Source: an uncultured Cryomorphaceae bacterium
GTDB taxonomy: Bacteria; Bacteroidota; Bacteroidia; Flavobacteriales; Schleiferiaceae
DNA: 64,000 nt
Direction of reading: 5' to 3'
NCBI GenBank assembly: GCA_913043005.1
Contig: CAJWKU010000001.1
Span: 1 to 64,000 of the forward strand
Shown here: piece after piece, positions 1-64,000 of the stretch
Layout: each line of letters begins with the position of its first letter
Numbering within the stretch: position 1 is the stretch's first letter
The notes under the pieces: generated by a model
The model's input: the letters and a program-made list of their open reading frames with translations, nothing else
The model's database searches: none
Told to the model about the DNA's origin: nothing
Translations under genes and position numbers: made by a program

Positions 1-227
1 ACAAATTCATCACGGAATTCAATAGCTTCAGGGAAATTATGTCCAGTATCGACATGAATGAGTGGAAAAGGAATATTGGCTGGGAAAAATGCTTTTCTTG
101 CCAAATGGCTCATCACTATTGAATCTTTTCCTCCAGAGAAAAGGATTCCTGGATTTTCAAACTGAGCATATACTTCTCGAATTATAAACATCGCTTCCGA
201 TTCTAATTCGTCTAAATGGTCATACAT
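1..227 (-). CDS. cysD: Sulfate adenylyltransferase subunit 2 (CysD), 3' part beyond window
   Basis: N-terminal 75 or so residues of the PAPS-reductase-like small subunit of ATP sulfurylase, which with CysN makes adenylyl sulfate from sulfate and ATP in the cytoplasm. The reading frame starts at the ATG at 227-225 ([13 protein letters not shown]). It shows the family's N-terminal block: an IIREV helix, then [17 protein letters not shown], which is the PP-motif ATP-binding loop SGGKDS, then a HLARKAF helix and [10 protein letters not shown]. The rest runs off the left edge. The start codon lies inside cysC (8-nt overlap), so the two are almost certainly co-translated, and cysN would be expected next beyond the edge. 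The identification is from recognisable motifs and context. Confidence 0.93.
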
Positions 228-816
228 GGTATTGAGATATAAAAGAAATAATTTTTTTTGCGCAAACTTTGAGATCCATGGTATCAGTTTCAACTTTTAT
301 TGTCGGATTTATTGGGGCTTCAAAAGGAGAAGAAATCCCTGTAAAATCCGAGATGATTCCCTTACGGGCTTTAGAATAAAGTCCCTTTACATCTCTTGAT
401 TCGCAGATGCTTAGAGGACAATCAACAAATATTTCAATAAACCTGTTCTTTCCAATTATTTTTGATGCTTCAAGGCGGTCAGAATGGAATGGGCTAACAA
501 AAGCGGATAAGACAATCAGACCTGCGTCAGCCATAAGGTTGGCAACATGAGCTACCCGCCTTATATTTTCTTTTCGGTCAATATCACTGAATCCAAGATC
601 ACAATTAAGGCCATGTCTTAGGTTGTCACCATCTAGAAGAAATGTATGTTTTTGGTTTTGGTATAATTGAGTTTCTACCTCATTTGCTAATGTACTTTTC
701 CCACTTCCACTAAGCCCTGTGAACCACAATACCAGTCCTTTCTGATTCATAATATTTTCACGAGATAAAACATCAATTTCATATACTTGCTTAACAATAT
801 TTGTGGATGATTTCAT
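220..816 (-). CDS. cysC: Adenylyl-sulfate kinase (APS kinase)
   Basis: 198 residues, normal length for the family. It phosphorylates adenylyl sulfate at the 3' position to give PAPS, the donor for sulfotransferases and for sulfate reduction. Visible motifs are the Walker A loop GLSGSGKST (residues 34-42), the APS-binding stretch [10 protein letters not shown] (61-70) followed by [15 protein letters not shown], and the [18 protein letters not shown] lid region. The stop codon overlaps the start of cysD by 8 nt. A likely promoter lies about 120 nt upstream (-7 box at 944-937). PAPS supply is relevant because two PAPS-dependent sulfotransferases lie further right in the window; that link is inference. 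No frameshift or missing catalytic motif is seen. Confidence 0.96.
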
Positions 817-936
817 ATCAATTCTGAAATAAGATTAGGATATAATTTCAATTAAAATGAGTGAAAATATAAATGCTATCAATAATAATCACAGGGTTTT
901 TTGTAAAAAGATTATGTTTTCAGTTTTAGTAGAGTG

Positions 937-966
937 CAAATATACTAATTCCGACTAAATTAGTAT
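937..966 (-). promoter_or_regulatory. Probable cysC-cysD promoter with overlapping palindrome
   Basis: Read leftward, the bases 944-937 are TATATTTG, a perfect match to the Bacteroidota -7 box TAnnTTTG. A perfect 9-bp inverted repeat (arms 942-950 ATACTAATT and 958-966 AATTAGTAT, 7-nt spacer) overlaps the upstream edge of that box. No TTG-type -33 element is found at the usual spacing, so the palindrome may bind an activator or repressor. The implied 5' leader to the cysC start is about 120 nt and shows no obvious known riboswitch. This is a sequence-pattern call only. Confidence 0.45.
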
Positions 967-998
967 GGTTTAATTTTATTACTGGAAATCGAATCAAC

Positions 999-1029
999 TT
1001 GAACCATTGTAAAAAAACGGTTAATTTCA
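999..1029 (+). promoter_or_regulatory. Probable promoter of the GT39-like gene
   Basis: TTG at 999-1001, a 20-nt spacer, then TAATTTCA at 1022-1029, which matches six of eight positions of TAnnTTTG. The ATG follows after only four bases, so the transcript would be nearly leaderless. The spacing agrees with the Bacteroidota sigma factor; the -7 box is imperfect. Confidence 0.4.
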
Positions 1030-1033
1030 CAAC

Positions 1034-2566
1034 ATGTTCAAAAACCCTTTTCGAATTTCAGATTTATGGATATTTATAGGGTTTCTGTGCGTTTACACTG
1101 CTATTTTTGACGCCAAGCTAGACGTCGGCGGAGATAATGCCGGGTATTTTATTCTTGGCCAATCTTTACATACCGGTCAAGGCTATTCAGATTTACACCT
1201 TCCAGGCGCAACAACAGCCAATCATTTTCCTCCAGGTTATCCCGCTATTATTTCTATGTTAATGATTTTTTCCGATGATTTTACGTTTTTAAAAATCATT
1301 AATGGATTTTTCTTTTTTTTCTCGCTATTAATGCTTCATCGAATATTCGAAAGTATGACAAAAAGTAAATCATTAGCATGGATGACTTTGGGATTCACTC
1401 TGGTGAATGGGCATTTATTGCGGTCATCAACGATTATGATGAGTGAAATGTCATTCCTATTTTTTTCTTTGGCTTCTCTGAGTTGTTTGATAAAATGGAA
1501 TGAACAAGAAATTCCTTTTTGGAAGTCAAAATGGTTTTTGTCTTTGGTCATTCTTTGCACTATTTCATATCATATTCGCACGGCAGGATTGGCTTTAATA
1601 GCAGGGGTGGTTCTTTACATGTTATTTGAAAAGAAGTTGAAGGAAGTAATCGCTTTCGGAGCTGGGTTTATTATTTTATCTCTTCCTTGGTTTCTTAGGG
1701 GTAAAGCCTTAGGTGGTAATTCTTATCTAACGCAGTTGGTTCAGGTCAATCCTTACAGGCCGGAAGAGGGTATACTTGGTTTTTCAGGTTGGATAGATAG
1801 AATACTAGAAAACTTTTTTAGATACTTGAACCAAGAGATACCTAATGGGTTATTTCCAAATTTTCAAATTATTTACAGTTCTGAAGAGCCTCAAGGTTAT
1901 TTTATTTATGGTTTAATTATTGTAATTCTAATAACTGTAGGTACTATTAAAATGCCTAAGCTCAAAATGATGTGGTTTGGATATCTGTTAGCTTCAATAT
2001 TTATTTTGTTGTTATGGCCATCAGTTTGGTTTGGTGTTCGATTTATGCTTCCACTGATTCCTTTTTTGCTTTTGGCCACAGTAGTCGGATTATCAATTTC
2101 GCTGAACTGGATTCAGTTAAAATTTTTTGGATCTATAAGACTCCAAAGTATTTACTTAATTGCCCTAGTTGGCTTTATGCCTCTATCCTTTTTAGGAAAC
2201 ATGAGAGCCGATAGTCAGGCCGAATTGCCTATTGAATATGCAAATTATTTTAATGTCAGTCGTTATGTACGTAATAGCATTCCTGAAAGTTCAATTGTCT
2301 GTACTGTTAAGCCTTCACTTTTTTATTTGTATTCTTCTAAAACAAGCTCTAGAATTCCTTCTTTAATTGATAAAGAAGACTTTATTCTTCGTCTAGAAGA
2401 ATTAGGAATAACCCATGTAGTTGTTGATCAGCTAGGTTATTCTTCTGTTGGTAGATACCTGCTTCCAGTAATTCAAGAATTCCCTGAGCGTTTTAATCTT
2501 ATCCTGCAATTACCTAATCCAGACACATATTTGTTAGAATTTAATCCGAAAAAAGAAGACCTCTAG
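1034..2566 (+). CDS. Polytopic membrane glycosyltransferase, GT39/ArnT-like (GT-C fold)
   Basis: 510 residues with about ten hydrophobic segments spread over the first 390 residues and a soluble C-terminal tail. The first periplasmic loop carries the acidic DVGGDNAGY motif (around residue 30-38) followed by HFPPGYP (about 65). This resembles dolichyl-phosphate-mannose protein mannosyltransferase and ArnT-type enzymes, which transfer a sugar from a polyprenyl-phosphate carrier at the outer face of the inner membrane. Substrate cannot be read from sequence. The gene is single, divergent from cysC, and its stop codon is one base from the stop of the convergent protease gene at 2568. Alternative: another GT-C family member such as GT83. 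Family-level call good, specificity unknown. Confidence 0.75.
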   Translation: MFKNPFRISDLWIFIGFLCVYTAIFDAKLDVGGDNAGYFILGQSLHTGQGYSDLHLPGATTANHFPPGYPAIISMLMIFSDDFTFLKIINGFFFFFSLLMLHRIFESMTKSKSLAWMTLGFTLVNGHLLRSSTIMMSEMSFLFFSLASLSCLIKWNEQEIPFWKSKWFLSLVILCTISYHIRTAGLALIAGVVLYMLFEKKLKEVIAFGAGFIILSLPWFLRGKALGGNSYLTQLVQVNPYRPEEGILGFSGWIDRILENFFRYLNQEIPNGLFPNFQIIYSSEEPQGYFIYGLIIVILITVGTIKMPKLKMMWFGYLLASIFILLLWPSVWFGVRFMLPLIPFLLLATVVGLSISLNWIQLKFFGSIRLQSIYLIALVGFMPLSFLGNMRADSQAELPIEYANYFNVSRYVRNSIPESSIVCTVKPSLFYLYSSKTSSRIPSLIDKEDFILRLEELGITHVVVDQLGYSSVGRYLLPVIQEFPERFNLILQLPNPDTYLLEFNPKKEDL

Positions 2567-2567
2567 C

Positions 2568-4637
2568 TCAGGGAATGTTTGTCCATCGGACTTGTTGATT
2601 CTCTCCTGTAGCCCCTCTAAAGACAGCCATATAAGATCCTGCTGGTATTCCTTGAGGAGTAATAATGGACCTAACATTTTCATATTTTTGAATTATCCTT
2701 CCTAATGCATCAATAATATAGAGATCACCGTTTCCAGGTGTTTGAATCTGTGTATTGTTGTTACTTGGATTTGGATAAACCTTCAAGGATTTTATTGATG
2801 AGGATTCAAGGTTATTTATTGTAAAGCTTAGATTTAAATTATCGATATAAACATTGTTACCACCACCGTTCGACATTTCAAATTTTATCATTATTGAATT
2901 GGCAGAGCTAAGGCTGTTAAGGTTTAGAGTGGTTTCTATCCAATCATTATTCCCAGGCACATAGGGGCTGCTCGGATATAGATTGGAAATCCCAAGTTGG
3001 AAAGTAGGAAGGACTTTTCTAAGTGTCCAACTATTTCCACAATCGGTGCTTGTAGAGATACTTAATTTATCAGTATTATTTGTTTGTTTTCGAGCAAAAG
3101 CATGATTGAATTTTAATTGAAGCGCACTAGGATTGTTCAATGTTATTGGTCCAGCAATGAGAGCATCCCCTGCGCCGCCGGTAGGAACGTTAAAATTTTC
3201 TAGATAATACGAATATAAACCCTGTTTTGAAGCTATTGATGTTCGATTCCACTTTATATTATCGCCATTATCCAATCTCGTCCAAATATCATTAGGTAAT
3301 GACTTTTCCATTGTCGCAGAAAACAGAGGGGAATATGTTACTCCTCCTTGAGGTCGAACGGTTATAAGTTCAGAGTATTGTTTTGTGCTTTGCCCATGAG
3401 AGTTTTGTATTTCAAGTTTAACATCATAAAGGCCTGGGCTATTAAATGTTAAAAGCGGGCTTCCAATAATCACATGCTGCTGATTCCCATTGTTCTGATC
3501 AGAAATGGTGTAATGAAAACTTGGAGGTAACTGGTATGCGCAATTCTCAGTTATCTGAATTTGCTCTCCAGAGCAGATTAATGTTTTGTTTACTAGGAAA
3601 TCTGCTACTGGATCACAATTAAATGTTGCAGATTGATTTATTCCTGTGACGAAATGATTCGATGCAGTTGTTAAACTACCTCTGAGGTTAAAGACGTTTA
3701 GAACGGCTTTGGTCCTTTGTTTTTGATTTTGAGTAAAAGTGTTCATGCAATCGTCATCTGTGTAGTCCATATAATTCTCAATCATATCCGGTAGATCTGG
3801 ATTATCATTCGAGCATGTATTTTGATTGCTACTGCATCCAGCGCTTGAGGTTGTAACAGGAGGAGTGTCGAAACAATTATCTCCGCTACTGCATCCACCT
3901 TGGAAGGTGTGATATAAATTTAAGTAGTGCCCTACTTCATGGGTAAGAGTTCTATGACGATCCGCTTGAGCAGTTCCTACACTCCCAAAGTTTTGATGTC
4001 GGATAACAATTCCATCAGAAGTACCAGGAATATTATTGTAAGGGAATGCTGCATAACCTAGAACAATTCCAGGGCCGGTAACTCCAGAAAGATTAATGCT
4101 TCTGACCACCCAAATATTTAAATATTTTTTATTATCCCAACCAATTAGTGATTTTACATTATTATTTGCAGCTAATGATAAATTACTTTGAGTTCTGGTA
4201 ATTCCATTTGTACATTTTCCGTTTGGATCTTTTTTAGCAAGTCTAAATTCAACCTCCAGATCTGCTGCTACGGACTTAAATATGTTTCTAAGATTCGAAG
4301 TGTCAGGATTTGTTCTTCGGGAATCTTCGTTTAAGATGCTTATCGCATCATGGACTTGTGCATTCTCAATGTTATCGTTTTGATTGGAATAAATAATGTG
4401 AACGACTACCGGTATTATATGTAGCTGCTCAGCAGTGGAGACGGAATTCGATGCTAAATAAGTTTCAATCAATCTTTCTGTTTCAAATAATTTTTCTTGT
4501 CTTTCGGGATCCCTGGATATTTCATCAGCTAAACTTTCATCGGTTCCGCAGGGTAAAATATTTTGAGCAGAAACATAAAAAAAATGCGAATGAAAAACGA
4601 TGCAGACTAGTGATATAAGGAGTTTGGATGAGTTCAT
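2568..4637 (-). CDS. Secreted M43-family zinc metalloprotease with PKD domain and T9SS sorting domain
   Basis: 689 residues. A signal peptide (about 1-25, ending VSAQ) is followed by a CGT motif at Cys30, where M43 (pappalysin/ulilysin-like) propeptides carry a cysteine; a cysteine-switch role is inference. The protease domain has the extended zinc motif HEVGHYLNLYH (about 231-241) and a downstream Met-turn ENYMDYTDDDC. Then come a PKD-like domain (about 355-430), a jelly-roll/MAM-like domain with VYIDNLNLSF near its end, and a C-terminal type A sorting domain starting LKVYPNPSNNN. Such proteins cross the outer membrane through the type IX system and are attached or released. The gene stands alone and its 3' end abuts the GT39-like gene. 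Confidence 0.9.
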   Translation of the reverse strand: MNSSKLLISLVCIVFHSHFFYVSAQNILPCGTDESLADEISRDPERQEKLFETERLIETYLASNSVSTAEQLHIIPVVVHIIYSNQNDNIENAQVHDAISILNEDSRRTNPDTSNLRNIFKSVAADLEVEFRLAKKDPNGKCTNGITRTQSNLSLAANNNVKSLIGWDNKKYLNIWVVRSINLSGVTGPGIVLGYAAFPYNNIPGTSDGIVIRHQNFGSVGTAQADRHRTLTHEVGHYLNLYHTFQGGCSSGDNCFDTPPVTTSSAGCSSNQNTCSNDNPDLPDMIENYMDYTDDDCMNTFTQNQKQRTKAVLNVFNLRGSLTTASNHFVTGINQSATFNCDPVADFLVNKTLICSGEQIQITENCAYQLPPSFHYTISDQNNGNQQHVIIGSPLLTFNSPGLYDVKLEIQNSHGQSTKQYSELITVRPQGGVTYSPLFSATMEKSLPNDIWTRLDNGDNIKWNRTSIASKQGLYSYYLENFNVPTGGAGDALIAGPITLNNPSALQLKFNHAFARKQTNNTDKLSISTSTDCGNSWTLRKVLPTFQLGISNLYPSSPYVPGNNDWIETTLNLNSLSSANSIMIKFEMSNGGGNNVYIDNLNLSFTINNLESSSIKSLKVYPNPSNNNTQIQTPGNGDLYIIDALGRIIQKYENVRSIITPQGIPAGSYMAVFRGATGENQQVRWTNIP

Positions 4638-4693
4638 GAAAATCTTATTTAGATCATCTGCAAGTTACTTTATTTAAAGTGGTTGTATTAGGC

Positions 4694-4725
4694 TTGGCAT
4701 ATTGATATAATTATGTCTATCTTCG
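4694..4725 (+). promoter_or_regulatory. Probable promoter of the ribosomal protein operon
   Basis: TTG at 4694-4696, a 21-nt spacer and TATCTTCG at 4718-4725 resemble the Bacteroidota consensus TTTG-N19..21-TAnnTTTG with one mismatch in the -7 box. It leaves a leader of about 20 nt before the GTG start of rplM. No known r-protein leader structure is evident. Confidence 0.5.
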
Positions 4726-4749
4726 CAGCCCCAAAAATATCGCTCAATA

Positions 4750-5193
4750 GTGGATACGCTTAGTTATAAAACAATTTCTGCCAACAAGGCAACTGCCGAA
4801 AAATCGTGGATTATCATCGATTGTAATGGTAAATCATTAGGACGTGTGGCTTCTTTAATAGCCATTCGCCTCCGAGGAAAGCACAAAACAAATTTTACTC
4901 CACATGCTGATTGTGGAGATAATGTTGTTGTGATAAACGCATCAAAAGTGACAATGTCAGGCTCCAAAATGGATACAAAACAATATGTTCGGTACACAGG
5001 TTATCCTTCTGGACAGCGGTTTAGTACTCCAGCTCAGGAGATGACTAAAGTGCCTGAACGTGTTTTAGAGCATGCTGTTCGTGGAATGCTACCGAAGAAT
5101 AGATTAGGGCGCGTATTGTTCAGAAACATGCATGTTTTTGCAAGTGACGAACATACCCATGATGCTCAACAACCAACTATAATTAACGCATAA
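4750..5193 (+). CDS. rplM: 50S ribosomal protein L13
   Basis: 147 residues, full length. It binds 23S rRNA early in 50S assembly. Typical L13 blocks are visible: WIIIDCNGKSLGRVAS, then LRGKHKTNFTPHADCGDNVV and AVRGMLPKNRLGR. The start is GTG, giving MDTLSYKTISANKAT, the N-terminus usual in Bacteroidota L13; no in-frame ATG fits. It is the first gene of the rplM-rpsI-rpsB-tsf block, 10 nt ahead of rpsI, which is the normal pairing. Confidence 0.97.
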   Translation: MDTLSYKTISANKATAEKSWIIIDCNGKSLGRVASLIAIRLRGKHKTNFTPHADCGDNVVVINASKVTMSGSKMDTKQYVRYTGYPSGQRFSTPAQEMTKVPERVLEHAVRGMLPKNRLGRVLFRNMHVFASDEHTHDAQQPTIINA

Positions 5194-5203
5194 GTTTAAT
5201 TTT

Positions 5204-5590
5204 ATGTCTACAACTCACGCCATTGGCCGTCGAAAAACATCTATAGCTCGAGTCTATTTGAAAAAAGGTAAAGGAAATGTCTCTGTTAATAATCGAGACT
5301 TGACTAATTACTTTGCAACCACAATGCTACAATATAAGGTTAATCAACCATTTGCATTGACTGACACGGCAGGTCAATATGATGTAAAAGTCAGTGTAGT
5401 TGGTGGCGGCGTAACAGGACAAGCTGAGGCAATTCGTTTAGGTATATCGAGAGCTTTAGTTTCTATTAATCCAGACTTTAGACTAACATTAAAACCTGAC
5501 GGTCTCATGACCAGAGACCCTCGTATGGTTGAACGTAAGAAATTCGGTCAAAAGAAAGCTCGTAAACGTTTCCAATTCTCTAAGCGTTAA
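5204..5590 (+). CDS. rpsI: 30S ribosomal protein S9
   Basis: 128 residues, full length. S9 sits in the 30S head and its C-terminal tail contacts P-site tRNA. The sequence shows the N-terminal AIGRRKTSIARVYL block, GGGVTGQAEAIRLGISRAL in the middle and the basic tail KKARKRFQFSKR ending in the universally conserved SKR. It follows rplM by 10 nt and is surely co-transcribed with it. A 91-nt gap separates it from rpsB, enough for a separate promoter or processing site, though I see none convincing. Confidence 0.98.
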   Translation: MSTTHAIGRRKTSIARVYLKKGKGNVSVNNRDLTNYFATTMLQYKVNQPFALTDTAGQYDVKVSVVGGGVTGQAEAIRLGISRALVSINPDFRLTLKPDGLMTRDPRMVERKKFGQKKARKRFQFSKR

Positions 5591-5681
5591 TGCGCTCAGA
5601 GCTTTTGGTTTAGTATCCAAACTATTTAGACCGCACTGCGCTACTATCTAGTTGTTTTTAGTGAATGTAAACCCAATAAAA

Positions 5682-6473
5682 ATGGCAAATACGCCCGAAA
5701 TTCAAAAATTACTTGACGCAGGAGTCCACTTTGGTCACCTCACACGAAAATGGAATCCCAATATGGCACCATATATATTCATGGAGCGAAATGGTATTCA
5801 CATTATCGATTTGCAAAAGACCCAAATTAAAATGCGTCATGCTGCGGATGCCCTAGCTAAAATTGCTGGGTCTGGCAGAAAAATACTTTTTGTCGCGACA
5901 AAAAAACAAGGAAAAGAAATTGTTGCTGAAGTAGCTAAATCTTTAAATATGCCTTTTATCACGGAGCGTTGGCCTGGTGGTATGCTTACAAATTTTGTGA
6001 CTATACGTAAGGCAATTAAAAAGATGACTAACATTGATAAAATGAAAGAGGATGGTCGGTTTATGACTCTTTCAAAGCGTGAGCGTCTTCAAGTAGATCG
6101 TCAGCGTGCAAAATTAGAGAAAAATTTAGGTTCGATTTCTGATATGAGTCGTCTTCCGGCCGCCTTGTTTGTGGTTGATATTTTGAGAGAGCACATTGCT
6201 GTGGAAGAAGCTCGCAATCTTGGAATACCTGTTTTTGCTTTAGTAGATACTAACTCTAACCCTCAATTGGTCGATTATGTTATTCCTTCAAATGATGATG
6301 CCCAGAAATCAATTTCCTTGATAATGGATTACATATCAGTTGGAATTAAAGATGCCTTAGCTCAGCGCAAAGTAGAAAAAGAAAAGGCTGGTCAAGAGAA
6401 ATTAGAAAAAGCGACTGCTAAAGTTGCCGAGCAAGAAAAAACAGAGATAACTCCTTCTAAAGAAGCTGAATAA
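5682..6473 (+). CDS. rpsB: 30S ribosomal protein S2
   Basis: 263 residues from the ATG at 5682 (MANTPEIQKLLDAGVHFGH). The open frame extends further upstream to a TTG at 5652, but the added residues do not resemble S2, so the ATG is preferred. S2 signature stretches are AGVHFGHLTRKWNP, PYIFMERNGIHIIDL and FVVDILREHIAVEEA with IPVFALVDTNSNP. The C-terminal 40 residues are a charged lysine/glutamate-rich tail, common in Bacteroidota. It is followed by tsf 59 nt later, the classical rpsB-tsf pair. Confidence 0.97.
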   Translation: MANTPEIQKLLDAGVHFGHLTRKWNPNMAPYIFMERNGIHIIDLQKTQIKMRHAADALAKIAGSGRKILFVATKKQGKEIVAEVAKSLNMPFITERWPGGMLTNFVTIRKAIKKMTNIDKMKEDGRFMTLSKRERLQVDRQRAKLEKNLGSISDMSRLPAALFVVDILREHIAVEEARNLGIPVFALVDTNSNPQLVDYVIPSNDDAQKSISLIMDYISVGIKDALAQRKVEKEKAGQEKLEKATAKVAEQEKTEITPSKEAE

Positions 6474-6532
6474 AAGAATTGAAAAGAATTTGCTTTTCAA
6501 CCTGTAAGAATTAATCATAGAACTAATAAATC

Positions 6533-7357
6533 ATGGCAATTACTGCTGCAGATGTTAATAAGCTCCGCAAAACGACGGGAGCAGGTATGATGGACTGTAA
6601 AAATGCATTGACCGAGGCAAATGGGAATTTTGAAGAGGCAATTGATGTTCTTCGTAAACGTGGTCAAAAAGTGGCTGCGAAACGTGCGGACAGGCAGGCT
6701 ACAGAAGGTGCTGTAATTTCATTAACAAGTCCAGATGCAAAAAATGGTATAATTATCAGTTTAAATTGTGAAACAGATTTTGTTGCTAAAAATGAAGGGT
6801 TTGTCGAGTTGGCAAATAATTTTGCAAAAGTTGCTTTATTAGGCTTTCCCTCAGATCTTGATGCATTGCTGTCTCTAGAGTTCGAACCAGGATTATCAGT
6901 TGCAGATAAATTGTCAGAACAAACTGGCGTGATTGGCGAAAAATTAGAACTTGCTTCTTTTGAAAAGCTAAGTGGTGATTGTGTCTCAAGCTATATTCAT
7001 GCTGGGAATAAATTAGCAACTCTTGCATCACTTAATGTGGATTCGAAGGAAGCTGCTAAGAATGTTGCTATGCAGGTTGCGGCTATGAATCCTGTAGCAC
7101 TGGATAAAGATTCCGTACCATCGGATTTAATAGACAGAGAGCTTGAGGTTGCGCGCGATCAAGTTCGTCAAGAGGGGAAGCCAGAAGAAATGATTGATAG
7201 AATTGCACAGGGTAAATTGGGCAAATTTTTTAAAGAAAACACCCTTACAGGCCAAGCTTATATAAAAGACAGTAAGCAGACGGTTGAGGCTTATGTAAAA
7301 GCTATTGAAGAAGGAGCTAAGGTAACAGGCTACAAAAGAGTAGGTCTTGGTGTTTAA
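6533..7357 (+). CDS. tsf: Translation elongation factor Ts
   Basis: 274 residues, usual length. EF-Ts is the guanine nucleotide exchange factor for EF-Tu. The N-terminal UBA-like domain is clear (ADVNKLRKTTGAGMMDCKNA, residues 5-24), then the core with LNCETDFVAKNEGF, which inserts by EF-Tu, and the C-terminal part with KFFKENTLTGQAYIKD. It lies between rpsB and pyrH as in most bacteria. A 112-nt gap follows before the pyrH start. Confidence 0.98.
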   Translation: MAITAADVNKLRKTTGAGMMDCKNALTEANGNFEEAIDVLRKRGQKVAAKRADRQATEGAVISLTSPDAKNGIIISLNCETDFVAKNEGFVELANNFAKVALLGFPSDLDALLSLEFEPGLSVADKLSEQTGVIGEKLELASFEKLSGDCVSSYIHAGNKLATLASLNVDSKEAAKNVAMQVAAMNPVALDKDSVPSDLIDRELEVARDQVRQEGKPEEMIDRIAQGKLGKFFKENTLTGQAYIKDSKQTVEAYVKAIEEGAKVTGYKRVGLGV

Positions 7358-7446
7358 ATGACCCAAAAGCCCTAAAAAATTTAGAATCGCGCACCTAAGA
7401 AAATAGTTCCGCTATCTTTTCATATAAAATGAGTCCATTTCAATCC

Positions 7447-7454
7447 TATCTTTG
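7447..7454 (+). promoter_or_regulatory. Candidate -7 promoter box ahead of pyrH
   Basis: TATCTTTG matches TAnnTTTG exactly and ends 15 nt before the pyrH ATG. No good TTTG -33 element lies 19-21 nt upstream, so promoter activity is uncertain; pyrH may also be read from the upstream operon. Confidence 0.3.
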
Positions 7455-7469
7455 GATGAATATCATATT

Positions 7470-8177
7470 ATGAAATACAATCGAATACTTCTTAAACTAA
7501 GTGGTGAAGCCTTAATGGGAGATAAACCTTTTGGATTAGATACGGAGAGGCTAGCGAAATATGCTGAGGAGATTAAAACTGTTGTTGCAACCGGTGTAGA
7601 ACTTGGAATAGTGATTGGCGGAGGAAATATTTTCAGAGGACTAAAAGCTGCGGGTAAAGGAATGGACCGTGTGCAAGCGGATCACATGGGGATGTTAGCT
7701 ACAGTCATAAATGGTTTAGCATTGCAATCTTCTCTTGAATCAGTAGGTGTTCAAACTAGATTATCTTCAGCTATTGAGATGGACAAAATTTGTGAACCAT
7801 TTATTCGAAGGCGAGCCATTAGACATCTTGAAAAAAGGAGAGTAGTTATTTTTGCTGCAGGAACAGGTAACCCCTATTTCACAACGGATACAGGAGCTAC
7901 TCTCAGGGCGATTGAAATACAGGCCGATGTTATTTTAAAGGGCACGCGAGTAGATGGAATTTATGATTCTGACCCTGAAAAGAATTCATCTGCAAAAAAG
8001 TATGATACTATTTCTTTTGAAGAAGTCTTTAAAAGAGGTCTAAATGTTATGGACTTAACTGCATTTACGCTGAGTAATGAAAACAAGCTACCAATTGTCG
8101 TATTTGATATGAACAAGCCCGGTAACTTATTGAGTATTGTTAAAGGTGATAATATTGGAACTTTAGTAACACAATAA
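7470..8177 (+). CDS. pyrH: UMP kinase
   Basis: 235 residues from the ATG at 7470 ([17 protein letters not shown]). An in-frame TTG at 7452 would add six residues that do not fit the family. It converts UMP to UDP in the cytoplasm, the gateway to pyrimidine nucleotides. Amino-acid-kinase-fold motifs are [10 protein letters not shown] (phosphate loop), [10 protein letters not shown] and the [13 protein letters not shown] region with [17 protein letters not shown]. It sits between tsf and frr in the common order tsf-pyrH-frr, with frr starting 16 nt downstream. Confidence 0.98.
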
Positions 8178-8192
8178 TTTACTTTTTATTAA

Positions 8193-8756
8193 ATGGAAGA
8201 AGAAATTGAAATGCTCCTAATGACACTGGAAGAGGATATGGAAAAGCCTATTTCTTTTTTGGATAAAGCATTACTTAAGCTGCGAGCTGGTCGCGCGAAT
8301 CCAGCAATGCTTGAAGGTATAAATATTGAATATTATGGTAGTGTTGTAAAGTTAACTCAAGTTGCAAATGTTTCTACCCCAGATGCTCGAACTATTTTTG
8401 TTCAACCATTTGAAAAACAGATGATCACTGATGTTGAAAAAGCTATTCAAAATGGAAATTTAGGTTTGAACCCACAGAATAATGGGGAAATTGTAATTCT
8501 TAATATTCCTCCCCTGACAGAGGAACGCAGAAGAGAATTAGTAAGAGTAGCTAAAGCAGAAGGTGAAGATGCAAAAGTTGGTATCCGCGCGATAAGAAAG
8601 ACTGCGATGGATGATGCTAAGAGGATGGAAAAAGATGGACTCAGTGAAGACAATAGAAAATCTCTTGAGGATGATATTCAGAAAGTGGTTGAGTCATTTA
8701 ATTCAACAATTGAAAAAAGAGTTTCTCTGAAAGAAGCTGATATAATGAAAGTATAG
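8193..8756 (+). CDS. frr: Ribosome recycling factor
   Basis: 187 residues, normal length. With EF-G it splits the post-termination ribosome. The hallmark LRAGRANPAMLEGI (near residues 31-44) and the domain II stretch YYGSVVKLTQVANVSTPDAR are present, followed by the ILNIPPLTEERRRELV helix and a long C-terminal helix. The start at 8193 gives an N-terminus (MEEEIEMLLMTLEEDMEKP) aligned to the usual three-helix bundle; an internal Met at residue 10 is an alternative start. It is 9 nt ahead of a MarR-type gene. Confidence 0.97.
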   Translation: MEEEIEMLLMTLEEDMEKPISFLDKALLKLRAGRANPAMLEGINIEYYGSVVKLTQVANVSTPDARTIFVQPFEKQMITDVEKAIQNGNLGLNPQNNGEIVILNIPPLTEERRRELVRVAKAEGEDAKVGIRAIRKTAMDDAKRMEKDGLSEDNRKSLEDDIQKVVESFNSTIEKRVSLKEADIMKV

Positions 8757-8765
8757 GAGAGGTCT

Positions 8766-9221
8766 ATGAAAAGTATTGAGGAAGAGGTGCATCAAAAAAA
8801 GTGGCACAATAACCATCATAAGGCTGTAATAAATATTTTATATACGTATCATTTTATTAAAGAGAATATGGCATCTCTTTTAAGGCCATATAAGATAAGC
8901 TTTCAGCAATATAATGTATTGAGAATTTTAAGGGGCGCCCATCCCTTAGGATTATCATCAGCAAATATTCAAGAAAAATTAATTGATAGGAAAAGTGATG
9001 TCTCGCGATTGATTAATAGAATTGAAAAATTAGGCTTAATAGAACGTCGTCAGAATAAAAAAGATAAACGTGTTTCAGAAGTTTTTTTAACTCTTAGAGG
9101 TTTGGAAATACTTGGCCAGATAAGAGTTATTGATAAATTCTACAAAGATAAAATGCCTCTCAAGTTAACAGATGAAGAAGCTCAGTTGTTGTCTGCTTTA
9201 TTAGATAAATCTCGAATGTGA
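8766..9221 (+). CDS. MarR-family transcriptional regulator
   Basis: 151 residues, typical of the family. MarR proteins are dimeric winged-helix DNA-binding regulators that usually respond to small ligands. Visible are the N-terminal dimerisation helix (HNNHHKAVINILYTYHFIKEN), the helix-turn-helix (QQYNVLRILRGAHP through ANIQEKLIDRKSDVSRLINR, about 45-90) and the wing ERRQNKKDKRVSEVFLT. It starts 9 nt after frr and is likely in the same transcript. Its last 40 bases overlap the 3' end of pgi on the other strand. Target and ligand are not evident. Confidence 0.88.
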   Translation: MKSIEEEVHQKKWHNNHHKAVINILYTYHFIKENMASLLRPYKISFQQYNVLRILRGAHPLGLSSANIQEKLIDRKSDVSRLINRIEKLGLIERRQNKKDKRVSEVFLTLRGLEILGQIRVIDKFYKDKMPLKLTDEEAQLLSALLDKSRM

Positions 9222-10792
9222 TTTAATAGTCCCTTTGTAGATTCGTCATGATCTGGGTTTATCTCATCTCCTTCAATTTCAGGCAAAATTTTTCTCGCCA
9301 TTTCTTTACCTAGCTCCACCCCCCATTGGTCATAGCTGTAGATATTCCAAACGGCTCCTTGGAAGAATATTTTGTGCTCATAAATAGCAATTAATGCACC
9401 CAAAGAAAATGGGTCCATTTTATCAAATAATATTGTTGAAGTAGGTTGATTTCCTTCAAATTTCTCATATGAGTTAGGCGCAATGGTTTTACCTATCGCT
9501 AGAGATTCAGTTTGAGCCAAATAATTACTAAGAAGTTTTGAATGATGCTCGTAAAGTGGATGTTGAGGAATTACGCTAGCGATAAAATCAGAAGGAATGA
9601 GTTCTGTGCCTTGATGAATTAATTGGTAAAATGCGTGCTGTCCATTAGTGCCTGGCTCACCCCAAATTATACCTCCAGTAGAATAATCAACTCTTTCCCC
9701 ATTCTTATCGATTGACTTCCCATTGCTCTCCATGTCCGCTTGCTGAAGATATGCTGGAAATCGATGGAGGTATTGGTCGTAAGGAAGAATAGCATGTGTT
9801 GATGCGTTTAAAAAATTACGATACCAGATTCCTAGAGCAGCCATTATTTTAGGAATATTTTTTCTGAAAGGCTTTACTCTTGTATGATTGTCAATAAAGT
9901 TTGCTCCATTTAAAAATTCTTGAAAATTATCAGAACCAATTGAAATACAAATGGGCATGCCAATTGTACCCCAAAGAGAATACCTTCCTCCGACCCAATC
10001 CCAAAAACCGAAGGTGTTTTCTTTTTTAATACCAAATTCATTGACTTTCTCCGTGTTTGTACTTATTGCAACAAAATGTTTTTCTACAGATGCTGGATCT
10101 TCTAATTTTTGAATTAGCCAATTTTTTGCTACCTCAGCATTCGACATAGTCTCCTGAGTTGTAAAGGTTTTTGACGCAACTATGAAAAGAGATTCATTAG
10201 GATCAATCTGCATGAGACATTCGTGCAGATCAGAGCCATCAATGTTGGAAACAAAATGAAACTTTAAATCTCTATTGGAAAATGGTTTCAGAGATGCCAC
10301 TGCCATTTTAGGTCCTAAGTCAGACCCTCCAATACCAATATTGACAATATTTTTAAATTTTTCTCCAGAATGTCCTCGAATCTCTCCATTACGAATCCCT
10401 TCTGCAAATCCATACATTCTTTTTAGCTCTATTTTAGAGATTTCGCGAACATCTTGATCATCTAGTACAAAAGGCGTTGTACTCGGGTCTCTTAAAACAG
10501 TATGTAAAACTGGGCGGTTTTCGGTAACATTAATTTTAACTCCTTTAAATTGCTCTTCTAATGACTTTTGAACTTTACATTCATCGAATAGATCCTCAAG
10601 CAAACTTAGAGTTGTCTCGTCAATGCGGTGCTTTGAGTAATCAAATAATAATAAATCATCAATTCGCATATGCATGGATTTGAATCTATTTGTTTCATAG
10701 AGCAGCTCCCTTAAATGCAATCCATTATTAGTTTCAGAGTGCTTAAGTAAAGCTTTCCATGATTTTGTAGTTGTTGGATTAATAGAGTGCAT
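9182..10792 (-). CDS. pgi: Glucose-6-phosphate isomerase
   Basis: 536 residues, near the usual 540-550. It interconverts glucose-6-phosphate and fructose-6-phosphate. Both phosphoglucose isomerase signatures are recognisable: the SIS region NIGIGGSDLGPKMAV, the FWDWVGGRYSLWGTIGMPI block and the C-terminal GAVWNIYSYDQWGVELGK. Active-site Glu is in the ADMESNGKS / GGIIWGEPGTNGQHAF region. The start ATG at 10792 is unambiguous. It follows the gamma-carbonic-anhydrase gene by 15 nt, suggesting an operon, and converges on the MarR gene with a 40-nt overlap. Confidence 0.98.
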   Translation of the reverse strand: MHSINPTTTKSWKALLKHSETNNGLHLRELLYETNRFKSMHMRIDDLLLFDYSKHRIDETTLSLLEDLFDECKVQKSLEEQFKGVKINVTENRPVLHTVLRDPSTTPFVLDDQDVREISKIELKRMYGFAEGIRNGEIRGHSGEKFKNIVNIGIGGSDLGPKMAVASLKPFSNRDLKFHFVSNIDGSDLHECLMQIDPNESLFIVASKTFTTQETMSNAEVAKNWLIQKLEDPASVEKHFVAISTNTEKVNEFGIKKENTFGFWDWVGGRYSLWGTIGMPICISIGSDNFQEFLNGANFIDNHTRVKPFRKNIPKIMAALGIWYRNFLNASTHAILPYDQYLHRFPAYLQQADMESNGKSIDKNGERVDYSTGGIIWGEPGTNGQHAFYQLIHQGTELIPSDFIASVIPQHPLYEHHSKLLSNYLAQTESLAIGKTIAPNSYEKFEGNQPTSTILFDKMDPFSLGALIAIYEHKIFFQGAVWNIYSYDQWGVELGKEMARKILPEIEGDEINPDHDESTKGLLNHIRDLSNKADNN

Positions 10793-10807
10793 TAAGCAAT
10801 AAAGTAA

Positions 10808-11353
10808 TTATTTGTATTTAATATTTTCTTTTGCCAACTTATCATGATACCATGAGCTGTATAGAACATAGTTTTCAGCAATTCGTTGAACTTCATTTTT
10901 TGAAAGATCAGAGCTTATTTTTTTTATTTTTTTTGCAGGAATTCCTCCATAAATATAACCACTGGGAATATGCGTTCCAGCAGTCACTACTGCTCCAGCC
11001 GCAACAATACTATTAGCTTCCACGATGCAACCATCCATAATAATGCTCCCCATGCCAACTAGAACATTATCATGAATATCACAACCATGTACAATTGCAT
11101 TATGACCAATACTTACATTATTCCCGATCACGGTCGAGAATCTTTTATAAGTACAATGAACGACGGCATTGTCTTGAACATTCACCCGTTTTCCCATTTT
11201 AATTGAGTTAACATCTCCTCTAATCACCGCATTAAACCAAATTGAACATTCTTTATCCATGGATACTTCACCTACTATGGTTGCTGATGAAGCGAGAAAG
11301 CAGCTTTCAGGAATAATTGGAGTATTTCCATTTAAACTTATAACTGTCGCCAT
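10808..11353 (-). CDS. Gamma-carbonic-anhydrase-like hexapeptide-repeat protein
   Basis: 181 residues folding as a left-handed beta-helix: imperfect hexapeptide repeats run from about residue 15 to 150, with a C-terminal helix. The family (YrdA/PaaY/CaiE type) forms trimers with zinc or iron held by three histidines, seen here in NAVVHC, SIGHNAIVHGC. Some members hydrate CO2, others are thioesterases or have unknown function, so activity cannot be assigned. The usual VIRGDVNSIKMG arginine/aspartate motif is present. It lies between nfu-like and pgi genes in the same direction, 15 nt before pgi. Confidence 0.85.
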   Translation of the reverse strand: MATVISLNGNTPIIPESCFLASSATIVGEVSMDKECSIWFNAVIRGDVNSIKMGKRVNVQDNAVVHCTYKRFSTVIGNNVSIGHNAIVHGCDIHDNVLVGMGSIIMDGCIVEANSIVAAGAVVTAGTHIPSGYIYGGIPAKKIKKISSDLSKNEVQRIAENYVLYSSWYHDKLAKENIKYK

Positions 11354-11404
11354 TTTTATTCTCAGGTGAATTTAAAATCTATTTTGGCTCGCACGTATAA
11401 TTTT

Positions 11405-12007
11405 TTAGACAGGAACAACATCTTCAATTAATGTAGGTAGCATTCGCTGTAGTATGCTTTTTATACCTGATTGCAAGGTCAGAGTGCTGCTTGGGCAGCC
11501 CGAACAAGCTCCTTGAAGTTGAACTTTGACTACTTTATTTTCATAACTGACAAAAGAGATATTTCCACCATCTTGCTGAACGGCAGGCTTAACATACTCT
11601 TCGAGAAGATCTACAATTCGTTCTTCAATTTCACTTAGTTCAGTAAGATTTTCTTCTGCAGTAATTTTATCAGACGATTTTTCAACCTCATGAGGTTGAT
11701 TGGATTCCATTACTGGTTGACCACTTTGTAGAAAATCTAGTACGAGTTGACGAATTTCCTGTGTTACGGTTTCCCATTCTACCACATTATATTTTTGAAC
11801 TGCAACAAAATTACTGGATATAAATACTTCTTTAACAAAAGGAAAATGAAAGAGTTTTATTGCCAAAGGAGAGTTGCTGGCTTCTTCTATATTATGGTAT
11901 TCAACATGCTCTAATTCTATCATACGTTTGTTCGAAACAAATTTCATGACTGCCGGGTTGGGAGTCATTTCAGCATAGACACTTATGGGCACACGTTCAA
12001 TTTCCAT
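11405..12007 (-). CDS. NfuA-type Fe-S cluster scaffold/carrier protein
   Basis: 200 residues from the ATG at 12007 (MEIERVPISVYAEMTPNP). The frame continues 15 residues upstream to another ATG (12052), but homologues start near the chosen site. Residues about 1-90 form the Nfu N-terminal domain (MTPNPAVMKFVSN, FPFVKEVFISSNFVAV). A charged linker follows, then the NifU-like domain with the cluster-binding CSGCPSS motif in LQGACSGCPSSTLTLQSGI. These proteins assemble or deliver 4Fe-4S clusters to targets. It is divergent from lepB, 51 nt upstream of the gamma-CA-like gene. Confidence 0.9.
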   Translation of the reverse strand: MEIERVPISVYAEMTPNPAVMKFVSNKRMIELEHVEYHNIEEASNSPLAIKLFHFPFVKEVFISSNFVAVQKYNVVEWETVTQEIRQLVLDFLQSGQPVMESNQPHEVEKSSDKITAEENLTELSEIEERIVDLLEEYVKPAVQQDGGNISFVSYENKVVKVQLQGACSGCPSSTLTLQSGIKSILQRMLPTLIEDVVPV

Positions 12008-12098
12008 TTTGTAAAGGTATTGAATGCTTTGCGCATTGCATAGCAGATTCATACTATTTTTGTCCTAGCGATCGTTGAATGCACTAAATATCAATTTC

Positions 12099-13715
12099 AT
12101 GCTTGACTTACTGGCTTATTATCTTATCATTAATTTCTGGAGCTCAATTCTTACATGGAAGTTTTTCAAGTCAGCGGGCAGATCTAATTGGGAGGCATGG
12201 TTGCCAGTATACCGCACAGTAGTATTGCTCAAGATAGTCGATCGGCCAAAATGGTGGGCGATACTTTGTTACATACCTGTGGTTGATAATATTATGTCAA
12301 TCATTATTTCTTATGAGATTCTTCACATTTTTGGATTTAGAGATAATAAGTATATATTTCTTACTGTTCCAACATGTGGAGCATACATGGGTTATTTGAG
12401 CTATACCTCAGAATTGACTCTACAGCCAAGAGATAATAAGGTTATTCGGCAAAAAATCCCATCAGTTATAAATCATATATTTTTTGCATTGGCTGCAGCG
12501 GGAGCAGTTCGCATGACAACTTTTGAAGCCTACAATATACCTACAGGATCCATGGAGAAGTCTTTAATGATTGGTGATTATTTATTTGTGAGTAAACTCC
12601 ATTATGGGTTAAGGATACCAAATACACCGTTAAGTATTCCATTAATGCATAATCTTATTCCTTACACATCAATACCGAGCTATTTAGATTGGGTTAATTT
12701 CCCATACTTGAGATTACCGGCTTTTGTATCAGTTGAAAAAGGAGATGCAGTGGTTTTTAATGTTCCAGTTGATCCAGGGCGCCCAGTGGATAAAAAAGAC
12801 AATTATGTAAAACGATGTGTTGCCACACCTGGAGATACAATTTCAATTGTAGATCGACAAGTGATGATTAATAGCAGTTTTCAAGAATTCCCGGAGAGAG
12901 CAAATCCTCAATGGAGTTACTATGTCAGAACGAAAGGGAAAGGCTTTAACCCTCGTCAGTTGAAAAGAGACTTTGATATTAATTATTTAGATAACCGAAT
13001 TGTCTCAAATCAAAATTTGAGTGATGTAATTCAAATTACAAATTCGGAATATATGATTACTATCTCCACTGATGCATTGCCTCGTTTCGAGGCACAAAAC
13101 AATATTGATACTGTTATTTGCATGAATACTCCTGGGGATAATCTATTTGATGAGAAAACTCCAGAGGCAATAAAATGGTACAATGAGAATTATATCAAAC
13201 CAATGCTTACATATCCTAATCCAGATGGTCATTCTGATACTATCGTATTTAAGTGGTCTCGAGATAATTATGGACCTTTTTGGATCCCCGCTTCTGGTCA
13301 AGTAGTTGAATTGAATTATCAAAATGTTTTGAAATATGGAAGAGCTATAAACGTTTATGAAGGGCATGATTTGGAATTCAAAAATGATCAGTATTTTCTT
13401 GATGGTGTTCCAACGACCTCATATACTTTTTCTTTAGACTATTATTGGATGATGGGTGATAATCGCCATAATTCTTGGGATAGTAGATATTGGGGAATGG
13501 TGCCTGAGGATCATATCTTAGGAAAACCTGTTTTTATCTTTATGTCTAAAGATGGGTTTGTCAAAGGTTTTTTAAGTTCTATACGTTCTGAAAGATTATT
13601 TACTGTTATTCATGGTAAAGGAGAGCCAACAAGTTATTTATATCCATTTTTATTTTTCGTTGCTGTTTACTTGGGATGGGAAAAATTTCGAAAGCGTAAA
13701 AAAGCAAATAATTGA
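12099..13715 (+). CDS. lepB: Signal peptidase I, large Bacteroidota form
   Basis: 538 residues from the ATG at 12099; an in-frame TTG at 12075 would add eight residues. The enzyme removes signal peptides at the periplasmic face of the inner membrane. The N-terminal 120 residues hold membrane segments and the WLPVYRTVVLLKIVDRPKWW region typical of this phylum. The catalytic domain has NIPTGSMEKSL (nucleophile Ser), YVKRCVATPGD (general-base Lys) and the C-terminal MMGDNRHNSWDSRYWG box. A large insertion of about 170 residues separates the last two, as usual in Bacteroidota. A last transmembrane helix follows. A -7-like box TATTTTTG lies at 12055-12062. Confidence 0.96.
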   Translation: MLDLLAYYLIINFWSSILTWKFFKSAGRSNWEAWLPVYRTVVLLKIVDRPKWWAILCYIPVVDNIMSIIISYEILHIFGFRDNKYIFLTVPTCGAYMGYLSYTSELTLQPRDNKVIRQKIPSVINHIFFALAAAGAVRMTTFEAYNIPTGSMEKSLMIGDYLFVSKLHYGLRIPNTPLSIPLMHNLIPYTSIPSYLDWVNFPYLRLPAFVSVEKGDAVVFNVPVDPGRPVDKKDNYVKRCVATPGDTISIVDRQVMINSSFQEFPERANPQWSYYVRTKGKGFNPRQLKRDFDINYLDNRIVSNQNLSDVIQITNSEYMITISTDALPRFEAQNNIDTVICMNTPGDNLFDEKTPEAIKWYNENYIKPMLTYPNPDGHSDTIVFKWSRDNYGPFWIPASGQVVELNYQNVLKYGRAINVYEGHDLEFKNDQYFLDGVPTTSYTFSLDYYWMMGDNRHNSWDSRYWGMVPEDHILGKPVFIFMSKDGFVKGFLSSIRSERLFTVIHGKGEPTSYLYPFLFFVAVYLGWEKFRKRKKANN

Positions 13716-14776
13716 TGTTTAGGTTTTTCATATTATTTTCAATTTACACCCCTCTATTTGGTCAAGTTATTTTTACTAATGACGAAGAAATTAGAAAAGA
13801 CACCCCTGTTATTGATTCCTCAAATATTGAGAAAATTGAATTTTCGGGCGCTTTTGTTGATACACTTATTGATTATACACTCCGGGATTCAATACTTTCC
13901 AATGATAAAGAAAGATGGTATCAACTTTCTGCATATCAGTTAATTAGAATATTATCAGTTTCTAAAAAATACTGCTGGCCTAGTGATAGCTTGGTAAAGC
14001 TTGTCCATAATAAAAGCCAGGGTTATTCTAGAGATTCTTTGATTCTATGGTTAGAAGAAGGTGGTATCGCGGGAGATGAACGGAAAAGAGTAGAGATGAT
14101 AGAGGCTAATAAATATCAAATCATCACTGAAACATTTAATTATTTTGGAGATATTGGAGAAATTGATCTTTCACTAAGGTGGTATGCTGTGGTAGCTTCA
14201 GAGGATCAGCAATCTTATAATTTAATTAATGTTAAGCCTAAAGTTATTTTAAGTCAATTTCAATCAGAGAGCGGCCAACTAGAGTTTGATATAAATCACA
14301 ATCGAGAGAACGGGAGTCATTTTCTTTTCGGTTGCCCTTTAGCTATAGATACAGGCTATATTTCAACTTATAATAATGATATATCTTCTTTCTACCCTGG
14401 AAAGAGTTTGATATTATCTAGAAATAACAAAGTCAAGGAATTTTCTTTAAGTGCACTAGGCTCTGTTACAGACCTTGGTGATTGTGGGGGGCTTGAGAAT
14501 TATGCTTTGGTAGCAAAATATTTTGGAGGTCCAAATAATGATTTAGAATTTTATCAGGACATAGGATCAGAGATTATTGATTCTTTAAATATTTGTGTTC
14601 CTGAGCTTTTTTGGCATGGTGATTTAATTGGGGATGACATACCTGACGTACTTTTTTTACAAAAGATCAATAATGGTCTTAAATTAATTCTGTTTTTATC
14701 TGATCCTGCGCCTAGCAGTAAAATATGGATAAAATCTGCAGAATGGATTTTACTTAATGAACCGAGGGAAGATTAA
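13715..14776 (+). CDS. Secreted protein of unknown function
   Basis: 353 residues from the ATG that overlaps the last base of the lepB stop (TGATG), so it is translationally coupled to lepB. A signal peptide covers about residues 1-17 (FFILFSIYTPLFGQ). The mature part is acidic and serine-rich, without Cys pairs or a sorting domain. Near the C-terminus GDLIGDDIPDVLFLQ resembles an FG-GAP/VCBS-type calcium-binding loop, and FPGKSL and CPLAIDTGYIS stretches suggest beta structure. I do not recognise the family. It is followed 33 nt later by the carboxylase gene. Confidence 0.7.
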   Translation: MFRFFILFSIYTPLFGQVIFTNDEEIRKDTPVIDSSNIEKIEFSGAFVDTLIDYTLRDSILSNDKERWYQLSAYQLIRILSVSKKYCWPSDSLVKLVHNKSQGYSRDSLILWLEEGGIAGDERKRVEMIEANKYQIITETFNYFGDIGEIDLSLRWYAVVASEDQQSYNLINVKPKVILSQFQSESGQLEFDINHNRENGSHFLFGCPLAIDTGYISTYNNDISSFYPGKSLILSRNNKVKEFSLSALGSVTDLGDCGGLENYALVAKYFGGPNNDLEFYQDIGSEIIDSLNICVPELFWHGDLIGDDIPDVLFLQKINNGLKLILFLSDPAPSSKIWIKSAEWILLNEPRED

Positions 14777-14809
14777 ACTGTCTCATATTAGCAATCTGAA
14801 ATTATTGAA

Positions 14810-16420
14810 ATGTCATTTAAAAAAGAAAAAAATATAGATGAGTTGAAAATGCTTATCGCGGAGACTGGCAGAAGGCTGGGTATTATTCATAAGGGAGGTG
14901 GAGTCAAAAAAACAGAAAAGATAAAAGCTCAGGGTAAATTGACTGTGCGAGAAAGGGTGAGGTTACTCTTAGATCCAAAAAGTGATTTTTTTGAAATAGG
15001 TGCATTTGCTGCAGAGGATATGTATCAAGATCATGGAGGAGCACCTGCAGCTGGAGTCATAGTAATTATGGGAAGAGTTAAAGGACGTATCTGCTTGATT
15101 GTTGCAAATGATCCTTCAGTAAAAGCAGGTGCTTGGTTTCCAATGACTGCGAAGAAGAATCTCCGTGCTCAAGAGATCGCGATGGAGAACCGATTACCGA
15201 TACTCTATTTAGTCGATTCTGCAGGAGTATATCTTCCAATGCAAGATGAAATTTTTCCCGATAAAGAACATTTTGGGCGAATATTTAGAAATAATGCTGT
15301 GATGAGTAGTTTGGGAATTCCTCAGCTATCTGCCATAATGGGCTCATGTGTGGCTGGAGGAGCGTACTTGCCTGTAATGAGCGATGAGTCAATAATTGTT
15401 GAAGGAACTGGAAGTATATTTTTGGCAGGCAGCTATTTGGTTAAAGCCGCCATTGGGGAAGATATCGATAATGAAACTTTGGGAGGTGCAAATTCTCAAA
15501 CTGAAATTTCTGGGGTTGTTGATTACAAGGTGAAAAATGATGACGAGGCTATTTCATTGATGCGTGATCTTGTAGATAAATTAGGCGCTACTCAGAAAGC
15601 TGGATTCAATCGAGAGATTTCATCAGAGCCATTGTGTGCTGATAAGTTATATGAGCGTGTGCCTGTTGATGCTCATCAGTATTCGATGCATTCATTGTTA
15701 GATTGCATTGTCGATGCTGAGTCCCTAGTTGAGTACAAGAAGGACTACGGAAAAACCCTTGTTACAGCATATGCTCGAATTGACGGTTGGTCCGTAGGAA
15801 TTGTTGCTAATGATAGACAAATTGTAAAAAATGCAAAAGGGGAAATGCAAATAGGTGGTGTTATATACTCTGAGTCTGCCGATAAAGGAGCTAGATTTAT
15901 AGCAAATTGTAATCAGAAAAATATCCCTTTAGTTTTTTTGCAGGACGTAACTGGATTTATGGTTGGATCAAAAGCTGAGCATGGTGGTATAATTAAAGAT
16001 GGAGCTAAGCTTGTCAATGCTGTAGCAAATTCTGTAGTCCCCAAATTCACAATCATAGTAGGTCACTCATTTGGAGCAGGAAACTACGCAATGTGCGGCA
16101 AAGCGTATGACCCGCGATTTATTGTTGCCTGGCCAACAGCTAAAATAGCAGTGATGGGAGGAGATCAGGCTGCAAAGGTTCTTCTTCAGATAGAAAAAGC
16201 CAGATCTAAAGGAATATCCGCTGATAAGGAAGAAAAACTTTTAAAAGCTATTCATGATAAATATGAATATCAGATGTCACCATACTATGCTGCATCCCGT
16301 TTATGGGTAGATTCAGTCATTGACCCTGCGGAAACCAGATCTATGATTTCTTTGGGTATTGAGGCCTCTAATAGTTCTCCTATAGAAAGACCATATAATC
16401 CCGGAATTCTTCAGACTTGA
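14810..16420 (+). CDS. Acyl-CoA carboxylase carboxyltransferase (beta) subunit, methylcrotonyl-CoA type
   Basis: 536 residues, the usual length for the methylcrotonoyl-CoA carboxylase beta chain. The two crotonase-like halves are clear: the N-half with GGGVKKTEKIKAQGKLTVRER, LYLVDSAGVYLPMQ and SCVAGGAYLPVMSDE, and the C-half with LQDVTGFMVGS, IVGHSFGAGNYAMCGKAYDP and KIAVMGGDQAAKVL. It transfers CO2 from carboxybiotin to an acyl-CoA, in leucine degradation if the MCC assignment is right; propionyl- or geranyl-CoA carboxylase are alternatives. The biotin-carrying alpha subunit is not adjacent. Confidence 0.88.
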   Translation: MSFKKEKNIDELKMLIAETGRRLGIIHKGGGVKKTEKIKAQGKLTVRERVRLLLDPKSDFFEIGAFAAEDMYQDHGGAPAAGVIVIMGRVKGRICLIVANDPSVKAGAWFPMTAKKNLRAQEIAMENRLPILYLVDSAGVYLPMQDEIFPDKEHFGRIFRNNAVMSSLGIPQLSAIMGSCVAGGAYLPVMSDESIIVEGTGSIFLAGSYLVKAAIGEDIDNETLGGANSQTEISGVVDYKVKNDDEAISLMRDLVDKLGATQKAGFNREISSEPLCADKLYERVPVDAHQYSMHSLLDCIVDAESLVEYKKDYGKTLVTAYARIDGWSVGIVANDRQIVKNAKGEMQIGGVIYSESADKGARFIANCNQKNIPLVFLQDVTGFMVGSKAEHGGIIKDGAKLVNAVANSVVPKFTIIVGHSFGAGNYAMCGKAYDPRFIVAWPTAKIAVMGGDQAAKVLLQIEKARSKGISADKEEKLLKAIHDKYEYQMSPYYAASRLWVDSVIDPAETRSMISLGIEASNSSPIERPYNPGILQT

Positions 16421-16527
16421 TTACTTAATGTGATAGATGTCGTACCATAAAAAATTTAATAAATGAATTTTTATTAAATCTGTGGGTTTGCCTGATCTTG
16501 AGGTAGAGCATACACTACCTTTAGGAT

Positions 16528-18300
16528 ATGAAAGCCCTATGGACTCTTAATCCTTATTTTTGGAAATATAAATGGCTTTTACTAAGCGGTATTTCTTTTG
16601 TTGTTTTATCTGCGAGTTTTGCCGTCTACCCCGCCGTATACATTCGTGAAGCTTTTGATCAAGTCGCAAATTCCATTTCCAACAATGATGAGTCAGATAT
16701 TTCAAATACGACTTTAAGAAATGCGCTGATTTTATATAGTCTTCTTATTCTAGGAATGAGTATGCTAAAGGGGCTTTTTACATTTTTAATGCGACAGACA
16801 TTAATCGTAATGTCACGTCATATAGAATATGATTTGAAAAATGATATCTATAATCATTATCAAAAACTAGATAGTACATTCTATAGAAGAAATAGCACTG
16901 GGGATTTGATGAATCGAATCTCAGAAGATGTCGGTAAAGTTCGAATGTATGTGGGTCCTTCTTTGATGTATACTATTAATACTGCATTTGCAACAATACT
17001 GACATTAATTTTTATGTTTTCAGTAGACTTTAAACTTTCAATATTGACATTAGCCCCAATGCCAATATTGGTGTATTGTATATACAGAGTTTCAGGTTTA
17101 ATTAATAAGCGCAGTCATGCTGTTCAAAAACAGCAATCTGCTATTAGTACCCTGGCGCAAGAGACTTTTTCTGGATTAAGGGTTTTAAAGGCATTTGGAC
17201 TAGAAGAAGAACAAACTTATCGTTATGCGAAAAGCGCCTATACTTCTTTCGAGAAAAATGAAAAACTTTATCGGGTAAATGCATTGTTTATGCCGTTACT
17301 TCTTTTACTAGTTGGATCCAGCACTCTTATTGCGGTTTGGGTGGGTGGTGAAGGAGTAATCGAAGGAAGATTGAGTCCAGGGGTTATTGCAGAATTTATC
17401 TTTTATGTAAATCTTTTAACATGGCCAATTGCAAGTATAGGCTGGGTGATGAGTATGGTTCAAAGAGCCGAAGCATCTATGGAGAGAATAAATGATTTTT
17501 TAAAAATCAATCCTGAAATAATTGATAAAGAAAATATTAGAATTCCAAAATCAGTTGCAGGTTTAATTGAGTTTAGAGATGTTTCTTACACATATCCTGA
17601 AAGTAAAAAACGAGCAATAATAAATTTATCGACAAAAATTTTACCAGGAGAAACTGTTGTTGTTGTTGGAAAGACGGGTGCCGGTAAAAGTACTTTAGTT
17701 TCCCTTATTAGCCGTTTAATGGATCCTATTGAAGGGGGTGTTTTTATTGACGGTGAAAATGTTAAAAATTGGCAATTAGAAAAGCTTCGCCAATCAATAG
17801 GTACAGTTCCTCAAGACCCATTTTTATTCAGTGATAGTGTTTTTGATAATATATCTTTTGGAACTTCAGGTGCGTCATTAAAAGATGTAACTTTTTATGC
17901 TGATATAGCAAATTTAACGGATGACATTCAAAGCTTCTCAGACGGATTTGACACTGTTGTGGGGGAAAGAGGAATCACTCTTTCTGGTGGGCAGAAGCAA
18001 CGTTTAAGTATTGCCCGTGCTTTGATTAAAAAACCTAAAATTGTTTTGTTTGATGACGCATTGAGCTCCGTGGATACAGATACGGAATCAAAAATTCTCT
18101 CATCTTTGAAAACTCAACTAGAATCGGTGACTACCATTATTGTTACTCAGAGATTGAGTGCTGTGCATCTGGCTGATCGTATTTTAGTATTTGATGGAGG
18201 TAAGCTTGTTCAGCAGGGAACTCATATCGATCTTGTAAATGAATTAGGTATTTATTCAGAATTATATAGTTTGCAAAATCCTGAAACTTGGAAAGAATGA
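16528..18300 (+). CDS. ABC exporter, fused permease and ATPase (MsbA-like)
   Basis: 590 residues. A six-helix type IV exporter membrane domain (about 1-310) is fused to an ATPase domain with Walker A GKTGAGKST (about 388), Q-loop GTVPQDPFLF, signature LSGGQKQRLSIARAL, Walker B IVLFDDALSSVD and H-loop TIIVTQRLSAV. The H-loop has Gln-Arg in TQRLS where many members have His; the usual switch residue is therefore replaced, as in some heterodimeric exporters. Half-transporters of this kind export lipids or drugs as dimers. Substrate is unknown. The start follows a 107-nt gap and the stop overlaps the next gene by 4 nt. Confidence 0.88.
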   Translation: MKALWTLNPYFWKYKWLLLSGISFVVLSASFAVYPAVYIREAFDQVANSISNNDESDISNTTLRNALILYSLLILGMSMLKGLFTFLMRQTLIVMSRHIEYDLKNDIYNHYQKLDSTFYRRNSTGDLMNRISEDVGKVRMYVGPSLMYTINTAFATILTLIFMFSVDFKLSILTLAPMPILVYCIYRVSGLINKRSHAVQKQQSAISTLAQETFSGLRVLKAFGLEEEQTYRYAKSAYTSFEKNEKLYRVNALFMPLLLLLVGSSTLIAVWVGGEGVIEGRLSPGVIAEFIFYVNLLTWPIASIGWVMSMVQRAEASMERINDFLKINPEIIDKENIRIPKSVAGLIEFRDVSYTYPESKKRAIINLSTKILPGETVVVVGKTGAGKSTLVSLISRLMDPIEGGVFIDGENVKNWQLEKLRQSIGTVPQDPFLFSDSVFDNISFGTSGASLKDVTFYADIANLTDDIQSFSDGFDTVVGERGITLSGGQKQRLSIARALIKKPKIVLFDDALSSVDTDTESKILSSLKTQLESVTTIIVTQRLSAVHLADRILVFDGGKLVQQGTHIDLVNELGIYSELYSLQNPETWKE

Positions 18301-19457
18301 AACTACATTCTAACCTTTTAAATGGTATTGTAGAGATTTTAGAGATCTCATTTAGTGGTAATCTTTATGCAGATAAGGTTGTAGAAAAAGCTCTTAGGTC
18401 AAATAAAAAGTGGGGATCTCGTGATCGATCATTTGTGGCGCAGCATACATATGAAATCATTAGATGGTGGCGGTTACTTTGGTTTTTAAAAGGAGAGGCC
18501 CCCAGTCTTAAAAAAGACAAATTATTTGAGTTATTTGAAGTCTATTGGAAATGGGCAATAGAAAAGACAATACCAACCCCAAATGATTTACCAATAGATG
18601 TTAATGAGAGTTATCCGATATGGTTAGATGAAAAGGCTTCAATAGAACTAGGAGAAAATTGGCCGATTTTGGCAAGGGCTCTTAACATACAAGCTAACGT
18701 AGTTCTAAGAACAAATACATTGAAAATTAGTCGAGAGCAATTATTGCTGCGCTTAGCACAAGAAGATATTCAGGCTAAATCATCAAAAATAACTTCAGAA
18801 GCAATTACCTTAATTAATCGAAGAAAGCTAAAAGACCTACAAAGTTTTAAATTAGGTTTATTTGAAATCCAAGATGGGGGATCTCAACTTATTTCCAATT
18901 TTTTGGCCCCCATGCCTGGTGATAAAATAATGGATTGCTGCTCAGGAGCCGGAGGAAAGGCTTTGTCTTTGGCTTCTAAAATGAACAATATCGGAGATAT
19001 TTTATGTATCGACATAGAGTTATCAAAAATTAAGGAATTAGAGATTCGTGCCGAGCGTGCAGGAGCTACTTGTATTCGGACCCATCTATTATTGGAGGCT
19101 GAAGAGTTAAAGGAATACTCTGGTTGGGCTGATAAGATGCTTCTTGACGTACCCTGTTCGGGCACGGGAGTTATTCGTAGAGATGTAGATATAAAATGGA
19201 AATTAAAGCCTGAATACCTAGAACGCACCTTGGAATTACAGCAAGAAATTCTCAATAATTATTCAAAATTATTAAAGGTTGGAGGATTGTTGGTTTATGC
19301 CACATGTAGTATTCTGGAATCTGAAAATGAAATGCAGATAATAAAATTTCTAGAATCCAATAGTGAGTCATTTGAACTAAAACATCAGGAAAGACTTTCC
19401 CCGTTAAATATTGATTCTGATGGATATTATGTTGCTGTGTTAAGAAAAAAAATATGA
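18297..19457 (+). CDS. RsmB-like rRNA cytosine-C5 methyltransferase
   Basis: 386 residues from the ATG that overlaps the ABC gene's stop (ATGA). Residues 1-130 resemble the NusB-like N-terminal RNA-binding region of RsmB; the rest is the SAM-dependent methyltransferase domain with MDCCSGAGGKALSLASKM (SAM loop) and the two catalytic cysteines in LLDVPCSGTGVIRRD and YATCSILESEN. It probably methylates 16S rRNA at one cytosine, though other Nsun/RsmB/F targets are possible. The stop overlaps the murQ start by 4 nt, making an ABC - methyltransferase - murQ coupled chain. Confidence 0.88.
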   Translation: MKLHSNLLNGIVEILEISFSGNLYADKVVEKALRSNKKWGSRDRSFVAQHTYEIIRWWRLLWFLKGEAPSLKKDKLFELFEVYWKWAIEKTIPTPNDLPIDVNESYPIWLDEKASIELGENWPILARALNIQANVVLRTNTLKISREQLLLRLAQEDIQAKSSKITSEAITLINRRKLKDLQSFKLGLFEIQDGGSQLISNFLAPMPGDKIMDCCSGAGGKALSLASKMNNIGDILCIDIELSKIKELEIRAERAGATCIRTHLLLEAEELKEYSGWADKMLLDVPCSGTGVIRRDVDIKWKLKPEYLERTLELQQEILNNYSKLLKVGGLLVYATCSILESENEMQIIKFLESNSESFELKHQERLSPLNIDSDGYYVAVLRKKI

Positions 19458-20263
19458 TTACTGAAGCGGAATCTTTATTTGATAGTTTAGAAAAAATGAA
19501 TACTTTTTCTTTGTTGAAAGGTATTAATTCCGAAGATCAAAAAATTGCTACTGCAGTCGAGATGGCTATACCTAAGATAGAATTACTAATTGATGCTATT
19601 TTTGAAAGAATGCTAAAAGGTGGAAGATTATTCTACATTGGAGCAGGAACCTCAGGTAGGTTAGGCATCTTAGATGCTTCTGAATGTCCTCCTACTTTTG
19701 GTGTTGATCATGGATTAGTAAATGGCATTATTGCAGGAGGTGATAGGGCGATCCGGCGAGCTGTAGAGTTTGCTGAGGATGATCAAAATCAGGCATGGAA
19801 GGATTTAAAGCTCCATGATGTAAATGATTTAGATTCAATAATTGGTATTGCAGCAAGTGGCAAGACTCCTTATGTTGAAGGAGGATTAAAATCAGCGCGG
19901 CAACATGGCTGTATTACTGGTGCAATAGTTTGTAATCCAAATTCATCAATTGCTAGTGCAGCATCTTTTCCTATCGAAGCAATAGTGGGGCCGGAGTTCA
20001 TTACTGGCAGCACTAGGATGAAATCAGGCACTGCGCAAAAAATCATCTTAAATATGATCTCAACAGCTTTAATGATAAAGCTAGGTCATGTTAAGGGTAA
20101 TTTGATGATTGATATGGAATTAAGCAATGATAAGTTGATGGATCGTGGTACAGAAATGGTTAAGAATTTAACTGGCCTTAATTTAAAAGAGTCTTTTGAA
20201 TTATTGAAAAAGTATGGTAGTGTGAGAAAAGCAAAAGAGGCATGGGAGAAGATAAAAAAGTAG
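19454..20263 (+). CDS. murQ: N-acetylmuramic acid 6-phosphate etherase
   Basis: 269 residues, slightly shorter than the roughly 300 of E. coli MurQ because the C-terminal tail is short. It cleaves the lactyl ether of MurNAc-6-P to GlcNAc-6-P and D-lactate in cell-wall recycling. The SIS domain signature FYIGAGTSGRLGILDASECP is complete, including the catalytic Glu of ASECPP, and the second motif EFITGSTRMKSGTAQK is present. It is translationally coupled to the upstream methyltransferase and overlaps the downstream desaturase gene by 22 nt. No anmK or PTS partner is near. Confidence 0.96.
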   Translation: MITEAESLFDSLEKMNTFSLLKGINSEDQKIATAVEMAIPKIELLIDAIFERMLKGGRLFYIGAGTSGRLGILDASECPPTFGVDHGLVNGIIAGGDRAIRRAVEFAEDDQNQAWKDLKLHDVNDLDSIIGIAASGKTPYVEGGLKSARQHGCITGAIVCNPNSSIASAASFPIEAIVGPEFITGSTRMKSGTAQKIILNMISTALMIKLGHVKGNLMIDMELSNDKLMDRGTEMVKNLTGLNLKESFELLKKYGSVRKAKEAWEKIKK

Positions 20264-21723
20264 CTAGAATTATTGGCTCTGGAATAGCTGCCATTGCGGC
20301 TTCAATAAGAATAGCAAAAAAAGGCTATGAGGTCCATGTGCACGAAGGGAATAGCTATCCTGGGGGTAAACTTAGTGAAATAAAATTGGGAGAATATAGA
20401 TTTGATGCAGGTCCGAGCTTATTTACCTTGCCTAAAAATATAGATACTTTGTTTGAGCTTTGTGGTGAAAATCCAAGAGATCATTTCAGCTATATAAAGA
20501 AAGAAGAGTCTTGTAGATATTTCTGGGAGGACGGGAAACGTCTTACTGCACATTCGTCAATAGACAAATTTGCAAATGAAGCAGAAATAAATTTGGGAGA
20601 ATCTTCTGAAGCAATAAAGTCACATCTATATCAGGCGAAAAAGCAATATGATTCAACTTCAGAATTCTTTTTAGAAAGATCTTTACACCGGTTAAAGACC
20701 TACTTGAGATTTTCTATTCTAAAAACAATTTTAGCCTTTCCATCTTTGCGATTGTTTTCTACAATGCATGGTGTTCATGTCAAACGTTTTCGAACTAGTC
20801 ATATGGTCCAGCTCTTTGATAGGTATGCTACATTCAATGGATCAAGCCCGTTTAGGGCACCAGGTATTTTATGTATGATTCCTCATTTAGAATTTGGAAT
20901 CGGAACATTTCTTCCAAAGAAAGGAATGGTCGACATAACAAATAGTCTAGTTGCTTTAGCCAAAAGACAGGGAGTTCATTTTCATTTCAACGAAAAGGTG
21001 ACTAAAATAATTTCTAATGATAAAAAAATAAATGGGTTATTGGTGGAAAAAAACAATAAGGATGTAATATTGAGCTCGGATTTAGTGGTTAGTAATATGG
21101 ATGTTACCCCCACTTATCGTAAGCTACTTTCTTATTTACCTGAGCCTTCAAGGATATTGTCTCAAGAGCCAAGCTCTTCAGCATTAATATTTTATTGGGG
21201 AATGAATGGGGAATTTCCGGAGTTTAATTTGCATAATATTTTGTTTAGTAAGGATTACAAAACAGAATTTGATTCCCTTTTCAATTCTAAAACACTAAAT
21301 AATGATCCTACTGTATATATAAACATAACATCAAAAGACATTCCTCAAGATGCTCCAAAGAATTGTGAGAATTGGTTTGTGATGATTAACGTACCAAGCA
21401 ATAATGGTCAAGACTGGGATTTCATTCGTGAAAAGGCAAGGCAGTTAATAATAGATAAAATTCATAAAATAACAGGAAGAGACATTAGCTCTTTGATTGA
21501 GTGCGAGGATTATCTTGACCCGAGAAGAATACAATCTAGGACTAGTAGTGAAAAAGGATCTTTGTATGGATCTAGTAGTAATTCGGTATTTTCAGCTTTT
21601 TTAAGGCACCCAAACCAAAAAGCTTTGAAAAATTTGTATTTCTGCGGTGGGTCAGCTCATCCAGGAGGCGGGATACCCCTTTGTCTATTAAGCGCAAAGA
21701 TTGTTTCAGACGCTATCCGTTGA
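20242..21723 (+). CDS. CrtI/CrtD-family FAD-dependent carotenoid desaturase-like oxidoreductase
   Basis: 493 residues, usual family length. The N-terminal dinucleotide-binding motif reads IIGSGIAAIAASIRIAKKG, with Ala where the third Gly of GxGxxG is usual, followed by HEGNSYPGGKL and FDAGPSLFTLP. The C-terminal FAD motif is FCGGSAHPGGGIPLCLLSAK. The family includes phytoene desaturase, hydroxycarotenoid desaturase CrtD and related oxidases; which step this one does is not decidable, but CrtD-like is my best guess. It overlaps murQ by 22 nt at its start and murI (opposite strand) by 18 nt at its end. No crtB or other carotenoid gene lies in the window. Confidence 0.82.
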   Translation: MGEDKKVARIIGSGIAAIAASIRIAKKGYEVHVHEGNSYPGGKLSEIKLGEYRFDAGPSLFTLPKNIDTLFELCGENPRDHFSYIKKEESCRYFWEDGKRLTAHSSIDKFANEAEINLGESSEAIKSHLYQAKKQYDSTSEFFLERSLHRLKTYLRFSILKTILAFPSLRLFSTMHGVHVKRFRTSHMVQLFDRYATFNGSSPFRAPGILCMIPHLEFGIGTFLPKKGMVDITNSLVALAKRQGVHFHFNEKVTKIISNDKKINGLLVEKNNKDVILSSDLVVSNMDVTPTYRKLLSYLPEPSRILSQEPSSSALIFYWGMNGEFPEFNLHNILFSKDYKTEFDSLFNSKTLNNDPTVYINITSKDIPQDAPKNCENWFVMINVPSNNGQDWDFIREKARQLIIDKIHKITGRDISSLIECEDYLDPRRIQSRTSSEKGSLYGSSSNSVFSAFLRHPNQKALKNLYFCGGSAHPGGGIPLCLLSAKIVSDAIR

Positions 21724-22524
21724 TTTCCAAATATTTTGTTCTTGAAGGATTATTCCGTCTCCAAAGAAAATCCGTGATATTTTTTTAAATGTTTCTGTGT
21801 AATCGGAGACTTCAAAACTATGATTAACTGCACTCTCCTCTTTATTAAGGAGTCCGAGATTATCAAGTTCAATAGCCATCCAATCTGCAACAATCTTTGG
21901 TGTTCGAAGGAGAGTGATTCTCATATCAAGATGCTTACTAATCTGAGAGGCAATTAAAGGATAGTGAGTGCATGCAAGAACAAGATGGTCTATGTTGTTG
22001 ATTTTTGATTCTTGGAGATAATATTGAATTATCGATTCAGTTATTTCCCCGTTTAAATGATTTTCTTCAATTAATGGAACTAATAATGGAGTGGCCAAGG
22101 AATATGTAGGTGTGCCCGGTAGTGATTTTTCTAATTTATGCTTATAAACTTGCGAGTTTATTGTCGCATGAGTTCCCCAAACACCAATTCCTTTTGGTTT
22201 CAATTTTTGTAATTCATCAATCAATGGATCAATCACATTAAAAATCGGCACATTTATTCTTTCCTGGAGATAGTCAAATGCTACAGATGAAGCAGAGTTA
22301 CAAGCTATTACTATTGCTTTTGCTCCATTCTTAATTAAGTGTTGGCAAATTTTTAAAGAAAATGTCTTAATTGCATCTGAAGATTTTTCACCGAAAGGAA
22401 GGTGAGCAGTATCTCCAAAATATATTATGCTCTCTTTAGGGAGTTTGCGGGCAATTGCTCTAGCAACAGTTAACCCGCCAACTCCTGAGTCAAACAGTCC
22501 TATAGGACCGTTTGAGGTTTTCAT
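21706..22524 (-). CDS. murI: Glutamate racemase
   Basis: 272 residues, full length. It makes D-glutamate for peptidoglycan. Both catalytic cysteines are visible, in AIVIACNSASSVAF and HLVLACTHYPLIA, along with the N-terminal GPIGLFDSGVGGLTVARAI. Its start overlaps the stop of the upstream ompH gene by one base, and it is the last gene of the leftward envelope cluster. Its 3' end overlaps the convergent desaturase by 18 nt. Confidence 0.97.
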   Translation of the reverse strand: MKTSNGPIGLFDSGVGGLTVARAIARKLPKESIIYFGDTAHLPFGEKSSDAIKTFSLKICQHLIKNGAKAIVIACNSASSVAFDYLQERINVPIFNVIDPLIDELQKLKPKGIGVWGTHATINSQVYKHKLEKSLPGTPTYSLATPLLVPLIEENHLNGEITESIIQYYLQESKINNIDHLVLACTHYPLIASQISKHLDMRITLLRTPKIVADWMAIELDNLGLLNKEESAVNHSFEVSDYTETFKKISRIFFGDGIILQEQNIWKSTDSV

Positions 22525-23030
22525 TAAAAGCCCAGTTTATTTTTAACAGGAGCCTTTAAATTCACTCCTCCCTTGGTGTATATAACCATCCCTTTACTTT
22601 GAGAAGCATCTAAAACATATTCTAAATTCATGCTCGAAGCCACTTCATCAATTGCGTTTTGAAGCTTTTCTAAAACAGGAGTGATAAGTTCAATTTCCTT
22701 AGATTGAAGCTGCTGCTGGGCACTCTGCATATATTCTTGAATATTATTATAGGCCTCTTGCAATCTAGACTGCTCTTGACGTTGTCTTAGCTCTGTCCAT
22801 GTTCCCGCATTTGCTTGCAGGGTTTGAGCACCTTTTTCTAATTCTGCATTCATTTCTTTAGCTTCTGCTTCAAACTTAGCTTGTTCGGCTTGAAGAGTTG
22901 TCATAACTGTTTTGTAGTCAGGCATTTCAACCAAAAGACTATCAACATTGATATGGCCTACTCCGCTTTGAGCGAAGGAGGATAGAGTAGAAATTGCCGC
23001 AATGGCAAATAGAGTGATTGCTTTTTTCAT
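22524..23030 (-). CDS. Skp/OmpH-family periplasmic chaperone (second copy)
   Basis: 168 residues. A signal peptide (MKKAITLFAIAAISTLSSFAQ, residues about 1-21) is followed by VGHINVDSLL, then a long coiled-coil hairpin rich in Glu, Gln and Ala (about 45-120), and a C-terminal beta segment ending LKAPVKNKLGF. The Skp/OmpH family forms jellyfish-shaped trimers that hold outer membrane proteins on the way to BamA. It lies 18 nt after its paralogue and one base overlaps murI. Duplicate ompH genes downstream of bamA are common in Bacteroidota. Confidence 0.92.
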   Translation of the reverse strand: MKKAITLFAIAAISTLSSFAQSGVGHINVDSLLVEMPDYKTVMTTLQAEQAKFEAEAKEMNAELEKGAQTLQANAGTWTELRQRQEQSRLQEAYNNIQEYMQSAQQQLQSKEIELITPVLEKLQNAIDEVASSMNLEYVLDASQSKGMVIYTKGGVNLKAPVKNKLGF

Positions 23031-23048
23031 AGTGTAAAAGTAGTGAAT

Positions 23049-23552
23049 TCAATAACCAAGTTGTCGGAGTACGTCGGAAGTAATATCATTTGACTCGTTG
23101 GCGTACACCACACTTACAGACGAGCCTTTATCAAATACGAAGTCTAATTTCTTTTTTCGCGCGATTTCTTTTATAGCTCCGGCGATGAGTGCTTGCAAAG
23201 GAGCTACCATTTCTTCTCTTTTCGAAAACAGAGATCCAGTTGGTCCAAAGTATCTCATTTGTTTGACACGCGCTGAATCTGACATAGACCTTATTGAGAC
23301 GCCTCTATCTTTAATCATTTCTGGTGTCAAAAGAACTTTTTCTGCTTCTAGTTGCGCCTTAAGTTCATTAGCTGTTTGGAAGAGTCTAGAGATTTCATTT
23401 TCCCAATTTTCGCTTAATCTGTTTATTTCTAATTGTGATTGTTGATATTCCGGAATGGAATTTAATATTTTATGGGTATCCACGTATGCAAGTCTTTGTC
23501 CAAAAAGAGAGAAAGACAATAAGATTCCGAATAATATATAGTATTGTTTCAT
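23049..23552 (-). CDS. Skp/OmpH-family periplasmic chaperone (first copy)
   Basis: 167 residues. Signal peptide MKQYYILFGILLSFSLFGQ, then RLAYVDTHKILNSIPEY, the classical OmpH N-terminal strand and helix, a coiled-coil body and a C-terminal strand LDFVFDKGSSVSVVYAN. It is 4 nt downstream of bamA. Paralogous to the next gene but clearly diverged, with a longer hydrophilic middle; the two may form separate or mixed trimers (inference). Confidence 0.92.
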   Translation of the reverse strand: MKQYYILFGILLSFSLFGQRLAYVDTHKILNSIPEYQQSQLEINRLSENWENEISRLFQTANELKAQLEAEKVLLTPEMIKDRGVSIRSMSDSARVKQMRYFGPTGSLFSKREEMVAPLQALIAGAIKEIARKKKLDFVFDKGSSVSVVYANESNDITSDVLRQLGY

Positions 23553-23556
23553 GTTA

Positions 23557-26052
23557 TTAGAATTGTTGTCCTAGTACAAAATGTGTCTGCCATCCTGATG
23601 GGCCAGAAGATCCGGGCATATTGTCATAACCATAGGCGAGGTCAACTCCCAAGAGTCCAAACATTGGCATAAATATTCTTAAACCTACTCCGTTAGAACG
23701 TTTAAGTTCAAATGGTCTGTAGTCGGCGAAGTTATCATAATTATTTCCAGCTTCGGCAAATGCGAGAACAAATATTTGAGCTTGTGGGTTTGGTGACAAA
23801 AGATATCTTAGTTCAGTTGTAAACTTATTGTATAGAGCACCTCCACCATCAGGTGTTAAACTAAGATTTGTATATCCCCGCAGTCCAATGACCTCACGAC
23901 CATCTAAAACAAAATTCTGCAATCCATCCCCACCTAAATAAAATCTTTCAAATGGAGGCAATCCATAATCTTCATTGTATTTGCCTAGAAACCCAAATTC
24001 AGAATAGGACTTTACAACAAAATTCTTCGCTATTTGAGCATAATAATCTCCTGTAAATTTCCATTTATGATATTCAATAAATCTGAATTTTTCTGTTGCT
24101 GTAAGTTTCGAATAATCTCTTCCGTCTAACAGTGATACTGGGGGCGTGGCTTCAACGGTGAAAGCTAAACTTGATCCTCGAGTTGGAAATATGGGTAGGT
24201 CTCTATTGTCTCTGCGTAGGGCGAAAGTATAAGCAATAGAATTCGCAATCCCATTTGTGAAATCGGCTCCTACAAGGGGATAGTTATTTATATCAAATCT
24301 CCTGTATTCAATTGACTGAAAAAGCGTAAAATAATCATCGGGCCACTTAAGCCTTTTCCCCTGCCCAAGGGTAACTCCAGTTATGCCTATTTTTTGAGCT
24401 AGAGAATCAGCTTGCTGACCATTATAATTCATGGTATTATGATATGCTGAGAATGTCACAGAGTTTGGCTTTTTCCCTCCCCACCAAGGCTCGGTAAAGC
24501 TAAAATTATAAGAGCTGTAAAAGGTTCCATTAGTTTGAGCTCTAATTGTAATGTTTTGGCCATCGCCCGTTGGTAAAGGCTGCCAAGATTTCTTATTAAA
24601 AATATTCCTTGCTGAAAAGTTATTAAAATTCAAACCCAAAGTTCCAACAACTGTATATCGACCCCATCCACCTTGTAATTCCAATTGACTTGTTGACTGT
24701 TCTACAACAGTGTATTCTAAATCTACAGTTCCTGTCATAGGATCTGGAACTGGAACGGGTGTTATTTGCCTTGGGTCAAAATAACCTAACTGTCCTAGTT
24801 CGCGAACCGTTCGCATTATGTCTGATTTTGAAAATAAGTCTCCAGGTTTAGTTCTAATTTCACGATAAACAACATGATCATTGGTTCTTTCATTTCCATG
24901 AACAATTACCCTGCGCACTGTAGCTTGTTTACCTTCTCGTATGCGAATCTCTAAATCAATGGAATCATTCTCTACTTTAACCTCTACTGGGATGATATTA
25001 GCAAATAAATAACCGTTATTTAGGTATAATGAAGAGATATCATTTCCATTAGGGTCTCCATTTACCCTTGTAGAAAGAGCTTTAGAATTAAATCGGTCCC
25101 CAGACTCAATTTTCAAAATACTCTGCAAGATTTCCGTACTGTATTTACTATTACCATAAAAAGAAACAGATTTATAATGATAAGGGCGTCCCTCGTCAAT
25201 TTGAAACTCAACAATAAGTTTTTCCTCAGGAGTTCTGTAAAAGGTATCGGACTTAATTCTCATATCTCGATACCCTGCTTCATTATATGTCTCTATAACT
25301 AGACGTTTATCACTTTCAAGTTTCTCTTTCAGTAGCTTGGATGTCCCAAAAATATTCCACCATCTATAACGATGTGTGTCATCCATTGCTTTACGCAATT
25401 TTTTATCAGAGATAGCTAGGTTCCCATTAAAGACTATTTCTTCAATTTTGAGCCTAGGACCGGGTTTCACATCAATTTTTAAAATTACAGCATCTAAAAG
25501 TTGACTATCTTGAATGGAAGTGATATTTGCCGTTGCATCTATAAATCCCTTTTCAATAAAGTACTTCTCAATAGCATTTGATGATGTGATTCTAAGATTT
25601 TCTGAGACAAATACCCCTCTTTTTAAGTCAAGCAATTCTCTAATTGCATCTTGTTTACCTTTTGAGATTCCGGTAAAATAAAATTTGCTCAACTTGGGCA
25701 AAGTTTTAAGTTGAAATTCCAGATAAACTATTCGATCAATTTTTTGTGTAATGAAAAGTTGGACATCATCAAATAATTCTTGATCCCAAAGATTTCGTAT
25801 CGCCTTTGCTATTTTGTCAGATGGGAATTGAACTTTATCTCCCACATTTATGCCCGATAGCAACCCTACCATCGTAGGGTCTAATTGATCTGCGCCTTTA
25901 ACTTGGATACCACCTATCTCATATTCAGTATCTGGGTTAATTTTTATTTCAGAACCTAAAGTGAGCCCATTGACTTCGCTCCCTTGGGCAAATACACCCC
26001 TTGGGCACCACACAAAAGTAAATATCAACGTAAAGAGAACACTTTTTTTCAT
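23557..26052 (-). CDS. bamA: Outer membrane protein assembly factor BamA
   Basis: 831 residues. Signal peptide (about 1-22, VFAQ), five POTRA-type repeats (about 45-440; for example VYLEFQLKTLPKLSKFYFTG and ATVRRVIVHGNERTNDHVVYREIRTKPGD in shorter pieces), then the Omp85 16-strand barrel (about 455-831), with the lid-loop-like VIGLRGYTNL motif and final FVLGQQF strand ending in Phe. It inserts beta-barrel proteins into the outer membrane and is essential. Four nt separate it from uppS and from the ompH copy downstream, so the block is one operon. Confidence 0.97.
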   Translation of the reverse strand: MKKSVLFTLIFTFVWCPRGVFAQGSEVNGLTLGSEIKINPDTEYEIGGIQVKGADQLDPTMVGLLSGINVGDKVQFPSDKIAKAIRNLWDQELFDDVQLFITQKIDRIVYLEFQLKTLPKLSKFYFTGISKGKQDAIRELLDLKRGVFVSENLRITSSNAIEKYFIEKGFIDATANITSIQDSQLLDAVILKIDVKPGPRLKIEEIVFNGNLAISDKKLRKAMDDTHRYRWWNIFGTSKLLKEKLESDKRLVIETYNEAGYRDMRIKSDTFYRTPEEKLIVEFQIDEGRPYHYKSVSFYGNSKYSTEILQSILKIESGDRFNSKALSTRVNGDPNGNDISSLYLNNGYLFANIIPVEVKVENDSIDLEIRIREGKQATVRRVIVHGNERTNDHVVYREIRTKPGDLFSKSDIMRTVRELGQLGYFDPRQITPVPVPDPMTGTVDLEYTVVEQSTSQLELQGGWGRYTVVGTLGLNFNNFSARNIFNKKSWQPLPTGDGQNITIRAQTNGTFYSSYNFSFTEPWWGGKKPNSVTFSAYHNTMNYNGQQADSLAQKIGITGVTLGQGKRLKWPDDYFTLFQSIEYRRFDINNYPLVGADFTNGIANSIAYTFALRRDNRDLPIFPTRGSSLAFTVEATPPVSLLDGRDYSKLTATEKFRFIEYHKWKFTGDYYAQIAKNFVVKSYSEFGFLGKYNEDYGLPPFERFYLGGDGLQNFVLDGREVIGLRGYTNLSLTPDGGGALYNKFTTELRYLLSPNPQAQIFVLAFAEAGNNYDNFADYRPFELKRSNGVGLRIFMPMFGLLGVDLAYGYDNMPGSSGPSGWQTHFVLGQQF

Positions 26053-26056
26053 AGAA

Positions 26057-26788
26057 TTATTCCTTAATTTCTATTTGATCACTGGTTTTACCCATCCTAC
26101 GCTCTCGGTTTTGATATTGTAATATTGCATCTTCTAAATGTTCTTTGGAAAAATCAGGCCAAAGTACGGGAAGGAACACCAATTCTGCATAACTACTTTG
26201 CCAAAGTAAAAAATTTGAAATTCTTTGTTCGCCACTTGTTCTAATCATTAATTCAGGATCAGGTAAACCGTAGGTGCTTAGTTCTTTAGAAAAACTGATA
26301 TCATTTATTTCATTAATCTTCAAAGTTCCCTCAAGGACTTGCTTCGCAATATTTTTAGTTGCTATTAGGATTTCTTGGCGGGAGCCATAGCTTAAAGCTA
26401 GGGTCAATGTCATTGTATTATTTGAAGAAGTAGCTTTAATCGTTTCCTGTAATTCTTTTTTACAATTCCTAGGAAGATTGTCTAGATTGCCAATAGCATT
26501 TAAACGAATGCCATTTTTCTGAAGAGTTTCTAATTCACTACTAAGACTTCTTATCAAGATGGACATTAATGCATCAATTTCACTTTTAGGTCGACTCCAA
26601 TTTTCTTCGGAAAAAGCATACACAGTCAAATATTTAATGCCCATTTCTGAGGCGTGAGTAGCTGTGTTTCTCAAAGCGGTAACCCCAATTTCATGCCCCC
26701 GAATACGTGTTTTAAAGCCCTGAAGTTTAGCCCATCTACCGTTACCATCCATTATAATGGCAATATGTTTAGGAATGAGATTATTCAT
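26057..26788 (-). CDS. uppS: Undecaprenyl diphosphate synthase (cis-prenyltransferase)
   Basis: 243 residues. It builds the C55 lipid carrier from farnesyl-PP and isopentenyl-PP. Signatures are HIAIIMDGNGRWAKLQG (catalytic Asp), the YAFSEENWSRP region and the C-terminal DLMIRTSGEQRISNFLLWQ-type block (here PELMIRTSGEQRISNFLLW). The start codon overlaps the stop of the DUF6089 gene (ATGA), indicating translational coupling. Confidence 0.97.
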   Translation of the reverse strand: MNNLIPKHIAIIMDGNGRWAKLQGFKTRIRGHEIGVTALRNTATHASEMGIKYLTVYAFSEENWSRPKSEIDALMSILIRSLSSELETLQKNGIRLNAIGNLDNLPRNCKKELQETIKATSSNNTMTLTLALSYGSRQEILIATKNIAKQVLEGTLKINEINDISFSKELSTYGLPDPELMIRTSGEQRISNFLLWQSSYAELVFLPVLWPDFSKEHLEDAILQYQNRERRMGKTSDQIEIKE

Positions 26789-27606
26789 CTGTGAAGGAAT
26801 TTAGCACAGCGTTCCATGAAGGCTTCGATATGAATTCCAACATTCAAATTCAAAGTAAAAAATGAATCATTATTTTGTGGATTTCCTCTAGGAGTTCCTG
26901 GTGAAAATAAAGTACTACTCGGGTTTGAAAAATAACTTGAAATCTGGCCTCTTTGTTCCTCTAAAATTAATGGGTCAACATAAAGGTTATGAGTATCATC
27001 TAAGTAGTCAGTGGATGTGAGTGTCCAGTTAGCTTCTATACTAACTACCCAAATATTGTTTAACTGGGCTCTGTACCCCATTCCAAATGGCAAAGTCCAT
27101 GCGCGAGTACTGTATAAAGACTCCTCGTTCAAAATCGTCCCTTGGCCTTCTGTTCCTAGTGGTTGTAATTCCACCCATTCCTCTTGGAATTCCCCTAGCG
27201 GGTTGAAGGACATTAAGCCAATTCCTCCAAAAAGATAAGGAGTGTGTTGAAATTTATAAGACGGAATGGATTGGGGGAAATAATCAATTTCTAAACGTGT
27301 ATTGATACTTTGAAAATTGGATTTGATGGTTAGGTTTTTTTCTCTTCTCTCTTGGAAAGAAGAAAGACTATCAGCTCCGTTCAGTTCACCTTGACTGTAA
27401 GATAAATTAAAAGCATAATGAGGATGGAGTTGAATTCGATAATTTACATGTTTGGAACCATCCAACAATTGCAGCTTATTCACTCCTACATCTCCTATTA
27501 ATTGATTCAGCCCATATCCCACAAATAGCTCTTGGGATACTTGACCTTTTAAATGAAAGGGTGAAGCAAAAATGGTGAGAATTAAAACAAAAAATATTTT
27601 AGACAT
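26785..27606 (-). CDS. DUF6089-type outer membrane beta-barrel protein
   Basis: 273 residues from the ATG at 27606 (MSKIFFVLILTIFASPF), which begins a clean signal peptide ending HLKGQ; a longer frame upstream would bury it. The mature part reads like a small barrel: alternating strands such as ELFVGYGLNQLIGDVG, YRIQLHPHYAFNLSYS, YLFGGIGLMSFNP and PFGMGYRAQLNN. In Bacteroidota a DUF6089 protein regularly sits between nadK and uppS-bamA, as here. Function is unknown; a role in envelope assembly is suggested only by position. Confidence 0.8.
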   Translation of the reverse strand: MSKIFFVLILTIFASPFHLKGQVSQELFVGYGLNQLIGDVGVNKLQLLDGSKHVNYRIQLHPHYAFNLSYSQGELNGADSLSSFQERREKNLTIKSNFQSINTRLEIDYFPQSIPSYKFQHTPYLFGGIGLMSFNPLGEFQEEWVELQPLGTEGQGTILNEESLYSTRAWTLPFGMGYRAQLNNIWVVSIEANWTLTSTDYLDDTHNLYVDPLILEEQRGQISSYFSNPSSTLFSPGTPRGNPQNNDSFFTLNLNVGIHIEAFMERCAKFLHR

Positions 27607-27641
27607 AATTAGGCTTACGAAGATACAAATTGATGGCTGTC

Positions 27642-28526
27642 TTAGTTGCGCCTGTCTTGACCCCAAAGTAGCTTATTTCTGAGCGTTGAGGCAAAATCAG
27701 AATATTGAGTTCTAACTAATTTAAAACGATAATCTGATTTTTTTATTGTCAATTCTGTTTCACATTCTAAAGTGAAAACTCGAGAATCTAAAGATGCGAG
27801 ATAATTACCCTCTCTAGCCTCAATTTTTAGAGTAATTGTGTCAGTATTTGGAATAACCAATGGTCTTACCGTCAAATTATGCGGAGCTATGGGGGTAATT
27901 ATAAAATTATTAGACCCTGGCAAAAGAATTGGGCCGCTGCAGCTTAAATTATACCCTGTAGATCCCGTAGGCGTTGAGATCAAAAGCCCATCAGCCCAAT
28001 ATGTATTTAAAAAGTCTCCATTCAAGTAAACATGTACGGAAATCATACTAGTTGTTCCTTTTCGGCTTACAGCAATTTCATTTAGTGCAAAATTCGGTTG
28101 AATTATTTCATCAGAGCTGGTGCTTGCTTCGAGCACGTTTCTTTCATCAATGGTATAGTCCCCTTTCAAAATGGATTTTAATGCCAAGGGAGCTTCATCT
28201 CTTGTAATATTTGCCAAAAATCCTAATCTGCCTGTATTAAGTCCAATAATTGGAATTTCTGTCCCTTCCACCAAAGTTGTTGCATCTAAAAGGGTTCCAT
28301 CACCGCCAACTACGAGTAAAAAGTCAGGCTTTAATTCTAAAATTCCTTCACGGCTTTTAAACTCTGGAAAACTCCAATCAAGCTCCCAATGCTCATTTAC
28401 CCGCCTTTGAAAGCCATGATAAATAAAAATTGAGCAGCCTTCCTGTAAAAGTGAATCTATGGTTCTCTCAACAAAAGTTTGGACTTCGTCAGGTATACGC
28501 TTTCCAAATATTGCAATTCTTTTCAT
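27642..28526 (-). CDS. nadK: NAD kinase
   Basis: 294 residues, full length. It makes NADP from NAD and ATP. The signatures LLVVGGDGTLLDATTL (GGDGT, about residues 74-78) and the NE/D motif NFALNEIAVSR, plus GLLISTPTGSTGYNLSCSGP, are intact. The stop lies 35 nt upstream of the DUF6089 start and the start is 4 nt after the CBS gene, so it is mid-operon. Confidence 0.97.
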   Translation of the reverse strand: MKRIAIFGKRIPDEVQTFVERTIDSLLQEGCSIFIYHGFQRRVNEHWELDWSFPEFKSREGILELKPDFLLVVGGDGTLLDATTLVEGTEIPIIGLNTGRLGFLANITRDEAPLALKSILKGDYTIDERNVLEASTSSDEIIQPNFALNEIAVSRKGTTSMISVHVYLNGDFLNTYWADGLLISTPTGSTGYNLSCSGPILLPGSNNFIITPIAPHNLTVRPLVIPNTDTITLKIEAREGNYLASLDSRVFTLECETELTIKKSDYRFKLVRTQYSDFASTLRNKLLWGQDRRN

Positions 28527-28530
28527 ACTA

Positions 28531-29148
28531 TTATTCTATATTCAAGAAGTGACTCAAGTGTTCTAAATTTTCTTTTAATTCAATCTTTCTAACACCTTGC
28601 GGATAATATCCGATTAATTGACAACCTAATCGTTCTAAAGTCTGTATCGTGTGATTGGGATCTTTTTGATCCACTCGAATAAAATTTAAATATTTTCCAG
28701 TTTCTTGGTCAAAATCTAATGAAAAATTAATGATATTAATATTTTCTGATTCGATCGATTTCATTAATTCAGAGGAAAAGGGCTTGCCCACCGGGCTTTC
28801 AAACCAGATAGTTGACCCTGATTCTTGAAAGCACCATTGGTTACCAATAATATTGACTAGATCTCTCAACCCTAGTAATCCGATAAATATCTGTTCATCA
28901 CATACTGCGATGAAATCTGTATTCCATTGACTGAAAATAGTCATTGATTCAATTGGGTGCTGTTCTAATTGAAGCGAGGGGACTGCTAAAATTTGATTGT
29001 TAGAATCAACCATTCCTTTGTAGATTTTTTTTTCAATCAATGGTTTGACGACAATATTTTTTTTGGATAATAATTCCATATTTATGAAGTCAATATTCTC
29101 GAATTCAGCCTTGTCAACTTGTTTTTTTATAAGATGGTGCCATTTCAT
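28531..29148 (-). CDS. CBS-domain protein
   Basis: 205 residues from the ATG at 29148 (MKWHHLIKKQVDKAEF); the frame runs 12 residues further upstream, but those would cross the likely promoter region. Two degenerate CBS motifs (about 5-115) precede an ACT-like C-terminal region with MKSIESENINIINFSL and FIRVDQKDPNHTIQTLE. CBS pairs bind adenine nucleotides; what this one senses is unknown. It is the first gene of the leftward nadK-uppS-bamA operon and divergent from pdxJ, an arrangement known in Bacteroidota. Confidence 0.72.
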   Translation of the reverse strand: MKWHHLIKKQVDKAEFENIDFINMELLSKKNIVVKPLIEKKIYKGMVDSNNQILAVPSLQLEQHPIESMTIFSQWNTDFIAVCDEQIFIGLLGLRDLVNIIGNQWCFQESGSTIWFESPVGKPFSSELMKSIESENINIINFSLDFDQETGKYLNFIRVDQKDPNHTIQTLERLGCQLIGYYPQGVRKIELKENLEHLSHFLNIE

Positions 29149-29214
29149 AACAGTAACGAAGTTAGCCAAAAGAGGGGATTTCAAATCTATTGAGCATAAC
29201 TTTCACAAATTAAA

Positions 29215-29247
29215 TTTGCGAGTTGATCCGTGCCATTAATATTTTTG
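29215..29247 (+). promoter_or_regulatory. Promoter of pdxJ
   Basis: TTTG at 29215-29218, 21-nt spacer, TATTTTTG at 29240-29247: a full match to both boxes of the Bacteroidota sigma factor. The ATG lies four bases past the -7 box, so the transcript would start at or just before the initiation codon. Confidence 0.6.
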
Positions 29248-29251
29248 TATC

Positions 29252-30010
29252 ATGAATGATAATTTGACTCGTCTTTCTGTCAATCTAAATAAGATTGCAA
29301 CTCTAAGAAATGCTCGAGGTGGAGATACTCCAAATGTAGGTCTTGCAGCAAAGTATTGTCAAGAATATGGAGCTCAAGGCATAACCATTCACCCACGCCC
29401 CGATGAACGTCATATAAAGTATGACGACGCCCGAATGCTAAGGGGAATTGTAAAAACTGAATTTAATATTGAAGGTTATCCAGATAAGACATTTATTGAC
29501 TTGGTCCTTGAGTGTCAACCTGATCAAGTCACTCTAGTCCCGGACAGCCCCGAAGTTTTAACTAGTAATTGTGGATGGGATACGGTTGCAAATTCTGAAT
29601 TTCTACATGAAATAATAAAGGAATTTAAGGACAATGGCATTAGAACTTCGATCTTTATTGAGTGTGATAAACTGAAAATTGAGTCTGCAGCTAAAATTGG
29701 CGCTGATAGGGTAGAGCTCTACACTGAAAACTATGCTAAACTGTTTTTGAATAACAAAGAAAAGGCTGTTGAGCCATATACTTTAGCAGCAAAAATTGCC
29801 CTAGACTCTGGTTTGGGAGTAAATGCTGGACACGATCTTAATTTGGATAATTTAGAGTTTTTTGCTCGTTCTGTCAAGGGACTTCAAGAAGTTAGTATCG
29901 GCCATGCTTTGATATCAGATGCTCTTTATTTTGGTTTAGAGAATACGGTTCAACAATATCTATATCAGCTTGAGCGGGCAAAATTGCATCATTTAAAAAA
30001 TACTAAATGA
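29252..30010 (+). CDS. pdxJ: Pyridoxine 5'-phosphate synthase
   Basis: 252 residues. PdxJ condenses 1-deoxyxylulose 5-phosphate with 3-amino-2-oxopropyl phosphate to give pyridoxine 5'-phosphate. TIM-barrel signatures are LSVNLNKIATLRNARGG, the AQGITIHPRPDERHI catalytic region, QVTLVPDSPEV and GLGVNAGHDLNLDNL. The start at 29252 gives MNDNLTRLSVNLNK; an alternative Met is not available. It overlaps the hydrolase gene by 4 nt. Confidence 0.97.
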   Translation: MNDNLTRLSVNLNKIATLRNARGGDTPNVGLAAKYCQEYGAQGITIHPRPDERHIKYDDARMLRGIVKTEFNIEGYPDKTFIDLVLECQPDQVTLVPDSPEVLTSNCGWDTVANSEFLHEIIKEFKDNGIRTSIFIECDKLKIESAAKIGADRVELYTENYAKLFLNNKEKAVEPYTLAAKIALDSGLGVNAGHDLNLDNLEFFARSVKGLQEVSIGHALISDALYFGLENTVQQYLYQLERAKLHHLKNTK

Positions 30011-30789
30011 TAGTTGATCTAAGTTCCAAATTGATCGGTAAAGGCGGAACTCCTTTAATAGTCTTACATGGCTTATTTGGAATGGGTGACAATTGGGCGT
30101 CTCATGCACGCGCATGGGCCCCTATGGGATTTGAAGTACATCTTTTAGACTTAAGGAACCATGGCCGCTCTCCTCATGCAAGCTCCCATACATATGCAGA
30201 TATGGTAGAGGATCTAAAAAAATATGTAGATAGTCATTTTGAAAAAAATACATCTATTCGATGGATTGGTCATAGTATGGGGGGAAAGGCTTTGATGGAG
30301 TTCTCTACAAAATATCCTGAACTCGTTGAGAAGATGGTGGTAGTAGATATAGGCCCTAAATATTATCCAGTTCAATATTCAGAAATAATAGAAGCAATGC
30401 ATTTGTTAGATCTTGATAAATTAAAAAGCCGGACAGACGCCGATCGATCTTTGGAGATTAGAATTCCTGAATGGGGATTAAGACAATTTATATTGAAAAA
30501 CCTAGAATGGAAGACTGATAAAAAATTAGGCTGGAAATTAAACCTGCCAATTATTGAATCCCAAATTAGTAGAATAGGAGAAGAGATGAATAAAGACAAA
30601 ATCTTTATCGGTTCAGTCTTATTCATTCGAGGAATGAACAGTAAGTATATCTTAGATCAAGATTGGACGAATATCATGAATTACTTCCCCTTAGCACAGT
30701 TAGATAGCATTTCTGATGCAGGGCATTGGGTTCATTCAGAGAAGCCTAGAGAGTTCCAAGAATCGTTAAAAGATTTTTTAAATACCTAA
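30007..30789 (+). CDS. Alpha/beta hydrolase, YbfF-like esterase
   Basis: 260 residues, single alpha/beta-hydrolase domain. The oxyanion HG motif is VLHGLFGMGDNW, the nucleophile elbow IGHSMGGKA (Ser about residue 89), an acidic residue follows VVDIG and the catalytic His is in SDAGHWVHSEKP. Closest remembered relatives are acyl-CoA esterases of the YbfF type. Substrate unknown. Start overlaps the pdxJ stop by 4 nt. The last 4 nt overlap the convergent DUF2141 gene. Confidence 0.85.
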   Translation: MIVDLSSKLIGKGGTPLIVLHGLFGMGDNWASHARAWAPMGFEVHLLDLRNHGRSPHASSHTYADMVEDLKKYVDSHFEKNTSIRWIGHSMGGKALMEFSTKYPELVEKMVVVDIGPKYYPVQYSEIIEAMHLLDLDKLKSRTDADRSLEIRIPEWGLRQFILKNLEWKTDKKLGWKLNLPIIESQISRIGEEMNKDKIFIGSVLFIRGMNSKYILDQDWTNIMNYFPLAQLDSISDAGHWVHSEKPREFQESLKDFLNT

Positions 30790-31244
30790 AAAGGATTTTT
30801 AAAGTGATAATTTATAGGAACAACAATTAGTTTACTCTCATCAAAGAAGTCAAACTGTTGAGAGCTAATTGAAGGCATTCCAAAATAGTTTCTAGCTTGA
30901 TTGGAGAAGGCATAAGGCTCTATCGGTTGACCTAATATCCCTTTGTCTAATTTCTGATTGTTATTTAAATCTAAATAAAAATTCGCAGTGTAGATCCCAT
31001 AATCTGATACCTGGATATTACAAATTTGTTTTTTATTTTTAAATGGAAATACTTGCTGAGTAATTACTTTCCCTTTTTGATCTCTGAGAGAAATCATCCA
31101 ATTAGCATTTTTTGAAATAATTTGTTTATTGCCCTTCTCGTAAAATTCAAGTTCAAATTTGATTTTATAAGGTTGACCATTTAAAAAACTTAAAAAGGAA
31201 AAAAAAGTAAAAACAAAAAAGGTTAATCTGTAAAAAAAATACAT
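30786..31244 (-). CDS. DUF2141-family secreted protein
   Basis: 152 residues. A signal peptide (about 1-24, ending FLNGQ) leads into a single beta-sandwich-like domain with the family's DLNNNQKLDKGILGQPIEPY and FSNQARNYFGMPS stretches, characteristic of DUF2141 proteins. Function unknown; members are periplasmic or surface proteins. It converges on the hydrolase gene with a 4-nt overlap. Confidence 0.82.
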   Translation of the reverse strand: MYFFYRLTFFVFTFFSFLSFLNGQPYKIKFELEFYEKGNKQIISKNANWMISLRDQKGKVITQQVFPFKNKKQICNIQVSDYGIYTANFYLDLNNNQKLDKGILGQPIEPYAFSNQARNYFGMPSISSQQFDFFDESKLIVVPINYHFKNPF

Positions 31245-31285
31245 TAAATCAGAAATAAATAAAAGATACAGCTAGTAAAAGGTGA

Positions 31286-31666
31286 TCACCTCATCAACAT
31301 AACACTGCCTTTTTCGTCCAGTCTTACGGATTCCGAACCGCTTGGGACTGTATAAACAGCTTGAAGTTGCCATAGATAGACACCTTCTTTTACCTGACGG
31401 GCATTATATTCACCGTTCCAAGATTCATTTGGGTCTATGCTTTCAAAAACGAGACGTCCATATCTATCAAAAATTCGTAAGTGATAAGAAATGGGATCAC
31501 AATTATTCTGAACAATTACACGAAATTCATCATTTGTATTGTCGCGATTTGGTGAAAAAGCATTGGGATGAAAAAATCCGCAATCATTATTTTCATTAGG
31601 ATTTGTTTGAGCTTCCATCGAAAGTCCAAAAACCATCATCAATAAAAGAATAATTACTTTTTTCAC
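31286..31666 (-). CDS. Stand-alone CHU_C (T9SS type B-like) domain protein
   Basis: 126 residues beginning with a GTG codon. A signal peptide (about 1-19, SMEAQ) is followed by almost nothing but a gliding-motility-associated C-terminal (CHU_C) domain: CGFFHPNAFSPNRDNTND, YHLRIFDRYGRLVFES, then EGVYLWQLQAVY and the end GSVMLMR. In most proteins this domain is the type B sorting tail of a much longer cargo, so a free-standing copy is unusual. A strong promoter (31701-31671) places it as its own short transcript. The missing cargo is not due to an obvious frameshift, because the frame starts with a clean signal peptide. Confidence 0.85.
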   Translation of the reverse strand: MKKVIILLLMMVFGLSMEAQTNPNENNDCGFFHPNAFSPNRDNTNDEFRVIVQNNCDPISYHLRIFDRYGRLVFESIDPNESWNGEYNARQVKEGVYLWQLQAVYTVPSGSESVRLDEKGSVMLMR

Positions 31667-31670
31667 ATTT

Positions 31671-31701
31671 CAAATGTAGGCGCTAAAATGATTTCTTCAA
31701 A
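31671..31701 (-). promoter_or_regulatory. Promoter of the CHU_C gene
   Basis: Read leftward: TTTG (31701-31698), 19-nt spacer, TACATTTG (31678-31671), then four bases to the GTG start. Both boxes and spacing match the Bacteroidota consensus exactly; this is the clearest promoter in the window. Confidence 0.65.
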
Positions 31702-31717
31702 GAATAAATAAAAACTT

Positions 31718-34216
31718 CTAACATTTATTGAACGAACGAAGAGATTCAATGAATAACCGATTTGTATCGGGTTCTTCTTCCCACTGAAATTCATATTCGG
31801 GTTCCTCTTTTTTTAATTTTTCACCTTTTTGAAAAATGCTTTTTAAGTCTTCAGATTGCTTTTTCCAATCATTTTTTAAGTTTGATTTGAGATCCTCACT
31901 TATTTTTTTTGCATCTATGCTAAATTTTAGGTTTTGTGCCGGTCCTTTCACTTTTATTGGAATCCAAACCTTCTCGGTCTGATTTTTTTCTTTTATGAAC
32001 TCATCAAGATCTTTTGATCTTGCTTGTTTTCTATTCCCCACAATGTTTCTAAGTTGCATTTTTATCAAAAAGTCCATGTAATTTTCAAAACTGTGTGTTC
32101 CAGCTATTTTTAATGTTAATGCATTATTTTCTAGAATCATTTCAGGAATGATGACAACCTCATTTGCAATTCTAACCCGGTTTGTAAATGGGCTAAATTT
32201 AACGTCAGTTAATTTATCAACTTCCGAGAACCTTTTCAATGCTTTTAAAGTTTCAAAATCTATGAGTCGTCCGTTCTCAATATTAAATTCAATATCTGCA
32301 ATGATTTTTTCAGGTAAAATATTCAATCTTGAGTCAAAATCTATTCGTATTTGTGCTCTTGAATCTAAAATGCCTGATAGATTTTTATCCGTAATATGGT
32401 TTTGGTCAAAATTATTAAATGATCGGAAGATTTCTTTTAGTTCCACTTTTTTAACTCCTCCGTCAATGCGCAACTGCCCTGAGCCATCGTTTAATTCACG
32501 CCACTCAATAGAGCTCGATATCGTTCCTCCCGAATGCCGGATAAAAAAATCATCAGTTTTAGCATTAAGCCCTTTTCCTTTTACCGTTGACTTTACATCA
32601 GTTCCACTAAAGTCGTTTAAAGTAAATCTATTTGCAGCTAATGCAAATTCATAGCTGGATTCAAAACTATTGTCATCACTTCCAGTGAAATCTGCATTCC
32701 AAATTCCCCAATCAATGACATCCTCTATTTTCCATTCTCCTCCTGTTATTTGAAATTTATAATAATTTTCATCATCGTTAAAAACATTTTTAACTATTCC
32801 CTTGACTTTTGCCTTGGTATCTAAAGTTTGAATTGATCCCTTTAATATTTTTAAGTCATAACCTTTTAATTGAACCTCTACATCTGATAGTAGAGTTGGA
32901 TTATTAGCACCTTCTAATCTCAAAGCAGCAGTTGGAATAGAGAACAAACCTTTCCATTCCCCTCCCCAAATTCCATTTGAACGTAAATCATAAAGACTCT
33001 TAAATTTTTTACTCCATTCAATTTTCCCCTTTAATTCGCCGTCACTTCCTTCCCATGTTGAGTAGCTGAGCCAATGCATTAAATCCATCCATTTAGAATC
33101 AAATTTTACTACCGCTTTGCACTGGGGCGAATTAAAATTACTTAAATGTAAAGATCCACTTAGTTCTGTATCTAGAGATTGACATGATATGTTTTTAATA
33201 CTTATGGATGAGCTCTCTTTGGAGTTAAAACGTCCATTGTCAAAAGTGATATCGGCATTTATATCACTTCCAATAAAGTATGAATCATTGGCATTGATAT
33301 AGCCATTAGTCCATTTTCCGTTGGCACTTAAGTGGGTTCCTAAAACCGTTGTATTGGCTTTTAATTCGAGATCAAGATTACCATCAGCTATTACTGTCTT
33401 AGAGTCGGGGATAAGATCTTTTGGCAATAGTTTTATCACTTCGGACATATCGAGGTTTTTTGCTTTTGCCGTCCAGTTTCCCTGATCATCTTCTATTGTC
33501 CCATCTAATTTTAGTTTCCAGCCGTTTAAGTCTAATTGTCCATTTTTGACTTCAATATTTTTTGATTCAGCATTGGAATAAAAGTCAGTTGATCCCGATA
33601 TAAATATGGACTGCTCATTCCAATTAGGGACATATATTTCCCAGTTTGCATTTGCATTAATGGCACTTTGATCCAACACCCCTGCTAACTTGATGCGCTT
33701 TGCAATGAATTTATAATGCAATGAAGATTCCTTAAGGCCCTCCATTGTAATTTCGGTATTCATAAGAGTTAAGCTCTTTAAATCTATGTATGCATTTGAA
33801 TTAACTGAATCACCTTTAAAAATGTTATAATTATTATCTCCATCTGCACCCCATTTCAGATTTAATTTTCCCTCATAAGCTGATATGCTCCGCAGTATTA
33901 TGTTTTCTTGTAGAATTGAAATAAGTCCAAATTCGATATAAAGATTTTTGCAAAATAAAAGGGTGTCTGACTCTTTAGAATCTAAAGTGCTTTCTATTAG
34001 AACATTGTTTAGCCTTAATGATACATTTGGAAACTTTTCAAGTATTACAATCTCGAGTTTTTCGGCCGAAACGGGAACATTTAATTGATCGTTAACAACC
34101 ATTAAAAGTTTTTCTCGAATGGAGCTAGAATTTATCTGTAGATAACTAAAAACCGCGATAAGCACAATCATTACTGCGCTAAAAATCACACCGATGATAA
34201 TAAAAGCTTTGCGCAT
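31718..34216 (-). CDS. AsmA-like protein, inner-membrane anchored
   Basis: 832 residues. One N-terminal membrane helix (about 5-27) is followed by the AsmA N-terminal motif REKLLMVVNDQLNVPVSAEKLE, long beta-rich repeats, and an AsmA_2-type C-terminal region (about 560-760) with LNILPEKIIADIEFNIENGRL in pieces. AsmA/TamB-type proteins are elongated bridges in the periplasm, several of which move phospholipids towards the outer membrane. The C-terminus is a charged lysine/glutamate-rich tail ending RLFIESLRSFNKC. Its start lies 2 nt after the RluB-like gene's stop, a likely operon. Confidence 0.82.
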   Translation of the reverse strand: MRKAFIIIGVIFSAVMIVLIAVFSYLQINSSSIREKLLMVVNDQLNVPVSAEKLEIVILEKFPNVSLRLNNVLIESTLDSKESDTLLFCKNLYIEFGLISILQENIILRSISAYEGKLNLKWGADGDNNYNIFKGDSVNSNAYIDLKSLTLMNTEITMEGLKESSLHYKFIAKRIKLAGVLDQSAINANANWEIYVPNWNEQSIFISGSTDFYSNAESKNIEVKNGQLDLNGWKLKLDGTIEDDQGNWTAKAKNLDMSEVIKLLPKDLIPDSKTVIADGNLDLELKANTTVLGTHLSANGKWTNGYINANDSYFIGSDINADITFDNGRFNSKESSSISIKNISCQSLDTELSGSLHLSNFNSPQCKAVVKFDSKWMDLMHWLSYSTWEGSDGELKGKIEWSKKFKSLYDLRSNGIWGGEWKGLFSIPTAALRLEGANNPTLLSDVEVQLKGYDLKILKGSIQTLDTKAKVKGIVKNVFNDDENYYKFQITGGEWKIEDVIDWGIWNADFTGSDDNSFESSYEFALAANRFTLNDFSGTDVKSTVKGKGLNAKTDDFFIRHSGGTISSSIEWRELNDGSGQLRIDGGVKKVELKEIFRSFNNFDQNHITDKNLSGILDSRAQIRIDFDSRLNILPEKIIADIEFNIENGRLIDFETLKALKRFSEVDKLTDVKFSPFTNRVRIANEVVIIPEMILENNALTLKIAGTHSFENYMDFLIKMQLRNIVGNRKQARSKDLDEFIKEKNQTEKVWIPIKVKGPAQNLKFSIDAKKISEDLKSNLKNDWKKQSEDLKSIFQKGEKLKKEEPEYEFQWEEEPDTNRLFIESLRSFNKC

Positions 34217-34218
34217 AC

Positions 34219-35379
34219 TTAAAGCATCTTTAGAAAAGATAAGTCTCTGGATTCTAGAATTTTATATTGACCACGGTTTAAGCCTTTTTTTGTTAAACCT
34301 GCAAAAGAACTACGATCTAGTTTAGAAACTTCATACCCAAGAGCTTCAAACATTCTTCGAACAATTCTATTCTTGCCAATATGGATTTCTACGCCTAGGG
34401 TATACTTATCGTTCTCTTTTACAAACTCAACATAATCTACTTGAGCCATTCCGTCTTCAAGTTCTACACCGTTCCTTAATTTTGCGAGATCACTTGTATG
34501 AAATGGCTTATCTAAGGTTACCATATATATTTTTTTAGCACCATGACTAGGGTGTGTGAGCTTTTTAGCAAGCATACCGTCATTGGTCAATAGTAATACA
34601 CCAGTTGTGGATCTGTCAAGACGGCCAACAGGATATATTCTTTCCGAACAGGCATTTGATACTAAATCCATAACTGTTTTTCGAGCTTTCTCATCATCAA
34701 CTGTGGTTATAAAACCTTTTGGTTTATTCAGTAAGACATACACTTTCTTTTCAGACTTGAGCAATTCGCCACCATAGCGCACCTGGTCGGTGTCTTTTAC
34801 TTTTGTTCCCATCTCCGTTACAACGGTCCCATTTACAGTAACTAGGCCATCTGTGATTAAATTATCCGCTTCCCTTCTTGAGCAAATCCCAGCATGCGCA
34901 AGGAAACGATTTAGCCTCATTGTCCCACTTTGTGGAGCATATTCTTCAGCAGTGCGAAATTTTAATTTACCCGCTGGTTTAAATGAAGAAAATTTACTTT
35001 TCCCATAACTTGAGTTGCCCCGGATAGGTTTGTCTTTAGAGTGTCCATAACCTCTATCGTTGAAATCTCTAGGCTTACTACCAGAATTATTATCTCTTGG
35101 GGGCCTTGATGACCATCTTTCATTGGGTTTTCCAGCATCACTTTTAGAAAATGATTTTGAAGTGTCACTTTTTCTCCCACCTCTGTTATCCTCAAAACTT
35201 CTTTTTCGATGATCTGAACTATGATCGCTTTGGGATCTTGAGTTTCTTTCCCCCGGTACATTAGAGCTTCTGTTGTGAGGGGATTTTTGGCTACCACGAC
35301 CAGATGCACTTTGATTTCGTCTCGAATTATTTGATCGGTCGGAGGGTCTAGAATTTCGTGAAGAACGCTGATCTTTCAT
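34219..35379 (-). CDS. Pseudouridine synthase RluB/RsuA family, with long disordered N-terminus
   Basis: 386 residues. Residues 1-140 are low-complexity, rich in Ser, Arg, Asn, Gly and Asp, probably disordered and RNA-binding. An S4 domain follows (about 153-200, MRLNRFLAHAGICSRREAD), then the synthase domain with the catalytic Asp in VGRLDRSTTGVLLLTND and RIVRRMFEALGYEV. The enzyme isomerises a uridine in 23S (RluB/RluE/F type) or 16S rRNA. The long tail is common in Bacteroidota homologues. Two nt separate it from the AsmA-like gene. Confidence 0.93.
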   Translation of the reverse strand: MKDQRSSRNSRPSDRSNNSRRNQSASGRGSQKSPHNRSSNVPGERNSRSQSDHSSDHRKRSFEDNRGGRKSDTSKSFSKSDAGKPNERWSSRPPRDNNSGSKPRDFNDRGYGHSKDKPIRGNSSYGKSKFSSFKPAGKLKFRTAEEYAPQSGTMRLNRFLAHAGICSRREADNLITDGLVTVNGTVVTEMGTKVKDTDQVRYGGELLKSEKKVYVLLNKPKGFITTVDDEKARKTVMDLVSNACSERIYPVGRLDRSTTGVLLLTNDGMLAKKLTHPSHGAKKIYMVTLDKPFHTSDLAKLRNGVELEDGMAQVDYVEFVKENDKYTLGVEIHIGKNRIVRRMFEALGYEVSKLDRSSFAGLTKKGLNRGQYKILESRDLSFLKML

Positions 35380-35482
35380 CAGGATATAATATTTCTTCGA
35401 AGGTAGTCAATTCCTGAACCTCGTTAAGCTCAAAAATAAAAGCTTCTAAAGCTTATCAATGAGAATTTATTTTCTTGAATTC

Positions 35483-36418
35483 TTATTTTTTTGCTGATTC
35501 ATTCTTAAATGCAAATGGAAGGGGTTCAAGTCTTGATCCCGATTCATTTACTTCTAGTTGATAGTTAAATCCATTTATAAACGGTTCATTTTCAGCAGTA
35601 TGTCCAAAAGGGAGATCTACGCCTATTGGAATGGAGCTTGGGATATTTGCTTTAATTATTTCATATACTTCTTGTCCGAATTCTTGCTCATTATCTTTAA
35701 TATCAGAAAAGCTTCCAATTACAACACCAGATAAATGATTAAAAACTTGAGATCTACGCATAGCGTTCATCATTCTATCAATATGGTATTTATATTCATC
35801 TAAATCTTCCAATGCCAGAATACATCCATCTAGCTTTGGAAAACTAGGAGAGCCTAATAGACTGTGTAATACGGATAAGTTGCCTCCGACGAGCCTGCCG
35901 ATAGTAGTTCCGTGATGATTTATAGAATTATGTTTTGCTTGGAGTACGTTTGGCTTTCCTCTAAGGAGATCGGCTAATCCATCTAAGCTTTTATTACTTA
36001 GTAATGGAATCTGGAGAGGCATCCAGCTATGAACACCTGAGATTTCATTTGTTATCGAATGACTCAATAGCACGGTAAAATCACTGAATCCAATAATCCA
36101 TTTAGGTTGTTTTTGAATATTTTTCCAATTTATCTGGTCAACCATTCTAACTGCTCCATAGCCCCCTCTTATGCTCCAAATGGCATGAACATCTGGATTA
36201 GATATCGCCCAATTAAAATCGTTGGATCGTTGCTCATCTGTGCCGCCAAATTGATTTTTTTGAGCTCCTAGATTTGGAGCACGGAAAGGAACCCATCCCT
36301 GTTTTTTAATCCAACTTTCGGCAAGCTCTACAACATGAGTTTGAGCATGACGAGAAGGGGCTACAATGGCTATTCCAGAACCTCGCTCCAGAAAAGGGGG
36401 AATAATACTTCGTTTCAT
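35483..36418 (-). CDS. LD-carboxypeptidase (peptidase family S66)
   Basis: 311 residues, usual length. It removes the terminal D-alanine from muropeptide tetrapeptides in the cytoplasm during cell-wall recycling. The nucleophile Ser lies in WIIGFSDFTVLL; other family blocks are GIAIVAPSR at the N-terminus, IWSIRGGYGAVRM, and the C-terminal GVDLPFGHTAENE with the catalytic His. The gene is divergent from metG with 40 nt between starts. It complements murQ (20 kb away) in recycling. Confidence 0.92.
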   Translation of the reverse strand: MKRSIIPPFLERGSGIAIVAPSRHAQTHVVELAESWIKKQGWVPFRAPNLGAQKNQFGGTDEQRSNDFNWAISNPDVHAIWSIRGGYGAVRMVDQINWKNIQKQPKWIIGFSDFTVLLSHSITNEISGVHSWMPLQIPLLSNKSLDGLADLLRGKPNVLQAKHNSINHHGTTIGRLVGGNLSVLHSLLGSPSFPKLDGCILALEDLDEYKYHIDRMMNAMRRSQVFNHLSGVVIGSFSDIKDNEQEFGQEVYEIIKANIPSSIPIGVDLPFGHTAENEPFINGFNYQLEVNESGSRLEPLPFAFKNESAKK

Positions 36419-36444
36419 AGGTGTTTACAAGGTACACACGTTTG

Positions 36445-36452
36445 TACTTTTG
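36445..36452 (+). promoter_or_regulatory. Candidate -7 promoter box of metG
   Basis: TACTTTTG matches TAnnTTTG exactly and ends six bases before the metG ATG. The -33 region at proper spacing (about 36421) has no TTTG, so the call is tentative. It lies in the 40-nt gap shared with the divergent LD-carboxypeptidase gene. Confidence 0.4.
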
Positions 36453-36458
36453 TCATTA

Positions 36459-38129
36459 ATGAAGTCTTATAACCGAACTACCGTTACCGCAGCTTTGCCA
36501 TATGCAAATGGGCCGATACATATTGGTCATCTTGCAGGGTGCTACCTGCCAGCAGATATTTATGTCAGGTATCTACGCATGAGTGGAAAAGAGGTTGCCT
36601 TTGTTTGTGGCTCTGATGAGCACGGCATGGCAATAACAATGAAAGCTCGAAAGGAAAATGTCACACCGTCTGTTATTGTCGATCGTTATAATGCTATGAT
36701 GCAAGAAGCCTTAACTAGTTTTGGAGTAAGCTTTGATATTTACTCAAGAACATCTTCCCCAAAGCATGCTGATGTTGCAAGTTCTTTTTTTAAGAAGTTA
36801 GATGAAAAGGGCACTTTTGAAGTTCGTGAGACAGATCAGTATTATGATCCTGTAGCACAACAATTTTTAGCCGATCGATACATAACGGGTACTTGTCCTA
36901 AATGTAAAAGTGAAAATGCGTACGGTGATCAATGTGAGCAATGTGGAGCTACTCTAAGCCCTATGGATTTAATTAATCCAAAATCAACACTTTCTGAGGC
37001 TGCTCCTGAAATAAGAAAGACAAAAAATTGGTTTTTGCCGTTAGATAAGTTAGCTCCAAAAATCCGTTCCTATATTGAGTCTCATCCGAATTGGAAACCA
37101 AATGTTCTGGGCCAATGCAAGTCATGGCTGGATTCAGGAGACGGACTTCAACCAAGGAGTATGACTCGTGACTTGGATTGGGGTGTTTCTGTGCCACTTG
37201 AAGGCGCAGAAGGTAAAGTTTTATATGTATGGTTTGATGCTCCTCTAGGATATATTACTGCAACTCAAGAGCTCTTTGGCGAGCAATGGGAAAAATGGTG
37301 GAAGGCAGACGATACCAGGTTGGTCCATTTTATTGGAAAAGATAATATTGTGTTTCATTCGATAATATTTCCTGCAATACTTATGGAGCATGGCGATTAT
37401 ATTTTACCAGAAGATATTCCCGCAAATGAATTTTTAAATCTTGAAGGCGAGAAGCTCTCCACTTCAAAGAATTGGGCGGTATGGCTTCATGAATATCTAG
37501 AAGATTTTCCAGGAAAACAGGATGCCTTGAGGTACACTTTATGTGCAACTATGCCCGAGGCAAAAGACAATGACTTTACTTGGTCTGATTTTCAGTTGCG
37601 AAACAATTCAGAGCTTGCATCAATCTTGGGAAACTTGGTGAACCGTGTTATGGTCTTAAACAATAAGTACTACAAAGGAGTGGTTCAAGAATTAGGAAAG
37701 TCTTCTGCCGATGTTAACTTATTGAATTCAATTATTATCCAAAGAGATAAAGTATCGCAGTCTTTAGAGGCTTATAGATTTAGAGAAGGATTAACTGAGG
37801 CAATGAATTTGGCGCGTATCGGCAACAAATATTTGGCTGATGAGGAGCCCTGGAAAAAGATAAAGACGGATCCTGAAAGAACATCAGAAATAATGGGAAC
37901 AATTACTCAATTTATTGCAGCTCTATCTGGTGTGTTCGATCCTTTTATTCCTTTTTCTGCTGAAAAAATAAGATCGATGCTTGGCATTTCTCTTTTATCA
38001 TGGGATGATTTGACTGGTAAGATCCTAGTCGTGCCTGGATCTAAAGTAGGTGAGGCGAAATTGCTTTTTGAGAAAATTGAAGATCATGAGGTTGAAACCC
38101 AAAAAGCTAAATTGAAAAAGACTTCATAA
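36459..38129 (+). CDS. metG: Methionyl-tRNA synthetase, form lacking the C-terminal tRNA-binding domain
   Basis: 556 residues from the ATG at 36459 (MKSYNRTTVTAALPYANG); the open frame continues upstream but would overlap the divergent gene. Class Ia features are PYANGPIHIGHLAG (HIGH), the four-cysteine zinc knuckle with CPKC and CEQC (about 145-165), WFDAPLGYITATQE and the KMSKS equivalent GEKLSTSKNW. The anticodon-binding helical domain is complete. Most Bacteroidota MetG proteins are about 680-700 residues with a Trbp111-like domain at the end; this one stops in the linker (LFEKIEDHEVETQ). Confidence 0.96.
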   Translation: MKSYNRTTVTAALPYANGPIHIGHLAGCYLPADIYVRYLRMSGKEVAFVCGSDEHGMAITMKARKENVTPSVIVDRYNAMMQEALTSFGVSFDIYSRTSSPKHADVASSFFKKLDEKGTFEVRETDQYYDPVAQQFLADRYITGTCPKCKSENAYGDQCEQCGATLSPMDLINPKSTLSEAAPEIRKTKNWFLPLDKLAPKIRSYIESHPNWKPNVLGQCKSWLDSGDGLQPRSMTRDLDWGVSVPLEGAEGKVLYVWFDAPLGYITATQELFGEQWEKWWKADDTRLVHFIGKDNIVFHSIIFPAILMEHGDYILPEDIPANEFLNLEGEKLSTSKNWAVWLHEYLEDFPGKQDALRYTLCATMPEAKDNDFTWSDFQLRNNSELASILGNLVNRVMVLNNKYYKGVVQELGKSSADVNLLNSIIIQRDKVSQSLEAYRFREGLTEAMNLARIGNKYLADEEPWKKIKTDPERTSEIMGTITQFIAALSGVFDPFIPFSAEKIRSMLGISLLSWDDLTGKILVVPGSKVGEAKLLFEKIEDHEVETQKAKLKKTS

Positions 38130-38151
38130 CCGCATTTGATCAAATTATATC

Positions 38152-38223
38152 GGCCCCGTAGTTCAATGGATAGAATAGGCGTTTCCTAAACGTTTGATAG
38201 CAGTTCGATTCTGCTCGGGGCTA
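38152..38223 (+). tRNA. tRNA-Arg, anticodon CCU
   Basis: 72-nt cloverleaf read by eye. The acceptor stem GGCCCCG (38152-38158) pairs with CGGGGCU before discriminator A (38223), with one terminal G-U pair. The D arm has stem GTTC/GAAT around AATGGATA, the anticodon stem GGCGT/ACGTT carries loop TTCCTAA, giving anticodon CCU (reads AGG), and the T arm has stem AGCAG/CTGCT with loop TTCGATT. CCA is not encoded. Two terminator-like hairpins follow. Confidence 0.92.
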
Positions 38224-38226
38224 CTT

Positions 38227-38256
38227 AAAACCTTCTCAGAGATGAGGAGGTTTTTT
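38227..38256 (+). terminator. Rho-independent terminator of the metG/tRNA-Arg transcript
   Basis: An 11-bp stem (AAAACCTTCTC with GAGGAGGTTTT, one G-U pair), a 6-nt loop AGAGAT and a run of six T at 38251-38256, directly after the tRNA. Confidence 0.75.
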
Positions 38257-38286
38257 AGTTGAGAATATTTTAAATTTTTTTGGTAC

Positions 38287-38322
38287 AAAAAAAGACCGCT
38301 CCGAATCAGAGCGGTCTTTTTT
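38287..38322. terminator. Strong bidirectional terminator
   Basis: A perfect stem of about 14 bp (core AGACCGCTC / GAGCGGTCT) with A-tract on one side and T-tract on the other and loop CGAATCA. Reading rightward it backs up the terminator after tRNA-Arg; reading leftward it ends the large adhesin-like gene whose stop is at 38357. Confidence 0.85.
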
Positions 38323-38356
38323 CTAAAAAACCTTTTTGGAATTTCTTCCTTTTTGG

Positions 38357-41300
38357 TTATCGCTGGACAGCCACACGTAAAGTACGTGTCCCTTCTTCTG
38401 CCGTTAGCCGCACCATGTAGACTCCTGAAGCTAGATGACTCAAATCAATTCTGAGTTCACTTGATCCAGCATTCCATTTGGTTGCATTTAACAGTTGTCC
38501 CTGAAGGCCTATAACGCTAACCTCAACTTCACCTGCTAAGTTGCTGCGCTCTAATGTAAAGGCGCCAGCAGTTGGATTCGGGAATAAGCTTATGCTTCCC
38601 AATGCCTCATCTATACTTACCGCACAATCGTAGCATTTGGTGAAACATACTGGAGCAAATACGGTATCGGCACTTCCAGTTGCTACAGTAGAAATGCGAT
38701 TGTATCCTCCTACGCCATCACTGACTCCACAAGAGGCAAGATCTCCGCTAGCTTCAGCTCCAGTCCAATCGGTTCCGTTGATAAACTTATACTGTAGATA
38801 TACGCCATTGGCAGATGCTCCAAAAGTGATAGAGTAGATTCCGTCACCGTCAGGGTCTAGCATCTCAGAACTCATTGGGTCCCAATTTTGCCATGTGCCT
38901 GCTACATGAACACCATTACTGTCAATGGCACCATTAGCAACTTCCCATGCCATATTTACATTGAGGGTGACATCTATTATACAGTTATCACACTCACCCC
39001 AGCAAACAACTGGGATAATAGTATCAGCAGCAGGTATTGTCATGATACGGTTTACAAACTGACCACTTTGAATAACACATGAACCTTGATTGCTCAATGT
39101 CTCTTGTATAGTCCATCCGTCAGCTGAATATTTGAACTCAATGGTATCACCAACAGGTAAAGTCACAGTAACATCCCAAACGTTATCGCCGTCTGCATCG
39201 CTCATTGCGTTACAGTTACCACACCAGTTGTTGAACGTAGCATTAACCTCAGGAGTTGTAAAGGCACTCGTAACCTTGTTCATATTCACTTGGAAGGTTA
39301 CTTCTGAAGTTTGGATACAATTGATTGTGAATACCGTAGAGTCCCATGACCCGCCGGTAAATCCAGCTGCTACTGTACCACCATGATTGAATGCTCCTCC
39401 ATTTGTGGTATCAAGCTTGGCAACATTATTAAGTCCCCAAGGACATAAGATATCTACTGTGTAATAACCCACGCTTGGGTTATTCATTCCATCACCATAT
39501 GAGTCTTCAATTCTGAATTCATAGGTTCCTGCATCAGGTAAGCAAATTGTATCTACATATGTTGCAGACGCGGCATTGTATGGGAAGACATAATCTAGAG
39601 GTCCTCTTGATGCCATCACATTACCGGTATTCACATCAACAATCTCCCAAGAAATCTCATCACCATAAACGTCAGTAAGAACTTCTACTCGCACATCAGT
39701 ACATGGAGCCAATGCACCATCAAGTTCCATATTGTCTACTGCCCAGAACCATCCCCAGTTTCCTCCTTGATCATCATATCGGAAACGAACTTGGAAGTCC
39801 GCGTTCTGGTAGGCTGTAACATCTATAGTCTCATGACCAGGATTACTCCATGCTCCTATCGTTGCAGTGGTGTAAGCAGCAACCTGAACCCAGGCACTTC
39901 CGTCGTAAACTTCTACATACCCTGCAGATCCTGTAAATGGTCTCCAGTAATGGTCAAATTCTAGAGTTAAAGTATCGTAACCTACTGCATCAAATATTGG
40001 AGAAACCAATTTCACATTTGTTGCAGGCGCAGTACTTCCTGCACCATCGTCGTCTACAAATGCAAATTTGCTTCCATTTAGGTTAGATGACGTTCCATAA
40101 TTATCAATTATTTCCCAAGTAGATCCTCCAGGGTCCAGCACACTCCATGCGCAAGACAAACCATTATTGAAGTCTTCTAGATAAGGAAGTGCTGTTGATG
40201 GAACATTTCCATAAATAGCTGAAGCCGTAGCAATAGGTCCGGTACATCCTTCCCTTATTACCCAATCATAGGCATAGTATGCTCTTGAGTTTGTTGCTCC
40301 AAAGGATACGGAGTCAATACTGGCTACGTTGGCAACGGTATATGGATAATTTGCACCTGTAGTAGCCCGATGAAGTTGTCCCGGCGTTCCTGAGACAAAG
40401 TCAAAGTTGATAAAATAAGTGCCTGGAGTTACGGCAAGCCCAATATAGACCTGATGTGTGCCTGCAGCAGATACATTTATTGTATCTGTCAACTGAAGCT
40501 CGTCACCAGAATGACCTGAGGCTTTGCTTCCACCACCTTCAGATATACGCACTTGGAAGTCTGTAAGTCCATTTGAAATAACAGTAACTGAGTCTAAAAT
40601 AAATGCTTTACTTGCTGTAAACCACATTCCATTGCTGAAGTTTCCAAATCCGCCGGTTAGAGTAGTTGGAGGTCCAAATGTATAAGCAGCAGTTAGGTTA
40701 TTTGGCGCAAAAACTGTTGCATAATAATCTGTATTTGCCGTTATCACAGGAGTGGTAAAACTAGTCCCTGAACCAAGAACAGAGGAAGAGGCATCCATCC
40801 AAAGAATACTATTTGAGCTGGGTATCGATGAAGTAGTGGTAAAGGTCACTTCTGATGGGCCACAAGTGGTTTCAGATGGAACTACTACACTATCCGTTGT
40901 AGGGCAAGTTGCAGGACAGCTAGCCATAAATGTTGCAAATACTTGACCTGCAGAAGCTGTCGTAAAATCATTGTTATAGCTTCCAACTTCATGATAAATT
41001 GTATCCCCAATTGGGCTCATCAAGGTGAAACCCATTTCATAGAAAAATGATCCTGGAGCTTCACATACCAATCTCGCAGAATCTCCATCACAAAGATTAC
41101 CAAATACAGTTACTGGTCCCGCTCCTGAAGTAAGTGTTGCAGATCCCATGTTGATCCACTGTCCAGTCACAGGATTTTTTTGTTCAACGGCAATACTACC
41201 ACCATTCCAACCATCACCAAATGCATCGGTCATGATAAATGGATAGCCACATTGCGCAATAGGGTCACAAAGGAGAGTAGAGAAGGTTTCAATTCCTGAC

Positions 41301-43162
41301 CATGCTGATGTGTCTCCCACAGAGCAAATCTCTCTTACCTCCGCGTCATAAGGGATTCCTGATACAAGTCCGCTTAAAGTTTTAGATGTTCCACTACCCG
41401 ATATGTAGGCGTAAGCAGTAGAGCCAGAAGCTACATATCTAATTTGATAGCTCAATGCTCCGGCATTGTATGTGGTCCATGTCAAATCAGCAGAATTGCT
41501 TGTCACATTTGAAGCAATTAAATTTGCCGGCCCAAAGCAGCTTAGTGGTGTGTATTCATCAGCTCCTATATCAGGATGAGTCAAAGACCTTAGGTCTCCA
41601 TCAAAATCTTTTAGCAGACCCAAAGGTGTTCCCGCACTGTCTGCAAGCAATCCTGTAGTGTGCAAATCTGCAGCTAAAATAGGATCACCGAAAATAGAGT
41701 TTGTGTCTTGACCCGTGGCAAGGTTCCATCCCGAAATAGTATTATACCCCGTCCCAAGGGCACCGTAAGCTAATACCGTAGTTGAATTTCCGAAATAAAC
41801 GTTGTAGTCCGAAGTGAAAAACACTCCTGGAGTCGCAATTGTTTCAGCATGTATTGCTGAACCTGTTCCACTATTCACTATTATATTGTTTTGAATCTGA
41901 TTACCCACTGGAGTAAATAAAGTAGTGGTAGCAGACGCATCTAAATGAATAGAGCCTCTAAATAAGGAGCCTCCTCCCGTTAGGAGTAATGTGTTATGAC
42001 TTACGTCTAAGTTTGAACAATGATAAATTTTAATGTCTGAGTACCAACTAGTAGTGCCTGTCGGATTTCCCATAGATATCATGTTGTTTTGAACGGACCC
42101 ACTTTTTGTTAAGTCAATATTCACATTCACTAACTCTATTCCAGTTCCATTTACAGGGTCAGTTCCCGAATCTATAATCTTATTATTTTCAATGACAACA
42201 TCCCTAAATGTATTTCCAGTAACTAAATCAGGATTTCCCCTGAGATAAATACCTCGGTATCCAGTTTCGATATCATTATTTTTAATCTCAGCAAATAAAG
42301 GAAAGGCCTGATTTGTTGGGTTGGTATATACATTTAGAGCATTTTCTGCTCCACGAACTTTATTGTTATTAAAAACTATTCCATAAGAAATATTATTGAC
42401 AATATTATTTAAGTTGCTCCACCAAGATCCTAAGGGTACACTTTTATACATCTCATTATTGGTGATCTCCACATATTTTGCCCAATAAAAATTGATACCT
42501 TGATCATTCGCATAGATTATATTATTGTCCACGAATATTGAATCTGCGCCTAGTTGATATCCAGAACCTCCCATTTGTATACCTACGGAAAAGTTATTTA
42601 TACTGTTATTTATAAAATGAAAACTTCCTCTTCCTTTTGAACTTGGGGTTCCATTGTTCATGGAATGGTTTAGGTTAGATACGGTTGTCCCTGCCGAACC
42701 ATTGATGGTATTTCCATCAAGAGTCCAGTTAGTCAAAGTAGAGTTGCCAAAGAATACTGTTCCGTAACTAACTCCAAGAGCGTTAAATGTTAAATTTTTA
42801 AAGACCGTGTAGTCACAACCATTGAGATAAACCAAATAATTGTCTATTGAAGAGGATGCAGAATCCTCAATTACCGCTTGGCTGGTATTCGAAGGGTCAG
42901 ATTGAAAAGTTACTGTATTAATTGATGAAGTTCCAGCAATAGAGTCAACACTAAAACGTGGATAAGTTCCATCTTTAATATTAATAATAACAGGCCCACT
43001 GACTCCGTTTTGCGCTAAAGCAGTGGAAGCAGCTAGCATAGAATTAAAATTAGCAGATCCTGTAGCTGATACAGTATATGTTCCTGACATCTGCGCCAAA
43101 ACGCTAATGCTTGAGACAAAAATCAGAGAAGTGAATAAAAGTATTTTGGTAAAATTCTTCAT
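38357..43162 (-). CDS. Giant secreted multidomain adhesin-like protein with T9SS type A sorting domain
   Basis: 1,601 residues from the ATG at 43162 (MKNFTKILLFTSLIF, a signal peptide ending VLAQ). Order of domains: a parallel right-handed beta-helix rich in Asn ladders (about 30-540, motif family NNxI), a fibronectin type III domain (about 545-635), a jelly-roll segment with FGDGWNGGSIAV, an Ig-like region, a MAM/jelly-roll domain (YLEDFNNGLSCAWSV), another GDGMNNPSVGYY segment, and two tandem starch-binding-like domains (about 1300-1510), each ending V-C-x3-C-x2-C. The C-terminal sorting domain starts ISLFPNPTAGAF. It likely sits on the cell surface; ligands may be glycans (inference). A bidirectional terminator lies behind it. 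Confidence 0.88.
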   Translation of the reverse strand: MKNFTKILLFTSLIFVSSISVLAQMSGTYTVSATGSANFNSMLAASTALAQNGVSGPVIINIKDGTYPRFSVDSIAGTSSINTVTFQSDPSNTSQAVIEDSASSSIDNYLVYLNGCDYTVFKNLTFNALGVSYGTVFFGNSTLTNWTLDGNTINGSAGTTVSNLNHSMNNGTPSSKGRGSFHFINNSINNFSVGIQMGGSGYQLGADSIFVDNNIIYANDQGINFYWAKYVEITNNEMYKSVPLGSWWSNLNNIVNNISYGIVFNNNKVRGAENALNVYTNPTNQAFPLFAEIKNNDIETGYRGIYLRGNPDLVTGNTFRDVVIENNKIIDSGTDPVNGTGIELVNVNIDLTKSGSVQNNMISMGNPTGTTSWYSDIKIYHCSNLDVSHNTLLLTGGGSLFRGSIHLDASATTTLFTPVGNQIQNNIIVNSGTGSAIHAETIATPGVFFTSDYNVYFGNSTTVLAYGALGTGYNTISGWNLATGQDTNSIFGDPILAADLHTTGLLADSAGTPLGLLKDFDGDLRSLTHPDIGADEYTPLSCFGPANLIASNVTSNSADLTWTTYNAGALSYQIRYVASGSTAYAYISGSGTSKTLSGLVSGIPYDAEVREICSVGDTSAWSGIETFSTLLCDPIAQCGYPFIMTDAFGDGWNGGSIAVEQKNPVTGQWINMGSATLTSGAGPVTVFGNLCDGDSARLVCEAPGSFFYEMGFTLMSPIGDTIYHEVGSYNNDFTTASAGQVFATFMASCPATCPTTDSVVVPSETTCGPSEVTFTTTSSIPSSNSILWMDASSSVLGSGTSFTTPVITANTDYYATVFAPNNLTAAYTFGPPTTLTGGFGNFSNGMWFTASKAFILDSVTVISNGLTDFQVRISEGGGSKASGHSGDELQLTDTINVSAAGTHQVYIGLAVTPGTYFINFDFVSGTPGQLHRATTGANYPYTVANVASIDSVSFGATNSRAYYAYDWVIREGCTGPIATASAIYGNVPSTALPYLEDFNNGLSCAWSVLDPGGSTWEIIDNYGTSSNLNGSKFAFVDDDGAGSTAPATNVKLVSPIFDAVGYDTLTLEFDHYWRPFTGSAGYVEVYDGSAWVQVAAYTTATIGAWSNPGHETIDVTAYQNADFQVRFRYDDQGGNWGWFWAVDNMELDGALAPCTDVRVEVLTDVYGDEISWEIVDVNTGNVMASRGPLDYVFPYNAASATYVDTICLPDAGTYEFRIEDSYGDGMNNPSVGYYTVDILCPWGLNNVAKLDTTNGGAFNHGGTVAAGFTGGSWDSTVFTINCIQTSEVTFQVNMNKVTSAFTTPEVNATFNNWCGNCNAMSDADGDNVWDVTVTLPVGDTIEFKYSADGWTIQETLSNQGSCVIQSGQFVNRIMTIPAADTIIPVVCWGECDNCIIDVTLNVNMAWEVANGAIDSNGVHVAGTWQNWDPMSSEMLDPDGDGIYSITFGASANGVYLQYKFINGTDWTGAEASGDLASCGVSDGVGGYNRISTVATGSADTVFAPVCFTKCYDCAVSIDEALGSISLFPNPTAGAFTLERSNLAGEVEVSVIGLQGQLLNATKWNAGSSELRIDLSHLASGVYMVRLTAEEGTRTLRVAVQR

Positions 43163-43183
43163 TTTAAGGTGTTTAGGTTGAAA

Positions 43184-43207
43184 AGGTGAGGCTTTCACCT
43201 AGGGTGA
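43184..43207. other. Two mutually exclusive small hairpins upstream of the adhesin gene
   Basis: The segment TCACC at 43195-43199 can pair either with GGTGA at 43185-43189 (with flanking bases, 6-bp stem, 5-nt loop) or with GGTGA at 43203-43207 (5-bp stem, 3-nt loop). It lies 22-45 nt upstream of the adhesin start codon and may belong to its leader or be an operator. The stems are short and the call is weak. Confidence 0.25.
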
Positions 43208-43345
43208 TAACAATTATGCAAATTATTATATTTAATTTCAATATTTACTCCTAGCAGCACTAAGTTTTAATGATAAATGCAATTGAATGAATGAGTTATT
43301 TGCAAAATATGCAAAAATGGTCATTCATGATAAGAAATATTTTTT

Positions 43346-43864
43346 TCAGCCCTTATTATCAATATTCCTGATACTCTCAATAACATCATCAGCAATCTCA
43401 TTAGGGATTGGAAGAGACAAAGTGTAATGAGCGATTTTCCATGCATCCGCTTCTTTTACTAGGACACCATTTCCGCGGCACCGACCCATATGATCAGAAT
43501 CAAGCTGTTCATCAAACCATGCGGTGCTTCCTCGAATACTTATGTTCCTGCCTTTTTTTGGTGTGAAGGTCCACGCAGAATTACTCTTAAAATATTTACG
43601 ACTCCATTTTTTGAATTCGCTTTTAGTCCAACGTTCATTGTCATCAGTTCCTTGAAAGACACTTTGATCAGATGCGATGATATCAAAATAAGTGAGCGAA
43701 TCTGCCTTGCTGGCTGCACGGTGCCAGGAGTCCAATATTTCATTAATTAGCGCTTTTTCCAAATCACTATTTACCGTAATACTCAGATCAGTCTCTTTTT
43801 CAACTTGGCAAGAGGATGAGGTAGAAAAAATAAAAAGTAAAAGAGAGACTCTGAAAATGTTCAT
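43346..43864 (-). CDS. SnoaL/NTF2-like lipoprotein
   Basis: 172 residues. A lipoprotein signal (LLLFIFSTSSSC, lipobox Cys about residue 19) leads into a single NTF2-like cone domain (about 35-160), with DSWHRAASKADSLTYFDIIA, VFQGTDDNERWTKSEFKKW and VLVKEADAWKIAHYTLS, typical of SnoaL_3-type proteins of unknown function. It lies 42 nt from the divergent sulfotransferase gene. Whether they are functionally linked is unknown. Confidence 0.8.
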   Translation of the reverse strand: MNIFRVSLLLFIFSTSSSCQVEKETDLSITVNSDLEKALINEILDSWHRAASKADSLTYFDIIASDQSVFQGTDDNERWTKSEFKKWSRKYFKSNSAWTFTPKKGRNISIRGSTAWFDEQLDSDHMGRCRGNGVLVKEADAWKIAHYTLSLPIPNEIADDVIESIRNIDNKG

Positions 43865-43906
43865 ATTTCTAAGGTACTAACTACTTTTAACACAGAATAT
43901 CTTCAA

Positions 43907-44881
43907 ATGACAAATGCTCCTATTTTTATTCTTGGAAGCCATAAATCAGGAACCAGCTTATTGCGTTCATTGCTCGATGATCATCCAGATCTTTATGTGA
44001 TTCCATTTGAGACCCATTTTATGGCTTCTCTTGGCCGTTGGATAAAGTATTCTTACCGGAAACAGTCACCCGCAGTCAAGGCTGAATATATTCAGAACCT
44101 TTTGCAGGTTTTAGAAAATTATTCGAAATCAAAAGATAGACAAGCGGATGTTGTATTATCAGATATCGTGGATATCGATAAGGCTAAAGAGTTTTTGAAT
44201 AAGTCAGAGGATATAGATACCCCAGAGCAGGCATTGTCTTTATTCAACGAATTGTTACCCGAGATTATTCCAGAAATGGGGGATCCCAAAGGGAAGAGAA
44301 TGGTGGAGAAGTCTGTTGAGCATGCTGAAATGGCCATGGAGCTATACCGTTGTTTCCCCCATGCGCAATTTATTCACATTGTGAAAAATCCATATGCAAA
44401 TTTCGTAGCCCTGAGAAAATTTAAATCAAAGGACCAGGGATACCCATTGGTCAATAAGGTATTTGGATCATTAGAAACAGGATATTTTTTTCTCGATAAA
44501 AATGAAAAAAGCCTCCCTAACTATAAAGTTTTACTTTATGAGGATCTGGCTCGAGACCCATCAACAGTTTTAAAAGGTGTCGCTGATTTTTTGAATATAA
44601 CATTTGATGACAAACTGCTTCAGCCAAGTTTATTAGGTAGTCCATGGTCGGGTAATAGCGCCTATGGCGAATTCAAAGGAATCAGCTCTGAATTTCTAGA
44701 TAATTGGAAAGATGAGATTCATCCTTTTGAGGCAAACCTGATAACTCAAAACTTGTCCCACGTTCTTGAAAAGTATGGTTATGAAAGGCAAAGAATTATT
44801 AAAGGATCGTGGAAGCGTGCAAAAGGGGAATCTTTTAAACGCTATTTATACAATCGCTTTTACCCCTATTATCTGCGATAG
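43907..44881 (+). CDS. PAPS-dependent sulfotransferase
   Basis: 324 residues, cytoplasmic by sequence. The PAPS 5'-phosphosulfate loop is PIFILGSHKSGTSLLRSLLD (about 5-24) and the 3'-phosphate motif lies in FIHIVKNPYANFVALRKF (about 156-173), both characteristic of the Sulfotransfer_3-type family. It would transfer sulfate from PAPS to a hydroxyl or amine of a lipid, glycan or metabolite; acceptor unknown. The stop is immediately followed (no gap) by the stop of a convergent small gene. Start ATG at 43907 is the only reasonable one. Confidence 0.85.
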   Translation: MTNAPIFILGSHKSGTSLLRSLLDDHPDLYVIPFETHFMASLGRWIKYSYRKQSPAVKAEYIQNLLQVLENYSKSKDRQADVVLSDIVDIDKAKEFLNKSEDIDTPEQALSLFNELLPEIIPEMGDPKGKRMVEKSVEHAEMAMELYRCFPHAQFIHIVKNPYANFVALRKFKSKDQGYPLVNKVFGSLETGYFFLDKNEKSLPNYKVLLYEDLARDPSTVLKGVADFLNITFDDKLLQPSLLGSPWSGNSAYGEFKGISSEFLDNWKDEIHPFEANLITQNLSHVLEKYGYERQRIIKGSWKRAKGESFKRYLYNRFYPYYLR

Positions 44882-45238
44882 TTATTGAGCGCTGAGTTTT
44901 TCTAATTCTTTCTGTAGTTCAGAAATTTTATTTTCTGCTTCAGACAATTTTGATTGTAAAGACAAATGACTCTGATGAAGATCATCAGCCCGTCTTCTTT
45001 CTTTTTTTAGTTCACTTAATAATTTTTCTAGTTTTTGATCCCTGGAGAGAATGATTTTTTGATCAGTGTATTGAATAAAAAAGGAATAACCAGCATAACA
45101 TACTATACCTGCGATTGCAGCAAGGCGAAAGTTTTCTTGCATACTCTCTAGTGATGGTATGAATATAGATCCCAAATAACCGATCAAAAGGATACCTCCT
45201 AAAACAAGTAATAGACGTTCAATTGTGCTGCTTTTCAT
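44882..45238 (-). CDS. Small membrane protein with C-terminal coiled coil
   Basis: 118 residues: two hydrophobic segments (about 8-28 and 38-56) followed by a strongly charged coiled coil (about 62-118, heptads in LLSELKKERRRADDLHQ and ENKISELQKELEKL). I do not recognise a family. The coil faces the cytoplasm or periplasm depending on topology. It is convergent with the sulfotransferase gene and divergent from the sugar transporter gene, with an 83-nt upstream gap. Confidence 0.68.
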   Translation of the reverse strand: MKSSTIERLLLVLGGILLIGYLGSIFIPSLESMQENFRLAAIAGIVCYAGYSFFIQYTDQKIILSRDQKLEKLLSELKKERRRADDLHQSHLSLQSKLSEAENKISELQKELEKLSAQ

Positions 45239-45321
45239 AGGTTTTTCTTATTTAACCATGAAAGTAATGAATTTGTAGTAGAACTATTTGTAGTTTTCCG
45301 AACTAAGTAAAAAAGAGATAA

Positions 45322-46650
45322 ATGAAAAATGTGCAAAAATGGTCATGGGTAGTTGCTTTAGCTGGCTTCTTATTTGGATTTGATACAGTTGTAATATCTG
45401 GTGCAAATGAACCTATCAGGGAGCTTTGGGATACTTCTTCATGGTTCCATGGTACATTCATTATGTCTATGGCTCTATGGGGAACAGTTATCGGATCCTT
45501 ATTTGGTGGCAGGTTCATCGATAATCATGGTCGAAAACCAATTTTATTTTTAATTGGTGGACTCTATTTATTATCGGCATTGGGTAGTGCTTTGGCATGG
45601 GATCCCTATTCATTCAGCTTTTTTAGGTTTATAGGTGGAGTAGGTGTGGGCGCCTCGTCAGTTGCTGCCCCCGCTTACATATCTGAAATATCATCATCAA
45701 AAAATCGTGGTCGATTGGTTGCTTTATATCAGTTTAATATTGTTTTTGGAATTTTATTGGCCTTTTTATCTAATTATTTCCTCAATGATTTTGGTGGAGA
45801 AATGGATTGGAGATATATGTTAGGAGTTGAGGCGATACCAGCTATTGTATATGCTGTATTTGTATTAACAATCCCTGAAAGCCCGAGATGGTTAGTTATA
45901 AAAAAGAAAAACATTGAAGGGGCGAGACGCGTTCTAATGGGGTTGATGGAAGAAAAAGATGTAGATCAAACTTTAACTGCTATTCAATTAGAAATAACCC
46001 CTGTAAATTCCACAGACAAAAGATCATTTTTTAGCAGAAAATACAGGTTCCCCATAATGTTAGCTTTTCTTCTGGCCATGTTCAATCAACTTTCAGGGAT
46101 AAATTTCATTCTCTACTATGCCCCTTCAATACTAGAAAACGCTGGATTTGCTACTTCTGACTCTCTTCTGAGCTCTGTATCTATTGGAGGAGCAAATTTG
46201 CTGTTCACATTTGTGGGCCTTTATTTTATTGATAAGGCTGGGAGAAGAAGCTTAATGTATTTAGGGTCGATTGGATACATACTGTCATTAAGTCTTGTAG
46301 CATATGGTTTCTATACCGATGCCTCTGCCTATTTTAATCTCAGCTTTATTCTGTTATTTATTGCCTCCCATGCAGTTGGACAAGGGGCAGTAATATGGGT
46401 ATTCATTTCGGAGATATTCCCTAATTCAGTTCGGGGAATTGGTCAGTCCTTGGGAACTGGAACCCATTGGGTTTTCGCTGCGCTAATTACTCTAGTTGGG
46501 CCAGTTCTTTTAGATTCCTTTCCTCAAGGGTATCAGATATTTATATTTTTTGCAATCTGTATGGTTGCTCAACTTTTGTTCACACATTTTATAATGCCAG
46601 AAACTAAAGGAAAGACTCTTGAAGAGTTAAAGTCAATCATGGAAAAATAA
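45322..46650 (+). CDS. MFS sugar transporter, sugar porter family
   Basis: 442 residues with 12 predicted membrane helices. Family hallmarks are GFDTVVISGANEPI in helix 1, GGRFIDNHGRKPILF between helices 2 and 3, the PESPRWLV motif after helix 6, the QLSGINFILYYAPSI stretch in helix 7, and PETKGKTLEELKS at the C-terminus. It probably imports a hexose or pentose by proton symport; specificity cannot be read. The stop is 11 nt from the stop of a convergent small gene. Confidence 0.9.
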   Translation: MKNVQKWSWVVALAGFLFGFDTVVISGANEPIRELWDTSSWFHGTFIMSMALWGTVIGSLFGGRFIDNHGRKPILFLIGGLYLLSALGSALAWDPYSFSFFRFIGGVGVGASSVAAPAYISEISSSKNRGRLVALYQFNIVFGILLAFLSNYFLNDFGGEMDWRYMLGVEAIPAIVYAVFVLTIPESPRWLVIKKKNIEGARRVLMGLMEEKDVDQTLTAIQLEITPVNSTDKRSFFSRKYRFPIMLAFLLAMFNQLSGINFILYYAPSILENAGFATSDSLLSSVSIGGANLLFTFVGLYFIDKAGRRSLMYLGSIGYILSLSLVAYGFYTDASAYFNLSFILLFIASHAVGQGAVIWVFISEIFPNSVRGIGQSLGTGTHWVFAALITLVGPVLLDSFPQGYQIFIFFAICMVAQLLFTHFIMPETKGKTLEELKSIMEK

Positions 46651-46661
46651 AAGTTAGAATT

Positions 46662-46958
46662 CTAATCATCAACAACTTCAGCTTCACCAAGGTCTTCATC
46701 TTCAGGCCTGCTATTCCCCTGAAACTGATTACTTACCTCGCTAATTTTTTTATTTATAAATCTTTTAAATGCCCAAAAGCCCAGAAGCATTAAAATATTA
46801 ATACTTGCATACAGCCAAAATATAACCTCTACGAAAGGAAAGTCATCTTTCATAAAATATGTTGCAATTGCAAAAAATGTTATTTTCAATAAAAGATTAG
46901 GGACTCTAGATTTTAAACTAAAAGATTTTTTTTTGAAGCCCGAGTTATTCTGTAACAT
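46662..46958 (-). CDS. Small two-helix membrane protein, unknown
   Basis: 98 residues with a basic N-terminus, two hydrophobic segments (about 22-40 and 45-63) and an acidic C-terminal tail (DEDLGEAEVVDD). No family recognised. Codon pattern and tight placement between genes support coding, as does its start and stop arrangement with the convergent transporter. It may be the last gene of the leftward sulfation operon (60-nt gap). Confidence 0.6.
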   Translation of the reverse strand: MLQNNSGFKKKSFSLKSRVPNLLLKITFFAIATYFMKDDFPFVEVIFWLYASINILMLLGFWAFKRFINKKISEVSNQFQGNSRPEDEDLGEAEVVDD

Positions 46959-47017
46959 TTTACAAATGTATTCTATGCGTGGTAAAAACCTCTTGAGGAG
47001 AAGTCTGGTAAATATAT

Positions 47018-48370
47018 TTATTTTAACTCTTTGTTTTTGAGTTTATTATAAATCAGTTGCGCCTTATGTAATATTTCTACTGAGTAGTCTTCTTTTATTT
47101 CTTTTTGATTAAAATAAGGTTTGAAATCATCTTTTCTGGAGCTTTTGAATTTCACCAAAACTTTATCAAGGATAATATTGGGGTCCAAACAATATGTTTC
47201 ATAACAAATAAAATAAGTATTATGATCAGCTATTAGGCTAGCATAATCATAATAATTTATCCAAGATAGAAGCCAATAGTCTAGTTCATTTTTGTTTCCT
47301 TCTGGAATATGATCGTGGAACTTAAATGGCTTCTGATTTAATCCAAACTCATGGTGTCCGAGCCAATTCATATAGTCTTCAATAAATGGGTCATTTCCTT
47401 GCTGGGCGCAAAATTTTTTGTGCATCTGCATCAGAGAATAAGCATGCGAGAGTGGGTCGCGGAAAAGTACTAGAAAGACAAACTCTTTGTTCAATTGGCG
47501 AAGAGAATCATACCTCAACAACATGTTGTTGTTTTTTGAGAGATAAAATTTTTCTGGCTCCGGGCAAATTAGTCCCTGGTAATCGATGTAGAGCTGATAG
47601 TCTTGATCAGATAAAGAGTGCTTTATCAAGTTTTTGCTGCCTATGAATGAGTCTTGATAAATAGATTTAAAGAAGTATTCTTCCAGTGCCTCATTCGATC
47701 TCATATCTATTAAAACCCCGTCACCATGACTTCTTTCTGCCTTTTTAATGCTTTTGGGTCTGTAGAGTTTCCTCCATGCACGCGGACTCAAAAGAAAGGG
47801 CATGTTTGAATAAGAAAGAGATGTGAAAGATCCACTACCATGTAGAGAATTCATCAAATTGGTAGTACCTGAACGTGCCAGGCCACTCACAATTAAAAAC
47901 TTTTCTTTTTTCACGTTTAACGAGTATTTTTTTATCTCTCGTGATAAAAGCTTAAGTCCAATATTCGAATTATCTAAAACAAGATGGTGGAATAGCTGGC
48001 TGACCTCGTTATAAGAGCTTTTAGAGTTAGTCGGAATAAAAAACGGGATACTTGCTCCAATTGAAAAGCCAATTAATCCAGGTTGGCTATTCCAAATTAA
48101 GCTATTAAAAAAATAGCCAAGAGCATATACTGAAAAGAAAGCAATAGTTAGGGTTAAAACAATTATCGTAAGTACTTTAAAAAGGATAATCACCAATAGT
48201 TTAGTCCCTTTTTCAATTCTAGATAATTTTTTGTCTTCATTCTCATCTTTTAAAATATCATCCAAGAGCCCAACACTACTGGTGGCGAGTTTATAAAAAT
48301 GATATCTGTTATATCGCAGAAAATAAAAGGCAAAAAACCCTATTACTCCTAGAATAAGTGCATCAAGCAT
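47018..48370 (-). CDS. Membrane-anchored PAPS-dependent sulfotransferase
   Basis: 450 residues. The N-terminal 150 residues contain hydrophobic segments (about 2-18, 58-83 and 88-108), then a cytoplasmic sulfotransferase domain with the PAPS loop FLIVSGLARSGTTNLMNSL (about 159-177) and the 3'-phosphate region FVFLVLFRDPLSHAYSLMQM (about 295-314). Membrane fusion suggests a lipid or lipid-linked acceptor (inference). The gene starts 3 nt after the 45-residue peptide gene and is the third of the tight ASST - small peptide - sulfotransferase operon. Confidence 0.84.
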   Translation of the reverse strand: MLDALILGVIGFFAFYFLRYNRYHFYKLATSSVGLLDDILKDENEDKKLSRIEKGTKLLVIILFKVLTIIVLTLTIAFFSVYALGYFFNSLIWNSQPGLIGFSIGASIPFFIPTNSKSSYNEVSQLFHHLVLDNSNIGLKLLSREIKKYSLNVKKEKFLIVSGLARSGTTNLMNSLHGSGSFTSLSYSNMPFLLSPRAWRKLYRPKSIKKAERSHGDGVLIDMRSNEALEEYFFKSIYQDSFIGSKNLIKHSLSDQDYQLYIDYQGLICPEPEKFYLSKNNNMLLRYDSLRQLNKEFVFLVLFRDPLSHAYSLMQMHKKFCAQQGNDPFIEDYMNWLGHHEFGLNQKPFKFHDHIPEGNKNELDYWLLSWINYYDYASLIADHNTYFICYETYCLDPNIILDKVLVKFKSSRKDDFKPYFNQKEIKEDYSVEILHKAQLIYNKLKNKELK

Positions 48371-48373
48371 CGA

Positions 48374-48511
48374 TTATTTTTTAAAAAATCGTTTTGCCTT
48401 TAGGAAGATTATGTATCCCAGAGAAAAAAGAACAATAGCTCCTATTAAAAGTATGAGAATAACACTTCCCACACCTAATCCTGGCCCAATATATAATAGT
48501 TGTGTTGCCAT
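48374..48511 (-). CDS. 45-residue single-span membrane peptide in the sulfotransferase operon
   Basis: A short frame reading ATG at 48511 to TAA at 48374, MATQLLYIGPGLGVGSVILI at its start, one hydrophobic span (about 13-37) and a basic end KAKRFFKK. It lies one nt after the arylsulfotransferase-like gene and 3 nt before the membrane sulfotransferase gene, filling the space between them exactly, which is the main support for it being real. The IGPGLG turn before the helix resembles small proteins found beside glycan and sulfotransferase genes in other bacteria (memory, not verified). Probable role: subunit or stabiliser of a neighbouring enzyme (inference). Confidence 0.72.
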   Translation of the reverse strand: MATQLLYIGPGLGVGSVILILLIGAIVLFSLGYIIFLKAKRFFKK

Positions 48512-48512
48512 A

Positions 48513-49793
48513 TTATTCTTTTATTATTCTCGTCCAGTTAGGTAGGTGGTGATATCCCTTGTGTTGGGACAATAAAACATTCTTGTACAGAACGCTATCC
48601 TTATCAAGAATCCAAAGCAAACCGCTGTTTTGCTCCTCGACAAAGTATGTTCCATTATAAATTTTTTCAGAAAGTCCTTCAGTAAAGGTGTAGATTTTAT
48701 TGGCACTCATCTGCTTTTCTAGTTTTAAACTAAAAGAATTGTTATTCAAATGGTATAAGAGAATTTGGGAATAAAGAGGTCCTATTTCAACTTTAGACTC
48801 AGTAATTGTCCAGTCAGTAGTAGTTTTCTGCCATTTGGTATGAGTGTTATTATTAAAAATGCTGATGGTGCTATCGTTGATAATATCAACATCATGTTGT
48901 GATTGAAAAGGACCTTCAATTACGTTTATAATTTTGTTAGAAGTAGGACGATAAAGAAAAATGGTAGAGATGTTTTTGCAACTAATAAATAAATCACCTT
49001 TTTTTAGATATTTCCCTGATTCTAAAACAGGCTGTACATCATTTATATGCATCGGGTCTGAAGCTTCAGAAGATTTTAAAAGAATTGATTCTAGCTCATT
49101 ATCTAATAGTATTTGGCTCAGGGATCTATGGAATAAAATCAGACCATTTTCGTGGTCTAGACATGTTATTGCATTATCAATAAAAGGAAAAGAGCGCTCA
49201 TCAATTTCCAATTGGGCATCATATTTTGGTTCTTTAGCTTTAAGAGTAGGGTAAGAGCAAAGCCAAATATTATTATTATGGTCTTTATTTAATGAATGAT
49301 GAGAAATCACTTGGTCTTGACTCCATTTAACATTGCTAGATTCATCGATACAAAAAATTCCAGGGACTCCAATCGATGCATAGACTATATGGTCGTTTTC
49401 CATTAATAAAGGATGCAATACTCGGCGATGTGAGTTATCCAGTCCTTTAACATGCCATGATTGTAACAGTGAATCTGTTCTGAGATTCTTTAACTCAATA
49501 TTTCGATCCCTATTTGAGCTCGAATATGTAAATAGCACCAAGATATCCTCCTCTAATTTATTTATGGGAGTAAAACTCACAGGAGTAGGGATGAAGGTTT
49601 CAGGCAAATGCTGAACTTGGTCTACTGCTTTCGAAAATTTATCTGGAAATGAACTCCATTTTATTAATACCTGATCAATTCCCTTTCCAAGGATTTCACT
49701 TTTGCTATTGGCTTCCTTAACAAGCCATGCAAAAGCTGATAAGAATGTTAATACTAATACAGTATTGGAAAAGAGAAGAAAGATTTTTTTCAC
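48513..49793 (-). CDS. Arylsulfotransferase-like (ASST) beta-propeller protein, membrane-anchored
   Basis: 426 residues from the GTG at 49793; a TTG at 49796 is the alternative, and no ATG is available nearby. An N-terminal helix (about 4-25) anchors or exports it, and the rest reads as a periplasmic propeller of the arylsulfotransferase family. Three His-containing blade motifs stand out: VISHHSLNKDHNNNIWL, DPMHINDVQPV and QHDVDIINDSTISIFNN, corresponding in layout to the active-site histidines of ASST enzymes (family knowledge). ASST moves sulfate between phenols without PAPS; this member's substrate is unknown and it could also be a non-catalytic relative. First gene of the operon. Confidence 0.72.
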   Translation of the reverse strand: MKKIFLLFSNTVLVLTFLSAFAWLVKEANSKSEILGKGIDQVLIKWSSFPDKFSKAVDQVQHLPETFIPTPVSFTPINKLEEDILVLFTYSSSNRDRNIELKNLRTDSLLQSWHVKGLDNSHRRVLHPLLMENDHIVYASIGVPGIFCIDESSNVKWSQDQVISHHSLNKDHNNNIWLCSYPTLKAKEPKYDAQLEIDERSFPFIDNAITCLDHENGLILFHRSLSQILLDNELESILLKSSEASDPMHINDVQPVLESGKYLKKGDLFISCKNISTIFLYRPTSNKIINVIEGPFQSQHDVDIINDSTISIFNNNTHTKWQKTTTDWTITESKVEIGPLYSQILLYHLNNNSFSLKLEKQMSANKIYTFTEGLSEKIYNGTYFVEEQNSGLLWILDKDSVLYKNVLLSQHKGYHHLPNWTRIIKE

Positions 49794-49879
49794 CAAAATA
49801 ATTTCTATCCAAAGTTAGGAACCAATTCTACAAAAAAAGGATAATATCATCACTTATATATCCCCATTTTCACTATTGA

Positions 49880-52800
49880 TTAGAAAATTTCTATTTTGAA
49901 AAATAATGTTTGATTTCTATCGGTTAAGGCAGCATGATAAATTCCTGGACTTAAATCTAAGTTCATCCTTTTTTCATTTTTTCCTGCTGACCAATTTCCT
50001 TGATAAATAACTTTTGCATCACTTGAATAAATAATAAGTTTAGAATCATTATTGGCATCACTACGAATTAAATTAAAGTTACCATAGTTAGGATTTGGTA
50101 CAACCTTTAATTTCAGACCCATTTCATTTTCGTCAAGATCAATTCCAGAAACAGTATAACATGATGACGTGTCGGAGCACCCATTTTGGGTAACGATAAC
50201 GGCATAGATACCATTTGTGGTCGGTGTAAATACAGAACTCATCTGTCCTGGAACAATTGCCATAGTGCTGCAATCTATCCAAAAGAATGTTGCTGAACTT
50301 GCCTGAGCAGTAAGTGTTGTTCCATTTTGAACTACTGAGGTATTTACATTGATAATTGTCAGGTTGAGAGTCACTGTAGAATCACAGCCATTGTTTCCTA
50401 CTAAAATGTGAGTAGGAGAGGATGTTGAAGAGGTATAAGTAATTCCATCGATCCACTGGTGGCTTTGACATGCCGTCACAATATCGGTTCCAACTGTTGT
50501 TTGGTTACTAATCGTTAAGTTCAATGTCACGACAGAATCGCAACCATGAATATTCGCTAGTGTGACGGTGGGTGAAGATGTTGAAGATGAATAGGTCATT
50601 CCGTCAATCCACGTATAACTTCCACATGCGTTGATTGTTTCTGTCACAGCATCTGGTTGGTTGATAATAAGATTTAAAGTAACAACGGAGTCACAACCAT
50701 TTGCCTTGGTCAAGGCATATTGAGGAGAGGATGTACTTGATGTATAAGTTATCCCATCAATCCATGTGTACCCTAAAGCACAGGTGTCAATCGTCTGTGT
50801 GACATAAGACGCACAATTTGTAACACCTGTTATTGATATGTTATCTAAATAAAAATTATTACCGTAGCCATTGACAGAAACAAACTTAATTTTCACCCCA
50901 CTTGCTCCAGAGTAATTGTCTAAACTGATTGTAGGACACGAAGCAGACGATGAATTAGTGCACCAATCGGATGAAGTTGATGGAATCCAGTTGCTACTTG
51001 TATAAAGTCCTGTTCTCCAGTTTGGAGTACCTCCATCACCAAATGCTGCCACAAGGCTCCAAGACTGCCCGCAGTCTGAAGATGCATATATTTTCAAAGA
51101 GTCTTTATAGTTCGCATTGTAACCTCGATAAGCATATTCAAAGTCTAACTCCACAAGAGTATCTCCCACAAAGTTTAGCACTGGTGATATTAATTCGTCT
51201 TTTTGGCCTACAGCGTTGTATGAAAAATGATTTATTCTCACGGCTTTGTCGCCAGGAGTATTCCCTGCGACACTAACTTGTTCCCAAGTAACTGAATTAT
51301 CGGGGTTGTTAATGGACCATTTTGGATATCCAGATTCAAAATCTTCATTGAATGGTAACGATTGGCCTCCAATTTCGAGAGCATTTACATAAGTTGAATC
51401 ACTTGTGCCATATTGATTCGTTACTGATAGCTTAACCGAATATGTACCTCCACTATTAAAAATAACATATGGGGATTGACTAGAGTCGGTAGTTCCGTTA
51501 ATATAAGTTGCATTACTTGGCGTTATATCCCAATTCCATGATGTTGGTGATCCACTACTTTGGTCAATTAGCTGTACCGTATCAGTTAAATTACATGTAT
51601 TGCTTGGTTCAATTGCGAATTGTACCGCTGGAGGATTAGGCATAGTATTGTATGTTGGACTTTGCCATACACCGCGGCCATAAGTTCCTATTCTTAGAAT
51701 GTCATTGGTCGACAATAATTCGATATCATTAATTATGACGTTTGGAAGGTTTTCATTAAAAGAGACCCATCCAGAGGTAGTGGCATCGCGAAAAAACATA
51801 CCAATGTCTGTACCTACATATATCCCATTTGAATTGCCTCCTTCAAATTGAATACATTGAGCAGGTACACTTGGAAGCCCACTGGAAATATTAGTCCAGG
51901 AATTACCAGCATTTGTTGATTCAAGAACTTTATTAGAATTATTGTAGCCAGAGCATGAAATCACGATGTGATTCGGGTCCGAGTCATCGATATCAATACC
52001 TAAGATATTATATTGGGGCGAAAGATTACCATTATTAGACTTATCTGTCCATGAGCTTCCGCCATTTGTGGAAAGAAATATTCGTCTATCGATTAAGGCA
52101 TATATGTAGTTACTATTCGAAGGGGCGATTTCAAATTCATCTATGTTAGAATTCCCGTAAATGTTGGTCGATGGTCCTGACCACGAAACTCCGGCATTCG
52201 TGCTTTTCCAGATATTTTTGAAGCCTGCATAAATGGTATTAGAAGTCATTGGATCACATTTAAATGGAGTCACCCAATTACCACTTCCTGCAGGACTTAA
52301 GTTGTTATTGATGGAACTAAAATTACTTCCTCCATTGGTGCTCTTAAAAAACTCTCCGTAGTATATAGAAGCATATAGTGTGTTATTCGTATTAGGGTCA
52401 ACACCATTATCCATTCCGTCCCCTCCAAATACGCGATTCCAGTTTGAAGGTGATGTTTTGAGATGCGTGCCATTATCTTGAGATCCTCCTATAATTAATG
52501 TTGTATCCGTTTGACTTTGACTTATTTTATAATATTGCGTGATATTCATCCCATTATTCAAAGCCATCCATGAAGACCCACCATTTGAAGACTTATATAC
52601 TCCTCCATCCGTTCCTAAATAGAGCTCTGATGAATTAGGTCTGAACTCTGCATGGTGGTGATCCGCATGCACATATGGTTTCCCTTGCGCACCATACCAA
52701 TGAGCATTGATTGCCCATGATGTACCGCCATTGGTGCTTTTCCAGATATTAACTCCCCCGACATAAATTGTATTTGAATTGTTGGGGTCAACTGCAAGTG

Positions 52801-53932
52801 TCAAATCATACCATGATTGTCCACCACTGCCAGATCCGTTGACTTCCCATCCTAATATATTAGGAGATGTGCTTTTTTGAGTCCATGTAGTTCCGTAATT
52901 AGAACTAGAGTAAAGTCCATAAAAACCACTGTTTGAATTTCCGTAAACGGCATAAACTTTATTCGGAGAGCTCGGGCTAACTGCTACTTCTACTCGGTTG
53001 ATTCCAGATGAGGGAAGCCCAGAGTTAACTAATGACCATGACGACCCTCCATTGGTACTGCGATACACCGTTGCACTTCCTCCTGTGGTTCCAGCAAATA
53101 ATGTATCAGAGCCACTGCTTATCATTGATAAAGAATTGAATGGACCTGATTGTTTCAGACTAAAGCTCACTCCATAGTTTGTGCTTTGAAACATACCATC
53201 TCTTGTCGCAACAATTATGATATTAGAATTTTTTGGATGAACTAATACTCGTGTAATCCTTTTAAATTGGGTCAAAGAATAACTCAGTCCTGTCGGTCCC
53301 CATGTCACACCTCCGTCAGTAGATTTCATCAGCCCAAAACTGTACGTATCTCCTGCATCGCGGTCTCCTGTTGCTAGGTACATAGTATCTGGATTATTCG
53401 GATCTATAGCTAAGTCACTAACTCCAATATTTGTTAATTCATCCGTGAAGGTTTGCCAAGTTGAACCATCGTTGTAACTGACCCAAAGGCCTCCTGATGG
53501 TGCCCCTGCATAAATGGTGTCATGATTTGTGGGATGAAATGTTACGTCATTTATTCTTCCGATACCATTACTATTTGAGGAGCCAGGGGCATTGTAAGGC
53601 CCCATCGGTTTCCAGTCTCCAAAGTCTTGAGTTACCATTTTTTGCTGAAAAACAGCATTATACCATACTGCAGGATTTGGCCTTGTTCCATCCATATCTA
53701 CCCGCGGCTCCATAAAATTTTGCCAGCGTTTAAACTGCTTCCAACCATGTCCTTTTTGATATGGCTTTCCTCTGTATTCATCTTCGAATTGATCTACTAC
53801 AATATTGAAGTTGACTTTATAATCTTGCATTCCTTCTATCCATGCATTATTGGGTTCATTTTGACCAAAAATCGTATTTGGAAAAGAAAATAGAACTAGA
53901 AGTAAGGGGATAAAACAATTTAATTTTTTCAT
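49880..53932 (-). CDS. Secreted Asp-box beta-propeller protein with T9SS type A sorting domain
   Basis: 1,350 residues. Signal peptide about 1-23 (NTIFGQ). Residues about 130-760 form sortilin/VPS10-like propellers with eleven Asp-box-type repeats, e.g. KSTDGGVTWGP, RSTNGGSSWS, KSTNAGVSWSG. A PKD-like domain (about 765-860), a MAM/jelly-roll domain (about 865-1035), three near-identical 50-residue repeats (about 1040-1190), an Ig-like segment and a C-terminal sorting domain beginning LKVVPNPNYGNF follow. Such proteins are typically surface-exposed; function unknown, possibly glycan or protein binding. It stands alone, separated from the ASST operon by 83 nt. Confidence 0.9.
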   Translation of the reverse strand: MKKLNCFIPLLLVLFSFPNTIFGQNEPNNAWIEGMQDYKVNFNIVVDQFEDEYRGKPYQKGHGWKQFKRWQNFMEPRVDMDGTRPNPAVWYNAVFQQKMVTQDFGDWKPMGPYNAPGSSNSNGIGRINDVTFHPTNHDTIYAGAPSGGLWVSYNDGSTWQTFTDELTNIGVSDLAIDPNNPDTMYLATGDRDAGDTYSFGLMKSTDGGVTWGPTGLSYSLTQFKRITRVLVHPKNSNIIIVATRDGMFQSTNYGVSFSLKQSGPFNSLSMISSGSDTLFAGTTGGSATVYRSTNGGSSWSLVNSGLPSSGINRVEVAVSPSSPNKVYAVYGNSNSGFYGLYSSSNYGTTWTQKSTSPNILGWEVNGSGSGGQSWYDLTLAVDPNNSNTIYVGGVNIWKSTNGGTSWAINAHWYGAQGKPYVHADHHHAEFRPNSSELYLGTDGGVYKSSNGGSSWMALNNGMNITQYYKISQSQTDTTLIIGGSQDNGTHLKTSPSNWNRVFGGDGMDNGVDPNTNNTLYASIYYGEFFKSTNGGSNFSSINNNLSPAGSGNWVTPFKCDPMTSNTIYAGFKNIWKSTNAGVSWSGPSTNIYGNSNIDEFEIAPSNSNYIYALIDRRIFLSTNGGSSWTDKSNNGNLSPQYNILGIDIDDSDPNHIVISCSGYNNSNKVLESTNAGNSWTNISSGLPSVPAQCIQFEGGNSNGIYVGTDIGMFFRDATTSGWVSFNENLPNVIINDIELLSTNDILRIGTYGRGVWQSPTYNTMPNPPAVQFAIEPSNTCNLTDTVQLIDQSSGSPTSWNWDITPSNATYINGTTDSSQSPYVIFNSGGTYSVKLSVTNQYGTSDSTYVNALEIGGQSLPFNEDFESGYPKWSINNPDNSVTWEQVSVAGNTPGDKAVRINHFSYNAVGQKDELISPVLNFVGDTLVELDFEYAYRGYNANYKDSLKIYASSDCGQSWSLVAAFGDGGTPNWRTGLYTSSNWIPSTSSDWCTNSSSASCPTISLDNYSGASGVKIKFVSVNGYGNNFYLDNISITGVTNCASYVTQTIDTCALGYTWIDGITYTSSTSSPQYALTKANGCDSVVTLNLIINQPDAVTETINACGSYTWIDGMTYSSSTSSPTVTLANIHGCDSVVTLNLTISNQTTVGTDIVTACQSHQWIDGITYTSSTSSPTHILVGNNGCDSTVTLNLTIINVNTSVVQNGTTLTAQASSATFFWIDCSTMAIVPGQMSSVFTPTTNGIYAVIVTQNGCSDTSSCYTVSGIDLDENEMGLKLKVVPNPNYGNFNLIRSDANNDSKLIIYSSDAKVIYQGNWSAGKNEKRMNLDLSPGIYHAALTDRNQTLFFKIEIF
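50354..50815 (-). repeat. Three tandem coding repeats of about 50 residues
   Basis: Inside the Asp-box protein. Each unit has the shape (C-x4-5)-W-I-D-G-(I/M)-T-Y-(T/S)-S-S-T-S-S-P, then NGCDS-V/T-VTLNL. The units differ at a minority of positions, so they duplicated some time ago and were kept by selection or conversion. The repeat type (Cys ... GCDSVVTLNLT) is known in other Bacteroidota surface proteins. Confidence 0.8.
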
Positions 53933-54005
53933 GACAATTGATATCTGATTTCAAGCTAATTGCTTGTGCCTTATAAAACTACAAAATGATTTACCTTCAA
54001 GCATT

Positions 54006-55088
54006 ATGAAAATTCTGGTTATCAGTCGATATGAAAATTTTATAAGACATCGTTCTGAGGCAGAAATTTTTATTCGATTAGCAGAATTAGGAGTTTCCGT
54101 AACGATCATGACTAACCCCAATTCTCCGTTTTATGATATTTTTTCTCGATCTGGAATAAAAGTGGTGCCTCATCATCCAGAAACTCGATTTTCGAAAAAA
54201 AGTATCCTTCCAATAAGAGAGGAGCTTCTCAGAGAGAATTATGATATTCTGCAATTATTTAATTCAAAGTCTATTCCGGCAGGTATAATTGCATCAAGAG
54301 GGATTGATATAAAAATTGTTACGTACAGGGGAGCCAAGGGTCCCTACTGGCATGATATATCTGCTTATTTCGGACATTACCACCCAAGGGTAAATGCGAT
54401 AATTTGTCTCAGTTCCTATGTGAAGTCATCGATTATATCGCAACGCGTCATCTCTTCTAAAAAACTGCATATAATTCACAAAGGAGTAGATATCTCCTGG
54501 TTCAATCCAATTAACCAAGTAGTTTATGATTTTCAAAAATCTAATCAAAATTGTAAAATAATAACTTGCGTAGCTCATCTAAGACCTGTCAAGGGAATAG
54601 ACTTTTTAATACAAGCTGCTAAGATTTTAAGCGAAGACAAGGACTTACATTTTGTTTTTATTGGTAGAGGCACCGATGATGATAATTTTCATAGAAAATT
54701 ATCGAAACTACCCAATTATGAACGTCTTCACGGCATTGGTGAGGTTGATGATATTCGTCCTTACATAAAAGCATGTGACATATATGTTCAGCCTTCCATT
54801 TCAGAAGGTTTGGCTAAAACAGTAATTGAGGCAATGGCTTACTCAAAACCAATTATCGTAACTCGTTGTGGTGGCCCTGAAGAGATTATTCATGATGATA
54901 TATCGGGTAAGGTTGTGCCAATAAAAAATGCTGAAGCGATAGCTAATGCTATTATTGATTTTATCAATGACATGGAGAGAGCTAAACTCCTTGGTCAATC
55001 TGCGAAAAGTCATTTATTGAAATATTTGACTGTGGAGGTGACAGTAGATAAAATATTTAAAGTCTACGAAAGCCTTTTAATGGATTAG
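54006..55088 (+). CDS. Glycosyltransferase family 4 (GT-B)
   Basis: 360 residues from the ATG at 54006 (MKILVISRYENFIRHRSEAE); the upstream frame to a TTG at 53964 has no family resemblance. The C-terminal Rossmann domain has HLRPVKGIDFLIQAAKIL, VFIGRG and the nucleotide-sugar EX7E motif in PSISEGLAKTVIEAMAYSKP. It adds a sugar from a nucleotide donor to a lipid or glycan acceptor in the cytoplasm. Acceptor and donor are unknown. The TonB receptor follows after 92 nt. Confidence 0.88.
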   Translation: MKILVISRYENFIRHRSEAEIFIRLAELGVSVTIMTNPNSPFYDIFSRSGIKVVPHHPETRFSKKSILPIREELLRENYDILQLFNSKSIPAGIIASRGIDIKIVTYRGAKGPYWHDISAYFGHYHPRVNAIICLSSYVKSSIISQRVISSKKLHIIHKGVDISWFNPINQVVYDFQKSNQNCKIITCVAHLRPVKGIDFLIQAAKILSEDKDLHFVFIGRGTDDDNFHRKLSKLPNYERLHGIGEVDDIRPYIKACDIYVQPSISEGLAKTVIEAMAYSKPIIVTRCGGPEEIIHDDISGKVVPIKNAEAIANAIIDFINDMERAKLLGQSAKSHLLKYLTVEVTVDKIFKVYESLLMD

Positions 55089-55139
55089 ATAAAAGAGTTT
55101 TAAAAGTTAATTGATTGGCTCTTCTAGAATTCTCATTTA

Positions 55140-55173
55140 AAAAGTTAGTCTTGACTAACTTTTGTTATATTTG
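55140..55173 (+). promoter_or_regulatory. Promoter with perfect palindromic operator ahead of the TonB receptor
   Basis: A perfect 11-bp inverted repeat with a 2-nt spacer (AAAAGTTAGTC, TT, GACTAACTTTT; 55140-55163) abuts a consensus -7 box TATATTTG (55166-55173). The ATG is seven bases beyond. No -33 TTTG is present at the right distance; the palindrome covers that region, so an activator or repressor site is likely. A terminator for the GT4 gene is less likely, as no T-run follows. Confidence 0.6.
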
Positions 55174-55180
55174 CAAAAAA

Positions 55181-57517
55181 ATGGGTTCAAGATTTCTTTT
55201 TCTAATTCTAGTGCTTTCGGCTAGATCTATATTTGGTCAAGGTACTATCTTGACTGGAATTGTCAAGGTGGATAATAGGACTCAAGAATTAGTGTCTATT
55301 TCTATTTCTAGAATTTCTGAATTATCTGAGGATATTAGTGATTCTTTGCAGGTATTTTCAAAATCTGATGGTTCGTTTTATTTCCCGGAAATCAAGCAAG
55401 GGGATTACAATATAATTGTATCTTTTTTAGGCTTTAAAAGCGAAACAAAAAGTATTACTGTCAATCATAGTGACTCGAAAATATTTGTTGATTTTAATTT
55501 AACGAATAGTCTAAACCACCTAAATGAGGTTGTCATAACAGGAACAAAAACATACAAGAGAAGAACGAATTCTCCCGTAATAGTTAATGTTATAAATAGT
55601 CAAGCTCTTGACGATTTTCAGGCATGCACACTATCTGATGGTTTGAAATTTCAACCTGGATTAAGGGTTGAAACAAATTGTCAAACATGTAATTACACTC
55701 AACTAAGATTAAATGGATTAGGGGGCGGGTATTCGCAGATTTTGATAAATGGACGGCCTATTTTTAGTCCTTTAATGGGTATGTACGGCTTAGAGCAATT
55801 GCCCAAAAGCATGATTGATCGTATTGAAGTTGTTCGAGGAGGGGGTTCCTCGTTATATGGTTCGAGCGCTATCGGAGGCACTGTGAATGTGATCACCAAA
55901 CTTCCTAAAAGTAATAGCTATAGTTTGAATTCCTTTTTTCAGAATATTAATGGAAAGGCAAATGATATTGTTTTTAATGGAGATATTTCTACGGTGTCAG
56001 AAAACAAGAAATCTGGGATGTCATTTTTCTTGAATAATAGAACACGGGAAATTTATGATCACAATGATGATGGTTTTTCAGAAATGCCAGAATTAGAGAA
56101 TGTATCATTTGGAACGAACTTTTTTTTCCTACCGACTAAGAATCAAAAGCTAGAATTTAATTTGAGTAATTTGAATGAATATAGATACGGTGGTGAAATG
56201 GTCAATAAACCCGCATATTTAACTCAGCAATCCGAAGAAAGGAAACATAAAGTATGGATGAGCACCGTAGATCATCAGATAAATTTCAATGATGATAATT
56301 CCTCATTTATAACTTATGCTGCTTGGCAAAATACCAACAGAAATCATTACACCGGTATCTACCCTGAGGATAGTTTAGATGTCCAAATACATTTGGAAAG
56401 TCCTCCATATGGCACATCAAAAACCACAACATTTCAAACGGGTTTTCAACTTAATCATAGGGTAAAAAAATTCTTAAAAGGGTCAAATACATTCACTGTT
56501 GGGGGTGAATATTTAGTGGATGATGTTTTTGATGAAATCCCCTCATATCAATATATGATTGATCAAATAAGTATCGATTTAGGAGCTTTTCTGCAGAGTG
56601 ATTGGGAGTTATCAAATTCATGGAACCTTCTTTCTGGGATAAGAATAGACAATCATAATATGGTTGATGAATTGATATTAAGTCCTAGATTTTCTATTCT
56701 TTATAAGCATCTTTCAAACACTCAATTTAGAATAAATTATGGGTCAGGTTTTAGAGCTCCTCAATCATTTGATACAGATTTGCACATGGCATTTGCTGCA
56801 GGAGGGGTGTCACGCATTATGCTATCTCCTAACTTAAGGCCGGAGAAGTCCCAGAGTGTAAGTGCGTCATTGAATTATGACAAACCACGTGAGCATTTTA
56901 TTTTGGGTTTTACACTAGAGAGTTTTTATACTCGGTTAGATAAAGCTTTTTATCTTCAACCCATTGGAAATGATAGTTTTGGAGAGCTTTTCGAAAAACA
57001 AAATGGTCAGGGCGCAACAGTTCAGGGAGCTACCGCAGAGTTTCGGGTTAATTATGACAAGAAAATTCAATTAGAATCTGGATTGACTATTCAAACAAGC
57101 ATGTTTGATGAAAGAGTTCAATATATTCAAGATTTAGAAGGCATACGCCAATATATCAGAACTCCTACAAATTATGGTTTTGCAACATTATCCATATTTC
57201 CAAGTAATAAATTTAGGTCGAATATAAATTATATCTATACCGGTAAGATGTTTGTTCCCCATTTTTCTGGCTCAGATAATCAACTTATCGATGAAATATT
57301 TGAATCACCGTCATTCTCAGAGGTGAGCTTCAAAACTAGTTATAGAATCGAATTAAATAATTCAAAATCAGCAGTTGAGTGTTACCTTGGAATTAAGAAT
57401 ATTTTCAATTCATATCAAAGCAATTTTGATATCGGAAAAAATAGAGATAGTAATTTTATTTTTGGACCTTCACTGCCAAGAACATTTTATATCGGAATTC
57501 AGTTAACTAATAAGTAA
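55181..57517 (+). CDS. TonB-dependent outer membrane receptor
   Basis: 778 residues from the ATG at 55181 (MGSRFLFLILVLSARSIFGQ, signal peptide). An N-terminal carboxypeptidase-regulatory-like domain (about 22-105) precedes the plug (about 115-225; QILINGRPIFSPLMGMYGLE, VVRGGGSSLYGSSAIGGTVN) and a 22-strand barrel. The plug holds the Cys pair motif NCQTCNYTQLRLNGLGGG seen in many such receptors. The ligand (iron chelate, vitamin B12, glycan, metal) cannot be assigned; there is no SusD partner, which argues against a glycan. A palindromic operator sits directly upstream, and the aldehyde dehydrogenase gene follows by 37 nt. Confidence 0.9.
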   Translation: MGSRFLFLILVLSARSIFGQGTILTGIVKVDNRTQELVSISISRISELSEDISDSLQVFSKSDGSFYFPEIKQGDYNIIVSFLGFKSETKSITVNHSDSKIFVDFNLTNSLNHLNEVVITGTKTYKRRTNSPVIVNVINSQALDDFQACTLSDGLKFQPGLRVETNCQTCNYTQLRLNGLGGGYSQILINGRPIFSPLMGMYGLEQLPKSMIDRIEVVRGGGSSLYGSSAIGGTVNVITKLPKSNSYSLNSFFQNINGKANDIVFNGDISTVSENKKSGMSFFLNNRTREIYDHNDDGFSEMPELENVSFGTNFFFLPTKNQKLEFNLSNLNEYRYGGEMVNKPAYLTQQSEERKHKVWMSTVDHQINFNDDNSSFITYAAWQNTNRNHYTGIYPEDSLDVQIHLESPPYGTSKTTTFQTGFQLNHRVKKFLKGSNTFTVGGEYLVDDVFDEIPSYQYMIDQISIDLGAFLQSDWELSNSWNLLSGIRIDNHNMVDELILSPRFSILYKHLSNTQFRINYGSGFRAPQSFDTDLHMAFAAGGVSRIMLSPNLRPEKSQSVSASLNYDKPREHFILGFTLESFYTRLDKAFYLQPIGNDSFGELFEKQNGQGATVQGATAEFRVNYDKKIQLESGLTIQTSMFDERVQYIQDLEGIRQYIRTPTNYGFATLSIFPSNKFRSNINYIYTGKMFVPHFSGSDNQLIDEIFESPSFSEVSFKTSYRIELNNSKSAVECYLGIKNIFNSYQSNFDIGKNRDSNFIFGPSLPRTFYIGIQLTNK

Positions 57518-57554
57518 GTCTGATTTTTTCGAGAAACTTTAAAAACCATTTTCA

Positions 57555-59147
57555 ATGTCATCCGTTTTTGATATCCCCTCTGAGTTCAAGATAGATCCTT
57601 ACAAGTGCGATAAATATTTGATCAATGGAGATTTGAGAAAGTGGGAAGGAAAAACATCTGATGTTTTTTCCTCAATATCCACAAAAAATAAGGAAGGGAA
57701 GACAAATCCAACATTTTTAGGTTCTGTTCCTGATATTGATTCTAGTGTTGCTTTGGAAGCTGCAGAAGCGGCGCATAAAGCATATGACAGAGGGAAGGGC
57801 GTTTGGCCAACCATGAAGGTTTCACAAAGGATAAAGTGCATGGAAATTTTTGTTGAAAAAATGAAAATTTATCGAGACGAAGTGGCACTACTCTTAATGT
57901 GGGAAATTTGTAAGAATAAATCTGATTCTTACAAAGAGTTTGACCGGACAGTTGATTACATAAATGATACTATAGAGGCATATAAAAAATTAGATCGCAA
58001 AGGTGCAAATTTTCAACATGAATCCGGAGTACTGGCTCATATTAGAAGGGGCCCACTTGGGGTCGTATTATGTTTAGGGCCATATAATTATCCCCTGAAT
58101 GAAACATTTTCATTATTGATTCCTGCTATAATAATGGGTAATACTACTGTATTTAAGCCAGCAAAGCAGGGTATTTTATTGATAACCCCTTTATTAGATG
58201 CTTTTAAAGAGAGCTTTCCACCTGGTGTAGTAAATATACTTTTTGGTAGGGGTAGGGATATTGCAGCGCCAATAATGAAAACCGGTATTATCGATGTTCT
58301 CGCATTGATTGGTCATAGTTCATCTGCTGTTGCACTCCAGGATTTACACCCAAACAAAAATAGATTGAGATTAATCCTGGGTCTTGAAGCAAAAAATCCA
58401 GGAATAATCCTTTCGGATGCAGACCTGGACCATACCATTCAAGAGTGTATTTCAGGAACACTATCATACAATGGTCAACGCTGCACTGCCCTTAAGATCT
58501 TATATGTGCATGAATCGATTGTTGAAGAATTTAATTTACGTTTTTCAAAAGCCGTCGATAATCTGAAGTTTGGAATGCCATGGGAAAACACTTTTTTAAC
58601 ACCATTGCCAGAACCTGGTAAACCCGATTATATTCAAGGATTAATTGAAGATGCAGAAAATCAGGGTGCTCAAATAATTAACAGAAAGGGAGGAGAGCGA
58701 TTGAAAAATTATTCTTTTCCGGCAGTGCTATATCCTGTAAATGATAAAATGCGACTTTTCCATGAGGAGCAGTTTGGCCCAATTATACCTATCGTATCTT
58801 ATAGCGATATCAACGAGCCTCTAAATGATATGTCAAAATCTAATTATGGTCAACAGGTTAGTTTATTTGGAAGTAATGTTGATGAGATTGGGCCCTTAAT
58901 CGACTCTCTTGCAAATCTAGTTTGTAGGGTAAATCTTAATTCTGCCTGCCAACGTGGACCAGATGTGTATCCATTCACTGGTCGAAAAAATTCTGCAGTT
59001 GGAACCTTGAGTGTCTTTGACGCTTTGCGATCATTTTCGATTCGAACATTTCTTGCAGCGAAATCAAATAATATTAATAAAGAAATAATTGAAAATTTAC
59101 TTGACTCAAAGTCTTCAAATTTTGTCACTACTGAATATTTGCTTTAG
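57555..59147 (+). CDS. NADP-dependent (non-phosphorylating) glyceraldehyde-3-phosphate dehydrogenase-like aldehyde dehydrogenase
   Basis: 530 residues. The aldehyde dehydrogenase fold is clear: [20 protein letters not shown], the catalytic Glu in [19 protein letters not shown], the nucleophile Cys in [13 protein letters not shown] and [11 protein letters not shown] near the end. The C-terminal [20 protein letters not shown] block and [12 protein letters not shown] are characteristic of the GapN group, which makes 3-phosphoglycerate and NADPH from glyceraldehyde-3-P. Somewhat longer than classic GapN (about 475-500), with an extra N-terminal segment. It is probably co-transcribed with the TonB receptor, though no functional link is obvious. 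Confidence 0.82.
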
Positions 59148-59171
59148 GTGTTGAAATGGATTTTTTCTGAA

Positions 59172-59813
59172 TCAGAAAAATATGCTGATCAAAAGAGCAG
59201 CTGAAATGGGAAGAAAAAGATTATCTAACCCATAAGGAGTTAAAACCTCAATTATTGCCAGTATTAAAGCCAAAATAATAGCATAAGCAAAGGGTAGACC
59301 CAGTGCAAGGCCAATAAAAAATGAAAAGACAGTAAAAGCTAAAAATCCAGCTACAGTTTTCCCCTTGCTATATGGAAATGATATACTCGTCAATTTTGTC
59401 CCAAAATAATTTGCGGCAACATCCGAAATTCCCGTAATCAACAATCCATATATAAATGGAACTTTGCTCAAAGTAATGGCGCTAACTGATTCTGGATGAA
59501 ACCAAATGGACACCATTAAAATGCCAAGTGGAAAAGCAATTTCTCCTATTGTTGATCGTGAAACGGTATGAATACTCTTTAAAAATTTTATTTGTTTTGA
59601 TAACGTCAGTAAAATAGTAAAAGCTATTGAGATTAGATAAACCTCTTTTATTGTTAAGAAAAACACAAAGCTGGATGCAACTATGGCACTTAAAAAATGA
59701 GCTGATTTTCGGGTAAGCTCTCCAGATAAATTAGTCTTTCGCTTGATTAATTCTCCGAAGAAAAGAATAGCAGAAAACAAAAGAAAAAATAATAATAGAT
59801 TATTACTTATCAT
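59172..59813 (-). CDS. Dolichol/phytol kinase-like membrane protein (CTP-dependent kinase family)
   Basis: 213 residues with about seven hydrophobic segments. The hallmark is GISDVAANYFGTKL followed by SKGKTVAGFLAF, matching the nucleotide-binding GD-x-x-A-x-x-x-G / K-T-x-x-G pattern of the SEC59/DGK1/VTE5 and CDP-diglyceride synthase families. The N-terminal RKSAHFLSA matches the polyprenol kinase subgroup, so CTP-dependent phosphorylation of an isoprenoid or diacylglycerol alcohol is likely. Last gene of a tight leftward operon with UbiA, RPH-like and GNAT-like genes. Substrate unknown. Confidence 0.74.
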   Translation of the reverse strand: MISNNLLLFFLLFSAILFFGELIKRKTNLSGELTRKSAHFLSAIVASSFVFFLTIKEVYLISIAFTILLTLSKQIKFLKSIHTVSRSTIGEIAFPLGILMVSIWFHPESVSAITLSKVPFIYGLLITGISDVAANYFGTKLTSISFPYSKGKTVAGFLAFTVFSFFIGLALGLPFAYAIILALILAIIEVLTPYGLDNLFLPISAALLISIFF

Positions 59814-59815
59814 AT

Positions 59816-60754
59816 TTAAAAAATATAAGATTCGTACTCACGCATGATTGAAATATCGGGATCAGGCATTCTATTTACTCGATTATCGACCTGAATCATG
59901 GCATAGATACATTTTTTCGCCTTCCGTTTTTTAGCAATTGAATGTAGCTCTCCGGCTAGAGCATTTCCAAGCCCTTGCTCTTGATATTTACGAATAATTC
60001 CCAAGGTTTTGAAAATTATGGTTTTATCCGGCATTTCAAATAAGTATGCAAAACCTACATTTTCCTCTTTAATTTTTATCCAGTACAATAATGGAGAGCC
60101 ATTTTCTCTTTTCGTCATGGAATTAATCCAAGATGAGAATTGATTTTGATTCATGGACTCATATCCCCAATTGGTGCAGAATATTTCATGAACTAGATGA
60201 TGAAGATTTAAAATGCTATTAACTGAATCGAGTTTAATTGTCTCTAGGCTGAATCCTTTGTCAATCCAGCGAGTTAAAAAAGGATGAGATACTTTGATAA
60301 CTGCATCAAATGAAGTTCGATATGCACTTCTATATTTTATGATTTTTTCTGGCCCCATAGATCTCATGAATTCAACAGTTTTTATATTGGAATTCCATTC
60401 GCCTTCAAAAATTGGACTTTGATCAGATTTAGAAATAAACTTATACGGTAAAAAGCTAGATCCATTTATGGGTCCATAAAATTGACCACTGTATTTTTTT
60501 CTAATATTCTTCCATTGTTCTAATTGGATACTTTTGTCATGGGATTTGAGTTCAAAAAAACCAAAAGCGTGACCATTCACAAATGGATATATACCAATAC
60601 AAAATGCTTCCTCATCAATCCATTGTGCACCGACTTTTTTTGAAAAAAACTCCCAACATAGAGTAGGGTTGATGGAATCATCATACCCCAGACTCCTACT
60701 GCGATAAATCAGAAAATCTGCTAAATGATTAGTATTGGGTTTGTTAATTTTCAT
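59816..60754 (-). CDS. GNAT-like acyltransferase, two-part protein
   Basis: 312 residues. The C-terminal 150 residues carry a GNAT-type fold: EENVGFAYLFEMPD, then TLGIIRKYQEQGLGNALAG (the acyl-CoA-binding Q/R-x-x-G-x-G/A pattern) and CIYAMIQVDNRVNRM. The N-terminal half (WEFFSKKVGAQWI, FGFFELKS, LPYKFI) resembles a degenerate second GNAT copy, as in duplicated GNAT proteins. It overlaps the phosphotransferase gene by 11 nt and is followed by the kinase-like gene 2 nt later. The acyl acceptor is unknown. Confidence 0.7.
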   Translation of the reverse strand: MKINKPNTNHLADFLIYRSRSLGYDDSINPTLCWEFFSKKVGAQWIDEEAFCIGIYPFVNGHAFGFFELKSHDKSIQLEQWKNIRKKYSGQFYGPINGSSFLPYKFISKSDQSPIFEGEWNSNIKTVEFMRSMGPEKIIKYRSAYRTSFDAVIKVSHPFLTRWIDKGFSLETIKLDSVNSILNLHHLVHEIFCTNWGYESMNQNQFSSWINSMTKRENGSPLLYWIKIKEENVGFAYLFEMPDKTIIFKTLGIIRKYQEQGLGNALAGELHSIAKKRKAKKCIYAMIQVDNRVNRMPDPDISIMREYESYIF

Positions 60755-63056
60755 CCTTGTTTTTTATTTGCAATACTCCATTCGAAGCATCCAATATTGC
60801 ATTAGATCCATTCGTTAATTTCTCCGTTATTTCTTTAACACCAATAATGCACGGAATGCCGAGTTCTCTGGTAACTATTGAAGCATGAGATAACAATCCA
60901 CCTTGCTCAACTACTAGTCCTTTTGACTTGCTTATTAGCAAACTCCACCCTGGATCTGTATGCTTAGCGACAAGAATATCAAAATCGGGCCATGGGCCAG
61001 GTTTATATTCTTTCATTACTAAAATTTTACCTTCTACTAAACCTGGAAAAACAATTTGACCTTTACAGTCACCTTCTATTAAAGGATTCGTTTTGTACTC
61101 TGGTGGCGACCCGTTTGGAGTTGAAGCAAAACTTCGTGGGTATTTATTTCGAGAATGCTTTTTAAAATCATTTTTTCGCGATAAAACTATACTCTTCCAA
61201 CTTTCTTCCTTATCCAAAAACCACTCTTGGATGGTTAGAAAAAATATATCATCTCGTTTATCTAAATATTTTGACTTTACCGCAATCGTTCCTGCATTCA
61301 ATAATATTGTTCTTAGCCAACCGAATGCTGTAGACCGCAATAAGCGAAAAGACTCTCGTTGGCGAATATAATGGTGTAACTGTCTTATTCCCCATGGGTA
61401 TTTTTTGTTTGTCTCAGCTCCTTTGGATTTTAAGGGGCTAGATATGATTTCTCTCATTGCATTGGTAAGACTCCCAAAATCATCCATTGGGCTTGGCGAT
61501 TCTAGTTTTAATTCATTTGGAAATCGACCACCATAAGCTGAGAAATAGGATTTCCATTTTTTATTCAAATTTGGATGTTTTTTTAAGTCTGTAAGAAAGA
61601 GAGATTCTTTGTCACTATTTAATGCTCGGCTCAATTCTGGTTCAGCAAAGATTGATTTAGATAACTCTTTAAAGTCCCTCAATTGCATTACGCTTGGGGT
61701 TTCTATAGAAATAAAAGCACGAAGTTTAGAGGGGGAATATTTTTTCTCAGCCCAACCCAAAAAAGTCATCAAGATTGTGTCATTTTCAACAGTTATGTAC
61801 CAATTCCTCATCCATTTTTTTTCCAAAGAATCCCACAACCTTTTAAGTTGCTCATTCGAGTAACTGGATAAATCTAATTCTTTTAACTCTTTGAAATCTT
61901 TTAAAATATTTCGGCTAAATCTGCGCGTAGTAATTGGGAAAAGAATAGTTTTCCAGAGTATTAAAGGGTAATAAAGAATTCTTAAATCTAGACTAGGTTT
62001 GATGCTTTCGGGTAAAAATATGTCTTGACGAATTTCAGATGTAATCATTTGCTCCAAGTTCTCCTTGTTACGTCGATACCCTGGTAAGAAAAACATCATG
62101 GCATACCAATGGTTCATGACATAGTATATCCGTCCATAAAACCCCTTCACTAAATGGTCAAAAACTTTGGAATGAGCATCTATTTTGGCTTTTGAAACTC
62201 CGCTTTTATTCAAGAGATCCCGATATACATAATTATATAGTCTCGCGGCAACACTCACAGTCATTGGACTAACAATACCGGTATAAGATTCTGCTATATT
62301 CGAGTTATCAAATAGCCATACGTTTGGTAACCAATCGACTGTAACTGGACGAATTTGAAGAATATAAAGTTTGCCGTCGACAAAAGTCCATTCTAAGTCC
62401 ATTGACTGGTTTTTAAATTCTTTTTGGATGCGATAATAAAGTTTAGAAAGTTGCTTTTTAAGTCGATTCGACCAGCATGATTGTGTATATGTTTTTTTTA
62501 TTATTGTCTGAGATTCGTTGTCAAATACTTGTCCTGTTATTTGCTCCAAAGATTCGTGCATCCATTCTTTTCCACTTGGATGAAATCCTTTTTGCTCCGA
62601 AGGAAGCCCCTGAACAATATGATTACAAAGTCCCGGAGCATAATTGACCATCCATCGGTCTGAGTGAGTAAACATGACTCCAGAAACAGCTTTTTTAGAA
62701 TAAAGAAAAGGCTGAATAACAATACCGTTTTGAGGATCACCAATTTCTTGGATCGGCATACTTTGTGCAACCTTGACGCAGGCGTCAGATAATTCTTCTT
62801 TGGAAACCCCCAATAATGTCTTGAATCGCCCCGCTGCTGAAGTTTCTTTTGTGTCCTCTGAAACAGATGAGCTGCGAACAGCAAATACGCTTGGGCTGTC
62901 TAACTTTGAAATAAATAAATCTAACTCCAACAAGTTAACACCGTTTTTAATTAGATCTTGATCTGCTTTTATCGATAAACTGGGTAATACGCGAAATTTT
63001 TTTTCTTCAAGTTCATTTAACCATTTGGCTTTATTCCCAAAAATATTTAGAGACAT
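60744..63056 (-). CDS. PEP-synthase/rifampin-phosphotransferase-like dikinase
   Basis: 770 residues from the ATG at 63056; a TTG at 63062 adds two residues. Order: an ATP-grasp PEP/pyruvate-binding domain (about 1-230; SVFAVRSSSVSEDTKETSAA, WTFVDGKLYILQIRPVTVDW), a long middle region (about 235-650) unlike pyruvate enzymes, then the swivelling His domain (about 655-770) with catalytic His724 in GGLLSHASIVTRELGIPCI. That layout (no PEP TIM barrel) matches rifampin phosphotransferase, which uses ATP to phosphorylate a hydroxyl, giving AMP and phosphate. Substrate here is unknown; a prenyl or lipid alcohol is a guess from neighbours. It overlaps UbiA by 10 nt and the GNAT gene by 11 nt. Confidence 0.78.
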   Translation of the reverse strand: MSLNIFGNKAKWLNELEEKKFRVLPSLSIKADQDLIKNGVNLLELDLFISKLDSPSVFAVRSSSVSEDTKETSAAGRFKTLLGVSKEELSDACVKVAQSMPIQEIGDPQNGIVIQPFLYSKKAVSGVMFTHSDRWMVNYAPGLCNHIVQGLPSEQKGFHPSGKEWMHESLEQITGQVFDNESQTIIKKTYTQSCWSNRLKKQLSKLYYRIQKEFKNQSMDLEWTFVDGKLYILQIRPVTVDWLPNVWLFDNSNIAESYTGIVSPMTVSVAARLYNYVYRDLLNKSGVSKAKIDAHSKVFDHLVKGFYGRIYYVMNHWYAMMFFLPGYRRNKENLEQMITSEIRQDIFLPESIKPSLDLRILYYPLILWKTILFPITTRRFSRNILKDFKELKELDLSSYSNEQLKRLWDSLEKKWMRNWYITVENDTILMTFLGWAEKKYSPSKLRAFISIETPSVMQLRDFKELSKSIFAEPELSRALNSDKESLFLTDLKKHPNLNKKWKSYFSAYGGRFPNELKLESPSPMDDFGSLTNAMREIISSPLKSKGAETNKKYPWGIRQLHHYIRQRESFRLLRSTAFGWLRTILLNAGTIAVKSKYLDKRDDIFFLTIQEWFLDKEESWKSIVLSRKNDFKKHSRNKYPRSFASTPNGSPPEYKTNPLIEGDCKGQIVFPGLVEGKILVMKEYKPGPWPDFDILVAKHTDPGWSLLISKSKGLVVEQGGLLSHASIVTRELGIPCIIGVKEITEKLTNGSNAILDASNGVLQIKNKDEN

Positions 63057-63925
63057 AACCAAACAATTAGATTTAAAGAAATATAACTCATTACAGCACC
63101 CAATTGAATAAGATTTCTTCCCATTTTATTAGGTTTAGCCGAAAACCTAATGCAACAAACGAAAAGAGGAATTAAAGAAATAGCTAGCCAAAGTGCATAA
63201 ATATTACCTATTAAAAAGAAACAATAAAATGAAAGACACCCTAATAAAAAGGTTACAAAAGCACTTCCATGAATTCCTAATCTTGACGAATAGCTATCTA
63301 AGTAAGCTGTCTCTTCATTTGGGGGAAGGCATTTTCTAGCTGCCTCTATTAAAGCACTAAGTATAAAAACTCCAAATGCATGCCACCAGATAGATGAATT
63401 CCAAATTAAAGTTTTTGTAATCGCTGCGTATGCAATTAACTGAAGCAAAAGCATCTGAAAAAGCATTATTACGTTGTAAAGCCAAAAACTGGGTTTTAAC
63501 CGTTTAATAAATCCAACTTCATAGCGCGCCAGTATAGAGTAAACAAGTAAACCGGCCGAAAGCATTCCGGATAGAGGATCAAGTAAAAGGTGGATTGTTA
63601 CAAAAACTCCCCCATTCAGATAACCCAAATTCAAAATTTCTTTGGAAGATATCAAACCGCGCTGCAGAGGTCTATTTGGGTGATATATATCATCTATTTC
63701 TTTGTCTCGTAATTCGTCAATTACTCGGGTATGTAATAAAAAAGAAATTCCAGCAATGGCTAATAGTCCATACTTCCACCAGGCTTCATCAAATCCATTG
63801 AATGAAAGAACAGCATGAGTTGAAAGTATGATACTGAATGTTGTCGGTATCAAAAAAACTAATGGAAACCGCTCGGATTGATAAATTTTTAGTCTCCTAA
63901 TTAAAGATTGACCGCTTTTTTCCAT
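63047..63925 (-). CDS. UbiA-family prenyltransferase
   Basis: 292 residues, about eight or nine membrane helices. The first Asp-rich motif reads HTRVIDELRDKEIDDIYHPN followed by RPLQRG, and the second is TAYLDSYSSRLG, both at the positions expected in UbiA enzymes. They move a prenyl group from a prenyl diphosphate onto an acceptor (aromatic, sugar or glycerol derivative). It opens the four-gene operon as far as the window shows, with a 12-nt gap to the end of an upstream frame. Acceptor unknown; the next genes suggest a lipid pathway. Confidence 0.82.
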   Translation of the reverse strand: MEKSGQSLIRRLKIYQSERFPLVFLIPTTFSIILSTHAVLSFNGFDEAWWKYGLLAIAGISFLLHTRVIDELRDKEIDDIYHPNRPLQRGLISSKEILNLGYLNGGVFVTIHLLLDPLSGMLSAGLLVYSILARYEVGFIKRLKPSFWLYNVIMLFQMLLLQLIAYAAITKTLIWNSSIWWHAFGVFILSALIEAARKCLPPNEETAYLDSYSSRLGIHGSAFVTFLLGCLSFYCFFLIGNIYALWLAISLIPLFVCCIRFSAKPNKMGRNLIQLGAVMSYISLNLIVWLCL

Positions 63926-63937
63926 AAAAAGTAATTG

Positions 63938-64000
63938 TTATAAAAAGGGACCCGATCTTGAATATTCATATCGATTAAAGTCCATCTCTTTTGAAAAAAT
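63938..64000 (-). CDS. C-terminal end of an open frame running off the right edge
   Basis: The last 20 codons before a TAA at 63940-63938 are open to the window edge (IFSKEMDFNRYEYSRSGPFL) and end 12 nt upstream of the UbiA start. The spacing suits an upstream operon gene, but 20 residues are too few to identify or even to prove coding. Confidence 0.35.
   Translation of the reverse strand: MFSKEMDFNRYEYSRSGPFL

Follow-up and report, generated by a model that had tools for sequence, protein, structure and literature searches.

A conserved bacterial operon combining a UbiA prenyltransferase, an RPH-type dikinase and a DUF3419 enzyme, with a possible role in amino-lipid synthesis

In betaine lipid synthesis, SAM donates a 3-amino-3-carboxypropyl group, which BtaA attaches to a hydroxyl. 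The open-access papers found for DUF3419 deal, according to titles and abstracts, with algae, plants, fungi, and a picoalga. Plant phytol salvage by VTE5 and VTE6 feeds a UbiA-type transferase, and the VTE5/VTE6 papers among the matches listed are, by their titles, all on plants. In archaea, ether lipids are made by GGGPS, the UbiA enzyme DGGGPS, CarS, and a CDP-alcohol transferase. UbiA prenyltransferases carry two Asp-rich motifs for diphosphate and Mg. The dikinase architecture described below is used by PigC relatives to condense their substrates. Relatives of several of these enzymes are encoded side by side at the locus analyzed here; databases name its genes singly and not as a set.

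Gene layout and conservation

The window, that is, the whole stretch of 64,000 nucleotides analyzed, ends inside the operon (Table 1). An earlier note on this DNA had read four genes, for a UbiA enzyme, a dikinase, a GNAT protein, and a kinase-like protein, as one transcription unit. All four were confirmed as leftward genes within 59172-63925. Read from its ATG, the dikinase gene overlaps the UbiA gene by 10 nt, or by 16 nt if the TTG is the start; the remaining junctions of the four genes are an 11 nt overlap and a 2 nt gap. These junctions, and the same gene order in other genomes, bear out the single unit; since this order is kept elsewhere, the arrangement goes beyond chance. The gene set was named correctly as far as it went, but a fifth gene, for a DUF3419 enzyme, lies beyond the window edge, with only its last 100 nt inside, and overlaps the UbiA gene by 25 nt. 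A DUF3419 homologue is also present in the operon of relatives. An Rfam scan gave no match within the operon and one tRNA at gathering score elsewhere in the window. The scan for promoter-like sites (25 versus 30.6 expected) and terminator-like sites (1 versus 4.5 expected) was uninformative.

Table 1. Genes of the operon at the window edge.
Feature	Coordinates	Strand	Remarks
DUF3419/BtaA-like enzyme	contig 63901-64845, in window 63901..64000	-	314 aa, first operon gene
UbiA-superfamily prenyltransferase	63047..63925	-	292 aa, PF01040
RPH-architecture dikinase	60744..63062	-	772 aa, start TTG 63062 or ATG 63056
Tandem GNAT N-acyltransferase-like protein	59816..60754	-	312 aa, Acetyltransf_1
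SEC59/VTE5/CdsA-like integral membrane protein	59172..59813	-	213 aa, conserved residues, hhalign profile match

The order DUF3419-UbiA-dikinase-GNAT-kinase was found again in genomes of the same genus. Outside this genus, the usual set is HMGR-UbiA-dikinase-DUF3419-kinase-GNAT-AMP ligase; the HMG-CoA reductase (HMGR) homologue and the OleC-like AMP ligase are not visible in the window because the genomes tested from its genus are without both. Eighty loci were chosen by dikinase similarity among the matches listed, and 27 with too short flanks were left out of the counts. In the 53 remaining named loci, where a core gene was scored as present in any mechanically called ORF of the locus, all five core genes occurred in 47, in the usual order on one strand in 45, and the whole seven-gene order was kept in 42. 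Two loci (L105 and L141) share sequence with those used to build the profiles (L040 and L039); without them, the core five were present in 45/51 loci and in one order and strand in 43/51. The figure of 48 loci with an HMGR includes the divergent HMGRs of L144 and L162 and falls to 46 without these. Six genomes with short or weak dikinase matches only (G028, G033, G051, G061, G076, and G077) were scored as being without an operon dikinase. Synteny and co-occurrence of the four families hold in dozens of genomes, which belong to many phyla. Named carriers include Dyadobacter soli, Sphingobacterium alkalisoli, and Methylomonas sp. SURF-1, and the operon also resides on an alphaproteobacterial plasmid.

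Natural fusions join DUF3419 to GNAT in two loci (L144 and L162) and the kinase to UbiA in one (L165). CdsA-like and CDP-alcohol transferase genes are embedded in 10 loci (Pfam-tested in L101 only), and MMPL genes adjoin two; these neighbours fit a lipid pathway. Reduced loci also occur: the ligase is present and HMGR missing in L122, L148, and L149, only HMGR, UbiA, and dikinase are left of the seven genes in L112, and the dikinase alone is left in L156. Together with the kinase that occurs without HMGR in L149, L167, and the window genus, these loci speak against the amino-lipid route proposed below.

Enzyme families of the operon

The window UbiA protein matches PF01040 (E 8.6e-17, 61.7 bits against a cut-off of 34.2), and its best solved relative is a DGGGP synthase (6m31, E 8.2e-5). 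Its first Asp-rich motif (D70, E71, D74, and D78) is invariant in 30/30 members, and the second is replaced by invariant E194, R197, K198, and E205.

The membrane protein encoded at 59172..59813 is, from its sequence, probably a CTP-dependent lipid kinase. It had no NCBIfam match, and its sole Pfam hit, Dymeclin (E 0.17), was below the cut-off and meaningless. Residues R35-K36, H39, D131, G138, K152, G156, E189, D197-N198, and P202 are invariant in 21/21 members. The earlier call of a phytol/dolichol-kinase-like enzyme is weak by profile, PF01148 being matched weakly by 6/31 members (E up to 0.01, best 5.7e-5). An hhalign comparison of the kinase profile with the CdsA-like neighbours gave 60.9% probability (E 8e-5; four control profiles 0.05-0.13%). 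Among the long kinase proteins from other phyla, two show weak DUF92 matches (E 0.0097 and 0.038), and, apart from the L165 fusion, an assignment of the C-terminal domain of long kinases to UbiA or CdsA found no support. This weak profile similarity of the kinase and the altered second metal-binding motif of UbiA speak against the amino-lipid route proposed below.

The dikinase of the window carries PPDK_N (E 2.4e-21) and a PEP-utilizers mobile domain (E 2.3e-22), the sole Pfam families in 30/30 members (E up to 0.001). The mobile domain is C-terminal (residues 695-762 of 772), with His726 as the swivelling His. The nearest solved relatives, 5hv2/5fbs (408 bits), bear the molecule name "Phosphoenolpyruvate synthase", and are known as the Listeria rifampin phosphotransferase (RPH). 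The protein has the RPH architecture of an ATP-grasp domain, a middle domain, and a C-terminal His domain, in line with the rifampin-phosphotransferase-like dikinase of the earlier note. Neither the window dikinase (119 bits) nor the Methylomonas member (337 bits) reaches the cut-off of the NCBIfam RPH model (999 bits), and in the tree a pair of annotated RPHs groups in a clade separate from the operon dikinases. With its very long branch (4.18), the dikinase of the window genus may have acquired a different substrate, a point against the route proposed below.

The Acetyltransf_1 match of the GNAT protein (E 2.5e-6) covers residues 203-292. Its whole model (pLDDT 90.5) aligned with the tandem GNAT MAB_4324 (Z 17.6, 269 residues, 3.8 A) and with mycothiol synthase (Z 17.6, 268 residues, 4.1 A), which identifies the modelled protein as a tandem GNAT with two GNAT-like halves. 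The proposal that a GNAT acylates the product can thus be sharpened to a tandem GNAT, which two loci encode as a natural fusion with the DUF3419 enzyme.

Glu, Lys, Asp, and His, the catalytic residues of HMGR, are invariant in 22/22 aligned sequences. Ten of the 12 named operon-HMGR genomes, whose completeness is not given, contain DXR, a marker of the MEP pathway, and no strong mevalonate-decarboxylase match; one has neither marker and one has the mevalonate marker. Four genomes of the window family contain two HMGRs each. In MEP genomes, the HMGR of the operon thus appears to be an additional enzyme. In the window genus, no operon-type HMGR was found in nine genomes and no ligase in five, as expected if both act together upstream. 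A Glu near the catalytic Lys, replacing the Ser of two solved class I HMGRs, was considered as a sign of a new substrate and rejected. All operon HMGRs in the comparison have this Glu (60/60, leaving out L144 and L162, whose divergent HMGRs are not of the operon type, and with none of the seven loci L187-L193 included), but it is not operon-specific, since non-operon HMGRs of L170 and L036 have it as well. Against the operon model, three HMGRs from L187-L193 (G000, G043, and Portibacter) scored 25.6-29.5 bits and four missed E 1e-5.

A tentative route and its alternatives

We consider, with a probability of roughly 0.4, that these genes form the core of a conserved operon, apparently not yet described, by which a membrane-associated amino-lipid is made. 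The families, conserved order, fusions, domain architecture, and extra HMGR of MEP genomes are observed; every substrate, the step order, and the nature of the lipid are inferred. A first step would be confined to the full version: there, the AMP ligase of OleC type would convert a carboxylic acid into an activated acyl group, and the class-I-like HMGR homologue would then reduce the thioester to an alcohol. The SEC59-like membrane kinase, using CTP, and then the RPH-type dikinase, converting ATP to AMP and Pi via its swivelling His, would phosphorylate a hydroxyl and yield a diphosphate-type donor or an activated acceptor. UbiA would move an isoprenoid or alkyl group onto a membrane acceptor, the DUF3419 enzyme would transfer 3-amino-3-carboxypropyl from SAM to a hydroxyl in a BtaA-like manner, and the tandem GNAT may acylate the newly added amino group. 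In some lineages, the additional CdsA-like and CDP-alcohol phosphatidyltransferase pair would perhaps serve a phospho-headgroup. In the window genus, the operon is kept in a diverged form of five genes that has neither HMGR nor ligase, and its alcohol would come from elsewhere.

The earlier idea that the set could build or salvage a prenyl donor and attach it is partly supported, by the single unit, the synteny, and a dikinase without a PEP-binding domain; the L165 fusion fits alcohol activation followed by transfer. Its VTE5-VTE6-type route was not supported: DUF92 (VTE6) occurs in 3/24 genomes (G005, G487, and G490), among them two of 20 operon carriers, and not in the window genome, and VTE6 was rejected as the second kinase. 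Because it is missing from most carriers tested and from the window genome, the dikinase would have to act as the second kinase. Diphosphate formation, however, is not known for any dikinase of this superfamily, and PigC relatives use the same architecture for condensation; both points speak against the proposed route. In L122 and L148, which have UbiA and the dikinase but neither kinase nor HMGR in the locus (L148 reaching ~3 kb upstream of the dikinase), the phosphorylation step would be broken unless a kinase is encoded elsewhere.

The joint absence of HMGR and kinase from these two loci would suit a different, ceramide-like route, which we consider unlikely. Here, the DUF3419 enzyme would add aminocarboxypropyl to a lipid alcohol made by UbiA, the GNAT would acylate the amine, the AMP ligase would activate the new carboxylate, and HMGR would reduce this group, yielding a primary alcohol for phosphorylation by the SEC59-like kinase. 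CdsA and the CDP-alcohol transferase would then add a headgroup, and the product would be a sphingolipid mimic derived from SAM plus an isoprenoid or alkyl alcohol. In such a route every enzyme would produce the group on which the next one acts, HMGR, kinase, CdsA-like, and CDP-alcohol transferase genes are linked, and the DUF3419-GNAT fusions agree with it. However, the kinase persists where an operon HMGR is missing (window genus, L149, and L167), the kinase-UbiA fusion suggests an earlier role for the kinase, and the dikinase has no clear role.

The DUF3419 protein itself raises a second alternative. The window-operon protein matches PF11899 (E 2.4e-12), as do 31/31 aligned members, which places them all in the BtaA family. 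A BtaA relative could make an aminocarboxypropyl ether lipid that is N-acylated and not N-methylated, the other genes supplying the lipid part only. We hold this to be rather improbable. In the phylum search, a score gap sets 11 strong DUF3419 matches (below 1e-49) apart from the rest (2.9e-29 to 1.1e-6); the dikinase adjoins eight of these 11 and none of the 18 weaker matches having a locus, which are also without adjoining UbiA or kinase (16 further matching genomes gave no locus). Begun independently from DUF3419, this search also bears out the conserved operon. A methyltransferase-like gene occurs at three of six weaker loci inspected (L075-L077), whereas no methyltransferase cluster recurs in at least five operon loci among the extra genes, L100 having one such gene. 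UbiA and the dikinase are, in addition, as constant as DUF3419. The AlphaFold model of the DUF3419 protein (pLDDT 91.2) has a SAM-enzyme-like fold. With Foldseek, nicotianamine synthase ranked 2, 6, 7, and 9 (E 7e-4 to 2e-3, TM ~0.23) among many methyltransferases, and the matches of a second structural comparison were SAM-dependent enzymes of a generic kind (best Z 12.2, 187 residues aligned). These generic fold matches also speak against the proposed amino-lipid route.

Still more improbable is a PigC/RedH-like condensing ligase, in which the dikinase would join two precursors and the steps of UbiA, kinase, and DUF3419 would lead to a secondary metabolite instead of a membrane lipid. The domain architecture is the same, and the Methylomonas dikinase scores 320 bits with NCBIfam PigC and 356 bits with RedH. 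However, two PigC-type proteins, one of them, beside PigD, serving as tree reference, lie across a 98/99 branch from the operon dikinases, together with RPH and a single long-branch PpsA whose placement is unsure and whose domain order differs, and no PKS, NRPS, or pyrrole gene was recognised by eye among the neighbours inspected. An ordinary PEP synthase in a chance neighbourhood of one genome is extremely improbable, although the nearest NCBIfam models, like the solved relatives, are labelled "phosphoenolpyruvate synthase": the synteny in dozens of genomes, the C-terminal mobile domain, and the lack of a PEP-binding domain in 30/30 members (Pfam, E up to 0.001) argue against it, as does, less firmly, the tree with its single PpsA. 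This domain, PF02896, is the C-terminal barrel that follows the mobile domain in PpsA.

Returning to the amino-lipid operon, a bolder and doubtful extension would be a new membrane-lipid class across about nine phyla, an isoprenoid or alkyl, SAM-derived, N-acylated amino-lipid and perhaps a ceramide mimic, with an HMGR homologue acting as an acyl-CoA reductase unrelated to mevalonate and a lipid-specific dikinase filed as PEP synthase. If true, a widespread lipid pathway was missed, since the names of its genes (PEP synthase, HMG-CoA reductase, DUF3419, and hypothetical) mislead or say nothing; DUF3419 proteins would have a function beyond betaine lipids, and roles would emerge for HMGR genes in MEP-pathway bacteria and for one branch of the RPH-type dikinases. 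As the operon is present in named strains, its product is open to direct testing. In line with the earlier remark that no bacterial pathway with this combination is known to be described, a text search of an open-access PMC library, with subscription papers and preprints outside its coverage, found no paper on the gene set.

Comparison with described systems

With BtaA/BtaB, the operon shares the DUF3419 family for a SAM-dependent enzyme and a likely lipid context. It differs in that its DUF3419 proteins form a distinct high-scoring subgroup that goes together with UbiA, dikinase, kinase, and tandem GNAT, without a recurrent methyltransferase partner in the loci. As in plant VTE5/VTE6, a membrane kinase stands alongside a UbiA prenyltransferase, in one operon locus as a natural fusion, whereas most carriers tested are without DUF92 and the operon adds an ATP-dependent His-swivel dikinase and DUF3419 and GNAT steps. 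The likeness to archaeal ether-lipid synthesis lies in a UbiA whose best solved relative is a DGGGP synthase and in the CdsA-like and CDP-alcohol transferase genes linked in ten loci; GGGP synthase (PF01884), considered as an archaeal-type partner, was rejected, being present in 11/24 genomes and missing from all five window-genus genomes tested. For the two extra genes, the nearest named families are class I HMG-CoA reductase and the OleC beta-lactone synthetase, but the ligase, at 213 bits, is a long way from the 900 bits of the OleC cut-off, and the HMGR homologue is found in MEP-pathway genomes. Finally, the operon dikinase has the ATP-grasp, middle, and C-terminal His mobile domains of RPH, whereas its middle domain has invariant motifs of its own and its context looks biosynthetic instead of one of resistance.

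The operon at the contig start and its conservation in related genomes

The four leftward genes that an earlier note had read as a single unit, encoding a UbiA prenyltransferase, a dikinase, a GNAT protein and a small membrane protein (the putative kinase), were found where it had placed them, with the same overlaps of 10 and 11 nt and a single gap of 2 nt. The unit was borne out and extended past the window end by a fifth gene, encoding a DUF3419 (BtaA family) protein and overlapping the UbiA gene by 25 nt. The operon is therefore larger than previously reported; it is real and widely shared. The window lies at the start of a 177-kb contig (C1) from a 1.67-Mb genome that is 92.9% complete.

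Genes of the operon and its immediate flanks (positions on contig C1)
Gene	Position	Direction	Remark
Aldehyde dehydrogenase	57555-59147	opposite to operon	ends 24 nt from operon
Small membrane protein (putative kinase)	59172-59813	leftward
GNAT	59816-60754	leftward
Dikinase	60744-63062	leftward
UbiA	63047-63925	leftward
DUF3419 protein	63901-64845		true first operon gene; crosses window end
Fatty-acid desaturase	65140-65898	same strand as operon	beyond window; 294 nt upstream of operon

By eye, a desaturase resembling the one upstream of the operon sits downstream of the dikinase in locus L112. Elsewhere in the window, Pfam identified a sulfotransferase (43907-44881), a sub-cut-off sulfotransferase match (47018-48370) and an arylsulfotransferase-like protein (48513-49796), all inside 6 kb.

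The dikinase and DUF3419 genes were each searched on their own across 100 relatives, and some dikinase match was obtained in 20 genomes and a DUF3419 match in 16. Counting only dikinase matches below 1e-30, which excluded six genomes with weaker or shorter matches, both genes were present in 13 genomes and neither in 83. Three genomes (G004, G021, and G023) had DUF3419 without the dikinase, and one, G012 of the window genus, yielded no DUF3419 gene but had a dikinase paralogue, 27% identical and in another setting (Fisher p ~1e-12 for co-occurrence, kinship being ignored). This paralogue shares its contig (C68, locus L036; 1448-3922, 10171-11025, and 11018-13327) with a 769-aa fusion of HMGR and an APH-type kinase domain and with a fatty-acid desaturase.

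Both genes occurred in 9 of the 22 genomes of the window genus, and the arrangement DUF3419-UbiA-dikinase-GNAT-kinase was found on one contig in six of these nine (the window genome, G002, G003, G011, G013, and G019); the loci of G001, G015, and G020 were interrupted by contig ends. The DUF3419 gene of G002 (locus L032, 10891-11995) runs over two overlapping frames, caused by a frameshift or by an error in the sequence. In G056, G042, G043, and G039, which represent four other genera of the family, the order was HMGR-UbiA-dikinase-DUF3419-kinase-GNAT. An AMP ligase gene came next after GNAT in three of the four, and no ligase was found in the G042 locus up to the contig end; the G043 locus also contained an SRPBCC gene.

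Distribution across phyla

Named genome contigs were scanned with the dikinase alignment, and the best 80 of at least 583 pattern matches were scored with profiles built from family members. For 53 of these loci, the sequence extended 3 kb or more upstream of the dikinase and 6 kb or more downstream; among them, UbiA was present in 52, DUF3419 in 51, GNAT and the AMP ligase in 49 each, HMGR in 48 (46 on the operon strand), and the kinase in 47. The core five genes were all present in 47/53 loci and all seven, with HMGR and the ligase, in 44/53. The four families of the earlier note are embedded in conserved synteny, here as in the family genomes: the core order was kept on one strand in 45/53 loci and the seven-gene order in 42/53. 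Without L105 and L141, which have sequence in common with the training loci, the core was present in 45/51 and in order in 43/51. Eight of the 53 loci departed from the core order: L112, L122, L144, L148, L154, L155, L156, and L162. Over the best 80 loci, contig-end losses included, the counts were 71 (UbiA), 73 (DUF3419), 67 (kinase), 67 (GNAT), 62 (HMGR), and 63 (ligase).

Carriers among the best 80 loci, assigned by organism names and including many MAGs, comprised Bacteroidota (Dyadobacter, Sphingobacterium, Rhabdobacter, Portibacter, and Saprospiraceae), Cyanobacteria, Melainabacteria, Gammaproteobacteria (Methylomonas), Geobacter, Planctomycetota, Verrucomicrobia, Gemmatimonadaceae, Chitinispirillum, and Endomicrobia, spanning about nine phyla in our grouping. 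A plasmid-borne copy of the gene set was found in Roseinatronobacter sp. S2 (Alphaproteobacteria), where the annotations read UbiA, PEP/pyruvate-binding protein, DUF3419, two hypothetical proteins, and AMP-binding protein; a partial HMGR precedes UbiA. Text searches of an open-access library turned up no description of the operon.

The dikinase, HMGR, and other proteins

PPDK_N and the mobile domain were detected in 30/30 dikinase members, and a PEP-binding domain in none of them. The closest solved sequences, 5hv2 and 5fbs (408 bits), carry the molecule name phosphoenolpyruvate synthase and are known as Listeria rifampin phosphotransferase; the next relative, 8a8e, scored 312 bits. In a tree of 40 proteins, a 98/99 branch parted the operon dikinases (25 of other genera, five of the window genus) from E. 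coli PpsA, two annotated RPHs, two PigC-type proteins, and a Haladaptatus protein. The operon side also held two non-operon Streptomyces proteins, and the non-operon dikinases of L036 and L156 were nested in the operon group; the window-genus dikinases formed their own clade (branch length 4.18). A plain PEP synthase, an alternative named in the earlier note, is disfavoured by the missing PEP-binding domain. In the tree PpsA, like L036, is a very long row of unsure placement. Dikinase relatives 31-33% identical to the Methylomonas member adjoin an AfsA (A-factor) gene and an isoprenylcysteine-methyltransferase-like gene on plasmids of Streptomyces clavuligerus (L196, 4024-8421) and S. durmitorensis (L200, 880-5634), possibly another small-molecule cluster.

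The operon HMGR is class-I-like and keeps the four catalytic residues. G056, G042, G043, and G039 each have a second HMGR on a different contig. No HMGR turned up at the operon loci of the window genus. Nine genomes of this genus were tested and had one HMGR each, scoring 295-307 bits against the Pfam model as the second copies of those four genomes do, and the AMP ligase was absent at E 1e-20 from five genomes tested. Against the operon model, three of seven non-operon HMGRs scored 25.6-29.5 bits and four fell short of E 1e-5. Among 13 named-locus genomes, 12 had an operon HMGR, the exception being Phormidium (G487), which had none and carried a ligase homologue outside the locus; Microscilla (G496) and Portibacter (G495) had a second HMGR. 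Ten of the 12 (completeness not stated) encode DXR of the MEP pathway and gave no strong match to mevalonate decarboxylase (weak ones, 6.7e-5 and 1.4e-4, in two), so that a mevalonate role of the operon HMGR is improbable in most of the carriers tested. A Geobacter MAG had neither marker, and Portibacter had the mevalonate marker. We infer that the operon HMGR reduces another acyl-CoA. In L144 and L162 an HMGR ORF (768 and 769 aa) lies next to the operon in divergent orientation.

The UbiA protein has an invariant Asp-rich motif 1 and a changed motif 2, with DGGGP synthase as closest solved relative (E 8e-5). The tandem GNAT gave full-length fold matches to mycothiol synthase and MAB_4324, and the AMP ligase belongs to the OleC/PRK09274 group of NCBIfam, under that group's cut-offs. 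The kinase is the weakest assignment, suggested by residue conservation and by modest profile similarity to CdsA-like proteins. Outside Bacteroidota it is mostly ~430-490 aa (e.g., L169, 11827-13176, and L159, 11782-13131; 373 aa in L149 and 404 aa in L153), and no clear family was found for the C-terminal membrane domain of these long forms.

A proposed lipid pathway and the BtaA-family protein

L144 and L162 encode DUF3419-GNAT fusion proteins (681 and 637 aa), with neither a kinase nor a GNAT turning up as a separate gene at these loci; in L165 the kinase is fused to a UbiA, and the interval from HMGR to the dikinase lacks a separate UbiA. These fusions suggest that kinase and UbiA form one coupled pair and DUF3419 and GNAT another. 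The L069 order is dikinase-DUF3419-kinase-UbiA. Sequence clustering placed a CDP-alcohol phosphatidyltransferase gene and a CdsA-like gene within ten loci, with a Pfam test of L101. MMPL genes adjoin L155 and L168, and L169 has an FtsX gene and an ABC ATPase-like gene as neighbours. From these fusions and neighbours, we propose that the product lipid may gain a phospho-headgroup and be moved.

The chemistry is proposed from the genes. That the operon makes a lipid has, in our estimate, a probability of about three in four. In the full scheme, the ligase and HMGR would make an alcohol, the kinase and dikinase would activate it, UbiA would transfer it, DUF3419 would add an aminocarboxypropyl group, and GNAT would N-acylate the product; taken whole, this sequence is tentative. 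The partial gene sets of L122 and L148 (no kinase in the locus), L149 (ligase present, HMGR absent), L112 (HMGR, UbiA, and dikinase but none of the other four), and L156 (dikinase alone) argue against a rigid chain of steps. A ceramide-like variant, in which DUF3419 and GNAT would act first, followed by the ligase, HMGR, kinase, and a headgroup step by the CdsA/CDP-alcohol transferase pair, appears rather improbable.

The DUF3419 protein gave a confident model (pLDDT 91.2) with a SAM-enzyme fold, and its Foldseek matches, with weak scores and many methyltransferases alongside, include nicotianamine synthase, which is an aminocarboxypropyl transferase too. In an independent search, 46 of 395 genomes of the phylum matched the DUF3419 profile, and 30 loci were taken, one being the window's own. 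Among the others, 8 of the 11 strong matches (E <1e-49) had a dikinase in the 1.5-kb flank, and none of the 18 weaker loci had a dikinase, UbiA, or kinase alongside. In three of six weaker loci inspected (L075-L077), DUF3419 adjoins a methyltransferase-like gene, named by eye, that is placed as BtaB would be.
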